Assembly: GCF_014656435.1 (NCBI RefSeq)
Contig: NZ_BNCK01000009.1
Span: forward strand, 62,001-126,000
Direction of reading: 5' to 3'
DNA: 64,000 nt
Origin: Thalassotalea marina
GTDB taxonomy: Bacteria; Pseudomonadota; Gammaproteobacteria; Enterobacterales; Alteromonadaceae
Notes under the pieces: generated by a model
The model's database searches: none
What the model saw: only the letters and a program-made list of their open reading frames with translations
What the model was told of the DNA's origin: nothing
Translations under genes and position numbers: made by a program
Shown here: piece after piece, positions 1-64,000 of the stretch
Numbering within the stretch: position 1 is the stretch's first letter
Layout of the letters: each line of letters opens with the position of its first letter

Positions 1-789
1 TGTGTGATAAAGCTGAATAAGATCAGAGCATAATTCTAGTATTTGCCTCGTTGAAAAGGCTTGACCAAAATACTCACTGGCAATGTCTGGAATTTGATGT
101 GCTTCGTCAAATACAACTACATCAGCTTGTGGGATAAGTTCACCAAAACCAGTATCTTTTAGCGCCATATCAGCAAAAAACAAATGGTGATTAACCACGA
201 CTACATCCGCATCAATTGCTTTTTTTCTTGCATGAACAAGATAACAGTCGTCAATGTGAGGACAATCTCGAGCTAAACAGTTATCTACAGTACTAGTAAC
301 ATAAGGAAATATCGCAGAGTCTTCAGGTACATCAACTAATTCACCGATATCACCTGAATGTGTTTGTGTGCTCCATTGTTTGACTTTGACATAATCTGCC
401 AACGTTTGAGCGTCTAATTGTCCACGCTCGTTTTGATACAGCTCCAGCCGGTAAATACACAAATAATTGGCCCGGCCTTTAAGTAATGCCATTTGTGCAT
501 TAGTAGCCATGGCTTGTTTTAACAGCGGAATATCTTTATGAAAAAGTTGTTCCTGTAAGTTCTTTGTTCCAGTTGAAACAATAACTTTTTTTTCTGACAA
601 CAAAGCAGGAATAAGGTAAGCGAAGGTTTTCCCCGTTCCTGTACCTGCTTCCACCACTAACGAGGTTTGGTTTTCTATGGCTAACTCAACTTCAAGTGCC
701 ATATCAATTTGTGGTTGTCTAGGTAAATAGCCAGAAAGCACTTTGGCGAGAATACCTTGCTCAGAAAAAGCAAGTTCAACAGGAGTCAT
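1..789 (-). CDS. yoaA: DinG/YoaA-type ATP-dependent DNA helicase (3' end outside window)
   Basis: The reading frame is open from an ATG at 789 to the window edge, giving the first 263 residues. I translated it by hand. It has a Walker A motif (VEAGTGTGKT, near residue 45-55), four cysteines typical of an Fe-S cluster (one in NYLCIYR, three in DNCLARDCPHIDDCYL) and a DEAH box (VVFDEAHQIPD). This is the XPD/DinG superfamily 2 layout, a 5'-3' DNA helicase that unwinds damaged or structured DNA in the cytoplasm. The compact N-terminus without a long extension favours YoaA over DinG. The C-terminal helicase motifs lie outside the window. No strong Shine-Dalgarno sequence precedes the ATG. Confidence 0.85.
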   Translation of the reverse strand, partial: MTPVELAFSEQGILAKVLSGYLPRQPQIDMALEVELAIENQTSLVVEAGTGTGKTFAYLIPALLSEKKVIVSTGTKNLQEQLFHKDIPLLKQAMATNAQMALLKGRANYLCIYRLELYQNERGQLDAQTLADYVKVKQWSTQTHSGDIGELVDVPEDSAIFPYVTSTVDNCLARDCPHIDDCYLVHARKKAIDADVVVVNHHLFFADMALKDTGFGELIPQADVVVFDEAHQIPDIASEYFGQAFSTRQILELCSDLIQLYHT

Positions 790-901
790 AAAAAACCAAA
801 AAATAAAATGATGGCTAATTATAAAGTGCTTAAGATTATTTTAAAGAGATACAAGGTCCATTAATATAAAATAGATAACTTCAGAAAAGTACACACTTTC
901 C

Positions 902-1822
902 TTAATCAAGTTTTACATTATAACGACCATTTCTCACTTGAATATTGACACCATAATCAAATAATTGTTGATAAAAATCATAAACATTGCAGCTATCTAC
1001 TTGTTCACAAACAATTGCATATTTATGAATCGCCGCTTCGTTACTTTGTAATGCCGCTTTATTAAACCAATAAAGTGCCTGCGTTTTATCTTTGTCAGTG
1101 CCTATGCCACTCAAATATAGTTCAGCTAATAATATTTGTGCTCGGTCAAAGTCTAAGTTCGCAGACTTTTCTAATAAAATAAACGCCTTGTTTTCTGCTA
1201 ACTCATCGTACTCTAAATCAAGATAAGCCTGGGCACTTTCAAACTCCCTAAGTCCTCTGGTGTTTGGATCCATTCTCTCAATCGATTTTTCAGGAGAAAT
1301 AAAGTTACCATATAATCTGCCACTTTCTGGACGTTCAATCAGGTAAACAGCACCAGAATTTACCCACTGAACTAGCGTATTTTTATTAAAATTCAAACGG
1401 GCTTTTTGAAAATAGTCGTCATACCTTAATTGACCATACCTAATGCTGTTAACTGCGGCATTTTGGAATTCAAATAATAGTTCACTATAGCGCATAGTTA
1501 CCACATCCCCAGTGATATCAATCACTTTTGCTACTCGGAAATTTTGTTTAGATCTAAGATTCTCGCCGATTAATCGATAGTCTAAAAAGTAGATATCATC
1601 AATTTCAGGGTGATGAGCATATAAAAGGCTATTGTCATGTACTGTTTGCAATTTTTCTTGGGCGTTATAAAGCCAAGAAAAAACCAATACGAGAAATGCC
1701 GCTAAAATGAAAAAAATTTTAAAGAGAGGTTTACCTACAAAGGTCAGAAATATGTTAGCAGGTTGTTTAGACTCGAGGTTATCGGTAAATTTGTTGCCGC
1801 CTTTTGACCTACCGTTTACCAT
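902..1822 (-). CDS. membrane-anchored Sel1-repeat protein, function unknown
   Basis: The open frame could begin at a TTG at 1855, but the ATG at 1822 has AGGGA about eight bases upstream and is the better start (306 residues). Near residue 35-57 is one hydrophobic segment (FKIFFILAAFLVLVFSWLY), so this is probably an inner-membrane protein with one transmembrane helix and the bulk outside the cytoplasm. The C-terminal third holds Sel1-like helical repeats, including AQILLAELYLSGIGTDKDK followed by QALYWFNKAA. Sel1 repeats mediate protein contacts. Nothing indicates catalysis. It stands alone between the helicase and a small hypothetical gene on the same strand. Function is not inferred. Confidence 0.65.
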   Translation of the reverse strand: MVNGRSKGGNKFTDNLESKQPANIFLTFVGKPLFKIFFILAAFLVLVFSWLYNAQEKLQTVHDNSLLYAHHPEIDDIYFLDYRLIGENLRSKQNFRVAKVIDITGDVVTMRYSELLFEFQNAAVNSIRYGQLRYDDYFQKARLNFNKNTLVQWVNSGAVYLIERPESGRLYGNFISPEKSIERMDPNTRGLREFESAQAYLDLEYDELAENKAFILLEKSANLDFDRAQILLAELYLSGIGTDKDKTQALYWFNKAALQSNEAAIHKYAIVCEQVDSCNVYDFYQQLFDYGVNIQVRNGRYNVKLD

Positions 1823-1932
1823 AAAATTTTCCCTATCTTTGATTATCCCTTTCAATCAATATACTAAGAAGTTCGTAGTAAAAGCAAATTAGCCGCTAAC
1901 TTATTTTCTTTCTGAGGAATTTCAAAACCTCT

Positions 1933-2280
1933 TTACACATAGATATCTAGATGCTCAGTTTCATCGTCATCTTTATCTTTTGCCTGTGTCTTTTTAGGTT
2001 GAGTAATGTCTTGTTTATGTAAAATAGCAGGTTCTTCAGGAACAATATCAAGATCCAGCTCTTGATCATTTAACTGTTGCTGATTTTTACCTTGGTTTTG
2101 TTTTTGATGTGATTGCCCTTGCTCACTAATTTTGTAACGGGCATATTCATCCAATTGGCCACTTTCTTCATCAATTTCACGAGTAGCCGCATCCTTGGTT
2201 AAGGATTTAACCCTTAGTTTTTCAGGCTTTATTGGCGTAGTACGAACTTTTGTCAGTACTGTCGTGAAGATGTCCATCAA
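1933..2280 (-). CDS. hypothetical hydrophilic protein
   Basis: A 115-residue frame starting with tandem Met codons. It is strongly hydrophilic: a central glutamine/asparagine-rich stretch (HQKQNQGKNQQQLNDQE) is followed by an acidic tail (KDKDDDETEHLDIYV). No signal peptide, membrane helix or known motif is visible, and most of it looks disordered. The N-terminus is more ordered and basic. I do not recognise a family. It has its own intergenic space on both sides, so it may be transcribed alone. It could be a small adaptor, but that would be a guess. Confidence 0.5.
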   Translation of the reverse strand: MMDIFTTVLTKVRTTPIKPEKLRVKSLTKDAATREIDEESGQLDEYARYKISEQGQSHQKQNQGKNQQQLNDQELDLDIVPEEPAILHKQDITQPKKTQAKDKDDDETEHLDIYV

Positions 2281-2424
2281 AAATCCTTATGAATTCAGTT
2301 GTATATACCTATCGACCTATTAATAAAAAACTTTATATCCTTAGACCACAATGTCATAAAATTTATTCAATTTAAAGCTTGCTCATTAAGCAATTTGCCT
2401 TTAAGGTAAAAAGCAATGACGTAT

Positions 2425-2445
2425 TGTGCCATTTGTTAAGGCACA
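2425..2445. promoter_or_regulatory. inverted repeat upstream of the his leader
   Basis: TGTGCC at 2425-2430 and GGCACA at 2440-2445 form a perfect 6-bp inverted repeat with a 9-base spacer, about 30 bases upstream of the leader-peptide start. It could be an operator half-site pair or a short hairpin near the transcription start. I could not assign a convincing -35/-10 pair around it. Confidence 0.3.
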
Positions 2446-2474
2446 CAAAATTAAGTACACAGAGATTAATACAA

Positions 2475-2522
2475 ATGATTTTAAACCTGACTGCAATTCA
2501 TCATCACCATCACACGAATTAG
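2475..2522 (+). CDS. hisL: his operon leader peptide
   Basis: A 15-codon frame, ATG to TAG, encodes MILNLTAIHHHHHTN with five consecutive histidine codons (2499-2513). It lies directly upstream of a terminator hairpin and hisG. This is the classic layout of transcription attenuation: scarcity of charged tRNA-His stalls the ribosome on the His run and shifts the leader RNA to the antiterminated fold. It is too short for ordinary gene callers. The ribosome site is modest (AGAG about ten bases upstream). Confidence 0.9.
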   Translation: MILNLTAIHHHHHTN

Positions 2523-2602
2523 CCGATCAGGTTTATTCGCTGAGAGGCTATTGGCTCTTTCAGCGGAATAAAGAAAAGTAGTTACTTGAACCCCCGAAAG
2601 AG
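2483..2602 (+). promoter_or_regulatory. his attenuator: alternative leader RNA stems
   Basis: Alternative pairings can be read directly. A:B is AAACCTGA (2483-2490) with TCAGGTTT (2527-2534), a perfect 8-bp stem flanking the His codons. C:D is CGCTGA (2538-2543) with TCAGCG (2560-2565), extended by weaker pairs. The antiterminator B:C is GCC..TCAG (2522-2530) with CTGA..GGC (2540-2548). The antiterminator D:E is CTCTTTC (2555-2561) with GAAAGAG (2596-2602), a perfect 7-bp match that would break the terminator. Ribosome stalling on the His codons would favour B:C and free E from the terminator. Confidence 0.85.
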
Positions 2603-2630
2603 TCTGTCTCTCTCGGGGGTTTTCTCGTTT
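2589..2630 (+). terminator. his attenuator terminator (E:F)
   Basis: Stem AACCCCCGA (2589-2597) pairs with TCGGGGGTT (2613-2621). It is extended inward by AGAG/CTCT (2599-2602 with 2608-2611) around one mismatch, and followed by a T-rich tract to 2630. It is a GC-rich intrinsic terminator located between the leader peptide and hisG. Confidence 0.9.
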
Positions 2631-2713
2631 TTGGGGCTTACGAATTGTATATACAGGGCTAAAAACTACTTTTTCAACCAAGATAACTTATTAAATAATT
2701 TAGGAAATAAACC

Positions 2714-3613
2714 ATGACTACAGAAACACGATTACGTATCGCAATGCAAAAGTCAGGGCGGTTAAGTGACGATACTCAAGCGTTACTTAAACGTTGTGGC
2801 TTAACTATTAATGTTGCAGACAGGCGTTTATTAGCACACGTAGCTAATATGCCAATCGACATTATGCGTGTTAGAAGTTCAGATATTCCTGGCTTAGTTA
2901 TGGACGGTGTATGCGACTTAGGTATTGTTGGCGATAACACCTTAGAAGAAGCCTCACTTAAGCGCAAACTGATGGGTGATAAGTTTGAATATGTTAAAAC
3001 TACACCACTTAACTTTGGTGGTTGTCGTTTATCTATTGCCATGCCCGAAGAATTTAATTATTCAAGTGTAGATGATTTAAACGGTTTACGATTTGCCACT
3101 ACCTACCCTCAATTATTAAAACGCTGGGCAGATGAAAAAGGCATCAATGTTGAATTTTGTTTACTTAAAGGTTCGGTCGAAGTCGCGCCACGTGTTGGAC
3201 TTGCTGATGGTATTTGCGATCTAGTATCAACAGGTGCAACGTTAGAGGCTAATGGATTAGTGGAAGTAGAAGAAGTCTTCCGCTCTAAAGCGTCACTCAT
3301 TCAAACAGCATCTCCATTAACTGCTGAAAAACAGGCGATATTAGATACCCTGTTGCCTCGTATCATGGGCGTAATGAAAGCAAAAGAAAGCAAGTACATT
3401 ATGCTACACGCGCCAAAAGACAAAATTGCGCAAGTTAGTGCTTTAATGCCAGGTAAAGAAACACCAACAGTTTTACCTCTAGCTGGCCGAGAAGATCTGG
3501 TAGCTGTGCACGTTGTCGCCACAGAAACATTTTTCTGGGAAACTATGGAAAGCTTAAAAGCGCTAGGTTGCAATTCTATTCTTGTCATGCCAATTGAAAA
3601 AATGATGGGGTAA
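2714..3613 (+). CDS. hisG: ATP phosphoribosyltransferase, long form
   Basis: First enzyme of histidine biosynthesis: it condenses ATP with PRPP to give phosphoribosyl-ATP, in the cytoplasm. At 299 residues it matches the long, self-sufficient HisG with a C-terminal regulatory domain (about 225-299) for feedback by histidine, and not the short form that needs HisZ. The N-terminus ([20 protein letters not shown]) and the PRPP-binding region ([19 protein letters not shown]) are typical. AGGAAA lies eight bases before the ATG. It is the first gene after the attenuator and is followed three bases later by hisD. Confidence 0.97.
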
Positions 3614-3616
3614 CCT

Positions 3617-4918
3617 GTGACTATTAGCATCATTAATTGGTCAGCACTTAACAAACAAGAGCAAACAAACGCGCTTTCGCGTCCTGCTCTTGCAGAAAGT
3701 GACCTATTGGCAACGCAAGTTGAAAACATTATCAATGAAGTAAAAACCAAAGGTGATAAAGCGCTATATGACTTAACATCACGATTTGACCAAGTAGAAT
3801 TAACAAGATTAAAGGTTAGTGAAAATGAAGTTGACCAAGCGATAGCTTCATTGTCGCCTTCTAGAATGGCCGCTATTGAACAAGCGTATGGCCAAATTAA
3901 ACGTTTTCACCAAGCACAACAGCCTCAAGATATTACCGTTGAAACTAGCCCAGGTGTAGTTTGCACGTTAAAAACTGAAGCGATTGAAAGTGTCGGTTTG
4001 TATATCCCTGCTGGCAGTGCTCCGCTTCCCTCAACGGTACTTATGTTGGGTGTTCCAGCACAATTAGCTGGTTGTACACGTAAAGTGTTGGTCAGCCCTC
4101 CAAATAAACAAGGTAAACTCGCACCAGAAGTATTAGCTGCGGCAAAGCTTTGTCAGATTGATGAAATATATGCCGTAGGTGGTGCGCAGGCTTGCGCTGC
4201 TCTTGCGTATGGCACAGAGACTATTGCCTCAGTGAATAAAATTTTTGGTCCGGGGAATAAGTTTGTGACAGAAGCTAAAACGCAACTTTCTCAGCAAGTG
4301 CCTGGTTTTGCCATCGATATGCCAGCAGGCCCTTCAGAAGTACTGGTGATTGCTGATAACCAAGCAAATCCTGCGTTTGTCGCCGCTGATTTGTTATCTC
4401 AAGCGGAACACGGTGCTGATAGCCAAGTTATTTTACTATCTGACAGTGCCTCACTAATTGACGAAGTTAATCGTGAACTGAAAGAACAAGTAACGACACT
4501 ATCACGCAAAGATATTGCAGTTGCCGCATTGGCAAATAGCCGCTTAATACTTACTGACTCAATTGAACAAGCCTGCGCTATCTCGAATCATTATGCTCCG
4601 GAGCATTTAATCGTTCAAACAGACAATGCAGAGCAGCTTTTAACACAGCTTAGAAATGCAGGTTCTATTTTTCTCGGCGCATATACGCCTGAGTCAGCGG
4701 GCGACTATGCTAGTGGTACCAACCATGTTTTGCCAACCTACGGGTATTCGAAAGTGGTATCAAGCTTATCATTAGCGGATTTTTCACGCCGTTTTACTGT
4801 GCAACAAATTAGCCAGCAAGGTTTAGCCAATATCGCAGATTGCATCAAAGAACTAACTGATGCTGAAGGTTTAGATGCTCACAAGCGAGCGGTTACCATT
4901 CGATTAGAGGAAGCATAA
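3617..4918 (+). CDS. hisD: histidinol dehydrogenase
   Basis: Catalyses the last two oxidations, histidinol to histidine, with NAD and a catalytic zinc. It starts with GTG three bases after the hisG stop. Length is 433 residues, normal for the family. Recognisable segments are the NAD-binding/zinc region GPGNKFVTEAK followed by FAIDMPAGPSEVLVIAD (about residues 212-245), the zinc and catalytic area DLLSQAEHGADSQ, the catalytic Glu-His pair in NHYAPEHLIVQ (about residue 328-335), and the C-terminal GTNHVLPT motif. It is the second gene of the attenuated operon. Confidence 0.97.
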   Translation: MTISIINWSALNKQEQTNALSRPALAESDLLATQVENIINEVKTKGDKALYDLTSRFDQVELTRLKVSENEVDQAIASLSPSRMAAIEQAYGQIKRFHQAQQPQDITVETSPGVVCTLKTEAIESVGLYIPAGSAPLPSTVLMLGVPAQLAGCTRKVLVSPPNKQGKLAPEVLAAAKLCQIDEIYAVGGAQACAALAYGTETIASVNKIFGPGNKFVTEAKTQLSQQVPGFAIDMPAGPSEVLVIADNQANPAFVAADLLSQAEHGADSQVILLSDSASLIDEVNRELKEQVTTLSRKDIAVAALANSRLILTDSIEQACAISNHYAPEHLIVQTDNAEQLLTQLRNAGSIFLGAYTPESAGDYASGTNHVLPTYGYSKVVSSLSLADFSRRFTVQQISQQGLANIADCIKELTDAEGLDAHKRAVTIRLEEA

Positions 4919-4920
4919 TC

Positions 4921-6036
4921 ATGACAAGTGCAACAAAACTAGCTCGCCAAGAGCTGATCGACATGGTGCCCTATCAATCAGCACGACGTTTACAAGCAGG
5001 AAACGGTGAGTTCAATTCAAAGATTTGGCTTAATGCTAACGAGGCACCTGGTAATGGAGAGTATTCGGTAAATAGCGACTGCATTAACCGCTACCCAGAT
5101 TTTCAGCCGAGCAACTTGATCCAAGCTTACAGCAACTATTCAGGTATATCACCTGACAACCTATTAGCTACCCGTGGTGCAGATGAAGGAATAGAGCTGA
5201 TTATCCGAACCTTTTGCCGAGCATATCAAGACAGTATTTTAATTTGCCCGCCAACTTACGGCATGTATGCAATTAGTGCAGAAAACCATGGTGCTGAGGT
5301 AATAAAAGTGCCGTTAGTTGAACAGCAGCTAGACTTGGCAACACTTGAGAGCAAAGTTGGTCAAACAAAAGTAGTTTTTCTGTGTTCACCAGGTAATCCA
5401 ACCGGTAATTTACTAAACAAGCAAGATATTCAAGCCACAATCGAAATGTTTGCCGACAGCGCCATCGTTGTGGTGGACGAAGCTTATATCGAATTTTCAC
5501 CAGAGGCGACGACAGCAACATGGTTAAGTAAATACGATAACCTCATTGTACTAAGAACATTATCAAAAGCATTTGCACTCGCAGGTTTGCGCTGCGGTTT
5601 TACCTTGGCCAATAAAGCAATTATTGAGCTGTTAAGCAAAATTATTGCACCTTACCCAATTGCTGCTCCGGTGGCAGAAATTGCCAGTCGCGCGCTCAAT
5701 GCTAACGGTCTAGAGCAAATGCAACATCGTGCTGAACAAACCCAGCAGCTTGCAAGCTCTTTGGCACTATGGCTAAACAAACAAACTTGGTGCAGCCAAG
5801 TATTTCCAACTCAAGCCAATTTTGTCTTGTTTCGGTGTCAGGATGAACAAAGTAAAACGTTTATTTTTGATTGCCTGATGGCCAATAACATTTTGATCCG
5901 TGATCAATCCAAACAGACACAACTAGAGTGCTGCCTACGTATCAGCATAGGTAGTGAGCAAGAGTTAAATCAATTAAAACAAACGCTAATAATGAGTTTT
6001 CAAACTCAAGAAAACCAACTGAAGGTAGTAGAGTAA
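4921..6036 (+). CDS. hisC: histidinol-phosphate aminotransferase
   Basis: PLP-dependent class I/II aminotransferase that converts imidazole-acetol phosphate and glutamate to histidinol phosphate. Length is 371 residues. The PLP-lysine motif is LRTLSKAFALAGLRCGF (near residue 213). VVVDEAYIEF supplies the conserved Asp and Tyr, and CSPGNPTGN is the cofactor phosphate/substrate loop. The start ATG lies two bases after hisD, so translation is probably coupled. There is nothing unusual in length or motifs. Confidence 0.97.
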   Translation: MTSATKLARQELIDMVPYQSARRLQAGNGEFNSKIWLNANEAPGNGEYSVNSDCINRYPDFQPSNLIQAYSNYSGISPDNLLATRGADEGIELIIRTFCRAYQDSILICPPTYGMYAISAENHGAEVIKVPLVEQQLDLATLESKVGQTKVVFLCSPGNPTGNLLNKQDIQATIEMFADSAIVVVDEAYIEFSPEATTATWLSKYDNLIVLRTLSKAFALAGLRCGFTLANKAIIELLSKIIAPYPIAAPVAEIASRALNANGLEQMQHRAEQTQQLASSLALWLNKQTWCSQVFPTQANFVLFRCQDEQSKTFIFDCLMANNILIRDQSKQTQLECCLRISIGSEQELNQLKQTLIMSFQTQENQLKVVE

Positions 6037-6039
6037 ATC

Positions 6040-7110
6040 ATGTCACAACAAAATATTTTATTTATCGACCGCGACGGCACTTTGATTGAAGAGCCTATTA
6101 CAGACAAGCAAGTCGACAGTTTAGAAAAGCTAGTATTTGAGCCATACGTTGTGCCTGTGTTGTTATCTTTACAGAAAAAAGGCTTTCGATTGGTTATGGT
6201 CTCTAATCAAGATGGTTTAGGCACTGACAGCTATCCGCAAGCCGACTTTGACCTGCCCCACAATAAAATGATGGAGCTTTTTAGTTCTCAAGGTGTGGTA
6301 TTTGACGACGTATTAATCTGTCCACACTTTGATCATGAAAACTGTAGTTGTCGAAAGCCCAATTTAGGTTTAGTCAAAGATTACCTGCAACAGGGTAAAG
6401 TTAACTTTGCTAACTCTTACGTGATTGGTGATCGACAAACGGATATTCAGCTTGCTGAAAATATGGGCATTAAAGGCTTACGTTATGACAGGAATTCTCT
6501 TAACTGGCAAGACATCGCCGAGTTACTACTAACTCAGCCACGAGTGGCCAAAGTGGTACGCACCACCAAGGAAACTGACATCAGTGTGGCGGTAAATTTA
6601 GATAAAGTGGGTGAGGTTAATATTAATACCGGCCTGGGCTTTTTTGATCACATGTTAGAACAGATCGCAACACACGGCGGTTTTTCAATGACGGTGGCCG
6701 TTGATGGAGATTATCACATTGACGAACACCACAGCGTTGAAGATACCGCGTTAGCTTTAGGTCAAACCTTAAAACAGGCATTAGGTGATAAACGTGGTAT
6801 AGGTCGTTTTGGTTTTGTATTACCTATGGATGAGTGTCGCGCCGAGTGTGCTATCGACCTTTCTGGTCGCCCTTGGCTAGAATTTGACGCTAAGTTTACT
6901 GACAACAACGTGGGCAAAATGTCGACGCAAATGGTATCTCACTTTTTTCGCTCACTAGCCGACGCCATGGCCATCACTTTGCACTTATCAACGTCAGAGG
7001 GTAATTGCCACCACCAAGTAGAAAGCTTGTTTAAGGTATTTGGCCGAGCACTTCGTCAAGCCATTGCCGTTAATGGTGATGTGTTACCAAGTTCAAAAGG
7101 CACACTGTAG
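6040..7110 (+). CDS. hisB: bifunctional histidinol-phosphatase / imidazoleglycerol-phosphate dehydratase
   Basis: Fusion protein of 356 residues as found in enterobacteria and relatives. The N-terminal HAD phosphatase (about 1-165) carries [12 protein letters not shown] with the DxD nucleophile pair, a zinc-binding cluster [14 protein letters not shown], and [16 protein letters not shown]. The C-terminal dehydratase (about 168-356) has the Mn-binding [12 protein letters not shown] and [17 protein letters not shown]. The two activities are steps 6 and 8 of the pathway. It starts three bases after hisC. Confidence 0.97.
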
Positions 7111-7120
7111 CGAGTTACCC

Positions 7121-7735
7121 ATGAGTAATGTAAATTCTAATATCGTCATAGTTGATACCGGCTGTGCCAACCTAGCTTCAGTACAATTTGCGGTAAACAA
7201 ACTAGGGTATGAGGCGTTAGTGAGCGATGATAAATCTCTTATCGCAAGTGCTGACAAAGTTATCTTACCCGGTGTTGGCAGTGCTAAACATGCAATGGAC
7301 AATATTAACTCCAAGGGGTTAGTGACAACATTACAGCAGTTGACTCAGCCAACCTTAGGTTTTTGTTTAGGCATGCAATTAATGGCTAGCTCATCGGCAG
7401 AAAGTAATACAGAAGAAAATGTTGCATGTTTAGGGCTTATTCCAACAGAAGTAACGCCGTTAAAAGCAGGTAACTTACGTTTACCTCACATGGGCTGGAA
7501 TACCTTAGCATCGGTCAGTGATCATCCAGTGTTTGCTGGTATTAAGCCCGGTGACTATTTTTACTTTGTCCATAGTTTTGCGGCACCAATCAGTGATTAT
7601 ACTGTCGCAAGTTGTGATTACGGCAGTGAATTTTCCGCCGCAATTGCAAAAGACAACTTTATTGGCTGCCAATTTCACCCCGAGCGTTCAAGTAAACTCG
7701 GTAGCAGAATTATCCAGAATTTTTTAGAGATGTAA
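7121..7735 (+). CDS. hisH: imidazole glycerol phosphate synthase, glutaminase subunit
   Basis: Class I glutamine amidotransferase of 204 residues that supplies ammonia to HisF. The catalytic triad is visible: the Cys in LGFCLGMQLM (near residue 83) and the His/Glu in CQFHPERSSKLG near the C-terminus. KVILPGVGSAKHAMD forms the oxyanion strand region. The frame is open upstream into hisB, but the ATG at 7121, ten bases after the hisB stop, begins the conserved NIVIVDTGCANLASV strand and is the true start. Confidence 0.95.
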   Translation: MSNVNSNIVIVDTGCANLASVQFAVNKLGYEALVSDDKSLIASADKVILPGVGSAKHAMDNINSKGLVTTLQQLTQPTLGFCLGMQLMASSSAESNTEENVACLGLIPTEVTPLKAGNLRLPHMGWNTLASVSDHPVFAGIKPGDYFYFVHSFAAPISDYTVASCDYGSEFSAAIAKDNFIGCQFHPERSSKLGSRIIQNFLEM

Positions 7736-7739
7736 CACC

Positions 7740-8477
7740 ATGATGATCCCAGCAATAGACCTGATAAATGGCCAAGTGGTTCGTTTATATCAAGGTGATT
7801 ATGAACAAAAAACACAATATCAATTTAGCCCTCAAGAGCGGCAACAAGCGTATTTTGAAGCCGGCGCCAAAGTGATGCACTTTGTCGATTTAGATGGCGC
7901 AAAAGATAGCAATAAGCGTCAGCTCGCCACATTAAAAACTGTAGTTTCTCACCCAGAAATGATCATACAAGTTGGTGGTGGCGTGCGCTGTGAACGAGAC
8001 GTAATAGAGTTACTTGAACTTGGTGCCGATCGTGTGGTTATTGGCAGTTTGGCAATAAAACAACCAGAATTAGTTGCTCATTGGCTAGACAAATATGGCA
8101 GTGAAAAAATTGTTCTAGCGCTTGATATTAAAATCGATAAAAACGGCAAAAAAACGCTACCAACTCACGGCTGGATAAAAGACAGCGGCGTGGTTTTGGA
8201 AGATTTGTTAGCCATGTATCAAAACGCGGGTATAAAACATGTGTTATGTACTGATATTAGTAAAGATGGCACCTTAGCTGGCACTAACGTATCGCTTTAT
8301 CAAGAACTTACTACTGCCTACCCTGATATCGCCTGGCAGGCCTCAGGCGGCATTGGTTCACTGGATGATATTAAGGCTTTGATCCCAACTGGTGTTAGTG
8401 GTGTTATTTTAGGTCGTTCATTATTAGAGGGTAAGTTCACCTTAGAGGAGGCAATTGCATGTTGGCCAAACGCATAA
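7740..8477 (+). CDS. hisA: phosphoribosylformimino-AICAR-phosphate isomerase
   Basis: TIM-barrel isomerase of 245 residues that opens the ribose of ProFAR to PRFAR (step 4). Internal half-barrel duplication with HisF is visible: the N-terminal Asp in [20 protein letters not shown], a phosphate-binding [11 protein letters not shown], the second catalytic Asp in [16 protein letters not shown], and the second phosphate site [11 protein letters not shown]. Two consecutive ATGs (7740 and 7743) could start it. It begins four bases after hisH and overlaps hisF by 19 bases. Confidence 0.96.
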
Positions 8478-9232
8478 TTCCTTGTTTAGACGTGCGCGAT
8501 GGTAAAGTCGTAAAAGGTGTGCAATTTCGTAACCATGAAATTATTGGTGATATTGTGCCATTAGCGCAGCAATACGCTGAAGCGGGTGCTGATGAGTTGG
8601 TTTTTTACGATATTACGGCTAGCTCTGATGCTAGAGTGGTGGATAAAAGTTGGGTAAGTCGTATTGCACAGGTTATCGATATTCCTTTTTGCGTCGCAGG
8701 TGGTATCAAAACAGAACAAGATGCACAGCAAATATTAAAAATGGGCGCAGACAAAATTAGCATTAACTCCCCTGCTCTCGCTGACCCTGATCTTATTACT
8801 CGTTTAGCCGATAAATTTGGTCAGCAGTGTATTGTCGTAGGTATTGATAGTTTTTATCACAAAGAGCATCATCAATATCAGGTATATCAATTTACCGGTG
8901 ATGAACATAAAACCCAAAAAACCACATGGACAACCTTTGACTGGATTGAAGAAGTACAAAAGCGTGGCGCAGGTGAAATTGTCCTTAATTGTATGAACCA
9001 AGATGGCGTTAGAAATGGTTATGATATTGAGCAATTAATTAAGGCAAGAGCGGTTTGCAATGTGCCTCTTATCGCGTCTGGTGGTGCTGGTGAAATAGCG
9101 CACTTTAGCGATGTATTTCAACAAGCCGACGTTGATGGCGCACTAGCGGCTAGTGTCTTTCACAAAGGCATCATCGACATGAACGATTTAAAACAAACAC
9201 TGATACAGGCTGGAGTGAGCATTAGACCATGA
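8459..9232 (+). CDS. hisF: imidazole glycerol phosphate synthase, cyclase subunit
   Basis: TIM-barrel partner of HisH, 257 residues, forming imidazole glycerol phosphate and AICAR. The first catalytic Asp is in [18 protein letters not shown], the second in [11 protein letters not shown], and the phosphate-binding loops are [12 protein letters not shown] and [13 protein letters not shown]. The start is well supported by AGAGGAGG about seven bases upstream, which lies inside the 3' end of hisA. It overlaps hisIE by four bases (ATGA). Confidence 0.97.
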
Positions 9233-9849
9233 TCATTAATGAAAACAATGTTGAACAATTAGCGTGGCTAAAAATGGATAACCTGATCCCTGCAATCATT
9301 CAGCATCACAAAACCGGCGCCGTATTGATGCAAGGCTACATGTCTCAAGAAGCACTCTATGCCACCTTAACATCTGGAAATGCCACCTTTTTTAGTCGCT
9401 CTAAACAAGCGTTGTGGGTTAAAGGTGAAACGTCTGGCAATTATTTAAAAGTAAAACAAATACTCACAGACTGTGACAAAGACAGTTTATTACTCTCGTG
9501 TGAGCCAATTGGCCCTAGCTGTCACTTGGGTACTGAATCTTGTTTTCCAGAGCAACAACTGACAACACAAAACTTCTTAAGTCAACTTGAACAAGTTATT
9601 GCCACAAGGCAGCAAAATGCTCCAGATAACAGCTACACAGCGCAATTGTTTGCCAAAGGCACCACCAAAATTGCACAAAAAGTGGGCGAAGAAGGCGTTG
9701 AGGTTGCTCTTGCCGCAGTTGCAGAAACCAAGCAAGATCTATTAGGTGAATGTGCTGATTTGTTTTATCACACCTTAGTGTTACTTAGAGATAAAAACAT
9801 TGAACTGTCGGAAGTTATGGATGTATTACAAAAACGCCACAACAAATAA
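9229..9849 (+). CDS. hisI: bifunctional phosphoribosyl-AMP cyclohydrolase / phosphoribosyl-ATP pyrophosphatase
   Basis: HisIE fusion, 206 residues, performing steps 2 and 3. The N-terminal HisI part (about 1-115) has the metal-binding [19 protein letters not shown] motif. The C-terminal HisE part (about 118-206) has [19 protein letters not shown] and [14 protein letters not shown]. It is coupled to hisF through an ATGA overlap and is the last gene of the operon. A weak hairpin follows. Confidence 0.97.
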
Positions 9850-9858
9850 TTGATTACT

Positions 9859-9890
9859 GTAAAGAGAGTAAACCATACTCTCTCTTTACA
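9859..9890 (+). terminator. possible his operon terminator hairpin
   Basis: GTAAAGAGAGTA (9859-9870) and TACTCTCTCTTTAC can pair with a two-base bulge ten bases after the hisIE stop. The T tract is poor, so termination strength is uncertain. Confidence 0.4.
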
Positions 9891-10133
9891 CTTATACCAA
9901 TTGAAATAAATATTATATCGCGTGTAAGTCATTTGCCATTGAGCATGTAAGCGTATTCATTACCGCTTTGCAGTTTACAAAAATAAAAAACTAGACTTAT
10001 CAATAATTAATCAAATTAGACATTTGTAAAATAAATATACTGGTCTGATAAGTGTTGATCATCTTAAATTAGCCCTGTAGTATAGCGCTCCGCAATCACA
10101 CGGATTATTTATTCAACAGCTAAGGAATAGCTT

Positions 10134-10427
10134 ATGTTTAAGTACTGGTCTATAAAAAAGTATGGCAGTAAATTATTGCCACAGCTTGAAAAACACTACG
10201 GTGAAAATACGTTTTACACCGCCTCACAAATTCGTACTATCGTCTACAAAAAAGATTTTAACCCTAGCTATTTGCCTCTGGGCTATATCTTATTCCTTGA
10301 TCCTGCAAGGCTAGACGGTGTTTTGGCCAAAGAGTTTCCTGAGGTCAAAGTAAATGAATACAAAAAAGAGATATTAACTTTCTTAGAAGAGAAAAGTTAC
10401 AACGGCTTTTTATTAACACTTCAGTAA
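10134..10427 (+). CDS. small conserved protein, DUF6559-like
   Basis: A 97-residue soluble protein starting at an ATG with AAGGAA about nine bases upstream. It is aromatic-rich (KYWSIKKYG, TFYTASQIRT, YLPLGYILFLD) with no signal peptide, membrane segment or catalytic motif. It resembles the small uncharacterised gammaproteobacterial family DUF6559. That assignment is from memory of the family and would need a profile search. It stands alone between the his operon and elaA, preceded by 284 bases in which I see no other gene. Confidence 0.65.
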   Translation: MFKYWSIKKYGSKLLPQLEKHYGENTFYTASQIRTIVYKKDFNPSYLPLGYILFLDPARLDGVLAKEFPEVKVNEYKKEILTFLEEKSYNGFLLTLQ

Positions 10428-10509
10428 AAGCCGTAAAAGTAAATCGATGATGCATTGTGCCTCTTACCTGAGTTTGGGTATTATTAAACTTTGTTTTTAG
10501 GAGTGCACA

Positions 10510-10977
10510 ATGAATCAGATTGATTGGCGATTAAAACGCTTTGATGAACTAGATATTAATGAACTTTATGACGCGCTAAAGCTGCGAGTTGACGTATTTG
10601 TTGTTGAACAAACCTGTTATTACCCTGAGTTAGATAATCTCGACCGCGACCCTAATACACTACATTTATTGGCATACCAACAAGACAAACTTATTGCCTA
10701 CCTTCGCATACTGCCCAATGGAACAAGTTATACTGACTACCCAGCAATTGGACGAGTTGTTATCGAACATTCCGCCAGAGGTACAGGGTTAGGTCACCGG
10801 CTAATGAAGCGTGCTTTAACCGCTTGCCAAAGCCACTTTCCCAATTTGGGAGTAAAAATATCAGCACAAGAGCACTTAGAAAGTTTTTATAATCATCATG
10901 GCTTTCTACGTTGTTCTGACATGTATTTAGAAGATGGTATCCCTCACATTAGCATGGTGAAAAGTCAGCTTGAATAA
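10510..10977 (+). CDS. elaA: ElaA-family GNAT N-acetyltransferase
   Basis: 155-residue GNAT protein. The acetyl-CoA-binding P-loop region is IGRVVIEHSARGTGLGHRLM (about residues 77-96). The ElaA hallmarks are the early LKLRVDVFVVEQTCYYPELD and the C-terminal FYNHHGFLRCSDMYLEDGIPHI. The substrate of this family is not established. A good ribosome site (TAGGAGTGCACA-ATG) fixes the start. It converges on the MAPEG gene, with a shared hairpin between them. Confidence 0.88.
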   Translation: MNQIDWRLKRFDELDINELYDALKLRVDVFVVEQTCYYPELDNLDRDPNTLHLLAYQQDKLIAYLRILPNGTSYTDYPAIGRVVIEHSARGTGLGHRLMKRALTACQSHFPNLGVKISAQEHLESFYNHHGFLRCSDMYLEDGIPHISMVKSQLE

Positions 10978-10984
10978 AATAAAA

Positions 10985-11006
10985 GTTAAAGGCTATTGCC
11001 TTTAAC
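10985..11006. terminator. bidirectional terminator between elaA and the MAPEG gene
   Basis: GTTAAAGGC (10985-10993) and GCCTTTAAC (10998-11006) form a perfect 9-bp stem with a 4-base loop. A T-rich run follows on the minus strand, and the hairpin overlaps the minus-strand stop codon at 11002-11004. Confidence 0.65.
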
Positions 11007-11400
11007 TCATTATAAATAAACGTATATTTTCAAGGCCTAATATCACCAGTGTTGCAAAGCTTGAAATCATGCCCCAGAACCTGAACTTTGTTGGTCCCTG
11101 AGATTTAGTAATTCCAATACCATGCAAAACGCGACCAATAAAAAATGCTGCTCCCACACCGTGCAACAACACCTGGTGGCTGCCATTTAATTCAGCACTC
11201 GCTAATAGTAATAATGCGATAGGGGTATATTCAGCAAAATTACCATGCACTCGAATTGCTTGCGCCAATTCTGCATGACCACCATCACCAATACCAGTTT
11301 GATATTTGTATCTCAGTTTGATAATACGATAAGCCAAAATCACGTAGAGAATAGCCAGAAGACCTAAATAAAATCCAGTAATAGATAAGTTCACACTCAA
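11002..11400 (-). CDS. MAPEG-family membrane protein (YecN-like)
   Basis: 132 residues with about four hydrophobic helices (LGLLAILYVILAYRIIKL, ALLLLASAE, GAAFFIGRVLHGIG and FATLVILGLENI). The central YQTGIGDGG...AELAQAIRVHGNFAEYTP is the MAPEG signature seen in bacterial YecN-type proteins, related to microsomal glutathione S-transferases. The activity of bacterial members is mostly unproven. An inner-membrane location is expected. It is transcribed alone and ends in a bidirectional terminator. Confidence 0.85.
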   Translation of the reverse strand: MSVNLSITGFYLGLLAILYVILAYRIIKLRYKYQTGIGDGGHAELAQAIRVHGNFAEYTPIALLLLASAELNGSHQVLLHGVGAAFFIGRVLHGIGITKSQGPTKFRFWGMISSFATLVILGLENIRLFIMS

Positions 11401-11570
11401 CCTTTTTACATTAACGACATTTAGGTTTAGTTTAGCGGTTATTTTACCAAGTCAAAGAGGTTATTTATGTCATTTTTCATTGAATAACTGACACTTGGTA
11501 AAAAAACACAACAAAATTAAACAATCTGTTTTTATTTTGTCGTATTGATTGACTAGGATATGCGAGTTTT

Positions 11571-11810
11571 TTACTCAAGTAGAGGCTTTTGAGAAGGAGC
11601 AAATAAATAATAAAGTAAAGCCCCGATATTAATCACAGGCATCACACCTAACATTCTTGCATACCTTAGGTTTTTGCCTTTTGCTCTTGCGATTATTAAA
11701 CAAGGGAAAGCAAAGATAATTATTTGTAGGGGGATAAGCACATACAGCACATGTAACTCACCTGTTCTAAGCATTTCAAACAGATCGGCTAGTTGATTAA
11801 AAATTTCCAT
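11571..11810 (-). CDS. small two-helix membrane protein, unknown function
   Basis: 79 residues with two likely transmembrane helices: VLYVLIPLQIIIFAFPCLII (about 22-41) and VMPVINIGALLYYLFA near 55-70, separated by a basic loop (RAKGKNLRYARM). The topology suggests both helices sit in the inner membrane with the basic loop in the cytoplasm. I do not recognise a family. It lies on its own between two longer non-coding stretches. Confidence 0.6.
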   Translation of the reverse strand: MEIFNQLADLFEMLRTGELHVLYVLIPLQIIIFAFPCLIIARAKGKNLRYARMLGVMPVINIGALLYYLFAPSQKPLLE

Positions 11811-12023
11811 AAAAATCCCTTTAACTATTAAATTACAAGATCGGAAGCTACTAAAACATCAGTAATACCAATTCAATTAACTATTTCCAAAAATAAACAT
11901 CCTATTCCTAGTGTTAAACCATAGCACCTGTACAATTAGTAAACAAGAATGAAAAATGTAACAGCCTTTGACATTTTGACCTGTCTGCAAGTTATACCAT
12001 TTAGCTTAAATGCATATATACAA

Positions 12024-12051
12024 AAAGGCCCATCTTTGAGGATGGGCCTTT
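12024..12051 (-). terminator. intrinsic terminator of the prohibitin-like gene
   Basis: AAAGGCCCATC (12024-12034) pairs perfectly with GATGGGCCTTT (12041-12051). On the minus strand a T run follows. It lies 30 bases beyond the stop of the prohibitin-like gene. Confidence 0.8.
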
Positions 12052-12081
12052 ATCAGTTAATTACCGTGTTATTTTTGTTAA

Positions 12082-13014
12082 TTACTTCTCTTTCATGTTC
12101 CAAAGTATACCTTGGTCACTTCCCATCACAGTTGTCGGCAATTTACCATCCCACTGTTGGGCTTTAACATACTCAACTAACACTTTACTTGCTTTAATTG
12201 CTTCTGCTTTTTTCTGTATCGCTTCCGCTTCTGCCATGCCTTTTAGTTTTATCGCCTCGGCTTCAGCTTTCGCTTCTGTAATAATCGCATATGCTGAGCC
12301 ATCGGCACGAGCCTTTTCAGCATCACGTTTAGCTTCAGCAGTGTTTACTTCACGTTGTGCTTCCAGTTTTTGACGCTCTAATCGATGCTCTTCAGCTGCT
12401 GCTAAGTTCTTTTCCGTTTGTTTGGTTTCAATACTTTGCAAATATTTAGGTGGAAGTACCAAGTTTTCAATTTGCACGCTGTCGAGTTTCACCGGAAAAT
12501 CTGTCATTTCGGCCAATAAGGTTTCTTCTATCTTTTGAATAACCTGGCCTCGGTTTTGAACAATTTGCTCTGCTTTAAAACGTGCTAAAGCATCTTTGGT
12601 TGCCGAGCGTAAACGTGGATCTAAAATACGATTTTCAAACTGATCTAAACCACCGTAGTTTTTATAAAGCTCAAAAGCTTCTGAGCGGATTACTGTCCAG
12701 TTTACTGAAACTTCTGCAGTTACTGGCATTTGTTCATGAGTTGATGCCTTTAATGATTCAGTATTTTTACGGGTACGAATTTCTAATTCTTCAACCGTAT
12801 CAGCAAAAGGCACTTTAGTGTGTAGTCCTGGATTTTCTTGCGCTGTCGCTTCACCAAACCGTTTAACTATACCAACATGACCTTCATCAATGGTATAAAA
12901 CGTCATCCACGCACCTATGACTAGTGCAGTACCAATTAGGCCCTTAGTCATGTGTTTAGCCAGCTTAGTAGTTTCTAACGTTGTAGGCTGAGATGATTGT
13001 CCACTTTTTAGCAT
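12082..13014 (-). CDS. prohibitin-like SPFH/Band 7 protein
   Basis: 310 residues from the ATG at 13014, chosen because AAGGAG lies seven bases upstream. A longer frame to 13050 lacks that signal. Near residue 25-42 is one hydrophobic segment (GLIGTALVIGAWMTFYTI). The SPFH domain follows (GHVGIVKRFGEATAQENPGL to about 210), then a long Ala/Glu/Lys-rich coiled coil (about 215-285) typical of prohibitins. Such proteins form large membrane-bound rings and microdomains and often modulate proteases. Partners here are unknown. It is monocistronic, with its own terminator. Confidence 0.85.
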   Translation of the reverse strand: MLKSGQSSQPTTLETTKLAKHMTKGLIGTALVIGAWMTFYTIDEGHVGIVKRFGEATAQENPGLHTKVPFADTVEELEIRTRKNTESLKASTHEQMPVTAEVSVNWTVIRSEAFELYKNYGGLDQFENRILDPRLRSATKDALARFKAEQIVQNRGQVIQKIEETLLAEMTDFPVKLDSVQIENLVLPPKYLQSIETKQTEKNLAAAEEHRLERQKLEAQREVNTAEAKRDAEKARADGSAYAIITEAKAEAEAIKLKGMAEAEAIQKKAEAIKASKVLVEYVKAQQWDGKLPTTVMGSDQGILWNMKEK

Positions 13015-13220
13015 AATAATACTCCTTAATAAGCTATGCGACTTTGACATAATATGTCATTGGTTTTTTACAAGTCAAGCAAACTTTTGCCCATTAGTCT
13101 TGGCAGTCACTATATTTATTACAGCTAGCATAAGATTAAATTACTTTAATTTTAAATGAGTTAACTTGATATGAGCTTGTGATGAAATAACGTTTTTTAT
13201 TTTATTAATACATAAAATAA

Positions 13221-13244
13221 AAAGGCTTACCGAAGTAAGCCTTT
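13221..13244 (-). terminator. intrinsic terminator of adk
   Basis: AAAGGCTTAC (13221-13230) and GTAAGCCTTT (13235-13244) form a perfect 10-bp stem with loop CGAA. A T-rich tract follows on the minus strand, 26 bases past the adk stop. Confidence 0.85.
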
Positions 13245-13269
13245 AAAATACAAATAACTTTATAACGTG

Positions 13270-13932
<663 letters not shown>

Positions 13933-13940
13933 TTAAATAT

Positions 13941-13996
13941 ACTCATTTGGCAGTTAAACTCGACATCAGGTGTCATAATTAAACCGCCAAATGAGT
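13941..13996 (-). promoter_or_regulatory. long inverted repeat in the adk 5' region
   Basis: ACTCATTTGGCAGTT (13941-13955) and AACCGCCAAATGAGT (13982-13996) are inverted with one mismatch in 15. A nested GACA/TGTC pair sits in the loop. The structure ends 27 bases before the adk start and has no T run, so it looks like a leader structure or operator and not a terminator. Confidence 0.5.
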
Positions 13997-14156
13997 AGAA
14001 GTAATCGGTTTAATTAAAGTGCAACACTATACATTTTCAGCGTTGAGCAAACAAGCCTCAATTCGCCACATGGTTCATTAATCAGCCACTTTTGCACCAA
14101 TTTTCGACTAATGTCTATAGAGCAATTGCAATTTCACGCCTTTGCCACAACTTATT

Positions 14157-15347
14157 TTACACTTCAAAAATAAAATAGTATCCGTACGCAACAACAAATG
14201 CCGGTATAGATGAATACAAGGTTGCCATTATTGCTACTTTAGGTGATAACGCAATAGCGGGAAACAAGGCATCGCCGTCATTACTAATGGCATTACCAAT
14301 TTGAGCTGAAAGTGGAATTGCTCCTGACAAATATAGAGTTGTCGTGATAATTTGCGGTCCACAACCAGGGATCATACCGATCACAACACCGATAAAAGGT
14401 AATAAACTGGGTATAGCAGTAAACACTTGTGTTAAATCTAGTTTGGTATAAAAAACTAATAGTTCAAACATTAAAAATGCAATTACCACCCAACTAGTTA
14501 TAAAGTTGGTATCTAATGCAACACGTTGAAATGTTTTACTATGTGTTGATTTCTTATCCTCTGCCACTATTGATTCGAAATCTTTCACTTCTGTTGTGGT
14601 TGCCCATAAAACAATGAACACAAGAACAATGAGAGCACCGAGCACTTGAATGGTGTTATCAGAGATAAAAAACCAAGTTTCTACATCCTGTTGAGCGGCC
14701 ATAAATAAGCCTACAACAGCTCCAGGAATAACAAGCCATTGCCATAAAAGTCCTTGAGATTTAATACGTTTTGATTGTTTTGGAAACCAACGACGACAAG
14801 CGGTATGCTCTTTTGAGCAATCTAGAGCGGGTTTTAAAAAGTCTTGCCCATGTATACGATCAACGATTAACCCTGAAATAATGCCAACACTAAAGGATAA
14901 TATAATCACGAACAATCCTGTTTCGGGTTGTGCTGCCAGTAATAAAAAAGCCGCATCTCCCATCGTTGCCGTTAGTACCGCGACAATTGCGCCAAAACTC
15001 ATAGAGCCTGAAACGAATTGAGTGATAACAATAATTGCACCTCCACAACCAGGAATTACGCCCATAAAACTGGCCAATACAATTTTCCATGGACCCGTTG
15101 GAGCAAAGCTTTTTTGTCGTGCAATTAAAGACACTCGATGAGCCACTAAATGATAAACAATCAGCGTTAGAGCAACAAACACAGCAACTTGCCAAAATGC
15201 ATCTGACATTACTCTGAGTGTTAGCTCTCTGGTATCTGGCAAGGCCAAAAATACCAAGAGCAGCACAGGTACAATCAACCGTCGATAACAGGGTAGCAAC
15301 TCATTCAATTGAATAAAGGCTAGTCGAGTGTGCGTTAAAAAAGCCAT
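14157..15347 (-). CDS. putative heavy-metal/manganese exporter (ArsP_2, DUF2899 type)
   Basis: 396-residue polytopic membrane protein with roughly ten helices. It contains two related inverted-half motifs, GVIPGCGGAIIVITQFVSG (about residue 95-113) and GMIPGCGPQIITTTLYLSG (about 325-343). This GxIPGCG duplication is the mark of the putative 10-TM heavy-metal exporter family, often annotated as a manganese transporter. The middle has a hydrophilic Cys/His-containing loop (DCSKEHTACRRWFPKQ). It is followed upstream by a helical-repeat gene and pseudoazurin on the same strand, which may form one unit. Substrate is not shown by the sequence. Confidence 0.75.
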   Translation of the reverse strand: MAFLTHTRLAFIQLNELLPCYRRLIVPVLLLVFLALPDTRELTLRVMSDAFWQVAVFVALTLIVYHLVAHRVSLIARQKSFAPTGPWKIVLASFMGVIPGCGGAIIVITQFVSGSMSFGAIVAVLTATMGDAAFLLLAAQPETGLFVIILSFSVGIISGLIVDRIHGQDFLKPALDCSKEHTACRRWFPKQSKRIKSQGLLWQWLVIPGAVVGLFMAAQQDVETWFFISDNTIQVLGALIVLVFIVLWATTTEVKDFESIVAEDKKSTHSKTFQRVALDTNFITSWVVIAFLMFELLVFYTKLDLTQVFTAIPSLLPFIGVVIGMIPGCGPQIITTTLYLSGAIPLSAQIGNAISNDGDALFPAIALSPKVAIMATLYSSIPAFVVAYGYYFIFEV

Positions 15348-15437
15348 TATTTACCCAGTTATTGCACAACGTAAATCAGCAACAAGCAAACATTGACGAT
15401 ACTGCTTTAGTTTATTTATGTTCCCCATAATAAAAGG

Positions 15438-15872
15438 CTAATGTAACGTTGTATTTAAGTCATTTAACATAGACTGTAAACGCGTCAGTTCGTTTAAGCA
15501 GTTGTCACAAATAGGATGTTTTTTCGAAAATGCCAATATAGGTTTTAACGTGATAGATAAGGCTTTAATGGCGATTAACTTCACGTCTTCACAAGATTGC
15601 TCGTTGTCTGCGAGATTGACTAAGTACTCATGTGGTAATTTTAAATACCGTAAGGCAACGTCCATTTCTCCTTGCGCTTCAAACAAAGCCGATAAGTTAT
15701 GACAAGTACAGATCCACGCCATCAAAATATCGCTTGAATACGGCTGATGTTTGTATGCATCAGCTAATAACTCATAGGCTTCAGTATAATAAAACTCTGC
15801 CTGCAACCAACGACCATCGTGAAAACATTCGTTGCCATTATTTAATAAAGATTGCCATTGTTGATGTTCCAT
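15438..15872 (-). CDS. TPR-like helical protein, unknown function
   Basis: 144 residues, all-helical in appearance, with a TPR-like segment (GNECFHDGRWLQAEFYYTEA) and a second similar helix pair (CTCHNLSALFEAQGEMDVAL). Near the C-terminus is HPICDNCLNELTRL, a CxxC pair with a preceding His that could bind metal. It lies ten bases downstream of the pseudoazurin stop and about 90 bases upstream of the metal-exporter gene, so co-transcription is likely. It might serve metal handling, but that is inferred only from neighbours. Confidence 0.6.
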   Translation of the reverse strand: MEHQQWQSLLNNGNECFHDGRWLQAEFYYTEAYELLADAYKHQPYSSDILMAWICTCHNLSALFEAQGEMDVALRYLKLPHEYLVNLADNEQSCEDVKLIAIKALSITLKPILAFSKKHPICDNCLNELTRLQSMLNDLNTTLH

Positions 15873-15881
15873 AAAGCGTCC

Positions 15882-16325
15882 TTACTTTACTTGTGCAAGA
15901 TATTGCTCAACACGTTCTTGATTCATAACAACACCAGACTTTATTTGTTGCCACTTATTTTTTACTTGCTCGAGGTTGTTTGGCGCACCAACTTGAATCA
16001 CTCCTAACATACCTAGAGCAAAATGAGGTGTACATTTATATAGATAAACGCCCTCTGCAGAAAACGTTATTGTGACCTCAGTGCCCATGGCGGAGTTAAA
16101 GGCAGTAGCATTATTTGGTAATGCAATAGATTCAGCATTATGCGTTGCATCAGACGGAATAAAAGTGATGGTATCTCCCTTGTCGATTTTGATAAAGCCA
16201 GGCGACATCATCATAGACTGACCACCATCAGCCATAGTTAGCAATTTAACTTGATGATTTTTAGCAAAAACCGCCGAAGAGAAAACAAAAGAAATAGCGA
16301 AAATAAATAGGTTTTTAACGTTCAT
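15882..16325 (-). CDS. pseudoazurin-type periplasmic blue copper protein
   Basis: 147 residues from the ATG at 16325, which has GGAG seven bases upstream; a longer frame to 16352 is less likely. A signal peptide (LFIFAISFVFSSAVFA) precedes a cupredoxin domain. Type 1 copper ligands are visible: His in DATHNAES, then Cys, His and Met in YKCTPHFALGMLG. Pseudoazurins carry electrons in the periplasm, classically to nitrite reductase, but no denitrification gene is in this window. It heads the three-gene stretch ending in the metal exporter. Confidence 0.88.
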   Translation of the reverse strand: MNVKNLFIFAISFVFSSAVFAKNHQVKLLTMADGGQSMMMSPGFIKIDKGDTITFIPSDATHNAESIALPNNATAFNSAMGTEVTITFSAEGVYLYKCTPHFALGMLGVIQVGAPNNLEQVKNKWQQIKSGVVMNQERVEQYLAQVK

Positions 16326-16351
16326 GATTAACTCCATACAAACAGCAACCA

Positions 16352-16370
16352 AATAATAATCATTACCATT
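16352..16370 (-). promoter_or_regulatory. possible Fur-type box upstream of pseudoazurin
   Basis: Read on the minus strand, the 19 bases AATGGTAATGATTATTATT match the classical Fur consensus at about 12 of 19 positions and contain TAATGATTA. It lies about 27 bases before the chosen pseudoazurin start. Metal regulation is plausible, but the match is only moderate in an AT-rich context. Confidence 0.3.
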
Positions 16371-16446
16371 TAGATTATCAATAAAGAATTTTATTTATTT
16401 TTCACCGTTTTGATTTAAAACAATCCCTTGCACCGAATACAAACAA

Positions 16447-16468
16447 AAAAGGCGCCGAAGCGCCTTTT
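16447..16468 (-). terminator. intrinsic terminator of htpG
   Basis: AAAAGGCGC (16447-16455) and GCGCCTTTT (16460-16468) form a perfect 9-bp stem with loop CGAA. A T-rich run follows on the minus strand, 25 bases past the htpG stop. Confidence 0.85.
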
Positions 16469-16493
16469 GCATTATGAAATATATAAACGAATT

Positions 16494-18455
16494 TTACTTC
16501 GTTAAACTCATCATCAACTTGTTCAACTTAGTAACAAATGATGCTGGATCTTTTAGGCTACCACGCTCAGCCAGTGTTGCTTGCTCAAACAATACTTCAA
16601 CCCATTGGTTAAACTTGTCATCGTCTGCTTCATCAGCAACGTGTTTAACTAAGTCATGTTCTGCGTTGATTTCAAAAATTGGCTTAATTTCTGGTACTTC
16701 TTGACCCACTTGCGCCATTAATTTTTGCATCTGAATGCTCATGTCGTCATCAGCAGTAACGATTACCGCTGGTGAATCAGTTAAACGGTGAGAAATTTTC
16801 ACCTCTTTGACCTTATCACCAAGCGCTTCTTTCATACGCGCGGTCACAGAATCAAATTCTTTTTCCAGTTTTTCTTGCGCTTCTTTTGTCTCTTCATCGT
16901 CAAGCTTGCTCAGATCTACGCCACCACGAGCAACAGACTGTAACGTTTTACCGTCAAATTCTGTTAAATGGCTCACTAACCACTCATCAATGCGATCTGA
17001 CATCAATAACACTTCAATGCCTTTCTTGCGGAACACTTCAAGGTGTGGACTATTTTTAGCCGCTTCAAAGCTGTCAGCTACCACATAATAAATCTTGTCT
17101 TGACCTTCCTTCATACGTTCAACATATTCAGGTAAAGAAACGTTCTGCGTGCTGTTATCTTCATGGGTAGAGGCAAAACGCAACAACTTACCAATTTGCT
17201 CTTTGTTAGCAAAATCTTCTGCTGGGCCTTCTTTTAACACTTGACCAAATTCATTCCAGAATGACTGATACTGCTCTTTATCTTTAGTGCCCAATTTTTC
17301 AAGCATCTTAAGCACACGCTTTGTACACCCTTTACGAATGGCCTGTGTTACTTTGTTATCTTGTAAAATTTCACGCGACACGTTTAACGGTAGGTCATTA
17401 GAGTCAAGTAAACCTTTAACGAAGCGTAAATATGTTGGCATAAATTGTTCAGCGTCATCCATAATAAATACGCGCTGGACGTAGAGCTTTAAGCCATGTT
17501 GCTTTTCACGGTTGTATAAATCAAATGGCGCTTTGCTAGGAATGTAAAGCAATGATGTATATTCAGTCTTACCTTCTACCTTGTTGTGTTCCCAAAGTAA
17601 TGGGTCAGCAAAATCGTGTGATACGTGTTTATAAAACTCTTTATATTCATCTTCTGAAACATCAGCTTTTTCACGTGTCCACAATGCGGTCGCTTTATTT
17701 ACGGGTTCCCATTGAGCAGGCACTGCATCACGAGCTTCAACAGCTGGCGTCACTACATTGCCATCTTCATCTTTTACTTCGTCTTGTGCTTCAATCGCAG
17801 GAATTTCTTGCGACAACATTTCAACAGATACTGAAATGTGATCTGAGTATTTAGTAACAATTGAACGTAAGCGCCAGTCATCCAAGAACTCTTTTTCATC
17901 TTCTTTTAAATGTAAAATGATATCTGTTCCGCGATTGGCTTTTTCGATTTTTCGAGTGGTAAATTGACCTTCACCTTCACTTTGCCATTCAACTGCTTCA
18001 CTAGCAGCAACACCTGCGGCACGTGAACGTACGGTAACTTTGTCAGCTACGATAAATGCTGAATAAAAACCAACACCAAACTGGCCAATGAGTTGTGAAT
18101 CAGATGCTTGATCACCTGATAATTTTGAAAAGAACTCTGCTGTACCTGATTTTGCAATAGTACCTAAATGTTCAATAATTTGCTCGTGTGTCATACCAAT
18201 ACCATTATCAGAGATGGTAACGGTATTATTGTCTCTATCAGCACTTACACGAACACGTAAATTCGCATCACCTTCGTAAAGATCAGCATTTTTTAATGCT
18301 TCAAAACGCAATTTGTCAGATGCATCAGCCGCATTTGAGACCAATTCACGCAAGAAAATTTCTTTGTTGCTGTATAGTGAGTGAATCATCAATTGAAGTA
18401 ATTTAGATACTTCTGTTTGAAAACCATGAACTTCTGGTTGACCTGTCTCAGACAT
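16494..18455 (-). CDS. htpG: molecular chaperone HtpG (Hsp90)
   Basis: About 653 residues. The ATG at 18455 is preferred because GGAG lies nine bases before it; a start three codons earlier would sit directly on that site. The ATP-binding GHKL domain shows [22 protein letters not shown] and [11 protein letters not shown]. Middle and C-terminal dimerisation domains follow. The charged linker after the N-domain (about residues 215-250) is longer than in E. coli and contains a near-repeat, PAIEAQDE and PAVEARDA. Hsp90 folds client proteins in the cytoplasm. It lies next to recR as in E. coli. Confidence 0.97.
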
Positions 18456-18580
18456 CTGAGCCATCTCCTATTTATCTATCTTTACCAATTTATACAATGA
18501 GGCCTTCCGATAAGGGCTAGACCTCCAGATAAAGCAGATATGGGGATAGTAAAAATGAATTCAAGTAAAAAATTGAGTTA

Positions 18581-19183
18581 TCAAAGATAGTTTTTTCGAC
18601 CGCTAAATGCGTGAGATAAAGTATTTCCGTCTACGTATTCAAGTTCACCACCAACCGGCACACCGTGTGCAATTCGTGAAATATTAATATTATGTTGTTT
18701 TGCTAACTCGGCAATATAGTGAGCAGTGGCCTCCCCTTCAACGGTTGGGTTAGTAGCCAAAATCAGCTCATTAAAGTGACCATTCGCCAAGCGATTGGCT
18801 AATACATCTAAATGCAATTCTTCAGGTCCGATACCATCAATAGGTGACAGATGACCCATTAGAATAAAATAAACACCGTTAAATTCGCCTGTCTGCTCAA
18901 TGGCAATCACATCAGCAGGTGACTCGACAACACATAACTGGCCGTTTTCTTGTCGTTTGGGGCTAGCACAAATGTCGCAAATATCTTGTTCAGTAAAATT
19001 TCGACAAGAGTGACAATGATCAACTTGCTCCATCGCCAGCGCCAATGACTCTGCTAACTTTTTACCGCCAACACGATTTCGTTCTAACAGTTGAAACGCC
19101 ATACGTTGTGCAGATTTTGCCCCAACGCCAGGTAGACATTTCAACGACTGAATTAATTCTTGAACTAAAGGACTAAACTTCAT
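18581..19183 (-). CDS. recR: recombination mediator RecR
   Basis: 200 residues, the typical length. N-terminal helix-hairpin-helix ([20 protein letters not shown]), a zinc finger with CHSC and CDIC pairs (about 57-72), then a Toprim domain ([19 protein letters not shown]) and the C-terminal Walker-B-like segment. RecR acts with RecO and RecF to load RecA on gapped DNA. In E. coli, dnaX and ybaB precede recR; here the upstream neighbour is a divergent MFS gene, so that part of the synteny is lost. Confidence 0.97.
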
Positions 19184-19296
19184 ACGGTTACATCTTAACT
19201 TAATTGTTGGTTAGTCTACCTGAATAACTGGGCAAATTTAACCAAACTTTTTAGACTATCAAACTCTTTAAATAAATTAATCAGGACGCCGCTGAC

Positions 19297-20532
19297 ATGT
19301 TGTCAAATATTGCGCTCACTCTCATGTTACTGCTAGTAGCAACTTTTTGTGTGCGACGCTTCTCATCATTACCCAACAATGTACTTTTGTTATTTTTGTT
19401 GCAACCACTTGTGATGGCTGCATCGCCTGTCATTGTTTTCATCGGCGGTATTTTATCAACCCAATTAACACCTGATAACTCGCTAGCAACACTTCCGGTT
19501 ACCATTATGATTTTAGGTGTTGCCAGTGCAGCTATTCCGGCAGCAATGTTGGCAAAAAAGCTCGGTCGAAAACAAGCAACATTTATCGGATTTTCTATTG
19601 GACTGGTTGGCAATGTTACGGCCATGTTGGCAACACAAATCGCAAGTTTTTCGCTTTTTTGTCTTGCCGCCTTTTTACTTGGCGCATGTACCGCATTTAT
19701 TCAACAATTGAGATTTGCTGCGATAGAAAGTACTGAAAAAGAAAGCCAAATTCCAAATGTATTGTCCCTATTAATGTTAAGCGGTATTTTTTCTGCATTT
19801 TTAGGGCCTGAAATTGCCGTTGCAGCTAAAGACTGGATTGATTCGCCTTATGGATATACAGGCTCATTTACTTTAATTGCAGTGCTCAATGTGATTGCCA
19901 TGATTATTTTATCTCGCTTTAAAAATCCAAACATAGCAAACGCAACACAAATGGAAGGTGGCCGTCCACTGCTCACTATCGTAAAACAACCCATTTTTAT
20001 CATTGCATTGACCAGCGCCGCGATTGGTTTTGCCCTAATGAGCTATTTAATGACAGCAACACCACTGAGTATGCATCAGTTGCATGGTCACAGCCTTCAC
20101 GATACTAAATGGGTGATTCAAACACATATTGCAGCTATGTTTTTACCTTCATTAATTACCGGCTGGTTAATCAATAAAATTGGTTTAAAACACATATTTT
20201 TTCTAGGGACCTTGTTATACGCAATTGTTGCTGTGGTTGCCTTTTCAGGTGAGCAAGTCATCCACTACTGGTGGGCGTTGTTATTGTTAGGCGTTGGCTG
20301 GAACTTTTTGTTTTTAACTGGAACAACCTTATTGCCTAAAAGCTACAGTGCAAATGAAAGGCACAAAGTTCAAGCGTTAAATGACTTTGTTATTTTCAGT
20401 TGCCAAGGCTTAGCGTCATTGATGGCAGGCTGGGTGCTTTTTCAAAGTAATTGGACTGGCGTGGTAAGTTCTAGCTTACCATTTATTGCGATTTTATTTA
20501 TCACCAGCATATGGTTTTATCGACGCAAATAG
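19297..20532 (+). CDS. MFS transporter
   Basis: 411 residues with about 12 hydrophobic helices. The loop between helices 2 and 3 has MLAKKLGRKQATFIGFSIG, a recognisable MFS motif A (GxLxxxxGRKxx variant). A second equivalent is in the other half (TGWLINKIGLKHIFFLGTLL). Substrate cannot be told from sequence. It is divergent from recR and converges on a sensor-kinase gene only 21 bases away, without an obvious terminator between them. Inner-membrane location is expected. Confidence 0.85.
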   Translation: MLSNIALTLMLLLVATFCVRRFSSLPNNVLLLFLLQPLVMAASPVIVFIGGILSTQLTPDNSLATLPVTIMILGVASAAIPAAMLAKKLGRKQATFIGFSIGLVGNVTAMLATQIASFSLFCLAAFLLGACTAFIQQLRFAAIESTEKESQIPNVLSLLMLSGIFSAFLGPEIAVAAKDWIDSPYGYTGSFTLIAVLNVIAMIILSRFKNPNIANATQMEGGRPLLTIVKQPIFIIALTSAAIGFALMSYLMTATPLSMHQLHGHSLHDTKWVIQTHIAAMFLPSLITGWLINKIGLKHIFFLGTLLYAIVAVVAFSGEQVIHYWWALLLLGVGWNFLFLTGTTLLPKSYSANERHKVQALNDFVIFSCQGLASLMAGWVLFQSNWTGVVSSSLPFIAILFITSIWFYRRK

Positions 20533-20553
20533 TTTTGTGGCGATAAGTTTCCC

Positions 20554-22815
20554 CTACTGATTAGCAAAATAGTGGCAAAGCAGTTTATTGAGTTCACTTA
20601 TTTCAATGGGCTTTGCCACACACTCGTTAAATCCCACTTCTTTGTATAAAAGAATGTCTTCTCGCATGACATTGGCTGTTAGTGCAATAATAGGAACAGA
20701 TTTATCCGTCACACGAATATGTTTACATGCACTAACGCCGTCTAGTACGGGCATTTGAATGTCCATCAAGATTAAATCTGGCTGGCATTCATTATACATT
20801 TCAATTCCTTGCGCACCATTGTGTGCGACAAATAACTCACCGCCGGAATCTTTTAACATCTTTTGCACTATGGTTTGGTTTATGCGGTTATCTTCGACAA
20901 TCAGAATTTTCTTATTCACTAAACTGGGTAAATCAACCACACTAATATTTTCTGGCAAGCTCTCTGTACTAGTTAGCGGTAAGGTGACTTTAAAGCGAGA
21001 GCCTTTTCCTTCTGAACTTTGTGCTTCAATTTGTCCATCCATCAGCGTAACTAGTGAATAAGTAATAGCCATACCTAACCCTGTGCCACCAAATTTTCGT
21101 GTAATGGAGCTATCAGCTTGTTCAAAGCGCTGATAAAGTTTTGCCAGCATTTCTGACGACATACCAATACCGCTGTCTTCGACGATAAATTCAATCGACG
21201 ATTGCTCTGATGTTGTATTTGAATAGACGGCTAATTGAACAAAACCTGCTTCGGTAAATTTAATACCATTCGACAGTAGGTTTAACAACACTTGTTTAAT
21301 TCTAGCCATATCGCCTATCCAATAGTCGTGCGTATGCTCTTTAAGTACTTCTATCGAAATCCCTTTTTTTTGAGCTTCAAACGCTACATCGGCAACAACA
21401 TTGTCAATACACTGATTCAAACTAAAAGGCCGCTGTTCGATATGCAACTTACCGGCATCTATTTTTGAAAAATCTAATATGTCATTAATGACAGCCAGTA
21501 AACTTTTTCCTGAAGTAATGGCTTGATCGATGAGATCAATGCAATCTTCTGGCATATCTGCTTGTTTTATCAGCTGTAGTGAACCATAAATGCCATTGAG
21601 TGGCGTCCGTATTTCATGGCTCATGTTAGCTACAAACTCCCCTTTAGCTTTATTAGCAACCTCAGCTTTGATTTTCGCCTGAGTTAGCGCCTGGTTTTTT
21701 TCGGCAATTTGTTCAATTTTTTCAGCCAATGATGCATTTGAGGTTTGTAATGCCTGAGTTTTACTTTTTACTAAAGAGCTCAAACGTAAATTGAAAACAT
21801 ACAATATCAAAAGCGCCAGTAATAATACTGCGGATGCTACTAGCGATACGATAAAGTAACGATTTAACTGACTTTCTTCCAGCTGATTAATATCAAAAAC
21901 CAAACCATCAATTTCGGCATTAGCAGGAGCCATATTAAGATCTTTATAAACTTTAGCTATTTGATTAAATCGTTCTTTATAAATAGTACCAATGGGCATA
22001 ACGCGAGATTTAATCAAAGGCGCCGTATGTTTAGCTTCATATTCTAAGTGTTGTTTCGTATGACGCCCGGCATATTTGGTCAGGATAAGGTTAATTGTCG
22101 CTTCAGGATTTAATAAGGCATATCGCCAGCCTTTAATACTGGCTTCAACAAAGGCTTTTACGCGTTCAGGATGTTGTTCGACATAATCTTGTCGAGTGAA
22201 TATAAGATCACCATAAAAATCAACACCATAATTTACAGGATCTATGATATTAATTTCTACACCTTGTGAACTAAACCAATAGGGTTGATTAGTTAAATAG
22301 ACGCTTATGGCATCTGTTTTACCATCAAGTAAATCTTGATTATTAAAAGAGTGTTCAACCTGAGTAAAATCAGTTGGTGCAATGCCTTGCCTTTTAAACA
22401 TTGCCGTTAATACAGCCCCGTCTACACCACGTTGATACATCACAGATTTACCAATTAAATCTTCAGGTCGTCGAATATTACTTGATGCAAGTGTGGCTAA
22501 CACTAGTGGGCTATTTTGAAAAATAGCGGCCAGCGCTACCACCGGTTTACCTTTCAAGCGATTTAACACAATACTTGAATCTGAAATACCAAAAGTGGCG
22601 TCACCAGCTAATACTTGGTCTACCGGGCTTTGATTGATATCACGCTCTCGAATTTCAACGTTAAAACCCGCCTCATCATAAAAGCCCTTTTCCTGTGCCA
22701 TGTAGAAGCCTGCAAATTGAAATTGATGTAGCCATTTTAATTGCAGTACCACTTCTTCTTTGGCATGTGCAGTAATAGACAAGCAGCACAGACAAAAAAT
22801 TAACAAGTATTTCAT
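20554..22815 (-). CDS. hybrid sensor histidine kinase with periplasmic NMT1/THI5-type binding domain
   Basis: 753 residues. Signal peptide 1-18, then a solute-binding NMT1/SsuA-like domain (about 20-250, starting [19 protein letters not shown]), one transmembrane helix (321-341), a coiled coil, HisKA with the phospho-acceptor His400 ([18 protein letters not shown]), and HATPase_c with N box ([13 protein letters not shown]), VEDSGIGMS and [11 protein letters not shown]-terminal receiver domain has Asp685 (LILMDIQMP) and Lys735. NMT1-type domains bind thiamine-precursor pyrimidines or related small molecules in other proteins. The ligand here is unknown. No partner regulator gene is adjacent, so output is likely by phosphorelay elsewhere. 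Confidence 0.93.
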
Positions 22816-22916
22816 TCAATTAACCGTTTTAAAGAGTTACTTAAATAATAGAACAACTTGAATGAATTTCTCACTTTAGGGCAAAATCAAGAAAATATTT
22901 TTATCAGACCAATAAT

Positions 22917-23438
22917 ATGACGTCTAAAATCGCGCAATTAGGGCACCCAATACTCAAGACCAAGGCAAAGTCTGTAAGCTTTCCTTTAACCAAAGAAGAT
23001 AAAAATGATATTGCACATTTGTTAACTCAAGTAGCACAATCAAAGGGCGTTGGCATTGCTGCAACACAGCTTTATATCAACAAACGCATCTTTATCATGT
23101 GCTCTAAGCCTAACGAACGATATCCTGATGCACCAGATATGGAGCCGTTGGTTTTAATTAACCCTGAAATAGTGGCAATGAGAGGAGAGCCCATTAAAGG
23201 CTGGGAAGGATGTTTGAGCGTGCCAGCTATTCGTGGTTTAGTGCCAAGATCCCCAACTATTGACGTGCAGTTTTTTGACATCGCAGGTGAATGTCACCAC
23301 ATTACCTATTACGGCTTTTTAGCAAGAATATTTCAGCATGAATTAGATCATTTAGAAGGTAAAACCTTTGTTGATCGAGTAGAAAGCACCGCTGATTTAA
23401 TGAGTGAAACCGAGTGGTATCGTCAGCACGTAAATTAA
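22917..23438 (+). CDS. def: peptide deformylase
   Basis: 173 residues with all three catalytic motifs: GVGIAATQ (motif 1), WEGCLSVP with the metal-binding Cys (motif 2) and FQHELDHLEG with HExxH (motif 3). It removes the formyl group from nascent N-terminal Met, using a bound metal. It is not next to fmt or dprA, where the main def usually lies, so it is probably a second, paralogous deformylase. All active-site residues are intact. Confidence 0.92.
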   Translation: MTSKIAQLGHPILKTKAKSVSFPLTKEDKNDIAHLLTQVAQSKGVGIAATQLYINKRIFIMCSKPNERYPDAPDMEPLVLINPEIVAMRGEPIKGWEGCLSVPAIRGLVPRSPTIDVQFFDIAGECHHITYYGFLARIFQHELDHLEGKTFVDRVESTADLMSETEWYRQHVN

Positions 23439-23715
23439 GAAAACTTCTCCAGATAAGGGCATCTACAGTACTGCCCTTCAAATGTATCTAAATTTCACTA
23501 TTAGCGTTCAATTCCTTCAACGCGTCTAAAAAATTTTATCCTTTTTTAATATCACTAAACTGACTTACATCAACTAGACTTTGAGTCAAACTGTTTTAAC
23601 GATACAACCACAAAAATGCAAAGTAATTAATGTATCGTCTTAAAAGATGTGAGCGATTCAATAAATCAATCTGCAAACCTTTAGCGAAAGTCATTAAAAT
23701 TGAAGGATCAAAAGT

Positions 23716-25902
23716 ATGCTTTCACAAGCTGTCGTACAAAATTACACTGTTTCGCCCGGACGCCCTTATCCTTTGGGAGCAACATTTAACGGCAAAGGCA
23801 CTAACTTTGCTGTTTTTTCAGCTAACGCAGAAAAAATCGAGCTTTGCTTATTTGACGCTAAAGGCGAATTAGAAGTTGCTCGCATTAGCTTGCCCGAATT
23901 TACTGACGATATTTGGCACGGTTATATTGAAGGTTTACAGCCTGGTGCTCTATACGGCTATCGTGCCCATGGACCATTTGAGCCACATAATGGCCACCGT
24001 TTCAATCCATTTAAATTATTGTTAGATCCTTATGCAAAAAAGCTTAAAGGTAGCTTTATTACCAGCGACACACACCTTAGTTATGACACTAGCAGCCAAC
24101 AACAAGACCTAACATTAGATTACCGTGATAATGCACAATACTTACCCAAATGCGTGGTCATAAATCAACAAACTATTTGTAATTCGTATCCAAAAGTTAG
24201 ACGGCGAGACACCATCATTTATGAGCTACATGTACGTGGTTTTAGTAAAGCTCAAGAAAATATTGAACCTTCAATGAGAGGAACTTTTCAAGCCCTTGCC
24301 TGCGACAATAATATTGATTACCTCAAAACTCTTGGTGTCACTACGATTGAATTAATGCCCGTTCAGCAATTTGTCAGCGAAGACTTTGTCTTAAACAAAG
24401 GACTCAGTAATTATTGGGGTTACAACTCAATCGCATTTTTTGTACCTCATCAAGCCTACCAATTTTCATCTGAGCTAGATGAATTTAGGCAAATGGTTGA
24501 ACGATTTCACCAAGCTGGCATTGAAGTGCTGTTAGACGTGGTATTTAATCATACTGCTGAAGGTGGTCATTTAGGACCAACATACAGTTTTAAAGGCCTA
24601 GATAATGCAAGTTATTATCGGTTAGATAACAATGACAAGCGGTATTACCTTAATTATTCAGGCTGTGGCAACACCATCAATATAGAACATCCAAGGGTTT
24701 TACAGTTAATCATGGATGCATTACGGTATTGGGTTTTGCACATGGGAGTTGATGGATTCAGGTTTGACTTAGCGCCTATTTTAGGCAGACAAGTGACTCA
24801 TTTTTCACAAAACAGCGCATTTTTCACCGCCGTAAAGCAAGATCCAGTACTAAACCAAATTAAATTGATTGCAGAGCCTTGGGATATTGGCGAGCAAGGT
24901 TATCAGCTAGGACGTTTTCCCAAACATTGGATGGAGTGGAACGATAGATTCAGAGATACCTGTCGCCGCTTCTGGCGGGGTGATGACGGTATAGCACCAG
25001 AGTTTGCCCGTCGTTTGCACGGCTCTGCTGACTTATTCGAACAACGTGGGCGACGCCCAAGTGCGAGTATTAACTTTATCACCTCTCATGACGGTTTCAC
25101 CTTACACGACCTTGTTAGTTTTGAGCAAAAACACAACTTGGCTAATGGTGAACAAAATCATGATGGTCATAACGGCAATTATTCAGCAAATTTTGGCGCA
25201 GAGGGTGAAACTGACGACATCAACATTCTAGAGCTGCGCAGCAGACAAAAACGTAATTTATTAACGACATTAATGATTGCCCAAGGTACACCTATGCTGT
25301 TGTCAGGCGATGAAATGGGTAATAGTCAACAAGGTAATAACAACGCTTATTGTCAGGACAATAACATTTCATGGCTTGAATGGTCTAATGCAGATCAACA
25401 TCAAATTAGTTTTGTGCAACGCCTTATTGCGCTTCGAAAAGCACATCCTTTGCTCAACCGAACTCATTATCAACATGGCTTTAAAGTATCGCCTACCACT
25501 GGGCTACCAGACATTAGCTGGTACAACTGTCACGGCGGCTTAATGGTAGAACACGACTGGCATAACAGTGCAATAAAATGCTTTGCCATGTTACTTGCAC
25601 AAACCGAGCCGTCAGATGTTCAAAAAACTAGCCAGCACGATGATGCCTTGCTGATTATCTTTAATGCCCATAACAAACACATAGAGTTTCAGTTACCTTC
25701 ACTAACAGGCAGATGGCATGTATTAATTGATACCGTGCAAAATACCCTTGAAGATACATCAGACGATGCAACCTTTACCAGCTCTCACTATGCAGTGTCA
25801 CCACATAGCTGTGTTGTTTTGAGTTACTCTCATCAACCATCGCTTGGTGATATTTTTTCATCACAACAAGCAACACTTGCTGTTAAGAGAAACACACCAT
25901 GA
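23716..25902 (+). CDS. glgX: glycogen debranching enzyme (isoamylase type)
   Basis: 728 residues. N-terminal CBM48 domain (about 10-110, YPLGATFNGKGTNFAVFSAN), a GH13 barrel with DVVFNHTAEGG, the nucleophile Asp in DGFRFDLAPILG, the acid Glu in LIAEPWDIGEQGYQLG, and the transition-state Asp in INFITSHDGFTLHD, then a C-terminal beta domain. It hydrolyses alpha-1,6 branches of limit dextrins. The GTP-free start ATG at 23716 follows GAAGGATC. It overlaps malQ by four bases (ATGA), so the two are coupled. No other glycogen genes are in the window. Confidence 0.95.
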   Translation: MLSQAVVQNYTVSPGRPYPLGATFNGKGTNFAVFSANAEKIELCLFDAKGELEVARISLPEFTDDIWHGYIEGLQPGALYGYRAHGPFEPHNGHRFNPFKLLLDPYAKKLKGSFITSDTHLSYDTSSQQQDLTLDYRDNAQYLPKCVVINQQTICNSYPKVRRRDTIIYELHVRGFSKAQENIEPSMRGTFQALACDNNIDYLKTLGVTTIELMPVQQFVSEDFVLNKGLSNYWGYNSIAFFVPHQAYQFSSELDEFRQMVERFHQAGIEVLLDVVFNHTAEGGHLGPTYSFKGLDNASYYRLDNNDKRYYLNYSGCGNTINIEHPRVLQLIMDALRYWVLHMGVDGFRFDLAPILGRQVTHFSQNSAFFTAVKQDPVLNQIKLIAEPWDIGEQGYQLGRFPKHWMEWNDRFRDTCRRFWRGDDGIAPEFARRLHGSADLFEQRGRRPSASINFITSHDGFTLHDLVSFEQKHNLANGEQNHDGHNGNYSANFGAEGETDDINILELRSRQKRNLLTTLMIAQGTPMLLSGDEMGNSQQGNNNAYCQDNNISWLEWSNADQHQISFVQRLIALRKAHPLLNRTHYQHGFKVSPTTGLPDISWYNCHGGLMVEHDWHNSAIKCFAMLLAQTEPSDVQKTSQHDDALLIIFNAHNKHIEFQLPSLTGRWHVLIDTVQNTLEDTSDDATFTSSHYAVSPHSCVVLSYSHQPSLGDIFSSQQATLAVKRNTP

Positions 25903-28070
25903 GTTTAATAGAAAAACTCGCTGATCTTGTTGGCTTTCACCGCAGTTATACAGATAGTTTTGGTACACTAGTCAAAGCGAATGAACAAGCAAGACATAAT
26001 TTGCTACAAGCCATGGGGTATGACTTATCGTCTGATGAAACCATTCAAGCGGCTATTATAGAATTAGAACAACAAGCTTGGTGTAAATTATTGCCTAGTT
26101 GTGTCATAGCAAAAGCAGAAGAAAGTAATCATCCAGTAGCGCTAAATCTCCCTAGTTCAACCTATGTTTTTAAGTGGCAAGTTATTACGGAAGATGGCCA
26201 AGTATTGAATAAAGTCATCGAGTTATCGCATCTAAAACAACAAGCTTCAAAAACTATCCATGGTGTGAGTTATCAACGATTTGTTGTTGAACTGCCAAAG
26301 TTACCCCTTGGTTATCATCAACTTACGGTGTATGCAGATGATAAAAGTGATAGTTGCACCCTCATTTGTGCACCTAAAACCTGTTATTTACCCCAAGAGG
26401 CAAGTGCAAAAAAAATGTGGGGGTACGCAGCGCAGTTATATTCATTAAAAAGTGAAACTAATTGGGGTATGGGCGATTTTGGCGATTTGCTCACCTTAAT
26501 TGAACAATCTGCTCAACAACACGCTTCAATCATAGGTTTAAACCCATTGCACCCGTTGTTTTACAGTAATCCCGCTCATCGTAGCCCGTATTCACCAACT
26601 AGTCGCTGTTTTTTAAATACCCTGTATATAAATATTGAGCAAATTCCTAATTACCGCAGCTGTGACGAGGCGCAAAAACGAATAAACGCTGCTGACTTTA
26701 AAACTAGAATAGAGCAAGCCAAACACGCAGAGTTAATTGACTACCCTCTCGTTGCTCAACTTAAATTTGAAATCATTGAGCTCTTGTATCAAGACTTTAT
26801 CAATTATCACACTTCAGGTGAGCTAGCTAATGAGTTTAACCAGTTTAAGGTGGCTGGTGGTGAAGATTTACTAAAGCTCGCTACTTATGAAACCCTTTAT
26901 GAGCATTTTAGAAAAAAAGATTTTCACGCCTATGGTTGGACTGCTTGGCCAACAAACTATCAAGATCCTACTTCAACTGAAGTAGAAGAGTTTCAGCAAC
27001 AACACACTAATCGCATTGATTATTTTTGCTTTATTCAGTGGCTGGCACATCGTCAGTTGAGTCATGCAGCGTCGCTAACAAAAGCTCTTGAAATGCCTGT
27101 CGGTTTATATTTAGATTTAGCCGTTGGATGTGATGGCTCAGGTGTAGACGTTTGGTCTGATAGAGAAGTATTTGTCGCCGGGGCTTCTGTTGGCGCCCCT
27201 CCCGATGCCATGAATGTAATGGGACAAGATTGGGGGCTTACTCCGATCAATCCTGTCGCATTGCAGCAACAAGGATATATGCCGTTAGCCAAAGCATTAC
27301 GTAGCAATATGCAATATGCCGGAGCTCTGCGTATTGATCACATATTGGGGTTAATGCGCCAATATTGGGTGGCGCCCGGTATGCCCGCTGATCAAGGGGT
27401 ATATATTAGTTTTCCTTTTGACGATATTTTACGAGTGATCGCACTGGAATCACGCCGTAATAACTGTGTTGTTATTGGTGAAGATTTGGGCACAGTACCA
27501 GATGGGTTTGGTGAAATCATGGCCGCAGCAGGTTTACTATCGTACAAAGTGATGTATTTTGAAAAATGGGATTCAGGTTTTTTTAAGCGCCCTGAGCTCT
27601 ACCCTGCACAATCGATGGTGACTGTTTCGACTCATGACTTACCCACATTAACAAGTTGGTGGACAGGCAGGGATCTTAATTGGCGTCGTACACTCAATTT
27701 ATATCCAACTGATGAAATGGCACAAGCGGAACAAAATGCACGTATAAAAGAACGCGAGCTTTTAGTTGCCGCTTTGCAAGATATGCAAGTACTAACATCG
27801 CAAGATGATCTTTTACAAGAACCACCACATATGAGCCGAGCTTTGACAATAGCAACGCAAAAGTTTTTAGCGCAAGCCAATAGTCATATTTTACTCATTC
27901 CCTTAGAAGATGCACTTGAAGTTGCCGAACAAGTAAATATTCCAGGTACCGTTGATGAACATCCAAACTGGCAGCAAAAATTACCCGTTAATATTGAGTT
28001 GTTCAACAAGATAGATTCGGTTAAAGAATTAGTCACCGCTATGCAACAAATGCGTCCGAGAAATGATTAG
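25899..28070 (+). CDS. malQ: 4-alpha-glucanotransferase (amylomaltase)
   Basis: 723 residues, GH77 family. Active-site segments are visible: nucleophile Asp in LRIDHILGLMRQYWVAPG, acid Glu in VIGEDLGTVPDGFG, and Asp in STHDLPTLTSWWTGRD. An N-terminal extension (about 1-150) is the extra domain of enterobacterial-type MalQ. It disproportionates maltodextrins, producing glucose and longer chains. Coupled by overlap to glgX, it would process the linear dextrins released by debranching. A terminator hairpin follows 140 bases downstream. Confidence 0.95.
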   Translation: MSLIEKLADLVGFHRSYTDSFGTLVKANEQARHNLLQAMGYDLSSDETIQAAIIELEQQAWCKLLPSCVIAKAEESNHPVALNLPSSTYVFKWQVITEDGQVLNKVIELSHLKQQASKTIHGVSYQRFVVELPKLPLGYHQLTVYADDKSDSCTLICAPKTCYLPQEASAKKMWGYAAQLYSLKSETNWGMGDFGDLLTLIEQSAQQHASIIGLNPLHPLFYSNPAHRSPYSPTSRCFLNTLYINIEQIPNYRSCDEAQKRINAADFKTRIEQAKHAELIDYPLVAQLKFEIIELLYQDFINYHTSGELANEFNQFKVAGGEDLLKLATYETLYEHFRKKDFHAYGWTAWPTNYQDPTSTEVEEFQQQHTNRIDYFCFIQWLAHRQLSHAASLTKALEMPVGLYLDLAVGCDGSGVDVWSDREVFVAGASVGAPPDAMNVMGQDWGLTPINPVALQQQGYMPLAKALRSNMQYAGALRIDHILGLMRQYWVAPGMPADQGVYISFPFDDILRVIALESRRNNCVVIGEDLGTVPDGFGEIMAAAGLLSYKVMYFEKWDSGFFKRPELYPAQSMVTVSTHDLPTLTSWWTGRDLNWRRTLNLYPTDEMAQAEQNARIKERELLVAALQDMQVLTSQDDLLQEPPHMSRALTIATQKFLAQANSHILLIPLEDALEVAEQVNIPGTVDEHPNWQQKLPVNIELFNKIDSVKELVTAMQQMRPRND

Positions 28071-28209
28071 GCATGACGTTTATTGCTGTTATCAACGTTT
28101 AAATTTTTGCGTATGTAGGTATTAAAGTGTAGCTATGTCTTGTCCCCTGAAAAACAACGCGATACTTTCAGCCGGCTTGCTCTGAACATGACCAAACCAT
28201 CAAACAATG

Positions 28210-28244
28210 GCTGCCTAATTCATATCAGGCAGCTTAAATTTTTT
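28210..28244 (+). terminator. intrinsic terminator downstream of malQ
   Basis: GCTGCCT (28210-28216) and AGGCAGC (28227-28233) form a 7-bp stem, followed by TTAAATTTTTT. It lies 140 bases beyond malQ, in a 385-base gap that otherwise holds the repeat element at 28253. Confidence 0.7.
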
Positions 28245-28252
28245 GAAATATT

Positions 28253-28451
28253 TAACCTCAGGTTTGTATAAGAAATAGTGCTAAATCAAAGAAAACAATA
28301 AGTTAGCAGTCTCTTATTTTTCTAGGTCGATATTTTTGTCTGAATTCAAGGCATTTTGAAGCAGGAATAGCTAGCTATTTCGCTTCAAAATAACGAAGGA
28401 GTCAGTAAAAGTAGCGCCTAGAAATGCATTGCTTATGCGAAGCTGAGGTTA
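28253..28451 (+). repeat. 199-bp MITE-like foldback element, copy 1
   Basis: Ends are inverted repeats: the first 20 bases TAACCTCAGGTTTGTATAAG match the reverse complement of the last 20 at 17 positions. Inside, TTTCTAGG/CCTAGAAA, CTGA/TCAG, TTTTGAAGC/GCTTCAAAA and the central palindrome AATAGCTAGCTATT make almost the whole right half pair with the left. A second copy at 41549 has the same length with 12 mismatches by eye and no gaps. TA dinucleotides at both ends are compatible with a TA target duplication. No coding frame. It ends four bases past the stop of the minus-strand GST gene. Confidence 0.85.
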
Positions 28452-28455
28452 TTTA

Positions 28456-29094
28456 TTATTGATAGTCAGCCAATGACAGCCCTTCTTTGTCACAAACACT
28501 GACTACTGCGTGGTCTTTAGCCATGTGCTTTAAATATCGTCCCAAGTGTTCAAATGCTAAAGGTGGTTTGGCAAATTCATCTGACCACACTGCCAACATA
28601 AATAAGTAGTAGTCACAAACACTTATTTGCTCCCCTAACAAATAGGTTTTATTTGCTAATTCAGCATCCAGAGTTGACAGCATATTGGTAATTCGTTGCT
28701 CTTGTTTTTTTGCTATAGCTTGAGCTTGTCGCTCATTATCACAGTGTTTTTCTGGATAAAAATACAACATTAACTCTGCTTGCAATGTATTAGATAAATA
28801 TAAAATCCATTGAAAAAACTTCGCTCTTTCACTTGAGTGTATCACGGGAATAAGTTGGCTATCAGCATTGTTTTCAGCAAGATATATGCAAATAGCTGCG
28901 CTTTCAGATAACACAAGGTCGCCATCAACTAAGGTAGGAATTTTTCCTTGAGGATTTAGCGCCAAATAAGCGTCTGATTTTTGCTCGTCAGCTTTTCTGT
29001 CAATCAATAGTAATTCATATTCAATTTGCAAAGCATCTAAAACAAAGTGAGGCGCCATACTGGCGTTAAGTGGGTAGTAATATAGCTGGTACAA
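28456..29094 (-). CDS. glutathione S-transferase family protein
   Basis: 212 residues. N-terminal thioredoxin-like domain (YQLYYYPLNASMAPHFVLDA; LNPQGKIPTLVDGDLVLSES with the cis-Pro and the Glu-Ser glutathione-binding pair), then an all-helical C-terminal domain. Catalysis is expected to be glutathione conjugation or isomerisation in the cytoplasm. It is the last gene of a minus-strand series that starts at 31753, separated from the 42-codon gene by about 100 bases. A foldback element abuts its 3' end. Confidence 0.88.
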   Translation of the reverse strand: MYQLYYYPLNASMAPHFVLDALQIEYELLLIDRKADEQKSDAYLALNPQGKIPTLVDGDLVLSESAAICIYLAENNADSQLIPVIHSSERAKFFQWILYLSNTLQAELMLYFYPEKHCDNERQAQAIAKKQEQRITNMLSTLDAELANKTYLLGEQISVCDYYLFMLAVWSDEFAKPPLAFEHLGRYLKHMAKDHAVVSVCDKEGLSLADYQ

Positions 29095-29184
29095 CGTTAT
29101 CCCCTATACTTTTAACTTGAAATTGTATGTTGATTAGTTTTTTATAATTAATGCGAAGGTAAATTTGCAATTACCATATACAAA

Positions 29185-29207
29185 TCTGGCGCTAGTAAAG
29201 CGCCAGA
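29185..29207 (-). terminator. hairpin overlapping the stop of the 42-codon gene
   Basis: TCTGGCGC (29185-29192) and GCGCCAGA (29200-29207) form a perfect 8-bp stem whose loop contains part of the TAG stop. The following minus-strand sequence is only mildly T-rich, so termination may be partial. Confidence 0.5.
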
Positions 29208-29320
29208 ATAATTGCAGGAACAACGGTAATAATTGAAGCAATACTCACCCAAGATGACTGCCAATCAGCTTGTTCTTGTGCAGATAAATTACCCCACCAG
29301 TTTAAAATATATTGTTTCAC
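29192..29320 (-). CDS. 42-residue single-helix membrane peptide, unannotated type
   Basis: GTG start with GGAG six bases upstream (AGGAGTAACTAGTG) and a TAG stop inside a hairpin. The peptide has an amphipathic, Trp-rich N-terminal half (YILNWWGNLSAQEQADWQSS) and a hydrophobic C-terminal helix (SIASIITVVPAIILALY), so it is likely a membrane-inserted small protein. It lies between DoxX and a GST gene on the same strand, in what would otherwise be a 290-base gap. I do not recognise a family. The start signal and hydrophobicity support it as real. Confidence 0.55.
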   Translation of the reverse strand: MKQYILNWWGNLSAQEQADWQSSWVSIASIITVVPAIILALY

Positions 29321-29385
29321 TAGTTACTCCTTTTGGCTAAATTCTAACGTTCAGTCTCGAGCCTAACTACTTTATTACATTTAAT

Positions 29386-29856
29386 TTATTTTATTTTTTC
29401 TATAGGCTTAACACACATAAAGTATGCCCATGAAATTAAAACAATTTGTAGTGGTAATCTAATTAATAAATAAACTGGTCCCCATTGATGGCCTCCTAGC
29501 CCAATACTATTAAATGCGGCATAGATATTGGCGGGAAAAAAAACAACAAACACTACTATGGCCATTTTCGCGGCCAAAATACGGTATTGTGGCAGAAATA
29601 ATCCAATGGCTATGACTAACTCTATTACACCTGTTACATAAACTAATGCCAACCTAAATGGCACCCAAGCAGGCAGCATATCAATCATTCCTTGGGTTTT
29701 GACAAAATGCCCCATTGCAAAAAATAAAAATGCCAAACCCAATCCCCATGCGGCAAATTTTTGGCGACTAAAGTCTTCATTTTTATGCTTCCCTACAATA
29801 AACGCTATTACTAATGGCGAACTAAGAAGAAACAATATAATCAGTGGCGTAATCAT
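29386..29856 (-). CDS. DoxX-family membrane protein
   Basis: 156 residues, four predicted helices (LIILFLLSSPLVIAFIVG, WGLGLAFLFFAMGHF, VYVTGVIELVIAIGLFL, MAIVVFVVFFPANIYAAF). The GHF and GVIEL segments match DoxX-like proteins. DoxX members are linked to quinone or thiosulfate oxidation and to oxidative stress complexes, but many are uncharacterised. It lies 28 bases after the DinB gene, probably in the same operon. Confidence 0.8.
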   Translation of the reverse strand: MITPLIILFLLSSPLVIAFIVGKHKNEDFSRQKFAAWGLGLAFLFFAMGHFVKTQGMIDMLPAWVPFRLALVYVTGVIELVIAIGLFLPQYRILAAKMAIVVFVVFFPANIYAAFNSIGLGGHQWGPVYLLIRLPLQIVLISWAYFMCVKPIEKIK

Positions 29857-29884
29857 GTTGAACTACCTTATTTAGTTAAATTTA

Positions 29885-30385
29885 TCACAATTTTTTAGAC
29901 ATTCTTCGATGAGGTTCAATTTGGTGTAAATAGCGAGTAAATGTATCTTTAGGTCGTTCTAAATCATTTGACGCTAATACTCTTGAAGCCATTCCACGAT
30001 GGTTGCTGCCATGCATCAGTAAGTGCAACAGCACTTCTGGAACTGACATGCTACCGTTGTCACCATCAACAAATTGAAACGATACCCTTTGATGCTGTAT
30101 TTCTGGTGTTAAATGTTTAGCAAATTCTATTAACCAATCATCACACTCCAGCATAAAGGCTCTAAGTTCATCTATGGTAGGGGTATTTAAGGTATTATCA
30201 GCTTGATAAAGTTCAGGCGTATCTGAAAGTCGACTGATAAAAAGACTATCAACGACAGACGTATGGTTTAATATTCGCAGGAAAAAGGTTTTGTCTTTTT
30301 CATTAAGTAAATCAAGTTGTGGCCCCTCAATATCTAATAGCGCTTTGTTTGCTGCCTTTTTATATTTAAATGCACTTACAAACAT
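29885..30385 (-). CDS. DinB-family protein, putative thiol transferase
   Basis: 166 residues from the ATG at 30385 (GGAG six bases upstream); a TTG codon directly before it is less likely. The DinB four-helix fold is indicated by the metal-binding histidines: one in RILNHTSVVD and two in HLLMHGSNHRGM. Members of this family are metal-dependent thiol S-transferases or isomerases, using bacillithiol or mycothiol in other phyla. The thiol used here is unknown; glutathione is likely given two GST neighbours. It sits between the GST-like gene and DoxX. Confidence 0.82.
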   Translation of the reverse strand: MFVSAFKYKKAANKALLDIEGPQLDLLNEKDKTFFLRILNHTSVVDSLFISRLSDTPELYQADNTLNTPTIDELRAFMLECDDWLIEFAKHLTPEIQHQRVSFQFVDGDNGSMSVPEVLLHLLMHGSNHRGMASRVLASNDLERPKDTFTRYLHQIEPHRRMSKKL

Positions 30386-30477
30386 CAAATACTCCTATTA
30401 CACAAAACAGGAGTATAATGTTTGGGACATAACATTTATATGAACAAAGTGTAACAATATTATTTAGTTAACACTCA

Positions 30478-30511
30478 TTTAGAAACACAAAATCCGTTCC
30501 GTGTTTCTAAA
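30478..30511 (-). terminator. hairpin between the GST-like and DinB genes
   Basis: TTTAGAAACAC (30478-30488) and GTGTTTCTAAA (30501-30511) are a perfect 11-bp inverted repeat just beyond the GST-like stop. No T run follows on the minus strand, so it could be a partial terminator or an mRNA-stabilising stem within the operon. Confidence 0.45.
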
Positions 30512-30522
30512 AAATAAGACTA

Positions 30523-31140
30523 TTATGCGCCTTGCGGAATGGCATGGCTTGCACCTTCTTGCTCAAATGCTTCAACAAATACGTCGTGTTTACTGACTTC
30601 ATTTACTAAGCGTTTAACATTGTCCCCTAGTTTGATTGGGTAATCAGGGAAAAAATTGCCCCAGTTAACATAGATAGCCAGCAAATAGTCAATCACTGAT
30701 ACTTTATATCCCAAGATATAAGGACGCTGTTCTAGTCGTTGTTCAACAATTTGCCAAGTTGATGAGATTTGATTGGCTAACGTTGCCATATATTCGGCCT
30801 TTGCTTCACCCTCTGCCATCAAACGATTGGCTGTAAATAATTGGCTATAAGCTGGATGTAACGTTGCATAGTTAAACATTAACCACTGCTTAAATTCTGC
30901 AGGGTCACCAAACTCGCTATGAGCGACATTAGCCTGTTCTAACAGATGTAATACAATGGCCGCACCTTCATAAATAACTTTTTCTCCATTGATCAGTGCA
31001 GGAACATTATTAGTTGGCACTAATGTTTTGTAATTTGGTAATTCATCTCTATGAACAACTTCAGCAGGAATATTTAAGGTTTTCATCAAAATATTGATAC
31101 CGGTTGAACAGGTGCCTGGTAACGAAACTAAGGTATACAT
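30523..31140 (-). CDS. glutathione S-transferase-like protein
   Basis: 205 residues. Thioredoxin-fold N-terminus with SLPGTCSTGINILMKTLNI and NNVPALINGEKVIYEGAAIV, in which Glu replaces the Glu-Ser pair as EGA. The helical C-terminal domain is shorter than usual. AGGAG precedes the ATG. It follows the tautomerase gene by one base, so the two are coupled. The family catalyses glutathione-dependent conjugation or reduction; the target is unknown. Confidence 0.82.
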   Translation of the reverse strand: MYTLVSLPGTCSTGINILMKTLNIPAEVVHRDELPNYKTLVPTNNVPALINGEKVIYEGAAIVLHLLEQANVAHSEFGDPAEFKQWLMFNYATLHPAYSQLFTANRLMAEGEAKAEYMATLANQISSTWQIVEQRLEQRPYILGYKVSVIDYLLAIYVNWGNFFPDYPIKLGDNVKRLVNEVSKHDVFVEAFEQEGASHAIPQGA

Positions 31141-31141
31141 A

Positions 31142-31363
31142 TTATTCTCCTAACGATGATTGATTGTGTTGTTGTCGGTATTGCGTTACCGGAAGCCCAG
31201 CAACGCCCCAGTTGTCCATGAAAACTTCTTCTATTACTACAAATGTTGTTGCTGGGTCTTTATCAAGTACTCGCGACAACATGTCGGTGGTTTCATGAAT
31301 TAACATAGCTTTTTGTTCTGCGCTGACGCCTTCGTCAGTCACTTGAATTTTTACGTAGGGCAT
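31142..31363 (-). CDS. 4-oxalocrotonate tautomerase family protein
   Basis: 73 residues. Met is followed by Pro, which becomes the catalytic N-terminal Pro after Met removal (PYVKIQVTDEGVSAEQK). VFMDNWGVAGLPVTQYR near the C-terminus resembles the PptA/tautomerase_2 group. These small oligomeric enzymes shift keto-enol double bonds in unsaturated acids. AGGAAG precedes the ATG, and the gene lies nine bases after the NTF2-like gene. Confidence 0.85.
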   Translation of the reverse strand: MPYVKIQVTDEGVSAEQKAMLIHETTDMLSRVLDKDPATTFVVIEEVFMDNWGVAGLPVTQYRQQHNQSSLGE

Positions 31364-31372
31364 AATGCTTCC

Positions 31373-31753
31373 TTATGTGTTGATTTCGGTGTAGTGAAAA
31401 ACTTTGCTAATGATCTGCCAGCGACCATCAATTTTTAACAAACTTAAAAAATCGGTAAATGAGCGCGGTAAAATTTGGCATTGCACCTTGGCTAAAGCCG
31501 TTGATTCTCCAACAAGGTCAATGACAATAATTTTATCTTTACGCTCTTGGCCTAAGCTGGCGGGAGAAGTTCGCTGGCGAACATTGTTAAAATATTGCTG
31601 CATCGACAAATGCAATAACTCTCCACCTGTCGTGCACGAATAATAGGCATTTGGGTGAAACACCTTGGCAAGTTTTGCAGCGTCTGCTTGATACAGCCCA
31701 TCAAAATACTCAGCTAACAATGCCTCTATTTGTTGGTTGTCAGTCATCATCAT
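31373..31753 (-). CDS. NTF2/SnoaL-like protein (putative lumazine-binding type)
   Basis: 126 residues with the NTF2-like cone fold signature: an N-terminal helix (IEALLAEYFDGLYQADAAKL), FHPNAYYS, and a C-terminal strand ending LLKIDGRWQIISKVFHY. It starts at one of three successive ATGs. Family members act as isomerases, hydrolases or ligand-binding proteins. It is the first gene of the minus-strand cluster and is divergent from a LysR gene 85 bases away, the likely regulator. Confidence 0.75.
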   Translation of the reverse strand: MMMTDNQQIEALLAEYFDGLYQADAAKLAKVFHPNAYYSCTTGGELLHLSMQQYFNNVRQRTSPASLGQERKDKIIVIDLVGESTALAKVQCQILPRSFTDFLSLLKIDGRWQIISKVFHYTEINT

Positions 31754-31838
31754 TCCTTGTTTAAATCTAATTGTCCCTAGTTTACTTAACGGCTAGTTGT
31801 TGATAAATTCGCAAAAAACACACAATGAATCTGCAAAA

Positions 31839-32723
31839 ATGCACAGCTGGGACGATTTTAGATATTTTGCGGCAGTTGCCGATACTGGTAGCTTTTCAAA
31901 GGCCGCCAATTTGTTAGGGGTAAACCACTCGACCGTTTCAAGGCGGATTCAAGCATTAGAAGCTTCACATGGAGTTAGACTGTTCGAGCGAACAAACGCA
32001 GGTTATCGTTTAACGGAAGCTGGCGTCTCAATTTATGACATAACACAAAAGCTTGCAGAAGAAGCAAACAAGGCATCACGTATTTTACAAGGGCAAGATG
32101 CAAGGCTTGAAGGTACGATCAATTTAACTATGCCTAATGACATTTTTATGTTTTTAATGGCTAATCCATTGGCAAAGTTTTCACAGCTTCACCCTAATAT
32201 CTCCTTTAACTTATTGTTAAGTAAAGGTTTGAGAAATATGGCTAACCGTGAAGCCGATCTAGCAATTAGAGTAACGGCAACGCCACCAGATTATCTTATC
32301 GGAACTAAAATCGTTCATTTACAACACGGCCTATATGCCAACAAAGATCTTGTCATAAAAGAGATAACACCAATTATCACTTGGGGTAGTGAACAAGGTG
32401 TGCCAATCTGGGCTTTGCAACACTGTAAAAATCCACGTGTAGTAATGAAAGTAGACGATCTATTTGGCATGCATCAAGCCGTAAAAGCGGGGTTGGGTAT
32501 TGCTCGAATTCCTTGTTTTATCGCCGACATAGTGAAGGATGCCGACGTGATAAGAATGCCTGTGCGTATGCCACCGTCCGATTTTGCAGTATGGGTGCTA
32601 CACCATCAAGATTTAAGGCGTTCAGCAAAAGTAAACCAGTGTAGAAGTTACATTAAAGAGGTGCTATTGCAGCACAAGGCTTATTTTTTAGGTGAGATGT
32701 CAGAAAACGTCTTTAGCCCTTAA
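31839..32723 (+). CDS. LysR-family transcriptional regulator, probable regulator of the 28.4-31.8 kb cluster
   Basis: About 294 residues from the ATG at 31839, where LysR homology begins (MHSWDDFRYFAAVADTGSFS). An upstream TTG would add 14 unconserved residues. The N-terminal winged helix (KAANLLGVNHSTVSRRIQAL) is followed by a short effector-binding domain (about 90-280). The divergent position next to the NTF2-tautomerase-GST-DinB-DoxX genes is typical for a LysR regulator acting on its neighbours. The inducer is not known. Confidence 0.88.
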   Translation: MHSWDDFRYFAAVADTGSFSKAANLLGVNHSTVSRRIQALEASHGVRLFERTNAGYRLTEAGVSIYDITQKLAEEANKASRILQGQDARLEGTINLTMPNDIFMFLMANPLAKFSQLHPNISFNLLLSKGLRNMANREADLAIRVTATPPDYLIGTKIVHLQHGLYANKDLVIKEITPIITWGSEQGVPIWALQHCKNPRVVMKVDDLFGMHQAVKAGLGIARIPCFIADIVKDADVIRMPVRMPPSDFAVWVLHHQDLRRSAKVNQCRSYIKEVLLQHKAYFLGEMSENVFSP

Positions 32724-32898
32724 GCTATCATCAACAATAGCCATGTTGCTAGGTGTAAACATTTGTAACTTTCAATGCCAAGCGGGCATCATGTAATAAA
32801 ACTGTAATATTAGTATTTTAGTATCACCACTCCCCACCATCATTGATAAATGCTCTTTAAATTCAACGTACTAATTATAAAAGCAAAAGGTTTAAGAC

Positions 32899-34488
32899 GT
32901 GCCTACACTGCGCTATAAAATAAAAGCTTCATTGGTTGCCACACTGGGAACACTCATTACTATTGCCCTTATTTACCCCGAAGAAATTGCCACTAAAAAA
33001 AGCATCGCACGATCGCAAATACAAACAGAATTTAATTGGTTAAAAAGAGACTTTAACCAACAACTTAAGCAACTATCAGAATTTTTCGATCAACATCAAA
33101 CATTAGAGGCTGGCTGCACTGAAAGTACGTTACTGGCACTACGAAAAGGCCACTTTCAAATTCCTAATGTGGCAGAGTTTGGCATAGTTAATCCCGATGG
33201 TGATTTAGTTTGTACCAGTTGGGGTGAAGTAGATAACAATAAGGATATTAGTGGTCCTAAACCAATTAACCCCGGAAAACTACGATTTTTTGGCCCAGCA
33301 CATACCAGTTTAATTGGTGAAGCCGCCCTAGTGATCGCCAAAACAAGAGCGGATTTTTATGAAATTAACGCACTCATGCCGCAATCAATTTTAAACGGCC
33401 ATTTAAAGGAATTAGATAGCCGGTACACTTTTGCCGCCATTGTGCATACCAATACAGGTGTTCCTCTTTCGATAGTTGGTAAATATTCTTTGCCAGTAAA
33501 TCAGCAGCTATTCCCGCTAAAAACCTTTATCGCTCAAGATGGCAGTACTTTTGATGATTTAAGTAAACAGTTTCTAATTGCAGAGCCTTTGAGTAATTTA
33601 CCCAGTTTGTCGATGATGATCGCCATTAAACATGACGAACTTTATAAAGACAGCTATTCACCTTCTGCCATCAACATCTTGTTGTTTGCCGCGTGTTTTG
33701 CCGGTTTATTTTTTCTGACTAAAAGTTATCAAGAATTGTATCGCAGTCGAAAAAGTAAATTACTTCATGCCATGCAAACCGGACAGTTTATCAATCACTA
33801 TCAACTAATTTGGGATAGCAACCAGCAGAAATATGTCGGTATGGAAACGTTAGCCAGACAAGTCCACCCAGTTGAAGGCTTGTTGTCACCAGATAGATTC
33901 CTGCCAGAAATAGAACAAAACAACTTAAACATACCACTAACTTGCGCTGTTTTAGACAATCTATATGCCGATTTTAGTCACTCGCCATTAAAGCTAAATG
34001 AGATAAAAATAAACATCAATATTACGGGTGAACATTTAAAAGATACCGAATTTCATGACAAAGTGATTCAGTTAAAATCACTCATTCCCAATTTAGTATT
34101 AGAGTTGACAGAAACTGAATTAGTGGAATTAGATGATAGCACTGTGATAAACGCAATCGACAAATTTAAGGCACATAAGATTTTATTGGCCATTGATGAT
34201 TTTGGTACAGGTTACGCAGGACTGCAGTATTTACGCCAACTGCCATTTGATATTTTAAAAATAGACCGCAGCTTTATATCGGCCATAGGTACAGAATCGC
34301 ATTTGAGCAAAATGCTTGATGCGTTAATCGATTTAGCAAAAAAACTTAATTTAGATATTGTCGCAGAAGGTGTGGAAACAAAAATTCAGGCTCAGTATTT
34401 AGAAAGTAAAGGCGTGCATTTGCATCAGGGCTGGCTTTATCATAAAGCCAGTCCTATCAACCAGTTGCCCCCACTTAGGGCAAACTAA
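32899..34488 (+). CDS. CSS-motif EAL-domain cyclic-di-GMP phosphodiesterase
   Basis: 529 residues, GTG start. An N-terminal membrane helix, a periplasmic CSS-type domain (about 35-235) with conserved Cys in EAGCTESTLLAL and LVCTSWGE, a second helix (about 252-272), then EAL. The catalytic residues are present: Glu in GMETLAR (the EAL position reads ETL), Asn in NINITGEHL, LELTETE, the metal site IDDFGTGYAGL, Lys in FDILKIDRSF and VAEGVETK. It hydrolyses c-di-GMP; CSS domains sense periplasmic redox state through their disulfide. It ends overlapping the MarR gene on the other strand by four bases. Confidence 0.92.
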   Translation: MPTLRYKIKASLVATLGTLITIALIYPEEIATKKSIARSQIQTEFNWLKRDFNQQLKQLSEFFDQHQTLEAGCTESTLLALRKGHFQIPNVAEFGIVNPDGDLVCTSWGEVDNNKDISGPKPINPGKLRFFGPAHTSLIGEAALVIAKTRADFYEINALMPQSILNGHLKELDSRYTFAAIVHTNTGVPLSIVGKYSLPVNQQLFPLKTFIAQDGSTFDDLSKQFLIAEPLSNLPSLSMMIAIKHDELYKDSYSPSAINILLFAACFAGLFFLTKSYQELYRSRKSKLLHAMQTGQFINHYQLIWDSNQQKYVGMETLARQVHPVEGLLSPDRFLPEIEQNNLNIPLTCAVLDNLYADFSHSPLKLNEIKININITGEHLKDTEFHDKVIQLKSLIPNLVLELTETELVELDDSTVINAIDKFKAHKILLAIDDFGTGYAGLQYLRQLPFDILKIDRSFISAIGTESHLSKMLDALIDLAKKLNLDIVAEGVETKIQAQYLESKGVHLHQGWLYHKASPINQLPPLRAN

Positions 34489-35063
34489 CTCTTACTCTTT
34501 TTATGCCAGCGGATTAATTCTTTTTGATCGGCTGGCGCTTCATTACCCGCTGCGATTAACTCAACAGCTTGCTCTGCCAGTAACTGCTCAGCCTTATTTT
34601 CGATGCGTTCTAACATGTCATAAAAAGCGTAAATTTCATCTTGTGATAGCACACTTTCCAATTGTTCACTGCGCTGATTTAGCGCCTGAGTAACCCCTTT
34701 ATAAAGTGCTAAACCTTGTTCATTTAATACCAGATTTTTAACATTTTTCTTAAATGCGTCAGGTTGTGATTCAATCAATCCAAGCGTCTTTAACTTTTTA
34801 ACGGCTCTACTGACGGTATAAGAATCAAGCCTTGACTGATAGGCAATATCAGCTGACTTAATTGGCATATAAGAGCCAATATTTAAGAGAACACGTAGCT
34901 CTCTTGGCTCTAGGTCAGATAAATTTCTGATTTTCCAATCTCGATTCAACGCCAGTAAGTTACTGACGACAGCAACACGAAATGGTAAATGGCCACTGAG
35001 ATCTAAAGGTTCTTTATGTTCAGTAGTTAACTGAAAAGCAAGGCGACGTGCTGAGTTTTTAAT
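34485..35063 (-). CDS. MarR-family transcriptional regulator with non-canonical start
   Basis: The winged-helix domain is clear (IKSADIAYQSRLDSYTVSRA, then KKLKTLGLIESQ). The first usual start codon in frame is a TTG at 34949, but reading further upstream gives a conserved MarR N-terminus (LDLSGHLPFRVAVVSNLLAL) back to a stop at 35067. The best candidate is an ATT at 35063 with AGGA about eight bases before it. An ATG at 35070 is out of frame by one base and stops after three codons (ATG ACT TAT TAA). So this is either a rare ATT start or a one-base frameshift. It faces the AhpD-like gene. Confidence 0.75.
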   Translation of the reverse strand: MKNSARRLAFQLTTEHKEPLDLSGHLPFRVAVVSNLLALNRDWKIRNLSDLEPRELRVLLNIGSYMPIKSADIAYQSRLDSYTVSRAVKKLKTLGLIESQPDAFKKNVKNLVLNEQGLALYKGVTQALNQRSEQLESVLSQDEIYAFYDMLERIENKAEQLLAEQAVELIAAGNEAPADQKELIRWHKKSKS

Positions 35064-35141
35064 AAGTCATATCCTATCAACAACTAATGGCAAAACTTTA
35101 CCACTTCCGGTCGAAAAATTCATAACAAAAATTAATTTATG

Positions 35142-35159
35142 TTGCATATGCAATATAAT
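35142..35159 (+). promoter_or_regulatory. probable MarR operator and -10 box of the AhpD-like gene
   Basis: TTGCATATGCAA (35142-35153) is a perfect 12-bp palindrome and is immediately followed by a consensus TATAAT (35154-35159). It lies between the divergent MarR and AhpD-like genes. Its place in the promoter spacer is where a repressor would block RNA polymerase. The -35 (ATTAAT-like) is poor. Confidence 0.6.
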
Positions 35160-35207
35160 ACATATATGTTAATGGGTAATATTTCACCAAACAAAAGGGA
35201 ACCTGTT

Positions 35208-35798
35208 ATGCCTTTAGTTAATCCACTGGCTACCGATACCAATGAAGAAGTTGCAGAATTAGCAAAGTTTTTTAACGAAACGTTAGGTTTTTGCCCCAAT
35301 AGCGTTTTAACCATGCAACGACGCCCTGCTATTGCCACAGCGTTTATTAATTTAAATAAAGCAGTCATGGCAAACGAAGGCCGTGTCACGTCAGAACAAA
35401 AACGGTTAATTGGTTATCTAACCAGCGCTAATACCGGCTGTCGTTATTGCGAAGCTCACACTATTTTGGCGGCAGAACGTTATGGTGGAACAGCTGAACG
35501 TTTAGACAATATTTGGTCTTTTAGAGAAAGCGACTTATATACCAACGCAGAAAAAGCGGCTTTTGAATTTGCTTTAGCGGCCTCAAGTGTTCCTAATGCC
35601 GTTGATGAGCCTATTGCGCAAGCACTCCATGAATACTGGGATGAAGGTGAAATTGTCGAAATCTTAGGTGTAATTGCCTTATTTGGTTATTTAAATCGCT
35701 GGAACGACTCAATGGGCACAACAATGGAAGATGGCGCAGTTGATGCAGGTCAACGGCTTTTAAATAATACTAGTTGGCAACGCGGTAAACATATTTAA
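35208..35798 (+). CDS. carboxymuconolactone decarboxylase / AhpD-like peroxidase-related protein
   Basis: 196 residues from the ATG at 35208 (AAAGGGAA upstream); the frame is open 23 codons further but without signal. The alkylhydroperoxidase core is SANTGCRYCEAHTILAAERY, with the redox CxxC and following His. Paired helices before and after match the CMD family. AhpD-like members reduce peroxides through their thiols. The divergent MarR gene and operator suggest induction by a phenolic or oxidant signal. A terminator follows. Confidence 0.85.
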   Translation: MPLVNPLATDTNEEVAELAKFFNETLGFCPNSVLTMQRRPAIATAFINLNKAVMANEGRVTSEQKRLIGYLTSANTGCRYCEAHTILAAERYGGTAERLDNIWSFRESDLYTNAEKAAFEFALAASSVPNAVDEPIAQALHEYWDEGEIVEILGVIALFGYLNRWNDSMGTTMEDGAVDAGQRLLNNTSWQRGKHI

Positions 35799-35820
35799 CT
35801 TGCCACCACGAACTTCAATT

Positions 35821-35850
35821 AAAGCTGTGTTTTAATCTTTGCACAGCTTT
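35821..35850 (+). terminator. terminator of the AhpD-like gene
   Basis: AAAGCTGTG (35821-35829) and CACAGCTTT (35842-35850) form a perfect 9-bp stem 22 bases past the stop, followed by AATCTTCT. The T tract is moderate. Confidence 0.6.
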
Positions 35851-36050
35851 AATCTTCTATGTTCACAGACCCCGTAACTACCGTTAGCTCACTGCCAAGA
35901 GTTAAAGTGTAAATCAATTGCTACATATTAAATGCCTACTGATTAAAAATTGATTTCCTTTTTCTCCCATTACCCGATATGTTATCCAGCTCACTGCTCA
36001 CCATAACGATTTAACTACATAGAGCAGGTTTTCAACTAGAGCTAAGAAAC

Positions 36051-37259
36051 ATGTTAAAAAACAAAACCATTGGCAGCACCCTGATTATTGCCGGTACAAC
36101 TATCGGTGCGGGAATGCTTGCTTTGCCTATAGCCTCTGCGGGATTAGGGTTTACTACTGCAATCATTGTACTACTGCTCGCGTGGTGTTTGATGACCTAC
36201 ACAGCACTATTAATGCTGGAAGTTCACCAACACGCAGACACCTCTGCAACACTCAATACACTGGCTAAATCACTGCTAGGGAAAAAAGGGCAAGTTGTCG
36301 CTAATTTCTCCATGATATTTTTGTTTTACGCCTTATGTGCTGCATATATTGCTGGTGGCGGATCGCAACTTCAGATAAAACTTTCACAGTGGTTTTCTGC
36401 TGATATTCCACCGCAATTAGGTGCAATTGCTTTTGCAATTGTATTTGGCTCAATCATTACCTTAGGTACCAGCACGGTTGATAAGGTCAACAGGATATTA
36501 TTCACGGTTAAAATTTTAGTTTTGTTAACCATGTTTTTTATGTTAACGCCATTTGTTCGCGGTCAACACTTGTTAGAAATGCCACTCGAACAAGGCTTTA
36601 TACTCTCGGCATTACCGGTAATATTTACTTCGTTTGGTTTTCATGGCTCAATTCCTTCCATTGTAAAATATGTAGGTATTGATATTAAATCATTGCGCCG
36701 AGTGATGATTATCGGCGCCTCTTTACCATTGGTTATTTATTTATTTTGGCAATTGCTTAGTCAAGGTATCATGGCCCAAGACCAACTTATGGCTAGTGGT
36801 GGCTTAGGTGGTTTTATCAGCTCAGTGTCAGAGAAACTGAACCAACCCAATATTAGCCAAGCCGTTGCTATTTTTGCCGACCTTGCTTTAGCCACTTCAT
36901 TTTTAGGCGTTAGTTTAGGTTTATTTGACTTTTTCAGTGACGCATTAAAAAAAGGCGACGGAAAAAGTGATCGCGTTAAAACCGCAACAATTACCTTTCT
37001 ACCGCCATTATGTTTTGCCTTATTCTACCCACAGGGTTTTATTACCGCGTTGGGCTATGCTGCTATTGCCTTAGTGATACTTGCCGTATTTTTACCTGTC
37101 GCTATGGTATGGAAACAGAGAAAACACCGTCAATACACCCAAGATTGCTACCAGGTAAAAGGTGGTAATCTGGGTTTAATGTCAGCAACCTGTGCGGGTG
37201 TTGCCATTATTACAGCCCAGTGTTTACAAATGTTTGGGGTTATTCCTGCCGTAGGTTAA
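36051..37259 (+). CDS. aromatic amino acid permease (TyrP/Mtr type)
   Basis: 402 residues with about 11 helices. The N-terminus GSTLIIAGTTIGAGMLALPI is the signature of the hydroxy/aromatic amino acid permease family, which imports tyrosine or tryptophan by proton symport. ALCAAYIAGGGSQL and FGFHGSIPSIVKYVG are further family segments. Specificity (TyrP or Mtr) cannot be told from sequence alone. Its own 250-base upstream region holds no other gene. Confidence 0.85.
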   Translation: MLKNKTIGSTLIIAGTTIGAGMLALPIASAGLGFTTAIIVLLLAWCLMTYTALLMLEVHQHADTSATLNTLAKSLLGKKGQVVANFSMIFLFYALCAAYIAGGGSQLQIKLSQWFSADIPPQLGAIAFAIVFGSIITLGTSTVDKVNRILFTVKILVLLTMFFMLTPFVRGQHLLEMPLEQGFILSALPVIFTSFGFHGSIPSIVKYVGIDIKSLRRVMIIGASLPLVIYLFWQLLSQGIMAQDQLMASGGLGGFISSVSEKLNQPNISQAVAIFADLALATSFLGVSLGLFDFFSDALKKGDGKSDRVKTATITFLPPLCFALFYPQGFITALGYAAIALVILAVFLPVAMVWKQRKHRQYTQDCYQVKGGNLGLMSATCAGVAIITAQCLQMFGVIPAVG

Positions 37260-37567
37260 TCTTGCATGTGAAAGAAGCGAGCACCAATCAATGCTTGCTT
37301 CTATGTGCAAATCGAAGGCTATACGATCGAATAGCCCAACAAAAAATAAATTAAGTATACTTTGTGAACAAACTAACGTATCATGCTTGGGCTTTAGAAA
37401 TTTAAAGCTTTATCTATTATCGCACTTTGCGTTTCTTTTTCTTCTTTTATTAATCCTTAAGTTGAACTTGTTTAAACATTTGCTTTATTGGTTAATGTTT
37501 TACATGTTTTGTCTAATGCACTTTTGGTGTTTTTCCACCGTTTTTTAATTAATAAAAGGTTTTACAT
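37260..37567 (+). promoter_or_regulatory. long leader of the cold-shock gene
   Basis: This 308-base gap holds a weak hairpin after the permease (37273-37302), a GGCTAT/ATAGCC stem (37317-37336), a possible -10 box TATACT at 37356-37361, and then about 200 bases of T-rich sequence before the start codon. Long structured 5' UTRs are the rule for cspA-type mRNAs. An 85-codon frame here (37291-37548) is low-complexity and probably not a gene. Confidence 0.45.
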
Positions 37568-37780
37568 ATGTCTGATCCAGTAAATGGTATCGTAAAGTGG
37601 TTCAATGAAGATAAAGGTTTTGGTTTTTTAACACCAAGCAATGGTGGAAAGGACGTTTTTGTTCACTTCCGTTCAATTGTTTCTGGTGGTTACAAATCAC
37701 TATCTGAAGGTCAAGAAGTTCAATTCACTATTGAGCAGGGTCCAAAAGGACCACAAGCTGCAAGCGTAATAGCCATCTAA
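37568..37780 (+). CDS. cold-shock protein, CspA family
   Basis: 70 residues, one cold-shock domain. RNP1 is KGFGFLTPS and RNP2 is DVFVHFRSI. The single OB-fold binds single-stranded RNA and acts as an RNA chaperone. AAAAGG lies eight bases before the ATG. It has a long leader and a strong terminator, so it is monocistronic. Several csp paralogues are usual in such bacteria, so the number (CspA, D or E) is not assigned. Confidence 0.95.
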
Positions 37781-37795
37781 CTTCTTCTAAATCCT

Positions 37796-37820
37796 AAGGC
37801 TAGTGCCAACTAGCCTTTTT
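37796..37820 (+). terminator. intrinsic terminator of the cold-shock gene
   Basis: AAGGCTAGT (37796-37804) and ACTAGCCTT (37809-37817) form a perfect 9-bp stem with loop GCCA, followed by TTTTT. Confidence 0.9.
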
Positions 37821-37901
37821 ATACCGTAATACTCCCCTCTGAATTAACCCTCAGCAGTAGTTTTACTGTTTTCCCCTAATACATTTAAAAGTTCAAACAA
37901 A

Positions 37902-38069
37902 ATGACTCAACTATTTAATGGCATAAGCGTTGATATTCGCCCGCCGATTTCTTCAATATCAGTAAACAAACTCCGTCTTGTTCTTAAAGACAGCGAAAAA
38001 TTAACAAGTTTTAATTTTGAAAGTACAACAGAACTAAAAAGCTTCATAAGGTGGTTAGTCGTTATTTAA
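37902..38069 (+). CDS. small hypothetical protein (55 residues)
   Basis: ATG to TAA frame in the 347-base gap after the cold-shock gene. It has protein-like composition, with SVDIRPPISSISVNKLRLVL and a C-terminal amphipathic helix (STTELKSFIRWLVVI). No clear ribosome-binding site precedes it and no family is recognised. It could be a small remnant or a real short protein; the lack of a Shine-Dalgarno sequence keeps confidence low. Confidence 0.35.
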   Translation: MTQLFNGISVDIRPPISSISVNKLRLVLKDSEKLTSFNFESTTELKSFIRWLVVI

Positions 38070-38127
38070 CACGGACATCAAATAAAACTAACGTCATTTA
38101 AAGCTATGTCACCAGATGTTAACATTC

Positions 38128-39030
38128 TTACATATCGGCGGTGTGGTTCAGCTGTGCCAAATAGCAATAAAAATATTTCAGTAATGCCTTTACCTTCGCA
38201 AGTGGATATTTTCGCCCCGAATACAAAGCGTGTAACACTAAATCCTCAGGTTGTTCAGGCAGTTTAACTTGTACTAAAGCGCCGTCGTTAATTTCTGCCT
38301 GACATGCGTGCAAAGGCAAGATAGCAAAGCCTAGCCCCTTTAAGGCAGCTGCTTTAGCTACATGTCCACTATTAACGCGATAATTAGCATGTACCTGCAA
38401 GGTTTGACCGTGTTTAAATCGCCAAGGCATACCTTGTAATACAGATAAACTCGTAATACACGGCGATTTGCTCAATTCTTCCAATGTTGATGGCATAGCG
38501 TGTCTGTCTAAACATTTAGGAGACACCACGATACAACTTGGCCAACGCATAATTTCTTTTGCTACCCAACCTGAATCTTCAAGTGGGCCACGACTAAATC
38601 GTAGCACCAAATCAAAACCTTCTAACATGCCTTGAGTGGGATTTAGCTGAGTATCACAGCTAAGCCTAATTTTTGGATGTGCAAGACAAAAATCTGCAAT
38701 TATTTCAGCAAAAATAGGTATATCTGGCATGATGACTTTTAAATGCCCGTCTAATGAACCCCCTTGAACAGATATTTCTTCCACTACATCATTCATCGCA
38801 ACGGTTAGAGGTGTTATGCGTTCATAGAGTTGCTTGCCAGCAACCGTAGGAGTCATTTTTCGGGTTGTCCGTTCCAACAAACGCAAGTTCATTTGCTGCT
38901 CTAACAGGGCAACATGCCGACTGACATTAGAACTAGGCAGCTGCAACTTTTCAGCGGCTTTTTTAAAACTTAGCTGCTCATAAACATGCTGAAAGCTAAT
39001 TAACCACTGAAACTCAATATTTTCCACCAT
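38128..39030 (-). CDS. LysR-family transcriptional regulator
   Basis: 300 residues from the ATG at 39030 (MVENIEFQWL; GAGAT upstream). The frame is open 11 codons further but without support. N-terminal winged helix (SFKKAAEKLQLPSSNVSRHV) is followed by a substrate-binding domain typical of the CrgA-like subgroup (GHLKVIMPDIPIFAEII, LDGF-type core FDLVLRFSRGPLEDS). It is divergent from a flavin monooxygenase gene 105 bases away and probably controls it. Confidence 0.88.
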   Translation of the reverse strand: MVENIEFQWLISFQHVYEQLSFKKAAEKLQLPSSNVSRHVALLEQQMNLRLLERTTRKMTPTVAGKQLYERITPLTVAMNDVVEEISVQGGSLDGHLKVIMPDIPIFAEIIADFCLAHPKIRLSCDTQLNPTQGMLEGFDLVLRFSRGPLEDSGWVAKEIMRWPSCIVVSPKCLDRHAMPSTLEELSKSPCITSLSVLQGMPWRFKHGQTLQVHANYRVNSGHVAKAAALKGLGFAILPLHACQAEINDGALVQVKLPEQPEDLVLHALYSGRKYPLAKVKALLKYFYCYLAQLNHTADM

Positions 39031-39134
39031 GATTATCTCAATATTTGGGATTAACAAAGCCAAAATAGCATATTTATCTCATAAATTGACCCTGTAAAAA
39101 TAGCTGTAATATTTATATATCAGGAAAAAAAAAC

Positions 39135-40268
39135 ATGAGTCAGTTAAAAGATATTGCCATCATTGGCGCAGGTGTTGCTGGGCTTGCACTAGCAATTTTT
39201 GCTAGAAAACAAGGAATAACAGTCACTATTTATGAACGTAATCAAGAGATATCAACTATCGGCGCGGGCATTACACTATGGCCTAATGCCATATTTGTGA
39301 TAAAGCAATTAGGTGTATTAGCGACCATTGAAGAGCTGTCAGGTAAACCTGAATTTATACGTCAGTTTGATCAATTTTTTACCATGCAGGGCGAATTAGA
39401 TATCAAAGAAATCAATGAACATTGCCAATTACCAAGTTTAACTATATTGCGCCGCGACTTAATGAAAGTTTTGGCTGAGCGAGCTAATGCATTAGGGGCA
39501 GAATTTAAATTTGATCATCAGATTGAGCAGCATGATATTGATGGTTTGATGCAAACACATGATTTAGTTATTGGTTGTGACGGACGAATGAAATCAGCTT
39601 CACGAGACAAATTATTTGAAAATAAACCTCTCCCTGTTTATCAAGGGTTTATTAATATTATTGGTATAAGTCAGTTGGCAAACGAACAACTCGACCACGC
39701 CATTGAAGATTACCGCGGCCAACAACAAAGGTTTGGTATAGTGCCAATAAAGTCAGGTTTGTGTTATTGGGCCGCCGCTTGGCCAGCAAGTTTAGATAAA
39801 AAGCGCCCAGTAGATGATTGGTACCACGAAATGCACCAGCGTTTTCAACATTGGCCAAATCAAGTCAAACAGGTGTTATCTAGTTATAACATTAACTCTC
39901 TCAACCGAATATTTGTTCACGATATTGATCCTTTGCCCTATTGGCATAAAAGTAACTTGATCGTTATTGGTGATGCCGCACATGCCCCTTTACCAACTTC
40001 TGGACAAGGGGCGTGCCAAGCGCTTGAAGATGCATGGCACCTCATGCAAACCCTAACAACAGACGCGTTATTAGATGATCAGCTGACAAGTTTTTACCAG
40101 CAACGCATAGCTAAGGTAACTGCTGCGCAAATGGCAGGGAGAAGTGTCGCTAAACACATATTTTCAACAACCGAGCAACCGTCGGTCAGTTTTTCTAATA
40201 TCTCGGCCGAGCAATTAAGTTCGTTATGGATGCAAGGTTTAGTATCCAAGCCAGAAGTTAATAGGTAG
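39135..40268 (+). CDS. FAD-dependent aromatic-ring monooxygenase
   Basis: 377 residues, class A flavoprotein hydroxylase. FAD-binding GxGxxG is in IAIIGAGVAGLALAIFARKQ. DLVIGCDGRMKS is the DG motif, and LIVIGDAAHAPLPTSGQGAC is the GD motif that binds FAD ribose and pyrophosphate. Closest relatives are salicylate/3-hydroxybenzoate or zeaxanthin-epoxidase-like hydroxylases; the substrate is undetermined. It uses NAD(P)H and O2 in the cytoplasm. A divergent LysR gene is the likely regulator. Confidence 0.88.
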   Translation: MSQLKDIAIIGAGVAGLALAIFARKQGITVTIYERNQEISTIGAGITLWPNAIFVIKQLGVLATIEELSGKPEFIRQFDQFFTMQGELDIKEINEHCQLPSLTILRRDLMKVLAERANALGAEFKFDHQIEQHDIDGLMQTHDLVIGCDGRMKSASRDKLFENKPLPVYQGFINIIGISQLANEQLDHAIEDYRGQQQRFGIVPIKSGLCYWAAAWPASLDKKRPVDDWYHEMHQRFQHWPNQVKQVLSSYNINSLNRIFVHDIDPLPYWHKSNLIVIGDAAHAPLPTSGQGACQALEDAWHLMQTLTTDALLDDQLTSFYQQRIAKVTAAQMAGRSVAKHIFSTTEQPSVSFSNISAEQLSSLWMQGLVSKPEVNR

Positions 40269-40291
40269 TTAAGTTCAACTGTTTTAACTCA

Positions 40292-40325
40292 TACCAGCAA
40301 GCGCTCTCGGCATCAATTGCTGGTA
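40292..40325 (+). terminator. possible terminator of the monooxygenase gene
   Basis: TACCAGCAA (40292-40300) and TTGCTGGTA (40317-40325) form a perfect 9-bp stem with a 16-base loop, 24 bases past the stop. No T run follows on the plus strand, so it is uncertain. Confidence 0.4.
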
Positions 40326-40387
40326 AAAATGCAATATTCCTTAATTGATTTTACTGTTCAAACAAAAGGTAGATTTAGGCACGATAC

Positions 40388-40942
40388 CTAATTTACCTTC
40401 TGTACATAGTAATCAGCGAGGGATATAGACGAGTGACGTGTTTCAGCTGTTGTACCTAAGTTTACGCCAGTAGGTTTGCCAAAATAAAGTTTCTCGGTGG
40501 CCAAGTAAACTAGCGTGTAAGTCACCTCAGGCATAGTATCTTCAGAACTAAAAATATAAGTCTCATTTAGCTTGTAAGCGTCAATGCTTTCATCAGTTGT
40601 CACTTTGCCTTTTACTTCCAAATTGATGATATTGAGTGTATCAAACAGCATGGTTTTGCAAATGGTGTCTTCTGGATGAAAAAACTCAGTTTTAAAGGTA
40701 GCTTGTAAAGAGGAGTCAATACGAACACTCGATCTAACGTTCCAAATGGAATCATCATCGATAGCTGCAAATTTATTATATTTAGAGCACTCTGTTTGCC
40801 ATGATGAGCCTGATAAACTGGTAACGATTCCTTGGCCTGATTTTCCTCCACCGTCAGCTGAAGAACCGCTTGAACTACCAGAGCCACCACAAGATATAAG
40901 CAACATAAGTGCAAACAAGAAAGTTACCGATTTATACATCAT
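40388..40942 (-). CDS. hypothetical lipoprotein
   Basis: 184 residues from the ATG at 40942 (GGAGC upstream); the longer frame to 41014 is not supported. The N-terminus is a lipoprotein signal: MYKSVTFLFALMLLISC with the lipobox Cys, then a Gly/Ser-rich spacer (GGSGSSSGSSADGGG). The mature domain is all-beta in appearance with two Cys (TECSKY and DTICKTM) that could form a disulfide. No family is recognised. It is likely anchored to the outer membrane, since no Asp follows the Cys. Confidence 0.65.
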   Translation of the reverse strand: MMYKSVTFLFALMLLISCGGSGSSSGSSADGGGKSGQGIVTSLSGSSWQTECSKYNKFAAIDDDSIWNVRSSVRIDSSLQATFKTEFFHPEDTICKTMLFDTLNIINLEVKGKVTTDESIDAYKLNETYIFSSEDTMPEVTYTLVYLATEKLYFGKPTGVNLGTTAETRHSSISLADYYVQKVN

Positions 40943-41095
40943 AATTGCTCCATGTATTAGCGAAAAAATAGTCCATTTATAGACGATAGTGTGTTTAAAA
41001 ATATATAGATACACATTAAACAGTTAACTCAATGGTATCTTTGACTTAGTTATCTTTCAATCGTTAACATTGTCAGAATGATGGCGCATTCAAAC

Positions 41096-41449
41096 CTACT
41101 TATTCTTCTGATCACGATACCTGATAAGCTCTTTTAATAACCAGTCTTTACTCTTAGTAACGGGCTGCCCCGAACAGTGCACTAAATAGTATCGACCTGA
41201 TATTTTACTTTTGGTCGCCGCATATTTAATAAAATCTTCTGCAGTATTAATGTCGTCTAAAAAGTATTGATACTTTTTATTAATATGCTCAACAGCTTGT
41301 GCACCACTATAAACTTGACCATTGCGCTCGTATTGGCAGTTGGTACTTTTAACATAAACAAGCAAATGATTAATTTCGCTTTGATTATCTGCATAACATG
41401 ATAGAGATAAAGTCAGCAGCATGGCATATACGACATTATTTAAATTCAA
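41096..41449 (-). CDS. DUF5329-family exported protein
   Basis: 117 residues beginning at a TTG with GAGGG five bases upstream. A signal peptide (VVYAMLLTLSLSCYA) is followed by a small domain with conserved Cys and motifs EINHLLVYVKSTNCQYERNG, VYSGAQAVEHINKKYQYF and the C-terminal HCSGQPVTKSKDWLLKEL. This matches the uncharacterised periplasmic family DUF5329. Two cysteines (TNCQYE and VHCSGQ) probably form a disulfide. It has no operon partner. Confidence 0.75.
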   Translation of the reverse strand: MNLNNVVYAMLLTLSLSCYADNQSEINHLLVYVKSTNCQYERNGQVYSGAQAVEHINKKYQYFLDDINTAEDFIKYAATKSKISGRYYLVHCSGQPVTKSKDWLLKELIRYRDQKNK

Positions 41450-41548
41450 TCTAATCCCTCTAATAAAGAATAACTTAGCAGCGGTTGTTGTATATGCCAG
41501 ATTTAACTTAACTTAAGTAATACAACATTTGATTCCTGACAAAGTAGC

Positions 41549-41747
41549 TAACCTCAAGTTTGTTTAAGAAATAGTGCTAAATCAAAGAAAACAATAAGTT
41601 AGCAGTTCCTTATATTTCTAGGTCGATATTTTTGTCTGAATTCAAGGCATTTTGCAGCAGGAATAGCTAGCTATTTCGCTTCAAAATAACGCAGAATTCA
41701 GTAAAAATAGCACCTAGAAACGCATTGCTTATGCGAAGCTGAGGTTA
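41549..41747 (+). repeat. 199-bp MITE-like foldback element, copy 2
   Basis: Same length and orientation as the element at 28253, with about 12 mismatches by eye and no gap. Its inner arms pair even better: CTGAATTC on the left with GAATTCAG on the right is exact. It lies in the 314-base gap after DUF5329 and ends 16 bases beyond the stop of the minus-strand aldo/keto reductase. It has TA at both edges and no coding frame. Confidence 0.85.
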
Positions 41748-41763
41748 AGACAGCGCAGATAAA

Positions 41764-42678
41764 CTAAGGTACTGACTCACCGTTGCGTGCTTCAAATAAG
41801 CGATACCAATCTTCCCGACTGTATTCTAGTGACAATGCCGTTTTAGCAGCTTCAATACGCGCTGGTGTTGTTGAGCCAATAATAGGAAAAATGTTAGCTG
41901 GATGTTTTAACAACCAAGCTAGGATCACTTGCCATGGTTCACATTGATAACGCTGACTTTGCTGACTCAGTTCATCTGCGATTCGATGCTCATCATCTGT
42001 AGAAAATGTATTTCCCCAAGCCGGATAGGCAACACCACCTAATGGGCACCAAGCAATGGGTGAAATATTATGTTGCTGGCATTGATCTAGCGTGCCATCT
42101 AATAAAGTTGAAACATTATGTATGTTAATTTCCACTTGGTTAGCGATTATCGCTTGTGAAGACACAGCTCGAAGCGCTTCAACTTGTGACGGTAAGAAGT
42201 TACTGACACCAAAATGTTCTACTTTGCCTGCCGCTTTTAACAGAGCAAATGTTTCAGCAACTTCATGAATGTTCATCAAAAAATCAGGTCGATGTAGCAT
42301 GAACATATCTAGTTTTTCAATGCCTAAACGTTTAAGAGAACCATCCACTGAATCGAGTATATATTGTTTACTAAAGTCATACCGTGTTGGCGCGTATTCG
42401 TCACCTTTTCTAGGTCTGATCCCACCTTTAGACGTGATGATCAGTTTATCTCGTAAATGAGGCGACTCTTTTAACACTTCCCCAAATAAACGTTCACTCT
42501 CACCACCGCCATAAATATCAGCGTGATCGAAGTGGTTGTAACCTGCGTCTACGGCTGACAATATCGCCTTTTTGCCTTTGGCTCGGTCTAATTCACTATT
42601 ATCGCCTGCAATACGCATGCAACCGTAAATAAGCTTTGAAGAATATAATGCGGTATCAGAGATATTGTCGAATTTCAT
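41764..42678 (-). CDS. aldo/keto reductase
   Basis: 304 residues. The catalytic tetrad is visible: Asp in HFDHADIYGGGES, Tyr in the same segment, Lys in LIITSKGGIRP and His in MFMLHRPDF. The C-terminal IIGSTTPARIEAA is the NADPH-binding region. It resembles the YdhF-type oxidoreductases of enterobacteria. It reduces carbonyls with NADPH in the cytoplasm; the natural substrate is unknown. It is monocistronic, with a foldback element immediately downstream. Confidence 0.9.
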   Translation of the reverse strand: MKFDNISDTALYSSKLIYGCMRIAGDNSELDRAKGKKAILSAVDAGYNHFDHADIYGGGESERLFGEVLKESPHLRDKLIITSKGGIRPRKGDEYAPTRYDFSKQYILDSVDGSLKRLGIEKLDMFMLHRPDFLMNIHEVAETFALLKAAGKVEHFGVSNFLPSQVEALRAVSSQAIIANQVEINIHNVSTLLDGTLDQCQQHNISPIAWCPLGGVAYPAWGNTFSTDDEHRIADELSQQSQRYQCEPWQVILAWLLKHPANIFPIIGSTTPARIEAAKTALSLEYSREDWYRLFEARNGESVP

Positions 42679-42896
42679 ACGAGTGTTAATCCTAATTTTT
42701 TTAAAAAATGACGCTATTTAAAAGAGCTAACTATGCAGCTATTTAAGCAAAACCCAATTAAAAACACTTTCGGCATTAAACCATACAAACCTTAAATACA
42801 CCTAAGTATTGGCAGAAAAAATTGTTTTTAATCAAGGCTAAAATTTAATGATTGTATTACTCTTGACCAATAACCATACAACATTAAAAAACAGCA

Positions 42897-43787
42897 ATGG
42901 ACCTGATCAAAGCACTACCATCTGCGAGACCACCATTTTTATTATTATCACCACTTTGTGTCGCTTTAGGTTTAGCACTTAGCTACCAAACCAGCGGTGC
43001 TATTAATATGTGGCTAGCATTTTTAACACTACTTGGTGCAATAACGGCTGCAGTAGCAGTCAATACTATTAACGAATATCAAGACTTTACCAGTGGTTTA
43101 GATTTAACTACAGATAAAACACCATTTAGTGGCGGCAGTGGCCTATTGGTTGAACAACCCGATCTAAAACATAGCGTTAAACTGTTAGCAATCGCTTCTA
43201 CCGCTATCACTATCGTTATTGGTTGTTTCCTTTTATGGTTTAGTAGCTGGTTGTTGTTTCCTGTTGGCTTAGTGGGGATGATTATCATCATGACTTACAC
43301 CCGCTGGTTAAATAAAGCGCCAATTTTATGTTACTTAGCACCTGGTGTTGGCTTTGCCATACTGATGGTAATGGGCACCGTTTTAGTTCAAAACCAAGCA
43401 ATTGTATTGACACAAATGCTTATTGCTAGCATCCCTGCGATCGCTATCAGTAATTTGCTCTTGGTTAATCAATTCCCAGACAAAGAAGCCGATGCCGCCA
43501 TCGGGCGTAATCATGTGCTAATTTTTTATGGTTATGAAAAAGCGTCTTTACTCTATTTGTTTACTTCCCTGTTTAACTGCCTGTTATTGGCATGGTTAAT
43601 CTACAGTGAGGTATTAAGCTACTGGTCACTGTTAGTATTTATTCCGTTGTTGCTGCCATTTATCGTTTTTCGTGGCTTAGCGTTATATGCAAAGCAACTG
43701 GCAAAATATCCCCAATATATGGCACTCAACGTCATTGCTACTTTGGTTAGCACTTTGTTACTTACTTTGTCCTTAATCGCATCTTAG
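42897..43787 (+). CDS. UbiA-family prenyltransferase
   Basis: 296 residues, about eight or nine helices. The first Asp-rich motif is NTINEYQDFTSGLDLTTDKT (about 61-80) and the second is NQFPDKEADAAIGRNH (about 194-209), which bind the prenyl diphosphate through Mg2+. The fold and motifs resemble MenA, which prenylates dihydroxynaphthoate in menaquinone synthesis, but other UbiA members share them. No quinone genes lie nearby, so the acceptor is left open. Confidence 0.85.
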   Translation: MDLIKALPSARPPFLLLSPLCVALGLALSYQTSGAINMWLAFLTLLGAITAAVAVNTINEYQDFTSGLDLTTDKTPFSGGSGLLVEQPDLKHSVKLLAIASTAITIVIGCFLLWFSSWLLFPVGLVGMIIIMTYTRWLNKAPILCYLAPGVGFAILMVMGTVLVQNQAIVLTQMLIASIPAIAISNLLLVNQFPDKEADAAIGRNHVLIFYGYEKASLLYLFTSLFNCLLLAWLIYSEVLSYWSLLVFIPLLLPFIVFRGLALYAKQLAKYPQYMALNVIATLVSTLLLTLSLIAS

Positions 43788-43925
43788 GCCATTAACCCAG
43801 CATTAATCATGCGTTGTTTGGCCAAGGCAATGGTTTATTACATAATTTAGGGTATTTAAGCTGCCATTTACCACATGGCCTGATATATTAGCGCTCATTA
43901 TTTCTAGCAGTTACAAGGAATCTTT

Positions 43926-44699
43926 GTGGAGCATTTTGTTTGGAACGCTGATCCGGTCCTGATCTCAATTGGCCCCTTAACCATCCATTGGTATGGCGCA
44001 TTATTTGCCAGTGCAATTTTTGCTGGTTTGTATTACATGAAATGGATTTATAATCAGGAAGGCAAAGATCCCGAGCAGCTCGACACCCTATTAATGTATG
44101 TCGTCGTTGGCATTATTTTAGGCGCTCGATTAGGCCACTGCCTATTTTACGAACCAGAGTTTTACCTGAGCAATCCGCTGAAAATACTCGCTATTTGGGA
44201 AGGTGGTTTAGCCAGTCATGGTGGCGGCTTGGGCGCAATTATAGGTGCATGGTTATACTGTAAACGCCATCAGGTCAAAATAATGTGGTTGCTAGACCGC
44301 TTAGGTATTGCAACGGCAGTGTTTGGTATATTTGTTCGCTGCGCTAACTTCGTAAACTCTGAAATTCTTGGACATCCAACGGATGCGGCAACCGGCATTG
44401 TTTTTGCCCGAATAGATAATATTGCCAGACACCCAGCACAACTCTACGAAGCGGTTTCTTATTTGTTAATCGCGCTTGTGCTTACTTGGGTCTATAGAAC
44501 GACTCATGCGAAAGATAAAACGGGTTTCTTGTTTGGTTTATTTTTAGTACTGACGTTCACCGCACGTTTTATTATCGAGTTTTACAAAGAAAAACAAGCA
44601 GCTTATACACTTGATATAGCACTGAACACAGGGCAATTATTAAGTATTCCATTTTTACTGATCGGGCTATTTTTAGTTGCCAAGGCGAAAGCTAAATAG
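43926..44699 (+). CDS. lgt: prolipoprotein diacylglyceryl transferase
   Basis: 257 residues, GTG start with AAGGAA upstream. About seven membrane helices. Diagnostic segments are GLASHGGGLGAIIG with the essential His, RCANFVNSEILGHPTD (Lgt signature), and RHPAQLYEA. It transfers diacylglycerol from phosphatidylglycerol to the lipobox Cys of prolipoproteins, the first step of lipoprotein maturation in the inner membrane. In many relatives lgt is followed by thyA; here a terminator and an RNase H gene follow. Confidence 0.97.
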   Translation: MEHFVWNADPVLISIGPLTIHWYGALFASAIFAGLYYMKWIYNQEGKDPEQLDTLLMYVVVGIILGARLGHCLFYEPEFYLSNPLKILAIWEGGLASHGGGLGAIIGAWLYCKRHQVKIMWLLDRLGIATAVFGIFVRCANFVNSEILGHPTDAATGIVFARIDNIARHPAQLYEAVSYLLIALVLTWVYRTTHAKDKTGFLFGLFLVLTFTARFIIEFYKEKQAAYTLDIALNTGQLLSIPFLLIGLFLVAKAKAK

Positions 44700-44710
44700 C
44701 TTTAATGATT

Positions 44711-44760
44711 TATGCGACAAAAAGTTATAACGTTGTTTCTTTTTGTCGCATACCCTTTTT
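44711..44760 (+). terminator. intrinsic terminator of lgt
   Basis: TATGCGACAAAAAG (44711-44724) and CTTTTTGTCGCATA (44739-44752) form a perfect 14-bp stem with a 14-base loop, followed by CCCTTTTT. Confidence 0.9.
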
Positions 44761-44898
44761 ATTCTTTGATACATTGAACAGCCACTAAACTTTTCTTGGA
44801 TTCAATAAGTCAATCTTTAGCTTTTTGTCAGATGCCTCTTGGTAATTGGCAAACGAATCGTTAAGATCGCCCTATTACACAAAATTACCCCGTAAAAC

Positions 44899-45660
44899 AT
44901 GACAAAAAAATATTATGTCGTCTGGAAAGGCGCAAAAACAGGCGTTTTTGATAACTGGCCAGAAGTACAACAACTCACTTCGGGCCGAGCCGATGCACAA
45001 TATATGGGCTTCCCAACAAAACAAGAAGCTGAAGAAGCATTTAAAGCGCCATACTCTAAAGCACTGGCAAGGCGTTCACTGTCTAAATCACCACAAAGCA
45101 AAAGCACTACGGTAACTCCTCAGTACGGCAATAAAGTTAATGCTGATGTACAAATTTTCAGCGACGGGGCTTGTTCACCAAATCCCGGCAAATCGGGTAC
45201 TGGCATTGCGGTGTATCAACAGACGAAACTCACTGAGCTTTGGTATGGACTTTACGATGCCAATGGCACAAATAATACCGCAGAGCTATTGGGTATTCTT
45301 GAATCTTTAAAAATGGCTAAGTTTTACTTGGCTAAGCAAAAGTCGGTTGAAATTTTAAGTGATTCTAAGTACTCCATTGACAGTGTTACCCAATGGGCAG
45401 CAGGATGGCAGCGTCGAGGCTGGAAAAAAGCCAATGGTGAGGAAATCAAAAACCCAGACATTATCAAAGCCTGTTACGAGCTTTATTTGTCAATGAAAAG
45501 CCAAATTACTATTACCTATGTAAAAGGCCACGCTAATATTGAAGGCAATGAATTAGCAGACCGAATGGCGGTTTATGCACGTATGCAGCAGGAAACATCT
45601 TTCAAACAATTTACTAGCACAATCAATATTAAAGAAATTTTAGCAATGCCGTCCGGCTAA
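44899..45660 (+). CDS. ribonuclease HI with N-terminal hybrid-binding domain
   Basis: 253 residues. The first 50 (KYYVVWKGAKTGVFDNWPEV, GFPTKQEAEEAF) are the viroplasmin-like hybrid-binding domain known from eukaryotic RNase H1. A variable linker follows, then an RNase H domain (about 83-235) with the four catalytic acids: Asp in IFSDGACSPNPG, Glu in NNTAELLGIL, Asp in ILSDSKYSIDS and Asp in NELADRMAVY. It cuts RNA in RNA-DNA hybrids. It is likely an additional enzyme beside the usual rnhA. Confidence 0.92.
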   Translation: MTKKYYVVWKGAKTGVFDNWPEVQQLTSGRADAQYMGFPTKQEAEEAFKAPYSKALARRSLSKSPQSKSTTVTPQYGNKVNADVQIFSDGACSPNPGKSGTGIAVYQQTKLTELWYGLYDANGTNNTAELLGILESLKMAKFYLAKQKSVEILSDSKYSIDSVTQWAAGWQRRGWKKANGEEIKNPDIIKACYELYLSMKSQITITYVKGHANIEGNELADRMAVYARMQQETSFKQFTSTINIKEILAMPSG

Positions 45661-45891
45661 CCCTGGGCGCTAGATTTTTGCATATTGACACAAAGTAAAA
45701 TAAAGATTACCGTAAAAATATCCACAATTTAACTATGGCCATTTTATTTGCTTAGTTTCAGCTAAAGCAGTAAAACCCTTGTTGCATACATTTAGAATAA
45801 AAAATTCTGCAACGTCCTTTTATAGTGGCTAACGTAACCGAAATAAGTCGTACGGTTCAAAATTAAATATTGAGTGCAAGAGAATTGTTTT

Positions 45892-46869
45892 ATGGCGGAG
45901 TGTTTAATCCCTACCAAGCAATGGATCTCAGGACACGACAAGGACGACTTATTATTACCTACTTGGCAAAGATTAGTTAATTTAATGGCAGAGCTTTGTG
46001 ATACGCCTGCTGGTTTTATCGTACAAGCAGGCAATGACAAATATAAAGTGATTATTGCCAACCAATCAGTTGAAAACCCCTACCAAGCGGAAGCAACCAT
46101 AGATGCAGATGTTAATATTTTTTGCAAAAAAGTGGTTGAACATGATTGTTTATTATACGTAGGTAACGCGACAGAGTGTGCTATCTGGCAAGATAACCCA
46201 GAAGTCAGTCAAGATGGCTTCAATACCTATTTGGGCTACCCGCTGCATTGGCCCGATGGTTCAGTATTTGGAACCATATGTGTAATGGACTTCAGAAAAA
46301 CCCAATATGGCGATAAATATCATACCCTTGTTGAACACTTCCGCGATATGGCTGAACGTGAACTAGAACTATTAAATAAAAACATTTTGCTCGAAAGTGT
46401 TGCCTTTCATGACCATTTAACCACACTGGTCAATCGAAAAGGTTTTTTCTTTGCCGCCGAGCAGCTATTAAAGTCGGCCAAAAGAACACAAGCAGCAATT
46501 TGTATCTGTTATTTTGACATCGACAACCTCAAACCCATTAATGACAACTACGGCCATCAAGCTGGCGATCTCGTGTTAAAAACCTTTGCTGAAAGCCTAA
46601 AACACTCGTTTCGAGAAGTTGATATTGTCTCTCGGTTTGGTGGAGATGAGTTTGTTGTGATGTGCCAAGAAAGCAACCAAACCTTTATGCCAAATATGAT
46701 TGAGCGATTAAGACAGCGAATTGCAACGCAAAGTTTTCAACCGACGATATCTTTTAGCTGTGGCTATACTTCTATCGCTATAGACGACGTTAATGATATG
46801 GGGCTAGATTATTTAATAAAACTTGCAGACGATGAGATGTACAAAGAAAAAGGCAAGAAAAAGCAATAA
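45892..46869 (+). CDS. GAF-GGDEF diguanylate cyclase
   Basis: 325 residues from the ATG at 45892 (AAGAG upstream); a GTG six codons earlier is possible. N-terminal GAF domain (about 15-160, including GFNTYLGYPLHWPDGSVFGT), a helical linker, then GGDEF (about 170-325) with SRFGGDEFVVM and the DNDIDNLK-type metal site FDIDNLKPIND. An inhibitory I-site RxxD (REVD) lies five residues before GGDEF. It should make c-di-GMP with product inhibition. No partner phosphodiesterase is adjacent, but an EAL gene lies 11 kb upstream. Confidence 0.92.
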   Translation: MAECLIPTKQWISGHDKDDLLLPTWQRLVNLMAELCDTPAGFIVQAGNDKYKVIIANQSVENPYQAEATIDADVNIFCKKVVEHDCLLYVGNATECAIWQDNPEVSQDGFNTYLGYPLHWPDGSVFGTICVMDFRKTQYGDKYHTLVEHFRDMAERELELLNKNILLESVAFHDHLTTLVNRKGFFFAAEQLLKSAKRTQAAICICYFDIDNLKPINDNYGHQAGDLVLKTFAESLKHSFREVDIVSRFGGDEFVVMCQESNQTFMPNMIERLRQRIATQSFQPTISFSCGYTSIAIDDVNDMGLDYLIKLADDEMYKEKGKKKQ

Positions 46870-46904
46870 GTATTTTTAAACATTATGAACGCCAATTGAG
46901 TTAA

Positions 46905-46925
46905 TGCCCAAGTTTAACTTGGGCA
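46905..46925. terminator. possible terminator between the cyclase gene and kdsB
   Basis: TGCCCAAG (46905-46912) and CTTGGGCA (46918-46925) form an 8-bp stem between two convergent genes. The flanks are AT-rich without a clean T run. A second inverted repeat (TTGAGTTA/TAACTCAA, 46940-46966) overlaps the kdsB stop. Confidence 0.45.
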
Positions 46926-46957
46926 AATAAACAGGGCTATTGAGTTAGTAGCTGCTA

Positions 46958-47725
46958 TTAACTCAAAGTCGCAGCAAACTTAATTGCTTTAGCCAGATCT
47001 TCAGGCGTATCAACACCTTCAACGGCAGAACGTTCTTTTGCTACGGCGACATGAATTTTTTCACCTTGCCATAACACTCGCAATTGCTCTAACGACTCAA
47101 TTTGTTCCAAGGCACTTGTTGGCCATTGAACATAATCTTGGATAAAACTCGCGCGATAAGCGTAAATGCCAATGTGGCGTAGATAGAAGTCACCGATCGC
47201 ATTTATCTCTTTTGCACCCAAAAAGCGTTCTCTATCGTAGGGGATCGTGGCGCGACTAAAATACAATGCGTAGCCGTCTTTATCCATTAACACTTTTACC
47301 GCATTGGGGTTAAGTGCTTCTTCAACCTCTTCGATATTTACTGCTAATGTTGCCATTTGTGCTTTATTTTGTTGAGCGAGGTTTTGAGCAACTTGCGCGA
47401 TATTCTCTGGTGGAATAAAAGGCTCATCACCTTGCACATTAACAATCACTTGCTCTGGTTTAAAGCCATACTTTTCGACCACCTCAGCCAAGCGCTCCGT
47501 GCCCGATTGGTGGTTAGCGCTAGTCATACACACCTCACCACCAAAACCTCTTACAGCTTCAGCAACTTTATCATTATCAGTTGCAACAATAACCTGCTTT
47601 GCTCCACTGGCCTTGGCTTTTTCAACCACCCACTGGATCATAGGTTTACCATGAATATCTGCTAGTGGTTTACCAGGTAGGCGTGTTGATTCATAACGGG
47701 CGGGAATAATGACAACAAATGACAT
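46958..47725 (-). CDS. kdsB: 3-deoxy-manno-octulosonate cytidylyltransferase
   Basis: 255 residues. N-terminal nucleotide-binding [18 protein letters not shown], then [12 protein letters not shown] and [10 protein letters not shown], all typical of KdsB. It activates Kdo with CTP to CMP-Kdo for lipopolysaccharide core synthesis in the cytoplasm. It is the last gene of the comEC-msbA-lpxK-ycaR-kdsB series, the same order as in E. coli, and starts 12 bases after ycaR. Confidence 0.97.
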
Positions 47726-47737
47726 AATAATGCTCTT

Positions 47738-47923
47738 TTAAGTTCTTTCTTCTTCTGAAATGCGACGTGCTTCACTCTCTAGTAAAACAGGAATATCGTT
47801 TTTGATCTCGTACGCTAAACGGTCAAAATTACACCATAATTCTTTTTGTTCTTGTTTGTAATCCAACTTACCTTTACATACTGGGCAAGCCAAAATTTCC
47901 ATTAATTTTCTATCAAATGCCAT
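47738..47923 (-). CDS. ycaR: Trm112-family protein YcaR
   Basis: 61 residues from the ATG at 47923, with GAG nine bases upstream; a GTG four codons earlier is less likely. One zinc-binding CxxC ([11 protein letters not shown]) is present, and a single later Cys in KELWCNFDR. Its second zinc pair is incomplete, as in E. coli YcaR. It is invariably placed between lpxK and kdsB. Exact function is not known; Trm112 proteins activate methyltransferases elsewhere. Confidence 0.9.
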
Positions 47924-47945
47924 AGTTTTTCTCACTTATCACAAA

Positions 47946-48953
47946 CTATCGTAAGCTTAGCAAACTCTCGATTAAAGCGTTTTCATCTTGTTGATTAAAT
48001 TGTGCATTAACAGGTAGATACCACCAATTTGCTTTAGTAAAACCTGCACATTTAACCGCGTCTTTTTCTGTCATTAGCAATGGTGTATCGTCCATCACCC
48101 AATGAAAATCTTGTTCTGTGTAATCTTTATGATCAACAAAGCCCTGCGTTTTTAACAAACTAAAATTTAACTTTTCTAGCGTAGTAAAAAAACGTGCTGG
48201 GTCACCAATACCTGCGCAAGCCTGAATTTCGGGAAATTGCTGAATAAAATCAGCAACCGATACTTGTCGACCACTGCCCACATTGACAACATGGCTCGCC
48301 ATTAGGTGCATACGCTTTATTTGCTGACTTTCAACTAAATCCCCTTCACCATTCACCACAATGTGGTCAACACTCTTTAGCCGAAAGGTCGTCTCTCTTA
48401 GTGGTCCAGCAGGGATCAATAAACCATTACCAAACTGACGTTTACCATCAACCACTAAAATTTCTACATCTCGTTTCATGCGGTAATGCTGTAAACCATC
48501 GTCACTGAGCACCACTTGCACACCTTGCTGTTTCAGTAGTTCAATCGCCGCAATGCGATCAGGACCAACCGCTACAGGAACTCGTGCTCTTAGGTACAGC
48601 ATTTTAGGTTCATCACCTACCCATTGGGCACTGCTATCGTCACTCACTAAAAAAGGATAATAAGGTGCGCTTCCGCCATAACCTCTGCTTATCACGCCAA
48701 CGTTAATATCACGCTTTTTCAGTTGTTCGATTAACCATAGCGTTAATGGCGTTTTACCATTTCCACCTACACCAATATTGCCAATAACCACAACGGGAAC
48801 GCCACAGCTAATGCTGCGTTTCAAACCTATATGGTAAGCCAGTTTACGCAATAAGCTAACAAGCCAAAATAACATGCTAAATGGTAATAATACCGGTACC
48901 AATAGCCATTTGGCTTGATGTCCATTAAACCAAACTTTTTCAATTAATCGCAT
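47946..48953 (-). CDS. lpxK: tetraacyldisaccharide 4'-kinase
   Basis: 335 residues. A membrane-associated N-terminal helix precedes the P-loop VIGNIGVGGNGKTPLT (about 56-71), and VLSDDGLQHYRMKRD contains the catalytic-site acids. It phosphorylates the lipid A precursor at the 4' position on the inner face of the inner membrane. It follows msbA by nine bases and precedes ycaR, so the four genes form one lipid A/Kdo unit. Confidence 0.97.
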   Translation of the reverse strand: MRLIEKVWFNGHQAKWLLVPVLLPFSMLFWLVSLLRKLAYHIGLKRSISCGVPVVVIGNIGVGGNGKTPLTLWLIEQLKKRDINVGVISRGYGGSAPYYPFLVSDDSSAQWVGDEPKMLYLRARVPVAVGPDRIAAIELLKQQGVQVVLSDDGLQHYRMKRDVEILVVDGKRQFGNGLLIPAGPLRETTFRLKSVDHIVVNGEGDLVESQQIKRMHLMASHVVNVGSGRQVSVADFIQQFPEIQACAGIGDPARFFTTLEKLNFSLLKTQGFVDHKDYTEQDFHWVMDDTPLLMTEKDAVKCAGFTKANWWYLPVNAQFNQQDENALIESLLSLR

Positions 48954-48962
48954 AGGTTACGA

Positions 48963-50738
48963 TTACCCAAACTGAAATTTGTGCAACTGCGCGTAGGCAC
49001 CGTCTTGCGCCAATAAGCTATGATGATCACCGGACTCAATAATTTTGCCTTGTTCCATGACAATAATTTTATCGGCATTTTCTATCGTCGATAATCGGTG
49101 AGCTATCACAATTGAGGTACGATTTTGCTGCAGTGTGTTTAACGCTTCCTGAATATGACGCTCTGATTCTGTATCTAACGCACTTGTTGCTTCATCTAGA
49201 ATCAAAAACGGTGCATCACACAATAACGCACGTGCAATCGCTACCCTTTGCCTTTGCCCTCCTGAAAGCAGCGCCCCATTGTCGCCAATATTTGTATCTA
49301 ATCCTTCAGACAACTGTTCAGCAAATTCTATAACATGAGCTTTAGTTGCCGCTTCGATGATCTGTTCACGGCTGGCGTCAGGTTTTCCATAAGCAATATT
49401 ATTGGCTAAGCTATCGTTAAATAACACCACTTGTTGGGATACATAGGCAAACTGTTTACGTAAATCTTGTAACTTGTAATCGGTAATATCATGGTCATCA
49501 ATCATCACCTTACCTTTGCTTGCCTGATAAAAGCGCAAAAGCAAAGCACTCGCGGTGGATTTACCACTGCCGGAACGACCAACTAAGGCAACAGTTTCAC
49601 CAGGCTGTGCAGAAAAATTTAAGTCAGTTAATGCTAATTTTTCATCACCAGGGTAAAGAAAATCAACATGTTCAAATGCTAATTTACCTTTGGCACGAGC
49701 CAGTGGAGTATTACCGGTATCTTTTTCTTTGTCTTCATCAAGTAAAGAAAAAATGCTGTAACACGCTGCCATGCCCTTTTGAAATTCGCTGTTAACGTTA
49801 GTTAGCAACTTAAGCGGCCTAAGTAACATGGTCATATAGGTAACAACACCCATAAAAACACCGGCTGTTAAACCTTCAACTACACCATCTAACGATGCTA
49901 TATACAAAACAAACGCCAGCGCAAAAGAGGCAATGATTTGAATAATGGGCACACTTGCAGATTTAGTTGCCACCATTTTCATACGTTGCTGACGGTTATT
50001 TTTATTTATTTTTTCAAAGCGTTGATTTTCTCGCTCCTGACCATCAAAGGTAAGAACTACCTTGTGACCGTTAAATGTTTGTTCCGCTGCTCTGGTCACT
50101 TCCCCCATAGCATCTTGAATGTTTTTACTGACCTTACGAAAACGACGAGACACGACTGTCACTATGACCGCGATGATAGGGGTAATAATTAAGAAAATTG
50201 ACGCTAACTGCCAACTTTTCCAAAACATTAAGGCTAATAAACCTATAACAAATGCGCCTTGCTGAACCAAAGTTAACAAAGATTTACTGGTTGCCTGCAA
50301 CACTTGTTCGGTATCAAAGGTCAATTTTGAAATTAGGGTACCGGTTGAAGTTTTATCGTGATAGGCGACAGGCATAGCCATGACATGTTGGAAAATATTT
50401 TGTCGTAAATCAGATACCACATTATTACCAACCCAAGCCAAACAGTAGTTGCTTAAGAAATGAAAAATGCCACGAAAAATAAAACAAACAATAACAAACA
50501 GCGGCGCCCATTTCATAAATTCAGGGTTGTTACCGTTTAAACCCTCATCGATTAAATCTGGCAGTTTTGATAAAAAATAAACATCAATCGCGGCGTAGCC
50601 CAACATACAAATGATGGCGAAAATGCCCGCTTTTTTATATAGCTTGGCATAACTCATTAAACGCATAAAAGTTTGCCAAGTGTTGTCTTGATTTACATTT
50701 TGCGTCGATTCGTCATTGTGCTCGGTGCTTAACGACAT
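48963..50738 (-). CDS. msbA: lipid A export ABC transporter MsbA
   Basis: 591 residues. Six membrane helices (about 25-320), then the ATPase domain with Walker A VGRSGSGKST, Q-loop, the signature LSGGQRQRVAIARAL, Walker B FLILDEATSALD and the H-loop His in VIAHRLSTIENA. It flips lipid A-core across the inner membrane. Residues 1-20 form an acidic soluble tail. It lies upstream of lpxK and downstream of comEC. Confidence 0.97.
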   Translation of the reverse strand: MSLSTEHNDESTQNVNQDNTWQTFMRLMSYAKLYKKAGIFAIICMLGYAAIDVYFLSKLPDLIDEGLNGNNPEFMKWAPLFVIVCFIFRGIFHFLSNYCLAWVGNNVVSDLRQNIFQHVMAMPVAYHDKTSTGTLISKLTFDTEQVLQATSKSLLTLVQQGAFVIGLLALMFWKSWQLASIFLIITPIIAVIVTVVSRRFRKVSKNIQDAMGEVTRAAEQTFNGHKVVLTFDGQERENQRFEKINKNNRQQRMKMVATKSASVPIIQIIASFALAFVLYIASLDGVVEGLTAGVFMGVVTYMTMLLRPLKLLTNVNSEFQKGMAACYSIFSLLDEDKEKDTGNTPLARAKGKLAFEHVDFLYPGDEKLALTDLNFSAQPGETVALVGRSGSGKSTASALLLRFYQASKGKVMIDDHDITDYKLQDLRKQFAYVSQQVVLFNDSLANNIAYGKPDASREQIIEAATKAHVIEFAEQLSEGLDTNIGDNGALLSGGQRQRVAIARALLCDAPFLILDEATSALDTESERHIQEALNTLQQNRTSIVIAHRLSTIENADKIIVMEQGKIIESGDHHSLLAQDGAYAQLHKFQFG

Positions 50739-50821
50739 TCACTACCCGTTTTCTCTATCTCAATTAGCTGGGCATTTTAGCCTTTATTGCTCAGTCAACC
50801 AAGCGCAGATTTTGCAATCTG

Positions 50822-53158
50822 TTAATTTGCAAACCAAAACGGCCAGATATCTTGTTTATACGTGGTGATTTTCATTTCACCTTGTGTAAACGACACTGAG
50901 ATCATGCCTTGTTCAGCGGTATTTAGCGTTGGCACCTGTAGCCGCTGATACCTGTCTTTGACTTGTTGACTCGGCATACGCCAACGATTGAGATAACCCG
51001 CACTAAAAATTGCAACTTCAGGTGCAACTGTATGAATAAAAGCAAGAGAGGATGAACTTTTAGAACCATGATGAGGCGCTAACATCACATCTGACTTTAA
51101 TAATTCCGGCACATGATTCACCAAATCCTGTTCAATTCGAGAAGATATATCACCCGTGAGTAAAATACTACGCACGCCATCGCTGACTTTGATAACGCAA
51201 GAGTCATCGTTATGATCTGCCCTTTCTTTCTTGGGATGTAACACCTTTAAGTTCAGCATTTGCCATTGAAACACATCGCCCTCAAGACACGCTTTTCCCG
51301 TTTCTAGCTCATTTGATATTTTATTTACGATGGGAACATGCTCTGTAAGTACATCAACGCCACCAGCATGGTCATTATCGTCATGACTGATAATTAATAA
51401 ATCGATTTCATTAAAGCCGTGATAGCGCATATAAGGTAAAATCACCGCTTCAGCCACAGAAAAGCCACTAGGGTAAGAAGCAGCCGTATCATAAAGCAGT
51501 AATTTGTTGTTTGCTCTAATCGCTATGGCAAGCCCTTGTCCAACATCTAACACATCAAGATACCAGTTGTCTTTTTGAATACTTGCCGAGTTAAGCTGTG
51601 AAATTTTTAGAGAAAAAGCTATTAAAAAACAGATAACCACCGCCTTTTTGATTGGTAGATGTGTGACAAAGAACACCACGGCAAGCAAGATGAGCAAAGA
51701 CAACAAAAGCCAAGCATCATGATGTATTTTCCATTGCCCCCAGGAAAAGTCACTCAACCATGACAAATACCACCAAACGATATCTATAGTCACTTGTGAC
51801 AGCGCTAAAAACACGTCGGCTAAAGGTTGAAATATCCAAGTAAAAATCAAAGCAAGCAATACTAATGGTACAACAACAAAGCTTAACCAAGGCACTGCCA
51901 CTAAATTGGCAAAAACGGCAACCAAAGACACTTGGTAAAACAAACTTGCGGTAATAGGTAATAGCACCAAAATTAAATACACCTGAAATACCGACAAATG
52001 TTTAAAGTAATTAACACATTTCACAGCTAGTGAGCTGCTTTCGATAGGTTTTGCTGGCAAACGCCACAAGTATAAAAAGATCAAACTCACCGCACCAAAC
52101 GACAACCAAAAGCTAACGCTGAATAAACTGAACGGCGCTACAAGAATAATTAACGATAGACTGATCAACAATAAACGAGACTTACTCAGCGATAACGAAA
52201 GCAACTTGGCTAAGATAAATACCGACAACATAATTAATGCACGGATAGTTGGTGTAGAAAATCCAGCTAAATAAGCATAAAAAAGTGTTATTAAAAACAC
52301 ACCAAACAACACCAAGTGCTGAACATTGAACTGCAATAACGTATCTTGATGTTTTGTTGGCAGCAGGCGTTTAATCGGTAACACTTTAAAGAGCAACATT
52401 AACCATGCATAGCCTGCAAGTGCTACTAAACCTAAATGCAACCCCGAGATCGCCATCAGATGGTTAGTCGCAGTATGAGTTAACACTTGCCATTGTTTAT
52501 CCGATAACTGACTTTTTTCACCAAAGGTTAACGCCAAAACGATGGCTGAACTGTTTTCTTCAGGCAATAGTTGGCTAAATTTTTGATAGAGCTGTTCTCG
52601 CCAAGTGACACCCTTGTTAATGAGTTGATTGACCGCTTTATTTTTAACAAATCCAGTCGCATGTATGTGTTGTTGTTTTAACCAAGTTAAATAGTTAAAC
52701 CCGCCGGGATTTGCAAATCCATGGGCAGGTTTGATTTTCATGGTCAACAGCCACAACTGCCCTTGTTTTGGAACAATAGATGGCTCTAACCAAGTTACCC
52801 GAATACGTATTGGCTTTTTCAGTGCTTTATTATCTAACGAACTAATATCAGCAATAAAACTCACTCTATCGTTTTTGATAGCAGCAATAGATGTAATTTC
52901 TGCGACAGCTTGCTGATACTTTTGATTGACGCTATTTTTATCAAGACCATTATTTTGCCATACCGTGTGATAACTTGCGCCATGCCACAATAACCATGCA
53001 CAACCACAAAACAGCGCCGACAACCATTTTGTTTTGCTAATAAAAAAACACAGCAGACTTAAAACGGTAAAAAAAGCAACATAAAATAAACTTGGCGTTA
53101 GTGGCAAAAACAGCGACAATAACGCCCCTAAACTGAATGATATTAACCACCGATCCAT
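50822..53158 (-). CDS. comEC: DNA internalisation competence protein ComEC/Rec2
   Basis: 778 residues. An N-terminal membrane pair and an OB-like extracellular domain precede the Competence domain with many helices (about 200-480; conserved ALTFGEKSQLSDKQW and HLMAISGLHLGLVALAGYAW). The C-terminal metallo-beta-lactamase domain has ISHDDNDHAGGVD, a full metal-binding motif, and APHHGSKSS. It forms the inner-membrane channel that takes up single-stranded DNA. It lies upstream of msbA as ycaI does in E. coli. Confidence 0.95.
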   Translation of the reverse strand: MDRWLISFSLGALLSLFLPLTPSLFYVAFFTVLSLLCFFISKTKWLSALFCGCAWLLWHGASYHTVWQNNGLDKNSVNQKYQQAVAEITSIAAIKNDRVSFIADISSLDNKALKKPIRIRVTWLEPSIVPKQGQLWLLTMKIKPAHGFANPGGFNYLTWLKQQHIHATGFVKNKAVNQLINKGVTWREQLYQKFSQLLPEENSSAIVLALTFGEKSQLSDKQWQVLTHTATNHLMAISGLHLGLVALAGYAWLMLLFKVLPIKRLLPTKHQDTLLQFNVQHLVLFGVFLITLFYAYLAGFSTPTIRALIMLSVFILAKLLSLSLSKSRLLLISLSLIILVAPFSLFSVSFWLSFGAVSLIFLYLWRLPAKPIESSSLAVKCVNYFKHLSVFQVYLILVLLPITASLFYQVSLVAVFANLVAVPWLSFVVVPLVLLALIFTWIFQPLADVFLALSQVTIDIVWWYLSWLSDFSWGQWKIHHDAWLLLSLLILLAVVFFVTHLPIKKAVVICFLIAFSLKISQLNSASIQKDNWYLDVLDVGQGLAIAIRANNKLLLYDTAASYPSGFSVAEAVILPYMRYHGFNEIDLLIISHDDNDHAGGVDVLTEHVPIVNKISNELETGKACLEGDVFQWQMLNLKVLHPKKERADHNDDSCVIKVSDGVRSILLTGDISSRIEQDLVNHVPELLKSDVMLAPHHGSKSSSSLAFIHTVAPEVAIFSAGYLNRWRMPSQQVKDRYQRLQVPTLNTAEQGMISVSFTQGEMKITTYKQDIWPFWFAN

Positions 53159-53187
53159 AGTGAATTAATTTTCCTAATTAAAAGTCC

Positions 53188-53697
53188 ATGCCAAAAAAAA
53201 CCATTAAAAAATTGATGCCAGACCATCAAAAAATAAAGTCTAACAAGCATTTACAAATTTTTGGCGACTTGCTGCACAACGGTAATTTATGGCATTTAAA
53301 CCGACGATCTGTCGCCAAAGCATTTGCCGTAGGCTTATTTTTTGCCTTCATCCCTGTACCGTTTCAAATGGTTTTAGCAGCGGGCGTAGCAATTATAGTA
53401 CATTCAAATCTCCCTCTCTCCATTGCCCTTGTTTGGATCACAAACCCACTGACCATGCCGGCAATATTTTATTTTTGTTATATCGTGGGAACTTGGATAT
53501 TAGGTGTGCAGGAGAAAAAATTTGCTTTTGAAGCCAGTTGGGAATGGGTGGTGAATAGCCTCTCCACTATTGGTCCTGCGTTTTTGGTCGGCTGTGGGGT
53601 ATTGGCAGTTACGTTTTCTATTATTGGTTATTTTGGTATTCACTGGTTGTGGCGCTATTCTGTCGGCAAAGAATGGAAAAAACGCAGTAACCGATAA
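53188..53697 (+). CDS. DUF2062-family membrane protein
   Basis: 169 residues with two or three helices: AVGLFFAFIPVPFQMVLAAG (about 48-67) and GPAFLVGCGVLAVTFSII. WITNPLTMPAIFYFCYIVG is the diagnostic DUF2062 segment. A basic N-terminus faces the cytoplasm. Function is unknown. It is divergent from comEC, with start codons about 30 bases apart, so promoters overlap. A symmetric terminator follows. Confidence 0.88.
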   Translation: MPKKTIKKLMPDHQKIKSNKHLQIFGDLLHNGNLWHLNRRSVAKAFAVGLFFAFIPVPFQMVLAAGVAIIVHSNLPLSIALVWITNPLTMPAIFYFCYIVGTWILGVQEKKFAFEASWEWVVNSLSTIGPAFLVGCGVLAVTFSIIGYFGIHWLWRYSVGKEWKKRSNR

Positions 53698-53720
53698 ATT
53701 AGCGGCTATTTTCAAATATA

Positions 53721-53756
53721 AAAAGGCTGACATTAATTAATGTCAGCCTTTTTATT
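53721..53756. terminator. bidirectional terminator between DUF2062 and cfa
   Basis: AAAAGGCTGACATTAA (53721-53736) and TTAATGTCAGCCTTTT (53737-53752) form a perfect 32-base palindrome with T runs on both sides. It ends both the plus-strand DUF2062 gene and the nine-gene minus-strand operon. Confidence 0.9.
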
Positions 53757-53776
53757 TTGTAATGGTGAAGATAAAC

Positions 53777-55009
53777 CTATTGTTTTCTTGCCACTAAATG
53801 TACTGTGCTTGTGGCTCTTTCTAAAAATCCACCTTCGCAATAACCTAAATAAAATAACCACAAACGTTTAAACTGTTCGTCGTAGCCAAGCTCTGTTAGT
53901 TCTGGCCAAGATTTATTAAAGGCATCGCGCCAATCCGCCAATGTTTTAGCATAATGCAAACCAATGTCGTGAAGCTCTTCCACCACTAACGAGGTGTGCT
54001 CCTTGATATGTTTTGAAAGCTCAAATACTGAAGGTAAAAAGCCACCGGGAAAAATATAACGCTGGATAAAGTCCACGTTATTTTTGTAATACTCAAAACG
54101 TTGATCTGCGATGGTGATAGATTGGATCAGTAATTTTCCGCCCTCTTTTAATCGACTATGGCATTGTTTGAAGAAGCTTGGCAGGTATTCATAGCCCACC
54201 GCTTCGATCATTTCGATAGAGACTACTTTATCGTATTGCCCCTGAAGCTCACGATAATCTTTTTTAAGCAGTGTTACTTGCTGCTCTAAGCCAAGTTCTT
54301 TAACGCGTTGTTCAGCATATTGAAACTGGGCATCTGAAATCGTTGTGGTAGTGACATGACAGCCATAATTTTTTGCCATATGGATCGCTAAACCGCCCCA
54401 ACCAGTACCAATTTCTAAGACGGTATCTCCTGGTTGTAGTTCAAGTCGTTGACAAATGGTATCAAGCTTATGAATTTGCGCTTGAGCTAAGCTCGCTTGC
54501 TCGTTTGGATAAATGGCTGCCGAATACATCATTTCAGGATCTAGAAAACGGGTGTACAACTCATTTCCTAAATCGTAATGGGCTAATATATTGCGCTTAG
54601 AGCCTTGTTGACTGTTTCTATTTTGCCAATGGATCAATTTGTTTTTTAGCGCTGCAAACCAAGACTTTTTACTTTCTAATCTGTCAGTTTGCTGTTGGGC
54701 TTTGGCAAATATTCTTATGACAGCAGTTAGATCTGGAGATGACCACTTGCCATCAATAAACGCCTCTGCCGCTCCGATACTGCCGCCTTTAACAAAATCT
54801 CGATACAAACTTTGGTCATGAACAACAATTTTGCCTTGAACTGGAGTACTGTTATCAATCGCCTTTGGAAAGTAGTGATGTTTGCCACCTTCTACTATTT
54901 CCAATTGGCCGTAGGTTAACTTTTCAAAAACCGAAAAAACGATATCTCGACAGCGTCTATCAAACCAGTTATTAGCTTGTTTTGTATTTATGTTGGCCAC
55001 TTGTTCCAC
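53777..55009 (-). CDS. cyclopropane-fatty-acyl-phospholipid synthase family methyltransferase
   Basis: 410 residues, GTG start with AGGAG six bases upstream. SAM-binding motif is VLEIGTGWGGLAIHMAKNYG (about 198-217), with CHVTTTTISDAQFQYAEQ after it. YSAAIYPNEQASLAQAQ and IQRYIFPGGFLPS are typical of Cfa-like enzymes acting on membrane lipids. The family methylates a double bond of phospholipid acyl chains. It is last in the RpoE-ChrR operon and follows DUF1365 and an FAD oxidoreductase. It may make a cyclopropane or serve a related lipid modification; the latter fits its neighbours. Confidence 0.88.
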   Translation of the reverse strand: MEQVANINTKQANNWFDRRCRDIVFSVFEKLTYGQLEIVEGGKHHYFPKAIDNSTPVQGKIVVHDQSLYRDFVKGGSIGAAEAFIDGKWSSPDLTAVIRIFAKAQQQTDRLESKKSWFAALKNKLIHWQNRNSQQGSKRNILAHYDLGNELYTRFLDPEMMYSAAIYPNEQASLAQAQIHKLDTICQRLELQPGDTVLEIGTGWGGLAIHMAKNYGCHVTTTTISDAQFQYAEQRVKELGLEQQVTLLKKDYRELQGQYDKVVSIEMIEAVGYEYLPSFFKQCHSRLKEGGKLLIQSITIADQRFEYYKNNVDFIQRYIFPGGFLPSVFELSKHIKEHTSLVVEELHDIGLHYAKTLADWRDAFNKSWPELTELGYDEQFKRLWLFYLGYCEGGFLERATSTVHLVARKQ

Positions 55010-55018
55010 AACTTGCTC

Positions 55019-55786
55019 CTAAATTTCATTTTTTGGCTGCTGATAGCTGACAAAAGGTATTCGTTTAATAAATAGCTTTAATGCTTGCCAGTATATTGCC
55101 GATACAATTTTTAATGTCATCACTGGCAAAGAAAACACCACGTTATTCATTTCTTTAGCAGTGAAATCACGTTTTTCCATATTCATGGAAGCGTCAAAAA
55201 GCTTTTGGTTTGTTTCGTCAATTGCTCGATTTTCGATATGAACAAACAACTTCTTTTTGTCTACACTAGGTGCTTTCACCACCCAGTGATACGCCATATT
55301 CAAGTCCATGAATGGTGAGACATGAAAACACTTTTCAGTTGCTTGAAGTGACAACATATCAACTAAATAATAATGTCTTTGATTCCAAGGAGTATTGCTA
55401 ACTTCAACCAACATTTGCTGACATTGCCCATGTGTGTCATAGCAAAAATAAAAATTAGCAGGGCTAAAATACAAACCAAAACACCTTGCTTGAACCAACA
55501 TGGTAATGCGCCCTATTTCGGGATCACCACCAAGCGCTTGCAACTTATTGACAATACGTTGGCGCAAACTCCCTGGTTCACCTTTAATGTAATCTTGTTC
55601 AACAAATCTAACAGGTCGCCACCAGTTGCGGCCAAACACGCCACATGACTTATGGGTTTGGCTTATTTCATCAACATCAAGTGCTAACATGTATAGCTGA
55701 TAAACAAAAGCATGCTTTTTAGGAGAAAAGCGCCGATGTGACACTTGCCCAACATAAATGGCACTTAAAGCTGATGTGCTTGTCAT
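55019..55786 (-). CDS. DUF1365-family protein
   Basis: 255 residues. HRRFSPKKHAFVYQLYMLAL and VEVSNTPWNQRHYYL are diagnostic of DUF1365, a family usually encoded next to Cfa-like and FAD-oxidoreductase genes. KCFHVSPFMDLNMAYHW is another conserved part. The activity is unknown. It overlaps the upstream FAD oxidoreductase by four bases and precedes cfa by nine, so all three are translated together and probably work on one lipid product. Confidence 0.88.
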   Translation of the reverse strand: MTSTSALSAIYVGQVSHRRFSPKKHAFVYQLYMLALDVDEISQTHKSCGVFGRNWWRPVRFVEQDYIKGEPGSLRQRIVNKLQALGGDPEIGRITMLVQARCFGLYFSPANFYFCYDTHGQCQQMLVEVSNTPWNQRHYYLVDMLSLQATEKCFHVSPFMDLNMAYHWVVKAPSVDKKKLFVHIENRAIDETNQKLFDASMNMEKRDFTAKEMNNVVFSLPVMTLKIVSAIYWQALKLFIKRIPFVSYQQPKNEI

Positions 55787-57045
55787 ATCTCACCTAATTT
55801 ACAATCAAAACGGCTTGCAACATCAACAGCACTGCGTACACCATCTTCATGAAAACCGTTGTACCAATATGCGCCTGCAAAATGTGTTCTGTTTTGGCCA
55901 CAAATGGTATTGCGCTGCTGTTGAGCGGCAAGCGATTCCACTGAAAAAATCGGGTGGGTATAGGTAAATTCTCGCAATATTTTGCTAGGTTCAATCGCTT
56001 CTTTTTGGTTAAGCGTGACACAAAATGTTGGCTTGCAGTTTAGCCCCTGCAAAATATTCATATTGTAAGTTACGCTAGCAGGCTTACTTCGATTAGCACT
56101 TAACTGATAATTCCAACTTGCCCAGGCTTTTTCACGTTTAGGCAATAACTGTGTGTCTGTGTGCAATACCACAGAGTTTTCGCTGTACGGCATAGCGGAT
56201 AAAATGCGAGTTTCGTCAGCGCTAGCATCAGTGAGTAAAGATAACGCTTGATCAGAGTGACATGCTAACACCACATCGTCAAAAGTCTTAACTTCTGCAT
56301 TGCCAAAGGTTAACGACACACTGTCTTGGTCTCGAGTAATCGAGCGAATATCACTATTGACATGAATGTTGTCAGCAAAACGTTTAGTTAGTGGCGTTAA
56401 ATAGTTTCTTGAACCACCAGGAATAACATACCACTGAGGTCGGTCTGCAATATTTAGTAATCCATGGTTAAAGAAAAACTGCACAAAGAACTTAAATTGA
56501 AATCCTTCCATTTGTTCAAGTGAACTCGACCAAATCGCAGCGCCCATCGGTAATATATAATGTTCGGCAAAAAAGCGACTAAATGCCTGCTCATATAAAA
56601 ATTGCCCTAACGTATATTCCACCTCGTATGTGGCGTTTTCATAGGCATGTTTACACAACTTATTAAAACGCAGTATTTCTTTGATCAAGCCCCAAAAACG
56701 TGGGCGAAAAAGGTTACGTCGCTGAGCAAACAAAGTATCTAAATTATGACCATTGTACTCTAGCCCTGTTTGGCTATTGTGCACTGAAAAACTCATCTCT
56801 GTTTCTTGCTTGCCAACGCCAATTTCATCGAGCAAGGTGAGAAACTTAGGATAGGTTTTATCATTAAAAACGATAAAACCGGTATCAATAGCATAATGTT
56901 CGCCATCAACTTCCACATCAACGGTTGCTGTATGACCACCAATTTTTTCCGCTTTTTCAAATACAGTAACGTTATGTTTTTGAGACAACAAATAAGCCGC
57001 TGTTAAACCTGAAATGCCTGAACCGATAACGGCAATATTTCTCAT
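55783..57045 (-). CDS. NAD(P)/FAD-dependent amine-oxidase-type oxidoreductase
   Basis: 420 residues from the ATG at 57045 (AAGGAG upstream), which overlaps the SDR stop (TAATG). The FAD-binding GxGxxG is in IAVIGSGISGLTAAYLLSQK, followed by VFEKAEKIGGHTATVDVEVD. A C-terminal FAD segment is HFAGAYWYNGFHEDGVRSA. It resembles the flavoproteins regularly found beside DUF1365 and Cfa-like genes. Probable substrates are acyl chains or their methylated derivatives; this is inferred only from context. Confidence 0.88.
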   Translation of the reverse strand: MRNIAVIGSGISGLTAAYLLSQKHNVTVFEKAEKIGGHTATVDVEVDGEHYAIDTGFIVFNDKTYPKFLTLLDEIGVGKQETEMSFSVHNSQTGLEYNGHNLDTLFAQRRNLFRPRFWGLIKEILRFNKLCKHAYENATYEVEYTLGQFLYEQAFSRFFAEHYILPMGAAIWSSSLEQMEGFQFKFFVQFFFNHGLLNIADRPQWYVIPGGSRNYLTPLTKRFADNIHVNSDIRSITRDQDSVSLTFGNAEVKTFDDVVLACHSDQALSLLTDASADETRILSAMPYSENSVVLHTDTQLLPKREKAWASWNYQLSANRSKPASVTYNMNILQGLNCKPTFCVTLNQKEAIEPSKILREFTYTHPIFSVESLAAQQQRNTICGQNRTHFAGAYWYNGFHEDGVRSAVDVASRFDCKLGEI

Positions 57046-57773
57046 TATTGCATGCTCCTTAAAGCAATAGAGCGCCATATAAAATTAGGTAAAATGGCGA
57101 AGGTTTTGAGTAGCATAGTCAGTCGCTTAGGAAAATGAATGTAGTCCTTTTCTGCTGCTATACCTTTATAAATACGTTTAGCTGCCTCTTCAGCTGATAA
57201 TAAAAATGGCATATCAAAATCATTTTTATCGGTCAGTGGCGTTTTGATAAATCCGGGATGAATAAGTGAAACGTTGATTTGTTGTTTTACTAAATCTAAA
57301 CGTAAGCTATTTGCTAAATAATCAACACCCGCTTTTGATGCGCCATAAGCTTCTGAACGAGTAAAAGGTAAGATAGACGCTGACGAGCTAACAAAAGCAA
57401 TTCGCCCTCCTTTAGGGATTTTTGATAGAAAATGCTCAAGCATTATTCCCATTGATATTAAGTTGGTGTTGATGACTTGTGCAAAACGGTCACTATCAAA
57501 CTTCATTACATCATCAATGTACTGACAGTCTCCCGCATTGAGAATAAGTAAGTCAATTTTGCTGATTTGTGCAGCAGCTTGTTTAACTTGTTCACCTTTC
57601 GTGATATCAAAGGCTAAGCAGCGAGCATTTTTTTTAAATGACGCAAGTTTGTCGAGCTTTTCTCGATTTCTGCCACACGCGATAACCTGATAACCTAAGC
57701 CAGCATAATGGTAGAAAAGCGCTTCACCTATGCCTGAAGTCGCTCCAGTAATTAGCACCGTTTTATCTTTCAT
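57045..57773 (-). CDS. short-chain dehydrogenase/reductase
   Basis: 242 residues. Cofactor-binding TGATSGIGEALFYHYAG, then LILNAGDCQYID, the catalytic Ser in FVSSSASILPF and the Tyr/Lys pair in YGASKAGVDYLA. A typical classical SDR of uncertain substrate. It overlaps the NTF2-like gene upstream and the FAD oxidoreductase downstream by one base each (TAATG), so it is tightly coupled to both. Confidence 0.9.
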   Translation of the reverse strand: MKDKTVLITGATSGIGEALFYHYAGLGYQVIACGRNREKLDKLASFKKNARCLAFDITKGEQVKQAAAQISKIDLLILNAGDCQYIDDVMKFDSDRFAQVINTNLISMGIMLEHFLSKIPKGGRIAFVSSSASILPFTRSEAYGASKAGVDYLANSLRLDLVKQQINVSLIHPGFIKTPLTDKNDFDMPFLLSAEEAAKRIYKGIAAEKDYIHFPKRLTMLLKTFAILPNFIWRSIALRSMQ

Positions 57774-58252
57774 TAGTTAGCCGCTCTTTGTTTTATCCAG
57801 TGAATAAAGCGACCAAGAACTGGTACATGTTCATACAACATAGCACCAAGATCAATGTAGTCTCGGTGATAAGAAACTTTGTCATCGCTACCTTTAATAT
57901 GAGAATGACCTTCAACAATAACTGGCTTACCACCATTTAATTTAGGGTGTTGATAAGTCATTTGCCAATAAATAGCGGCTTGCTCACCTTGTAATAAAAC
58001 ATTGGTGATGTTGAAGCAACAGGATTCAAGGTTGGTATAAAGCTGCTGGAAATACTGATGTAGCTGGGTTAGCCCGTTAATACAATGCATAGGGTCTTCA
58101 AAGTGTATGTCTTGGTGATAAATGTCATCAAGTAAATGTAAATTGTCAGTAGACAACAGATGATAGTTATTGATAAAAGCTTTGAGCCATAGCGGTTCAT
58201 TACCCTTATTAACTGCTAATTCTGCTGTAATTTTTTGACCAACACTGTTCAT
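57773..58252 (-). CDS. NTF2/SnoaL-like protein
   Basis: 159 residues. LLDDIYHQDIHFEDPMHCIN and the later WQMTYQHPKLNGGKPVIVEG and HIKGSDDKVSYHRDYIDLGA give the NTF2-like fold. The conserved HRDYID suggests a small-ligand site. Such genes commonly precede the SDR in RpoE-ChrR operons. AGGAAA lies before the ATG. The role is unknown; it may be an isomerase or binding protein for a lipid intermediate. Confidence 0.8.
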   Translation of the reverse strand: MNSVGQKITAELAVNKGNEPLWLKAFINNYHLLSTDNLHLLDDIYHQDIHFEDPMHCINGLTQLHQYFQQLYTNLESCCFNITNVLLQGEQAAIYWQMTYQHPKLNGGKPVIVEGHSHIKGSDDKVSYHRDYIDLGAMLYEHVPVLGRFIHWIKQRAAN

Positions 58253-58321
58253 TACTTTTCCTAAACAAACACTTTAATACAATAGGTTGACGCTATATTT
58301 CGCAGTGCAAACCTTTGTCCA

Positions 58322-59698
58322 TTACACTTTGTAAAAGGCTAATGCATTTTCTCGTGCAGCCTTATGGTCTACTAATGCTGGCCAGTACACGCTACTGTTA
58401 ATTTCCTTTAAATACTTATGTGGAAAATGTATGTGTTTATCAGGCACATTAGCCAACTCTGGTAAATATTTACGAATGAAATCCCCTGATGGATCAAAAC
58501 GTTCACTTTGTCTTATCGGGTTAAACACACGAAAATAGGGTTGAGCATCACAACCAGTACTTGCTGCCCATTGCCAACCGCCATTGTTAGCCGCTAAGTC
58601 GCCATCAATCAGTTGCTTCATAAAATACTGCTCGCCCCAGCGCCAATCGATTAGCAGGTGCTTTGTTAAAAAGCTAGCAACCACCATTCGCAAACGGTTA
58701 TGCATCCACCCCGTTTGATTTAACTGGCGCATGGCCGCATCGACAAATGGATAGCCAGTTTTCCCCTGACACCAAGCATCAAACCACACCTGCTTGTTTG
58801 GCCAATCCATTTGCTGGTATTTGTCGTTGTAACTCTTATGCGTGCAAAGATCTTGTCTGAAATGCATTAAGTGGCGATAAAAGTCACGCCATATCAGCTC
58901 ATTCAACCAAGAAAACTCAGCACTATCAGTTGCAGTCAGTAAATCAGGACAACGCTGTAACAGTTGTCTCAAAACATACCGTGAGCTAAGTGCGCCAATG
59001 GCTAAATAAGGCGATAAACCCGAAGTACCTTTGATCGCTGGGAAGTCTCGTTGTTCATGATAATCTTCAAGCTTGTCACGTAAAAATGTTGGAATAACCG
59101 ATTGTTCAACATCTGTGACCAGTGGCCATTTGACAGAACTTTCATCGCCTGTCAACAAAGCAATATCATTTACCTTTGTTTGTTCAACTTGATTAAAAGC
59201 ATTGTCTGCTAGCGTCAGGCCATGCATTCGCATGTAGCTTAACCACGCCTTTTTAAACGCGGTGAACACTTTATACATGTCGCCAGACTGCGTTAATACT
59301 GCACCTTTAGGTACTATCACGTCAGACTCAAATAAATGGAGTTTAATGCCGGCGTCCATGATTTTTTGATCACGTTGACGCTCGTTAATCTCAAGCTCAC
59401 TACTAGCAACTACTTCATGGCCCTGCTGCTGGCAGCGCTTTATCAAATAACTTGTTTGTTCTTTAATATCAGCAACTTCTACTACTTCTAAATTAATGCC
59501 TAAAGTCGTTAACTGTGATTTAAGTAGGCGAATATGCCGTTTGATAAAGTCTATTTTTATTGCTGACCAATGATAATTTTTCCATTGCTCAGGCATAAGA
59601 AACACAATGGCTTTGTCGTCGGCGTGTTTATGTTGGATAAAATAAGAAAGTGCGGGATTATCACGAACTCGTAAATCCCCTCTAAACCATAATAACAA
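58322..59698 (-). CDS. phrB: deoxyribodipyrimidine photolyase
   Basis: 458 residues, TTG start with AAGGAATCACA upstream. N-terminal alpha/beta domain for the antenna chromophore (LLWFRGDLRVRDNPALSYF). Helical FAD domain with SPYLAIGALSSRYV, the catalytic region NELIWRDFYRHLMHF, and the FAD-site segments DAAMRQLNQTGWMHNRLRMV and STGCDAQPYFRVFNP. It uses light to split cyclobutane pyrimidine dimers. Its place in the RpoE-ChrR operon joins DNA repair to the light-induced singlet-oxygen response. Confidence 0.95.
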   Translation of the reverse strand: MLLWFRGDLRVRDNPALSYFIQHKHADDKAIVFLMPEQWKNYHWSAIKIDFIKRHIRLLKSQLTTLGINLEVVEVADIKEQTSYLIKRCQQQGHEVVASSELEINERQRDQKIMDAGIKLHLFESDVIVPKGAVLTQSGDMYKVFTAFKKAWLSYMRMHGLTLADNAFNQVEQTKVNDIALLTGDESSVKWPLVTDVEQSVIPTFLRDKLEDYHEQRDFPAIKGTSGLSPYLAIGALSSRYVLRQLLQRCPDLLTATDSAEFSWLNELIWRDFYRHLMHFRQDLCTHKSYNDKYQQMDWPNKQVWFDAWCQGKTGYPFVDAAMRQLNQTGWMHNRLRMVVASFLTKHLLIDWRWGEQYFMKQLIDGDLAANNGGWQWAASTGCDAQPYFRVFNPIRQSERFDPSGDFIRKYLPELANVPDKHIHFPHKYLKEINSSVYWPALVDHKAARENALAFYKV

Positions 59699-59730
59699 TG
59701 TGATTCCTTATATCTTGCGATATTTTGTTT

Positions 59731-59751
59731 AGCCCACCCAAAGCGTGGGCT
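59731..59751 (-). terminator. hairpin between the YbgA-like and photolyase genes
   Basis: AGCCCAC (59731-59737) and GTGGGCT (59745-59751) form a perfect 7-bp stem 36 bases past the YbgA-like stop. No T run follows. It may act as a partial terminator within the operon, lowering expression of the distal genes. Confidence 0.4.
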
Positions 59752-59787
59752 TAGCAATTCCTGTTAATGAAGTGTAGTAGCGCTAAG

Positions 59788-60744
59788 TTAATAACCATAG
59801 CGCAATCTTAACTCATCTGGATAGGGATTAAGATAAAACTGTTCTGCTAGATACTCTTTGGGATGAACCATTAAATAATGTCTGATCAGTGTCAAAGGTA
59901 CCATTAATGGCACTAGACCTTTTCGATATGATTCAATTTGCTCACATAGCTCAGATCTTTCCAGCTTAGAAAGGTGTTTAGAAAAGTAACCTTGAATATG
60001 TGACAGTGTATTTGCGTGTTTTTTGCGAGTTGCTTTAATGGTTAACGCTGACATTAATCCCGAAATATACTGCTCAGCCATATCATTCAAAGTTAGATCG
60101 GCTCTGGCTAATAATCTTCCCAGATCTTTATAGGCGATCAAGTCATGACTCATCACAGTATATTTGTAACGACTGTGAAAGGTCATCAGTTTATGTTTGG
60201 TCAAACCACTGTCCACCAAGGCTTGCCACTGACGATACGCATAAACTCGTGCGACAAAATTTTCTCGAATAATAGGGTCGTTTAACCGGCCATTTTCTTC
60301 ACATGGAAGTAAAGGATTTGCTTTCATGATTTCTTTGGCAAAAGCGCCAACACCATCAGACTTTAAACTGTTACCTTCTTCAGAATACACTTTAACGCGT
60401 TCCATGCCACAACTAGGGCTTTTAGCACAAAAAATGTAACCACTAAATGACTGAGCCACCTTGGCCACTTTTTTACCATATTCAGCTAGTGCGTCAGTCA
60501 CGTCACCTGAGCCATCAGGGCGAGCTACACGTATGACGTCTTCCTTTTTAATTAAACGAATAGTTGGCCTTGGAATAGGTAAACCGATAGCAACTTCAGG
60601 GCAAAATGCTTTAAAAGTAACATGTTGCCCTAACTCATTCATACAAAAGTTAGACGGTTTATTACTGGCGTCAAATCTTACTTTTTCACCAACTAAACAG
60701 GCACTTATGCCAATGACTACATCTGATTTGTCGAACTGCTGCAT
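59788..60744 (-). CDS. DUF523-DUF1722 protein (YbgA-like)
   Basis: 318 residues. N-terminal DUF523 (about 9-155) with GISACLVGEKVRFDASNK and CAKSPSCGMERVKVY, whose cysteines suggest a redox or desulfidase role. C-terminal DUF1722 (about 190-310; KHKLMTFHSRYKYTVMSHD) matches YbgA. AGGAG lies upstream of the ATG. In E. coli ybgA is next to phrB; the same adjacency is kept here within a stress operon. A tRNA-related or thiol function has been suggested for the family, not proven. Confidence 0.88.
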   Translation of the reverse strand: MQQFDKSDVVIGISACLVGEKVRFDASNKPSNFCMNELGQHVTFKAFCPEVAIGLPIPRPTIRLIKKEDVIRVARPDGSGDVTDALAEYGKKVAKVAQSFSGYIFCAKSPSCGMERVKVYSEEGNSLKSDGVGAFAKEIMKANPLLPCEENGRLNDPIIRENFVARVYAYRQWQALVDSGLTKHKLMTFHSRYKYTVMSHDLIAYKDLGRLLARADLTLNDMAEQYISGLMSALTIKATRKKHANTLSHIQGYFSKHLSKLERSELCEQIESYRKGLVPLMVPLTLIRHYLMVHPKEYLAEQFYLNPYPDELRLRYGY

Positions 60745-60753
60745 TATCGACTC

Positions 60754-61431
60754 CTAATAAATTAACGAACCAAACGGATTTAATAACTTATTGAAACCTT
60801 TCGTAAAGTGTAGTGCATCATTAGCGACAGTAAAGCATAAACAACCGTTTTCTGACACTGGTGAATGGTCATGGTTTTGGTCAAGCAAAATGAAGTCACC
60901 TACATGATATTCGCCCATGTCATCACTGAAACTACCTTCTAATAGCAAGGTGAGTTCGTACCCATGATGTGTATGTTGAGGTACAGACCCCCCCGGATCA
61001 ATATGCAATAAACTTGAGTGAATTTCACCTTCACCTAAATTGATACGTGAGCGAGCTAATTTACCCAAATTCATAGGGCTTGCAAACTCCATATGTTGCA
61101 ATTGCTTAGGCAATTTATATTCTTTGCCCTTTAAGGTAACAAACTTAGCCTGGCTTGGTGTAACACTAGCAAGGTCATCGGTCTGAGTGATTTCTTCAAA
61201 CATGCGATCGAAGTCGATATCACTGATATCGTCACTTTCATCTACAACAAATTGATGCAGAAACGCTTGCTCAAAACTGTTTTCCGCTGCTTGCTCTGTT
61301 AAATTAGCAATGTTTGCCTGACACGCTGGGCACATATCGGCATGAATCGCGACACCAGCCGACAACGACGCAGGAAGTTCGCCATTGACGAATGCTTGTA
61401 AAAGTTCTTGTGAAGGATGATGTTTAATCAT
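60754..61431 (-). CDS. chrR: ChrR-type anti-sigma factor
   Basis: 225 residues. The N-terminal zinc anti-sigma domain has His5, His30, Cys34 and Cys37 (IHADMCPACQANI), aligned one residue off the ChrR ligands known from Rhodobacter. The C-terminal cupin has GGSVPQHTHHGYELTLLLEG and LLDQNHDHSPVSENG, a metal-binding set needed for singlet-oxygen response. A very strong ribosome site (AGGAGG) precedes it. It overlaps rpoE by eight bases, so stoichiometric production with its sigma factor is expected. Confidence 0.95.
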   Translation of the reverse strand: MIKHHPSQELLQAFVNGELPASLSAGVAIHADMCPACQANIANLTEQAAENSFEQAFLHQFVVDESDDISDIDFDRMFEEITQTDDLASVTPSQAKFVTLKGKEYKLPKQLQHMEFASPMNLGKLARSRINLGEGEIHSSLLHIDPGGSVPQHTHHGYELTLLLEGSFSDDMGEYHVGDFILLDQNHDHSPVSENGCLCFTVANDALHFTKGFNKLLNPFGSLIY

Positions 61432-62050
61432 GTTTGCCTCCTAACTGCGCTCTTAGTTTTGCTAAGGCTAGGCGTAATCTAGATTTTATGGTGCCTAAGG
61501 GTAGGTTTAAATGCTTCGCCAATTGTTCTTGCGACATTTCCATAAAATAAAACCCTTTCACCACTTGCTGTTGGTTTTCCGGTAATTCGTCAATGCAAGA
61601 TAAAATCTTGTCCTTTTCTAAGTGATCAGAAAAGGTATCTTCTTCTGCAACAACACTTTCAGCTATTGGCCAAAAATCGTCACTTAACGTATCTTCTCTG
61701 TTAGATTGCACTTTACGTAACATATCAAAGGTTACGTTTCTCATTACCGTGTAAACCCAAGTTGTAGCTGCACCTTTGGCGTTATCAAACAAATGCGCTT
61801 TTCGCCAAACATTCGACATGGTTTCTTGAACCACTTCACTTGCCTGTGCTTCTTGATTAAATTTGCTTTGCGCAATCCGCAAAATTTTGGGTGCAAAAAA
61901 CTTGAACAAACAAGCAAATGCTTGTCTATCTCTCTGTTCAGCTACTGCAATTAACCATTGACTTAGCTGGCGATGATCTACTTGCTCCTTCATACCCTTA
62001 GATGTTACACCAGAGGGTTTGGTTGGCAAGTTCATTTGCGCTTGTACCAT
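61424..62050 (-). CDS. rpoE: ECF sigma factor RpoE (ECF11 type)
   Basis: 208 residues. Region 2 (about 30-100: RQAFACLFKFFAPKILRIAQ, NVWRKAHLFD, AATTWVYTVMRNVTFDML) and region 4 (about 145-200: LPENQQQVVKGFYFMEMSQE, LNLPLGTIKSRLRLALAKLR) are intact. The partner is the ChrR gene that overlaps its end. ECF11 sigma factors in Rhodobacter respond to singlet oxygen. A TGATCC-N16-CGTA promoter lies 34-59 bases upstream, fitting autoregulation. Confidence 0.95.
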   Translation of the reverse strand: MVQAQMNLPTKPSGVTSKGMKEQVDHRQLSQWLIAVAEQRDRQAFACLFKFFAPKILRIAQSKFNQEAQASEVVQETMSNVWRKAHLFDNAKGAATTWVYTVMRNVTFDMLRKVQSNREDTLSDDFWPIAESVVAEEDTFSDHLEKDKILSCIDELPENQQQVVKGFYFMEMSQEQLAKHLNLPLGTIKSRLRLALAKLRAQLGGKHD

Positions 62051-62083
62051 TTACGTCTTCCATACCGGGTCTATGTAGATTTT

Positions 62084-62109
62084 TACGTATCAATAAATAG
62101 TCTGGATCA
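62084..62109 (-). promoter_or_regulatory. putative RpoE (ECF11)-dependent promoter of the operon
   Basis: Read on the minus strand: TGATCC (62109-62104), a 16-base spacer, then CGTA (62087-62084). TGATCC is the -35 known for ECF11 sigma factors, and CGTA is a common ECF -10 core. It lies in the 76-base gap just before rpoE and was the only clear match I noticed by eye in front of the operon. Confidence 0.65.
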
Positions 62110-62126
62110 ATCTTTAATAAAAAATT

Positions 62127-62702
62127 TTAGCTTTTAACTTTTAATTGCTCATTTAATACAATCGATTCGACAAATTGTTTAGCCTGCTCATAGCTTTTGG
62201 CATCGGCAAATACTGACTTGGCAGCTAACTTAACTGGCAATAATTCAAGCCAACGGGATACTACCCAATTTGCTTTATCTTCAAACTTAGCTTGATACAT
62301 TGCATTTAAAGGCTCGTTCTGTTCAAACACTTCAAGCAAAGAAGATGCTAGCTTTTCTGTAGTATCATCATGTTCATTTATCGGCCAATGGTTAATTGTG
62401 CTCACGTCGGCGTGACGCAGCTTGTCTTCATCTACCGTGATATTTGCAAGTTTTACAAGTGCCTTACACTTTACATCAATCAGCAATAAGCCGTCTTGGT
62501 CTTGATCAAAGTTGATAATTTCAACCCAACTTGCCCAGTTTTTTTCAAATAACTTATTTTTTTGATCATTAAGTAACACCACAAAACCTTGATTTTGGGT
62601 GGCCATACGCACCATTTTTAAGTACCTAGGCTCGAAAATTCTCAACCGAGTAACACCGTCAGGCAGTAAAAATATTGGCAATGGAAATACGGGTAAATTC
62701 AT
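62127..62702 (-). CDS. LON-substrate-binding-domain protein
   Basis: 191 residues. The N-terminus LPVFPLPIFLLPDGVTRLRI and RIFEPRYLKMVRMATQNQG are typical of the LON N-terminal (PUA-like) domain, standing alone without ATPase or protease parts. Such small proteins probably bind unfolded or specific substrates. It lies just upstream of rpoE on the same strand, with the ECF promoter in between, so it may be transcribed separately. Confidence 0.85.
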   Translation of the reverse strand: MNLPVFPLPIFLLPDGVTRLRIFEPRYLKMVRMATQNQGFVVLLNDQKNKLFEKNWASWVEIINFDQDQDGLLLIDVKCKALVKLANITVDEDKLRHADVSTINHWPINEHDDTTEKLASSLLEVFEQNEPLNAMYQAKFEDKANWVVSRWLELLPVKLAAKSVFADAKSYEQAKQFVESIVLNEQLKVKS

Positions 62703-62761
62703 AAAAACTCATCGTAACTAACTTACCACTAGATACGATACGTTAAGAAAAATTGATCACA

Positions 62762-62787
62762 AAAAAAGGCTCCTTTTTAGGGGAGCC
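62762..62787 (-). terminator. intrinsic terminator of the fasciclin gene
   Basis: GGCTCC (62768-62773) and GGAGCC (62782-62787) form a 6-bp GC-rich stem, followed on the minus strand by a run of seven T residues (62767-62761). Confidence 0.8.
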
Positions 62788-62852
62788 CAAAGTGAGTTTA
62801 GTTGATACTAAATTCGTTAGTTTTCTTCGTTTGCCTTATTTGAATAGTTTGA

Positions 62853-64000
62853 CTAGTTCGCTGATGTCGTAACAACAGTATCAATCACATGAATTACGCC
62901 GTTCGTTGTGTGGATATCAGTAGAGGTAACGTTGGCTCCCTGAATCTGTAGGCTAACTTGTGGTAATTTTACTTTCCACCACATGTCGTTAAAGCCATCT
63001 CCTTTCATTTCGCCAGCGGCATTATCATTGATATAGAAATACAGAGGTCGTCCGTTATAGGCAGCTTGCATGGAATTATCGTCTCTGGTGATTAGGCTTA
63101 GTCCAGGTATATTTTCCACTGCATTGTCAGTCACTAATACAGGTGGCCAGTTAGTTGTACAAGCATCATTACAAGTACTGCCCTCTGCGCCCAAATCACC
63201 GTCATACACATACAAGGTATAGCCAGCATTAGCACTATTCATGCCGCCAACTAACATACCATTTTGTGAATCATAGGCCACTTCGTCGTCTGCGCTGTTA
63301 GTGGTTTGACTAAAGTTAATCAAATTTACATTAAGCTTATCACCTCCGACAGTATCAACCATCTTACCATTTGCTGCATATGCACCAACAGAGTTAACTT
63401 GAACAGACAACACATGTTTCAGAAGTACGCTGGTCAGCGCTTCGTTGTCAGCCAATAAGGCGTTTAAGGTATCCGTTGGAATTTTATTAAAGGCAGCATT
63501 GGTTGGAGCAAAAACGGTAAAATTAGCATTTTCATCTGACAAAGTATCAACTAAATCGGCTGCTTCTAATGCGCTAACTAACGTTGAAAACTCGGGTAAG
63601 GATGAAGCGAGCTCAGCAATATTCATCGTTGCACCTGTATTAACGGCAGGAGGTAAAATCACCTGATCTACCACATGGATAACTCCATTGTCTGCCATCA
63701 CATCAGTAGCGGAAATTACAGACGCATTTGCGTATAAAGTCCCGCTGGTGACTGAAAGTGCTAGCTCAGAACCATTTGCCGTAGTCACCGTATTTTGTTC
63801 AGAATTAGCCACTGCAATTGCAGCATCTGACAACACTTTAGCGTCAGCAATAACATGATAGCTGAGCACACTGGCTAGTTGCTCTGGGTTTGCCAGTAAA
63901 CCAGAAAGTAAATCTGCGTCTAATTGGGCAAAAGCCGCATCGGTAGGTGCAAATACCGTAAATGATTTAGAAGTATCGGCAAGTAAGGAATCTAATCCCG
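62853..64000 (-). CDS. fasciclin-domain protein with inserted secreted-repeat domain (5' end outside window)
   Basis: The frame is open from 62853 to the window edge (382 codons). It contains the end of one FAS1 domain (FTVFAPTDAAFAQLDADLL ... NGVIHVVDQVILPP) and a second FAS1 (FTVFAPTNAAFNKIPTDTL ... NGVIHVIDTVV). Between the two halves of the second is a secreted-repeat (lipoprotein_15) unit with LYVYDGDLGAEGSTCNDACT, TNWPPVLV, RPLYFYINDNAAGEMKGDG and WWKVKLP. FAS1 proteins are extracellular or surface adhesion modules. The signal peptide lies outside the window. Confidence 0.85.
   Translation of the reverse strand, partial: GLDSLLADTSKSFTVFAPTDAAFAQLDADLLSGLLANPEQLASVLSYHVIADAKVLSDAAIAVANSEQNTVTTANGSELALSVTSGTLYANASVISATDVMADNGVIHVVDQVILPPAVNTGATMNIAELASSLPEFSTLVSALEAADLVDTLSDENANFTVFAPTNAAFNKIPTDTLNALLADNEALTSVLLKHVLSVQVNSVGAYAANGKMVDTVGGDKLNVNLINFSQTTNSADDEVAYDSQNGMLVGGMNSANAGYTLYVYDGDLGAEGSTCNDACTTNWPPVLVTDNAVENIPGLSLITRDDNSMQAAYNGRPLYFYINDNAAGEMKGDGFNDMWWKVKLPQVSLQIQGANVTSTDIHTTNGVIHVIDTVVTTSAN

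Follow-up and report, generated by a model that had tools for sequence, protein, structure and literature searches.

A 64,000-bp stretch of Thalassotalea marina DNA (the window, meaning this whole stretch) contains one 199-bp sequence twice, which raises the question of what this sequence is, which enzyme moves it and why it folds back on itself. The original prediction, made from the letters alone, described two 199-bp copies with about 12 differences and no gap, and our pairwise comparison of 28253-28451 with 41549-41747 found exactly this (199 bp each, 12 differences, ungapped). The 20-bp inverted ends that it gave as matching at 17 of 20 positions do so in copy 1, while those of copy 2 match at 15 of 20. 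The halves were rightly said to fold around a central palindrome: AATAGCTAGCTATT starts at 28366 in copy 1 and at 41662 in copy 2, and the + strand of copy 1 folds to -73.4 kcal/mol compared to -40.5 +/- 3.4 kcal/mol for 200 shuffles (z = -9.6). The folded core consists of a CTAGG...CCTAG stem, a CAAGGC / TAACG internal loop and an apical hairpin. The predicted TA is present at both edges, but in copy 1 it belongs to a 6-bp duplication, TATTTA, and is not the element's own boundary; the mobile unit proper is ACCTCAG...CTGAGGT, and the edges of copy 1 are corrected to match (Table 1).

Table 1. Positions of the two copies in the window and of the parts of copy 1
Feature	Position	Strand	Basis or remark
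Left target-site duplication TATTTA, copy 1	28249-28254		Identical to 28450-28455
Mobile unit, copy 1	28255-28449	+	28253-28451 minus the duplicated TA on each side
Left end, 18 bp, ACCTCAGGTTTGTATAAG	28255-28272	+	16/18 with the best IS982 left end (L301), the best score over both element ends and 11 insertion sequences
Conserved folded core, copy 1	28319-28424	+	Fold of copy 1; covariation in 24 copies and in 14 genera
Apical palindrome AATAGCTAGCTATT	28366-28379	+	Paired in most A2 rows (helix 6, 90.4% of cells)
Right end, 18 bp, inward reading ACCTCAGCTTCGCATAAG	28432-28449	-	Comparison with IS982 ends
Right target-site duplication TATTTA, copy 1	28450-28455		Equal to the left duplication
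Mobile unit, copy 2	41551-41745	+	Within 41549-41747; flanks TAGCTA (left) and TAAGAC (right), so the duplication is no longer present

No open reading frame of at least 80 aa overlaps either copy, so the element is short and lacks a transposase gene. The neighbours of copy 1, malQ and a GST gene, face each other; copy 2 is flanked by genes for an aldo/keto reductase and a DUF5329 protein, both of them on the - strand. Scanning the window with the covariance model returned only copies 1 and 2, plus weaker mirror matches of both. Elsewhere in the window, a cspA thermoregulator RNA (RF01766) was found at 37479-37820 (+), scoring 81.5 bits where the gathering score is 78.

The family is far from confined to these two copies. 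A BLAST search of the window's genome with the 199-bp sequence found 49 places, of which 18 are full-length copies with 88-100% identity; among the others, three span the full length at 75-80%, and the rest are partial matches or the palindrome matching itself on the opposite strand. Many relatives have diverged copies of almost equal length, and the element is present in numerous marine bacteria. The recent spread that had been predicted holds to a moderate degree, with a median nearest-copy identity of 94% among 19 copies of the window's genome.

Insertion sites

We collected 111 elements with both ends from the fetched loci, after removing three second or doubtful readings, and compared their flanks. 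The two bases beside the edge TA agree between left and right in 82 of the 111, compared to a mean of 16.7 and a maximum of 32 in 10,000 shuffles. A flanking repeat is present in 86/111 (6 bp in 78, 7 bp in 8), compared to 11.6 expected when the two flanks are taken from different elements. The duplicated site is mostly TANNTA or TANNNTA, and a further 38, more diverse elements drawn from the GTDB family and order gave 24 duplications against 3.0 expected. Since variable bases agree on the left and right within a repeat of 6-7 bp, which takes in 2-3 bases beyond the TA, these flanks do not suit a duplication confined to TA. The original prediction had proposed a Tc1/mariner-IS630-type MITE with a TA duplication, a reading that draws on the TA at both edges and on a single IS630 remnant (PF13358), itself broken, that the genome contains. 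The 6-7 bp duplication led us to reject an IS630/Tc1 parent, and the matching ends are borne by IS982 elements, as set out below, so that we consider the Tc1/IS630 reading highly improbable. The remnant itself (G000:C1:599378-599790; L081, L082) is a broken IS630-type transposase with an in-frame stop.

Pseudoalteromonas aurantia 208 provides one empty site: locus L183 lacks the element that L128 and L174 carry, and aligns with their joined flanks at 91% and 89%. This site is 284 bp long, compared to 282 bp for the join minus one 6-bp copy, and its junction bases differ. Since it is 2 bp too long, L183 shows insertion but does not measure the duplication. Short forms with internal deletions and duplications (L184, L188) were rejected as evidence of mobility because a deletion after insertion retains the duplication. 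In the same strain, tandem copies share a single TANNTA (L134, about 7780-7985; L191, about 74-271). Together, multiple copies, inverted ends, target duplications and the empty site support the predicted MITE-like nature of the 199-bp sequence.

Source of the transposase

The window had been said to contain no transposase, and this extends to the genome at large, where PF01609 and PF13612 have no matches (the latter meaning no intact IS982) and the broken IS630 piece was the only remnant. None of 63 end matches (at most 3 mismatches) in the window's genome forms a transposon-sized pair, and no element combining these ends with a transposase gene was found there; four searched genus-mates likewise gave no IS982 matches. 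Full-length elements with closely matching ends, of the kind that the original prediction suggested looking for, turned up in relatives and not in the window's genome. Among 22 PF13612 loci examined in related genomes, 13 copies from 11 genomes have clear matching ends and 9 do not. These 13 IS982 copies are 923-1015 bp long with an open frame of 294-318 codons, and the four proteins tested all passed the cut-off of the IS982 model NF033520. An identical 6-7 bp repeat flanks 12 of the 13 (10 TANNTA, one TAAATAA and one TTATTA); end choice first rewarded a duplication, and the same ends were chosen for all 13 without that reward.

The ends of these IS982 copies closely match those of the gene-less element. 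In six elements compared, 16-17 of 18 positions agree (16 in the window copy, 16-17 in the five others), while the 99th percentile of shuffled ends is 10-11, with the observed value being the better of two ends and the control using the left end only. The better match was to the left end of the insertion sequence in all six. The best-matching insertion sequence came from the same genome in two cases (G108 and G168) and from another genome in two (G117 and G215). The element also co-occurs with IS982: it was found in 15/19 genomes whose PF13612 match was strong (E <= 1e-20, our own cut-off) compared to 75/177 others (p 0.003), and in 26/40 genomes with any match compared to 64/156 without one (p 0.008), both being hand tallies that ignore kinship and take the element and PF13612 counts as covering the same 196 genomes. 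In the assemblies searched, a strong PF13612 match is absent from 75 of the 90 carrier genomes, including the window's.

These sequence comparisons are best explained if an IS982-type transposase mobilises the element, even though the window's genome has no match to IS982. Supplied in trans, a DDE transposase of the IS982 family would act on the 18-bp ends and insert the element at TANNTA or TANNNTA through a 6-7 bp staggered cut, with both ends of the non-autonomous element resembling the left end of an IS982 element and surviving copies lying mostly between genes. That IS982 does the moving is suggested by the ends, the duplications and the IS982 copies of relatives; in T. marina the transposase would have come from an element since lost.

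Several other sources were considered and set aside. ISNCY (NF033594), a candidate because of its duplication lengths, gave no locus with matching ends around the gene in 13 genome entries searched, two of which (G061, G177) are apparently the same genome. DDE_Tnp_1 (PF01609) gave no matching end pair in 7 genomes (30 loci read of 52 places). The idea that TANNTA is the crossover core of a tyrosine recombinase was abandoned when IS982 elements turned out to have duplications of this kind. In Paraglaciecola, unpaired ends next to an operon of two genes led only to bPH_2 neighbour genes; here an exact unpaired element end adjoins the same bPH_2 gene pair at two loci (L093, 5659-7807; L169, 1270-3325), perhaps as an old shared remnant. 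Plasmid and phage collections had no match at E <= 1e-5, two viral contigs carry the end pattern, unpaired at the thresholds used, and a scan of viral contigs with the neighbouring malQ protein gave no match and was uninformative.

The hairpin and what maintains it

The second question is why the element folds. In an alignment of 24 diverse copies (A2), a 56-pair structure is paired in 88.6% of 1341 cells and 28 pairs have changed on both sides, compared to 35-48% paired when the structure is slid by 1-3 columns; A2 left out L095, L101 and L106, which have the ends in common and an unlike interior, as well as L086, L157 and L171. RNAalifold on 30 rows that included L095, L101 and L106 (A1) pairs only the ends. 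When one copy from each of 14 genera was aligned blind to structure, the shared hairpin reached -101.2 kcal/mol, compared to -78.6 for the opposite strand and -11.3 +/- 3.8 for 50 column shuffles, and both sides have changed in 33/66 pairs (25/44 among interior pairs). These and the following tests treat copies and genomes as independent and ignore kinship.

The hairpin also shows a preference for one strand. The + strand has the lower energy in 107/111 copies, which are related to each other, and across the 14 genera G-U pairs exceed A-C mismatches by 63 to 8. The interior ratio, from a structure derived without G-U, is 19 to 4 (p 0.0026, cell-wise). A strand-neutral count on A2 gave a weaker 55 to 29. 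The + strand energy and the G-U excess point to a single strand, RNA or DNA, and the hairpin would be kept by selection on that strand.

A foldback sequence could also acquire such changes with no selected fold, if the two arms serve as templates for each other's repair within the hairpin (quasi-palindrome repair) and thereby change in step. Functionless covariation is expected of it, and the end helix covaries too, although this may also reflect one transposase reading both ends; the interior pairs covary as well. Quasi-palindrome repair treats the strands alike, unlike the G-U excess seen overall and in the interior, which in the strand-neutral A2 count is weaker, and the motifs of the internal loop also show sequence conservation. 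We therefore regard repair as an unlikely source of the fold, and prefer selection on a single strand.

Such selection might act for the host, with each copy being a host-serving structured RNA, such as an mRNA end or a small RNA, that is mobile by chance. The conservation of the fold and core motifs over at least 12 GTDB families would be in keeping with this, as would one aspect of the gene context. Among the 111 elements, 15 lie at a locus edge, one lies inside an ORF and 95 lie between or just touch genes; these 95 comprise 37 in convergent, 50 in tandem and 8 in divergent gene pairs, from mechanical ORF calling and with counts that stand without a null expectation. The few copies between divergent genes (8/95) could favour a host RNA, but in tandem pairs 26 are sense and 24 antisense, with no bias. 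The element also lacks an Rfam match, both in the window at the gathering score and in L001, L083, L032 and L114 at E <= 5.

We compared private with shared changes for interiors only, since the P. aurantia copies came from a pattern with one exact end that biases the ends. Among the 67 copies of the P. aurantia group, 14/57 private changes in interior stems preserve the pair and 43/57 break it, contrary to what a host RNA would suggest, and the change rates of stem and loop are alike (0.58 and 0.63). This fits single copies that decay much as if neutral. In the window's own genome (18 copies), 14/28 private interior stem changes keep the pair, and the private change rate is lower in stems than in loops (0.26 vs 0.68), which neutral decay does not predict; the own-genome result is ambiguous. 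Changes shared by at least two copies keep the interior pair in 14/33 cases in the P. aurantia group and in 6/17 in the own genome, which does not show strong sparing of pairs. These shared changes and the low stem rate in the own genome count against selection on propagating copies. Among private transitions, those to G-U and those to A-C are about equally common in either group (12 and 8; 12 and 18).

A host-serving RNA thus appears improbable to us. The original prediction had named a conserved structured RNA family as something that would speak against a MITE; the interior is indeed a conserved fold, and the unit is also mobile. Since single copies in the P. aurantia group look neutral while conservation between genera is strong, the simplest reading is selection on lines of spreading copies over long timescales, and the fold may serve the element's own spread. 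Folded copies, as RNA or single-stranded DNA, would then spread better, with no need of a host benefit. A more specific possibility, which we put forward tentatively, is that the + strand hairpin (RNA or single-stranded DNA) helps an IS982-type machine to recognise, copy or protect the element. Altogether, we think it probable that this is a MITE with IS982-like ends, moved in trans by an IS982 transposase, whose hairpin is kept by selection on one strand.

Distribution and relation to known systems

The covariance model R1 found the element in at least 90/196 genomes and at least 34/52 genera of the GTDB family, and in at least 82/394 genomes, at least 26/114 genera and at least 12 families of the order, with weak matches in three of these families (f12, f13 and f17; best E 1e-6 to 1e-8). 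Scoring used strict filters with at most 12 (family) or 6 (order) candidates per genome, so that copy numbers and absences are lower bounds. Among the matches listed, most are 194-200 bp long, and twelve copies, most of them from other families of the order, measure 196-211 bp and retain the majority of the core motifs. The end pattern occurs, among the matches listed, in records of Pseudoalteromonas aurantia, P. caenipelagi, Thalassotalea, Vibrio penaeicida and Paraglaciecola; in P. aurantia 208 the end pattern with TANNTA matched 91 times, and in the control not at all.

Near-identical ends enclose different-looking interiors at five loci (L101, 3138-3341; L106, 1335-1531; L160, 6951-7120; L122, 6236-6400; L176, 4810-5047) in metagenome-assembled genomes of Enterobacteriaceae, Chromatiales, Gammaproteobacteria and Proteobacteria, with matching 6-7 bp flanking repeats at L160, L122 and L176. 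These ends seem to be common to several MITE families. Among the copies listed, orientation per contig half leans 10/12 in G182:C1 and 9/11 with the opposite sign in G163:C1, with no lean in G140:C1, in a tally by hand that assumes the origin at the contig start and may mean nothing.

Bacterial MITEs are usually treated as short-lived insertion-sequence debris, and a hairpin shape kept across several bacterial families is unusual for gene-less mobile elements. Here, one length and one covarying fold extend over at least 34/52 genera and at least 12 families of the order, and in most cases no resident enzyme was detected. This raises the testable question of what selects folding in a gene-less mobile element. 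If the tentative reading, in which the hairpin is part of how an IS982-type machine handles the element, is true, this would be a DDE-type bacterial element whose structural core is kept over many families while its enzyme source changes. The ACCTNAR ends, the TANNTA duplications and the covariance model R1 offer handles for annotation. Our literature searches found no paper on IS982 with Pseudoalteromonas, and those on MITEs in such bacteria and on covariation in MITEs listed no description of this family, although an earlier one is possible.

Correia repeats, likened here by description alone, are likewise intergenic, hairpin-forming and multicopy. ERIC, an enterobacterial intergenic palindrome, is 127 bp long, compared to about 195-200 bp here, and a blastn search of 20,395 E. 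coli records with our element gave no hit at E <= 0.01. As ERIC is described in the excerpted text of PMC10969869, the two are alike in being intergenic, near-palindromic and hairpin-forming, multicopy and widespread, yet 30 ERIC copies are reported there for E. coli K-12, whereas our element has no blastn match in the E. coli records searched, making kinship with ERIC very unlikely indeed.

IS982 elements are about 1 kb long and have 5'-AC ends and direct repeats that vary in length, as outlined in PMC7335449, and the T. marina element shares the 5'-AC ends and has direct repeats within the range reported there. Its ends match those of the relatives' IS982 elements at 16-17 of 18 positions. 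Unlike these, it has no transposase gene, is about 195 bp long and has two ends that both resemble the IS left end, and its core was not found in the IS982 elements. A known element of like kind is MITECca01, an IS982-derived MITE of Cardinium of about 240 bp, which is also short and gene-less, of similar size and bounded by IS982-type inverted ends (PMC9769881). In the excerpted text of that source, MITECca01 is reported from one strain, beside an intact parent; the T. marina family, on the other hand, spans many genera, is mostly parentless and has a covarying core.
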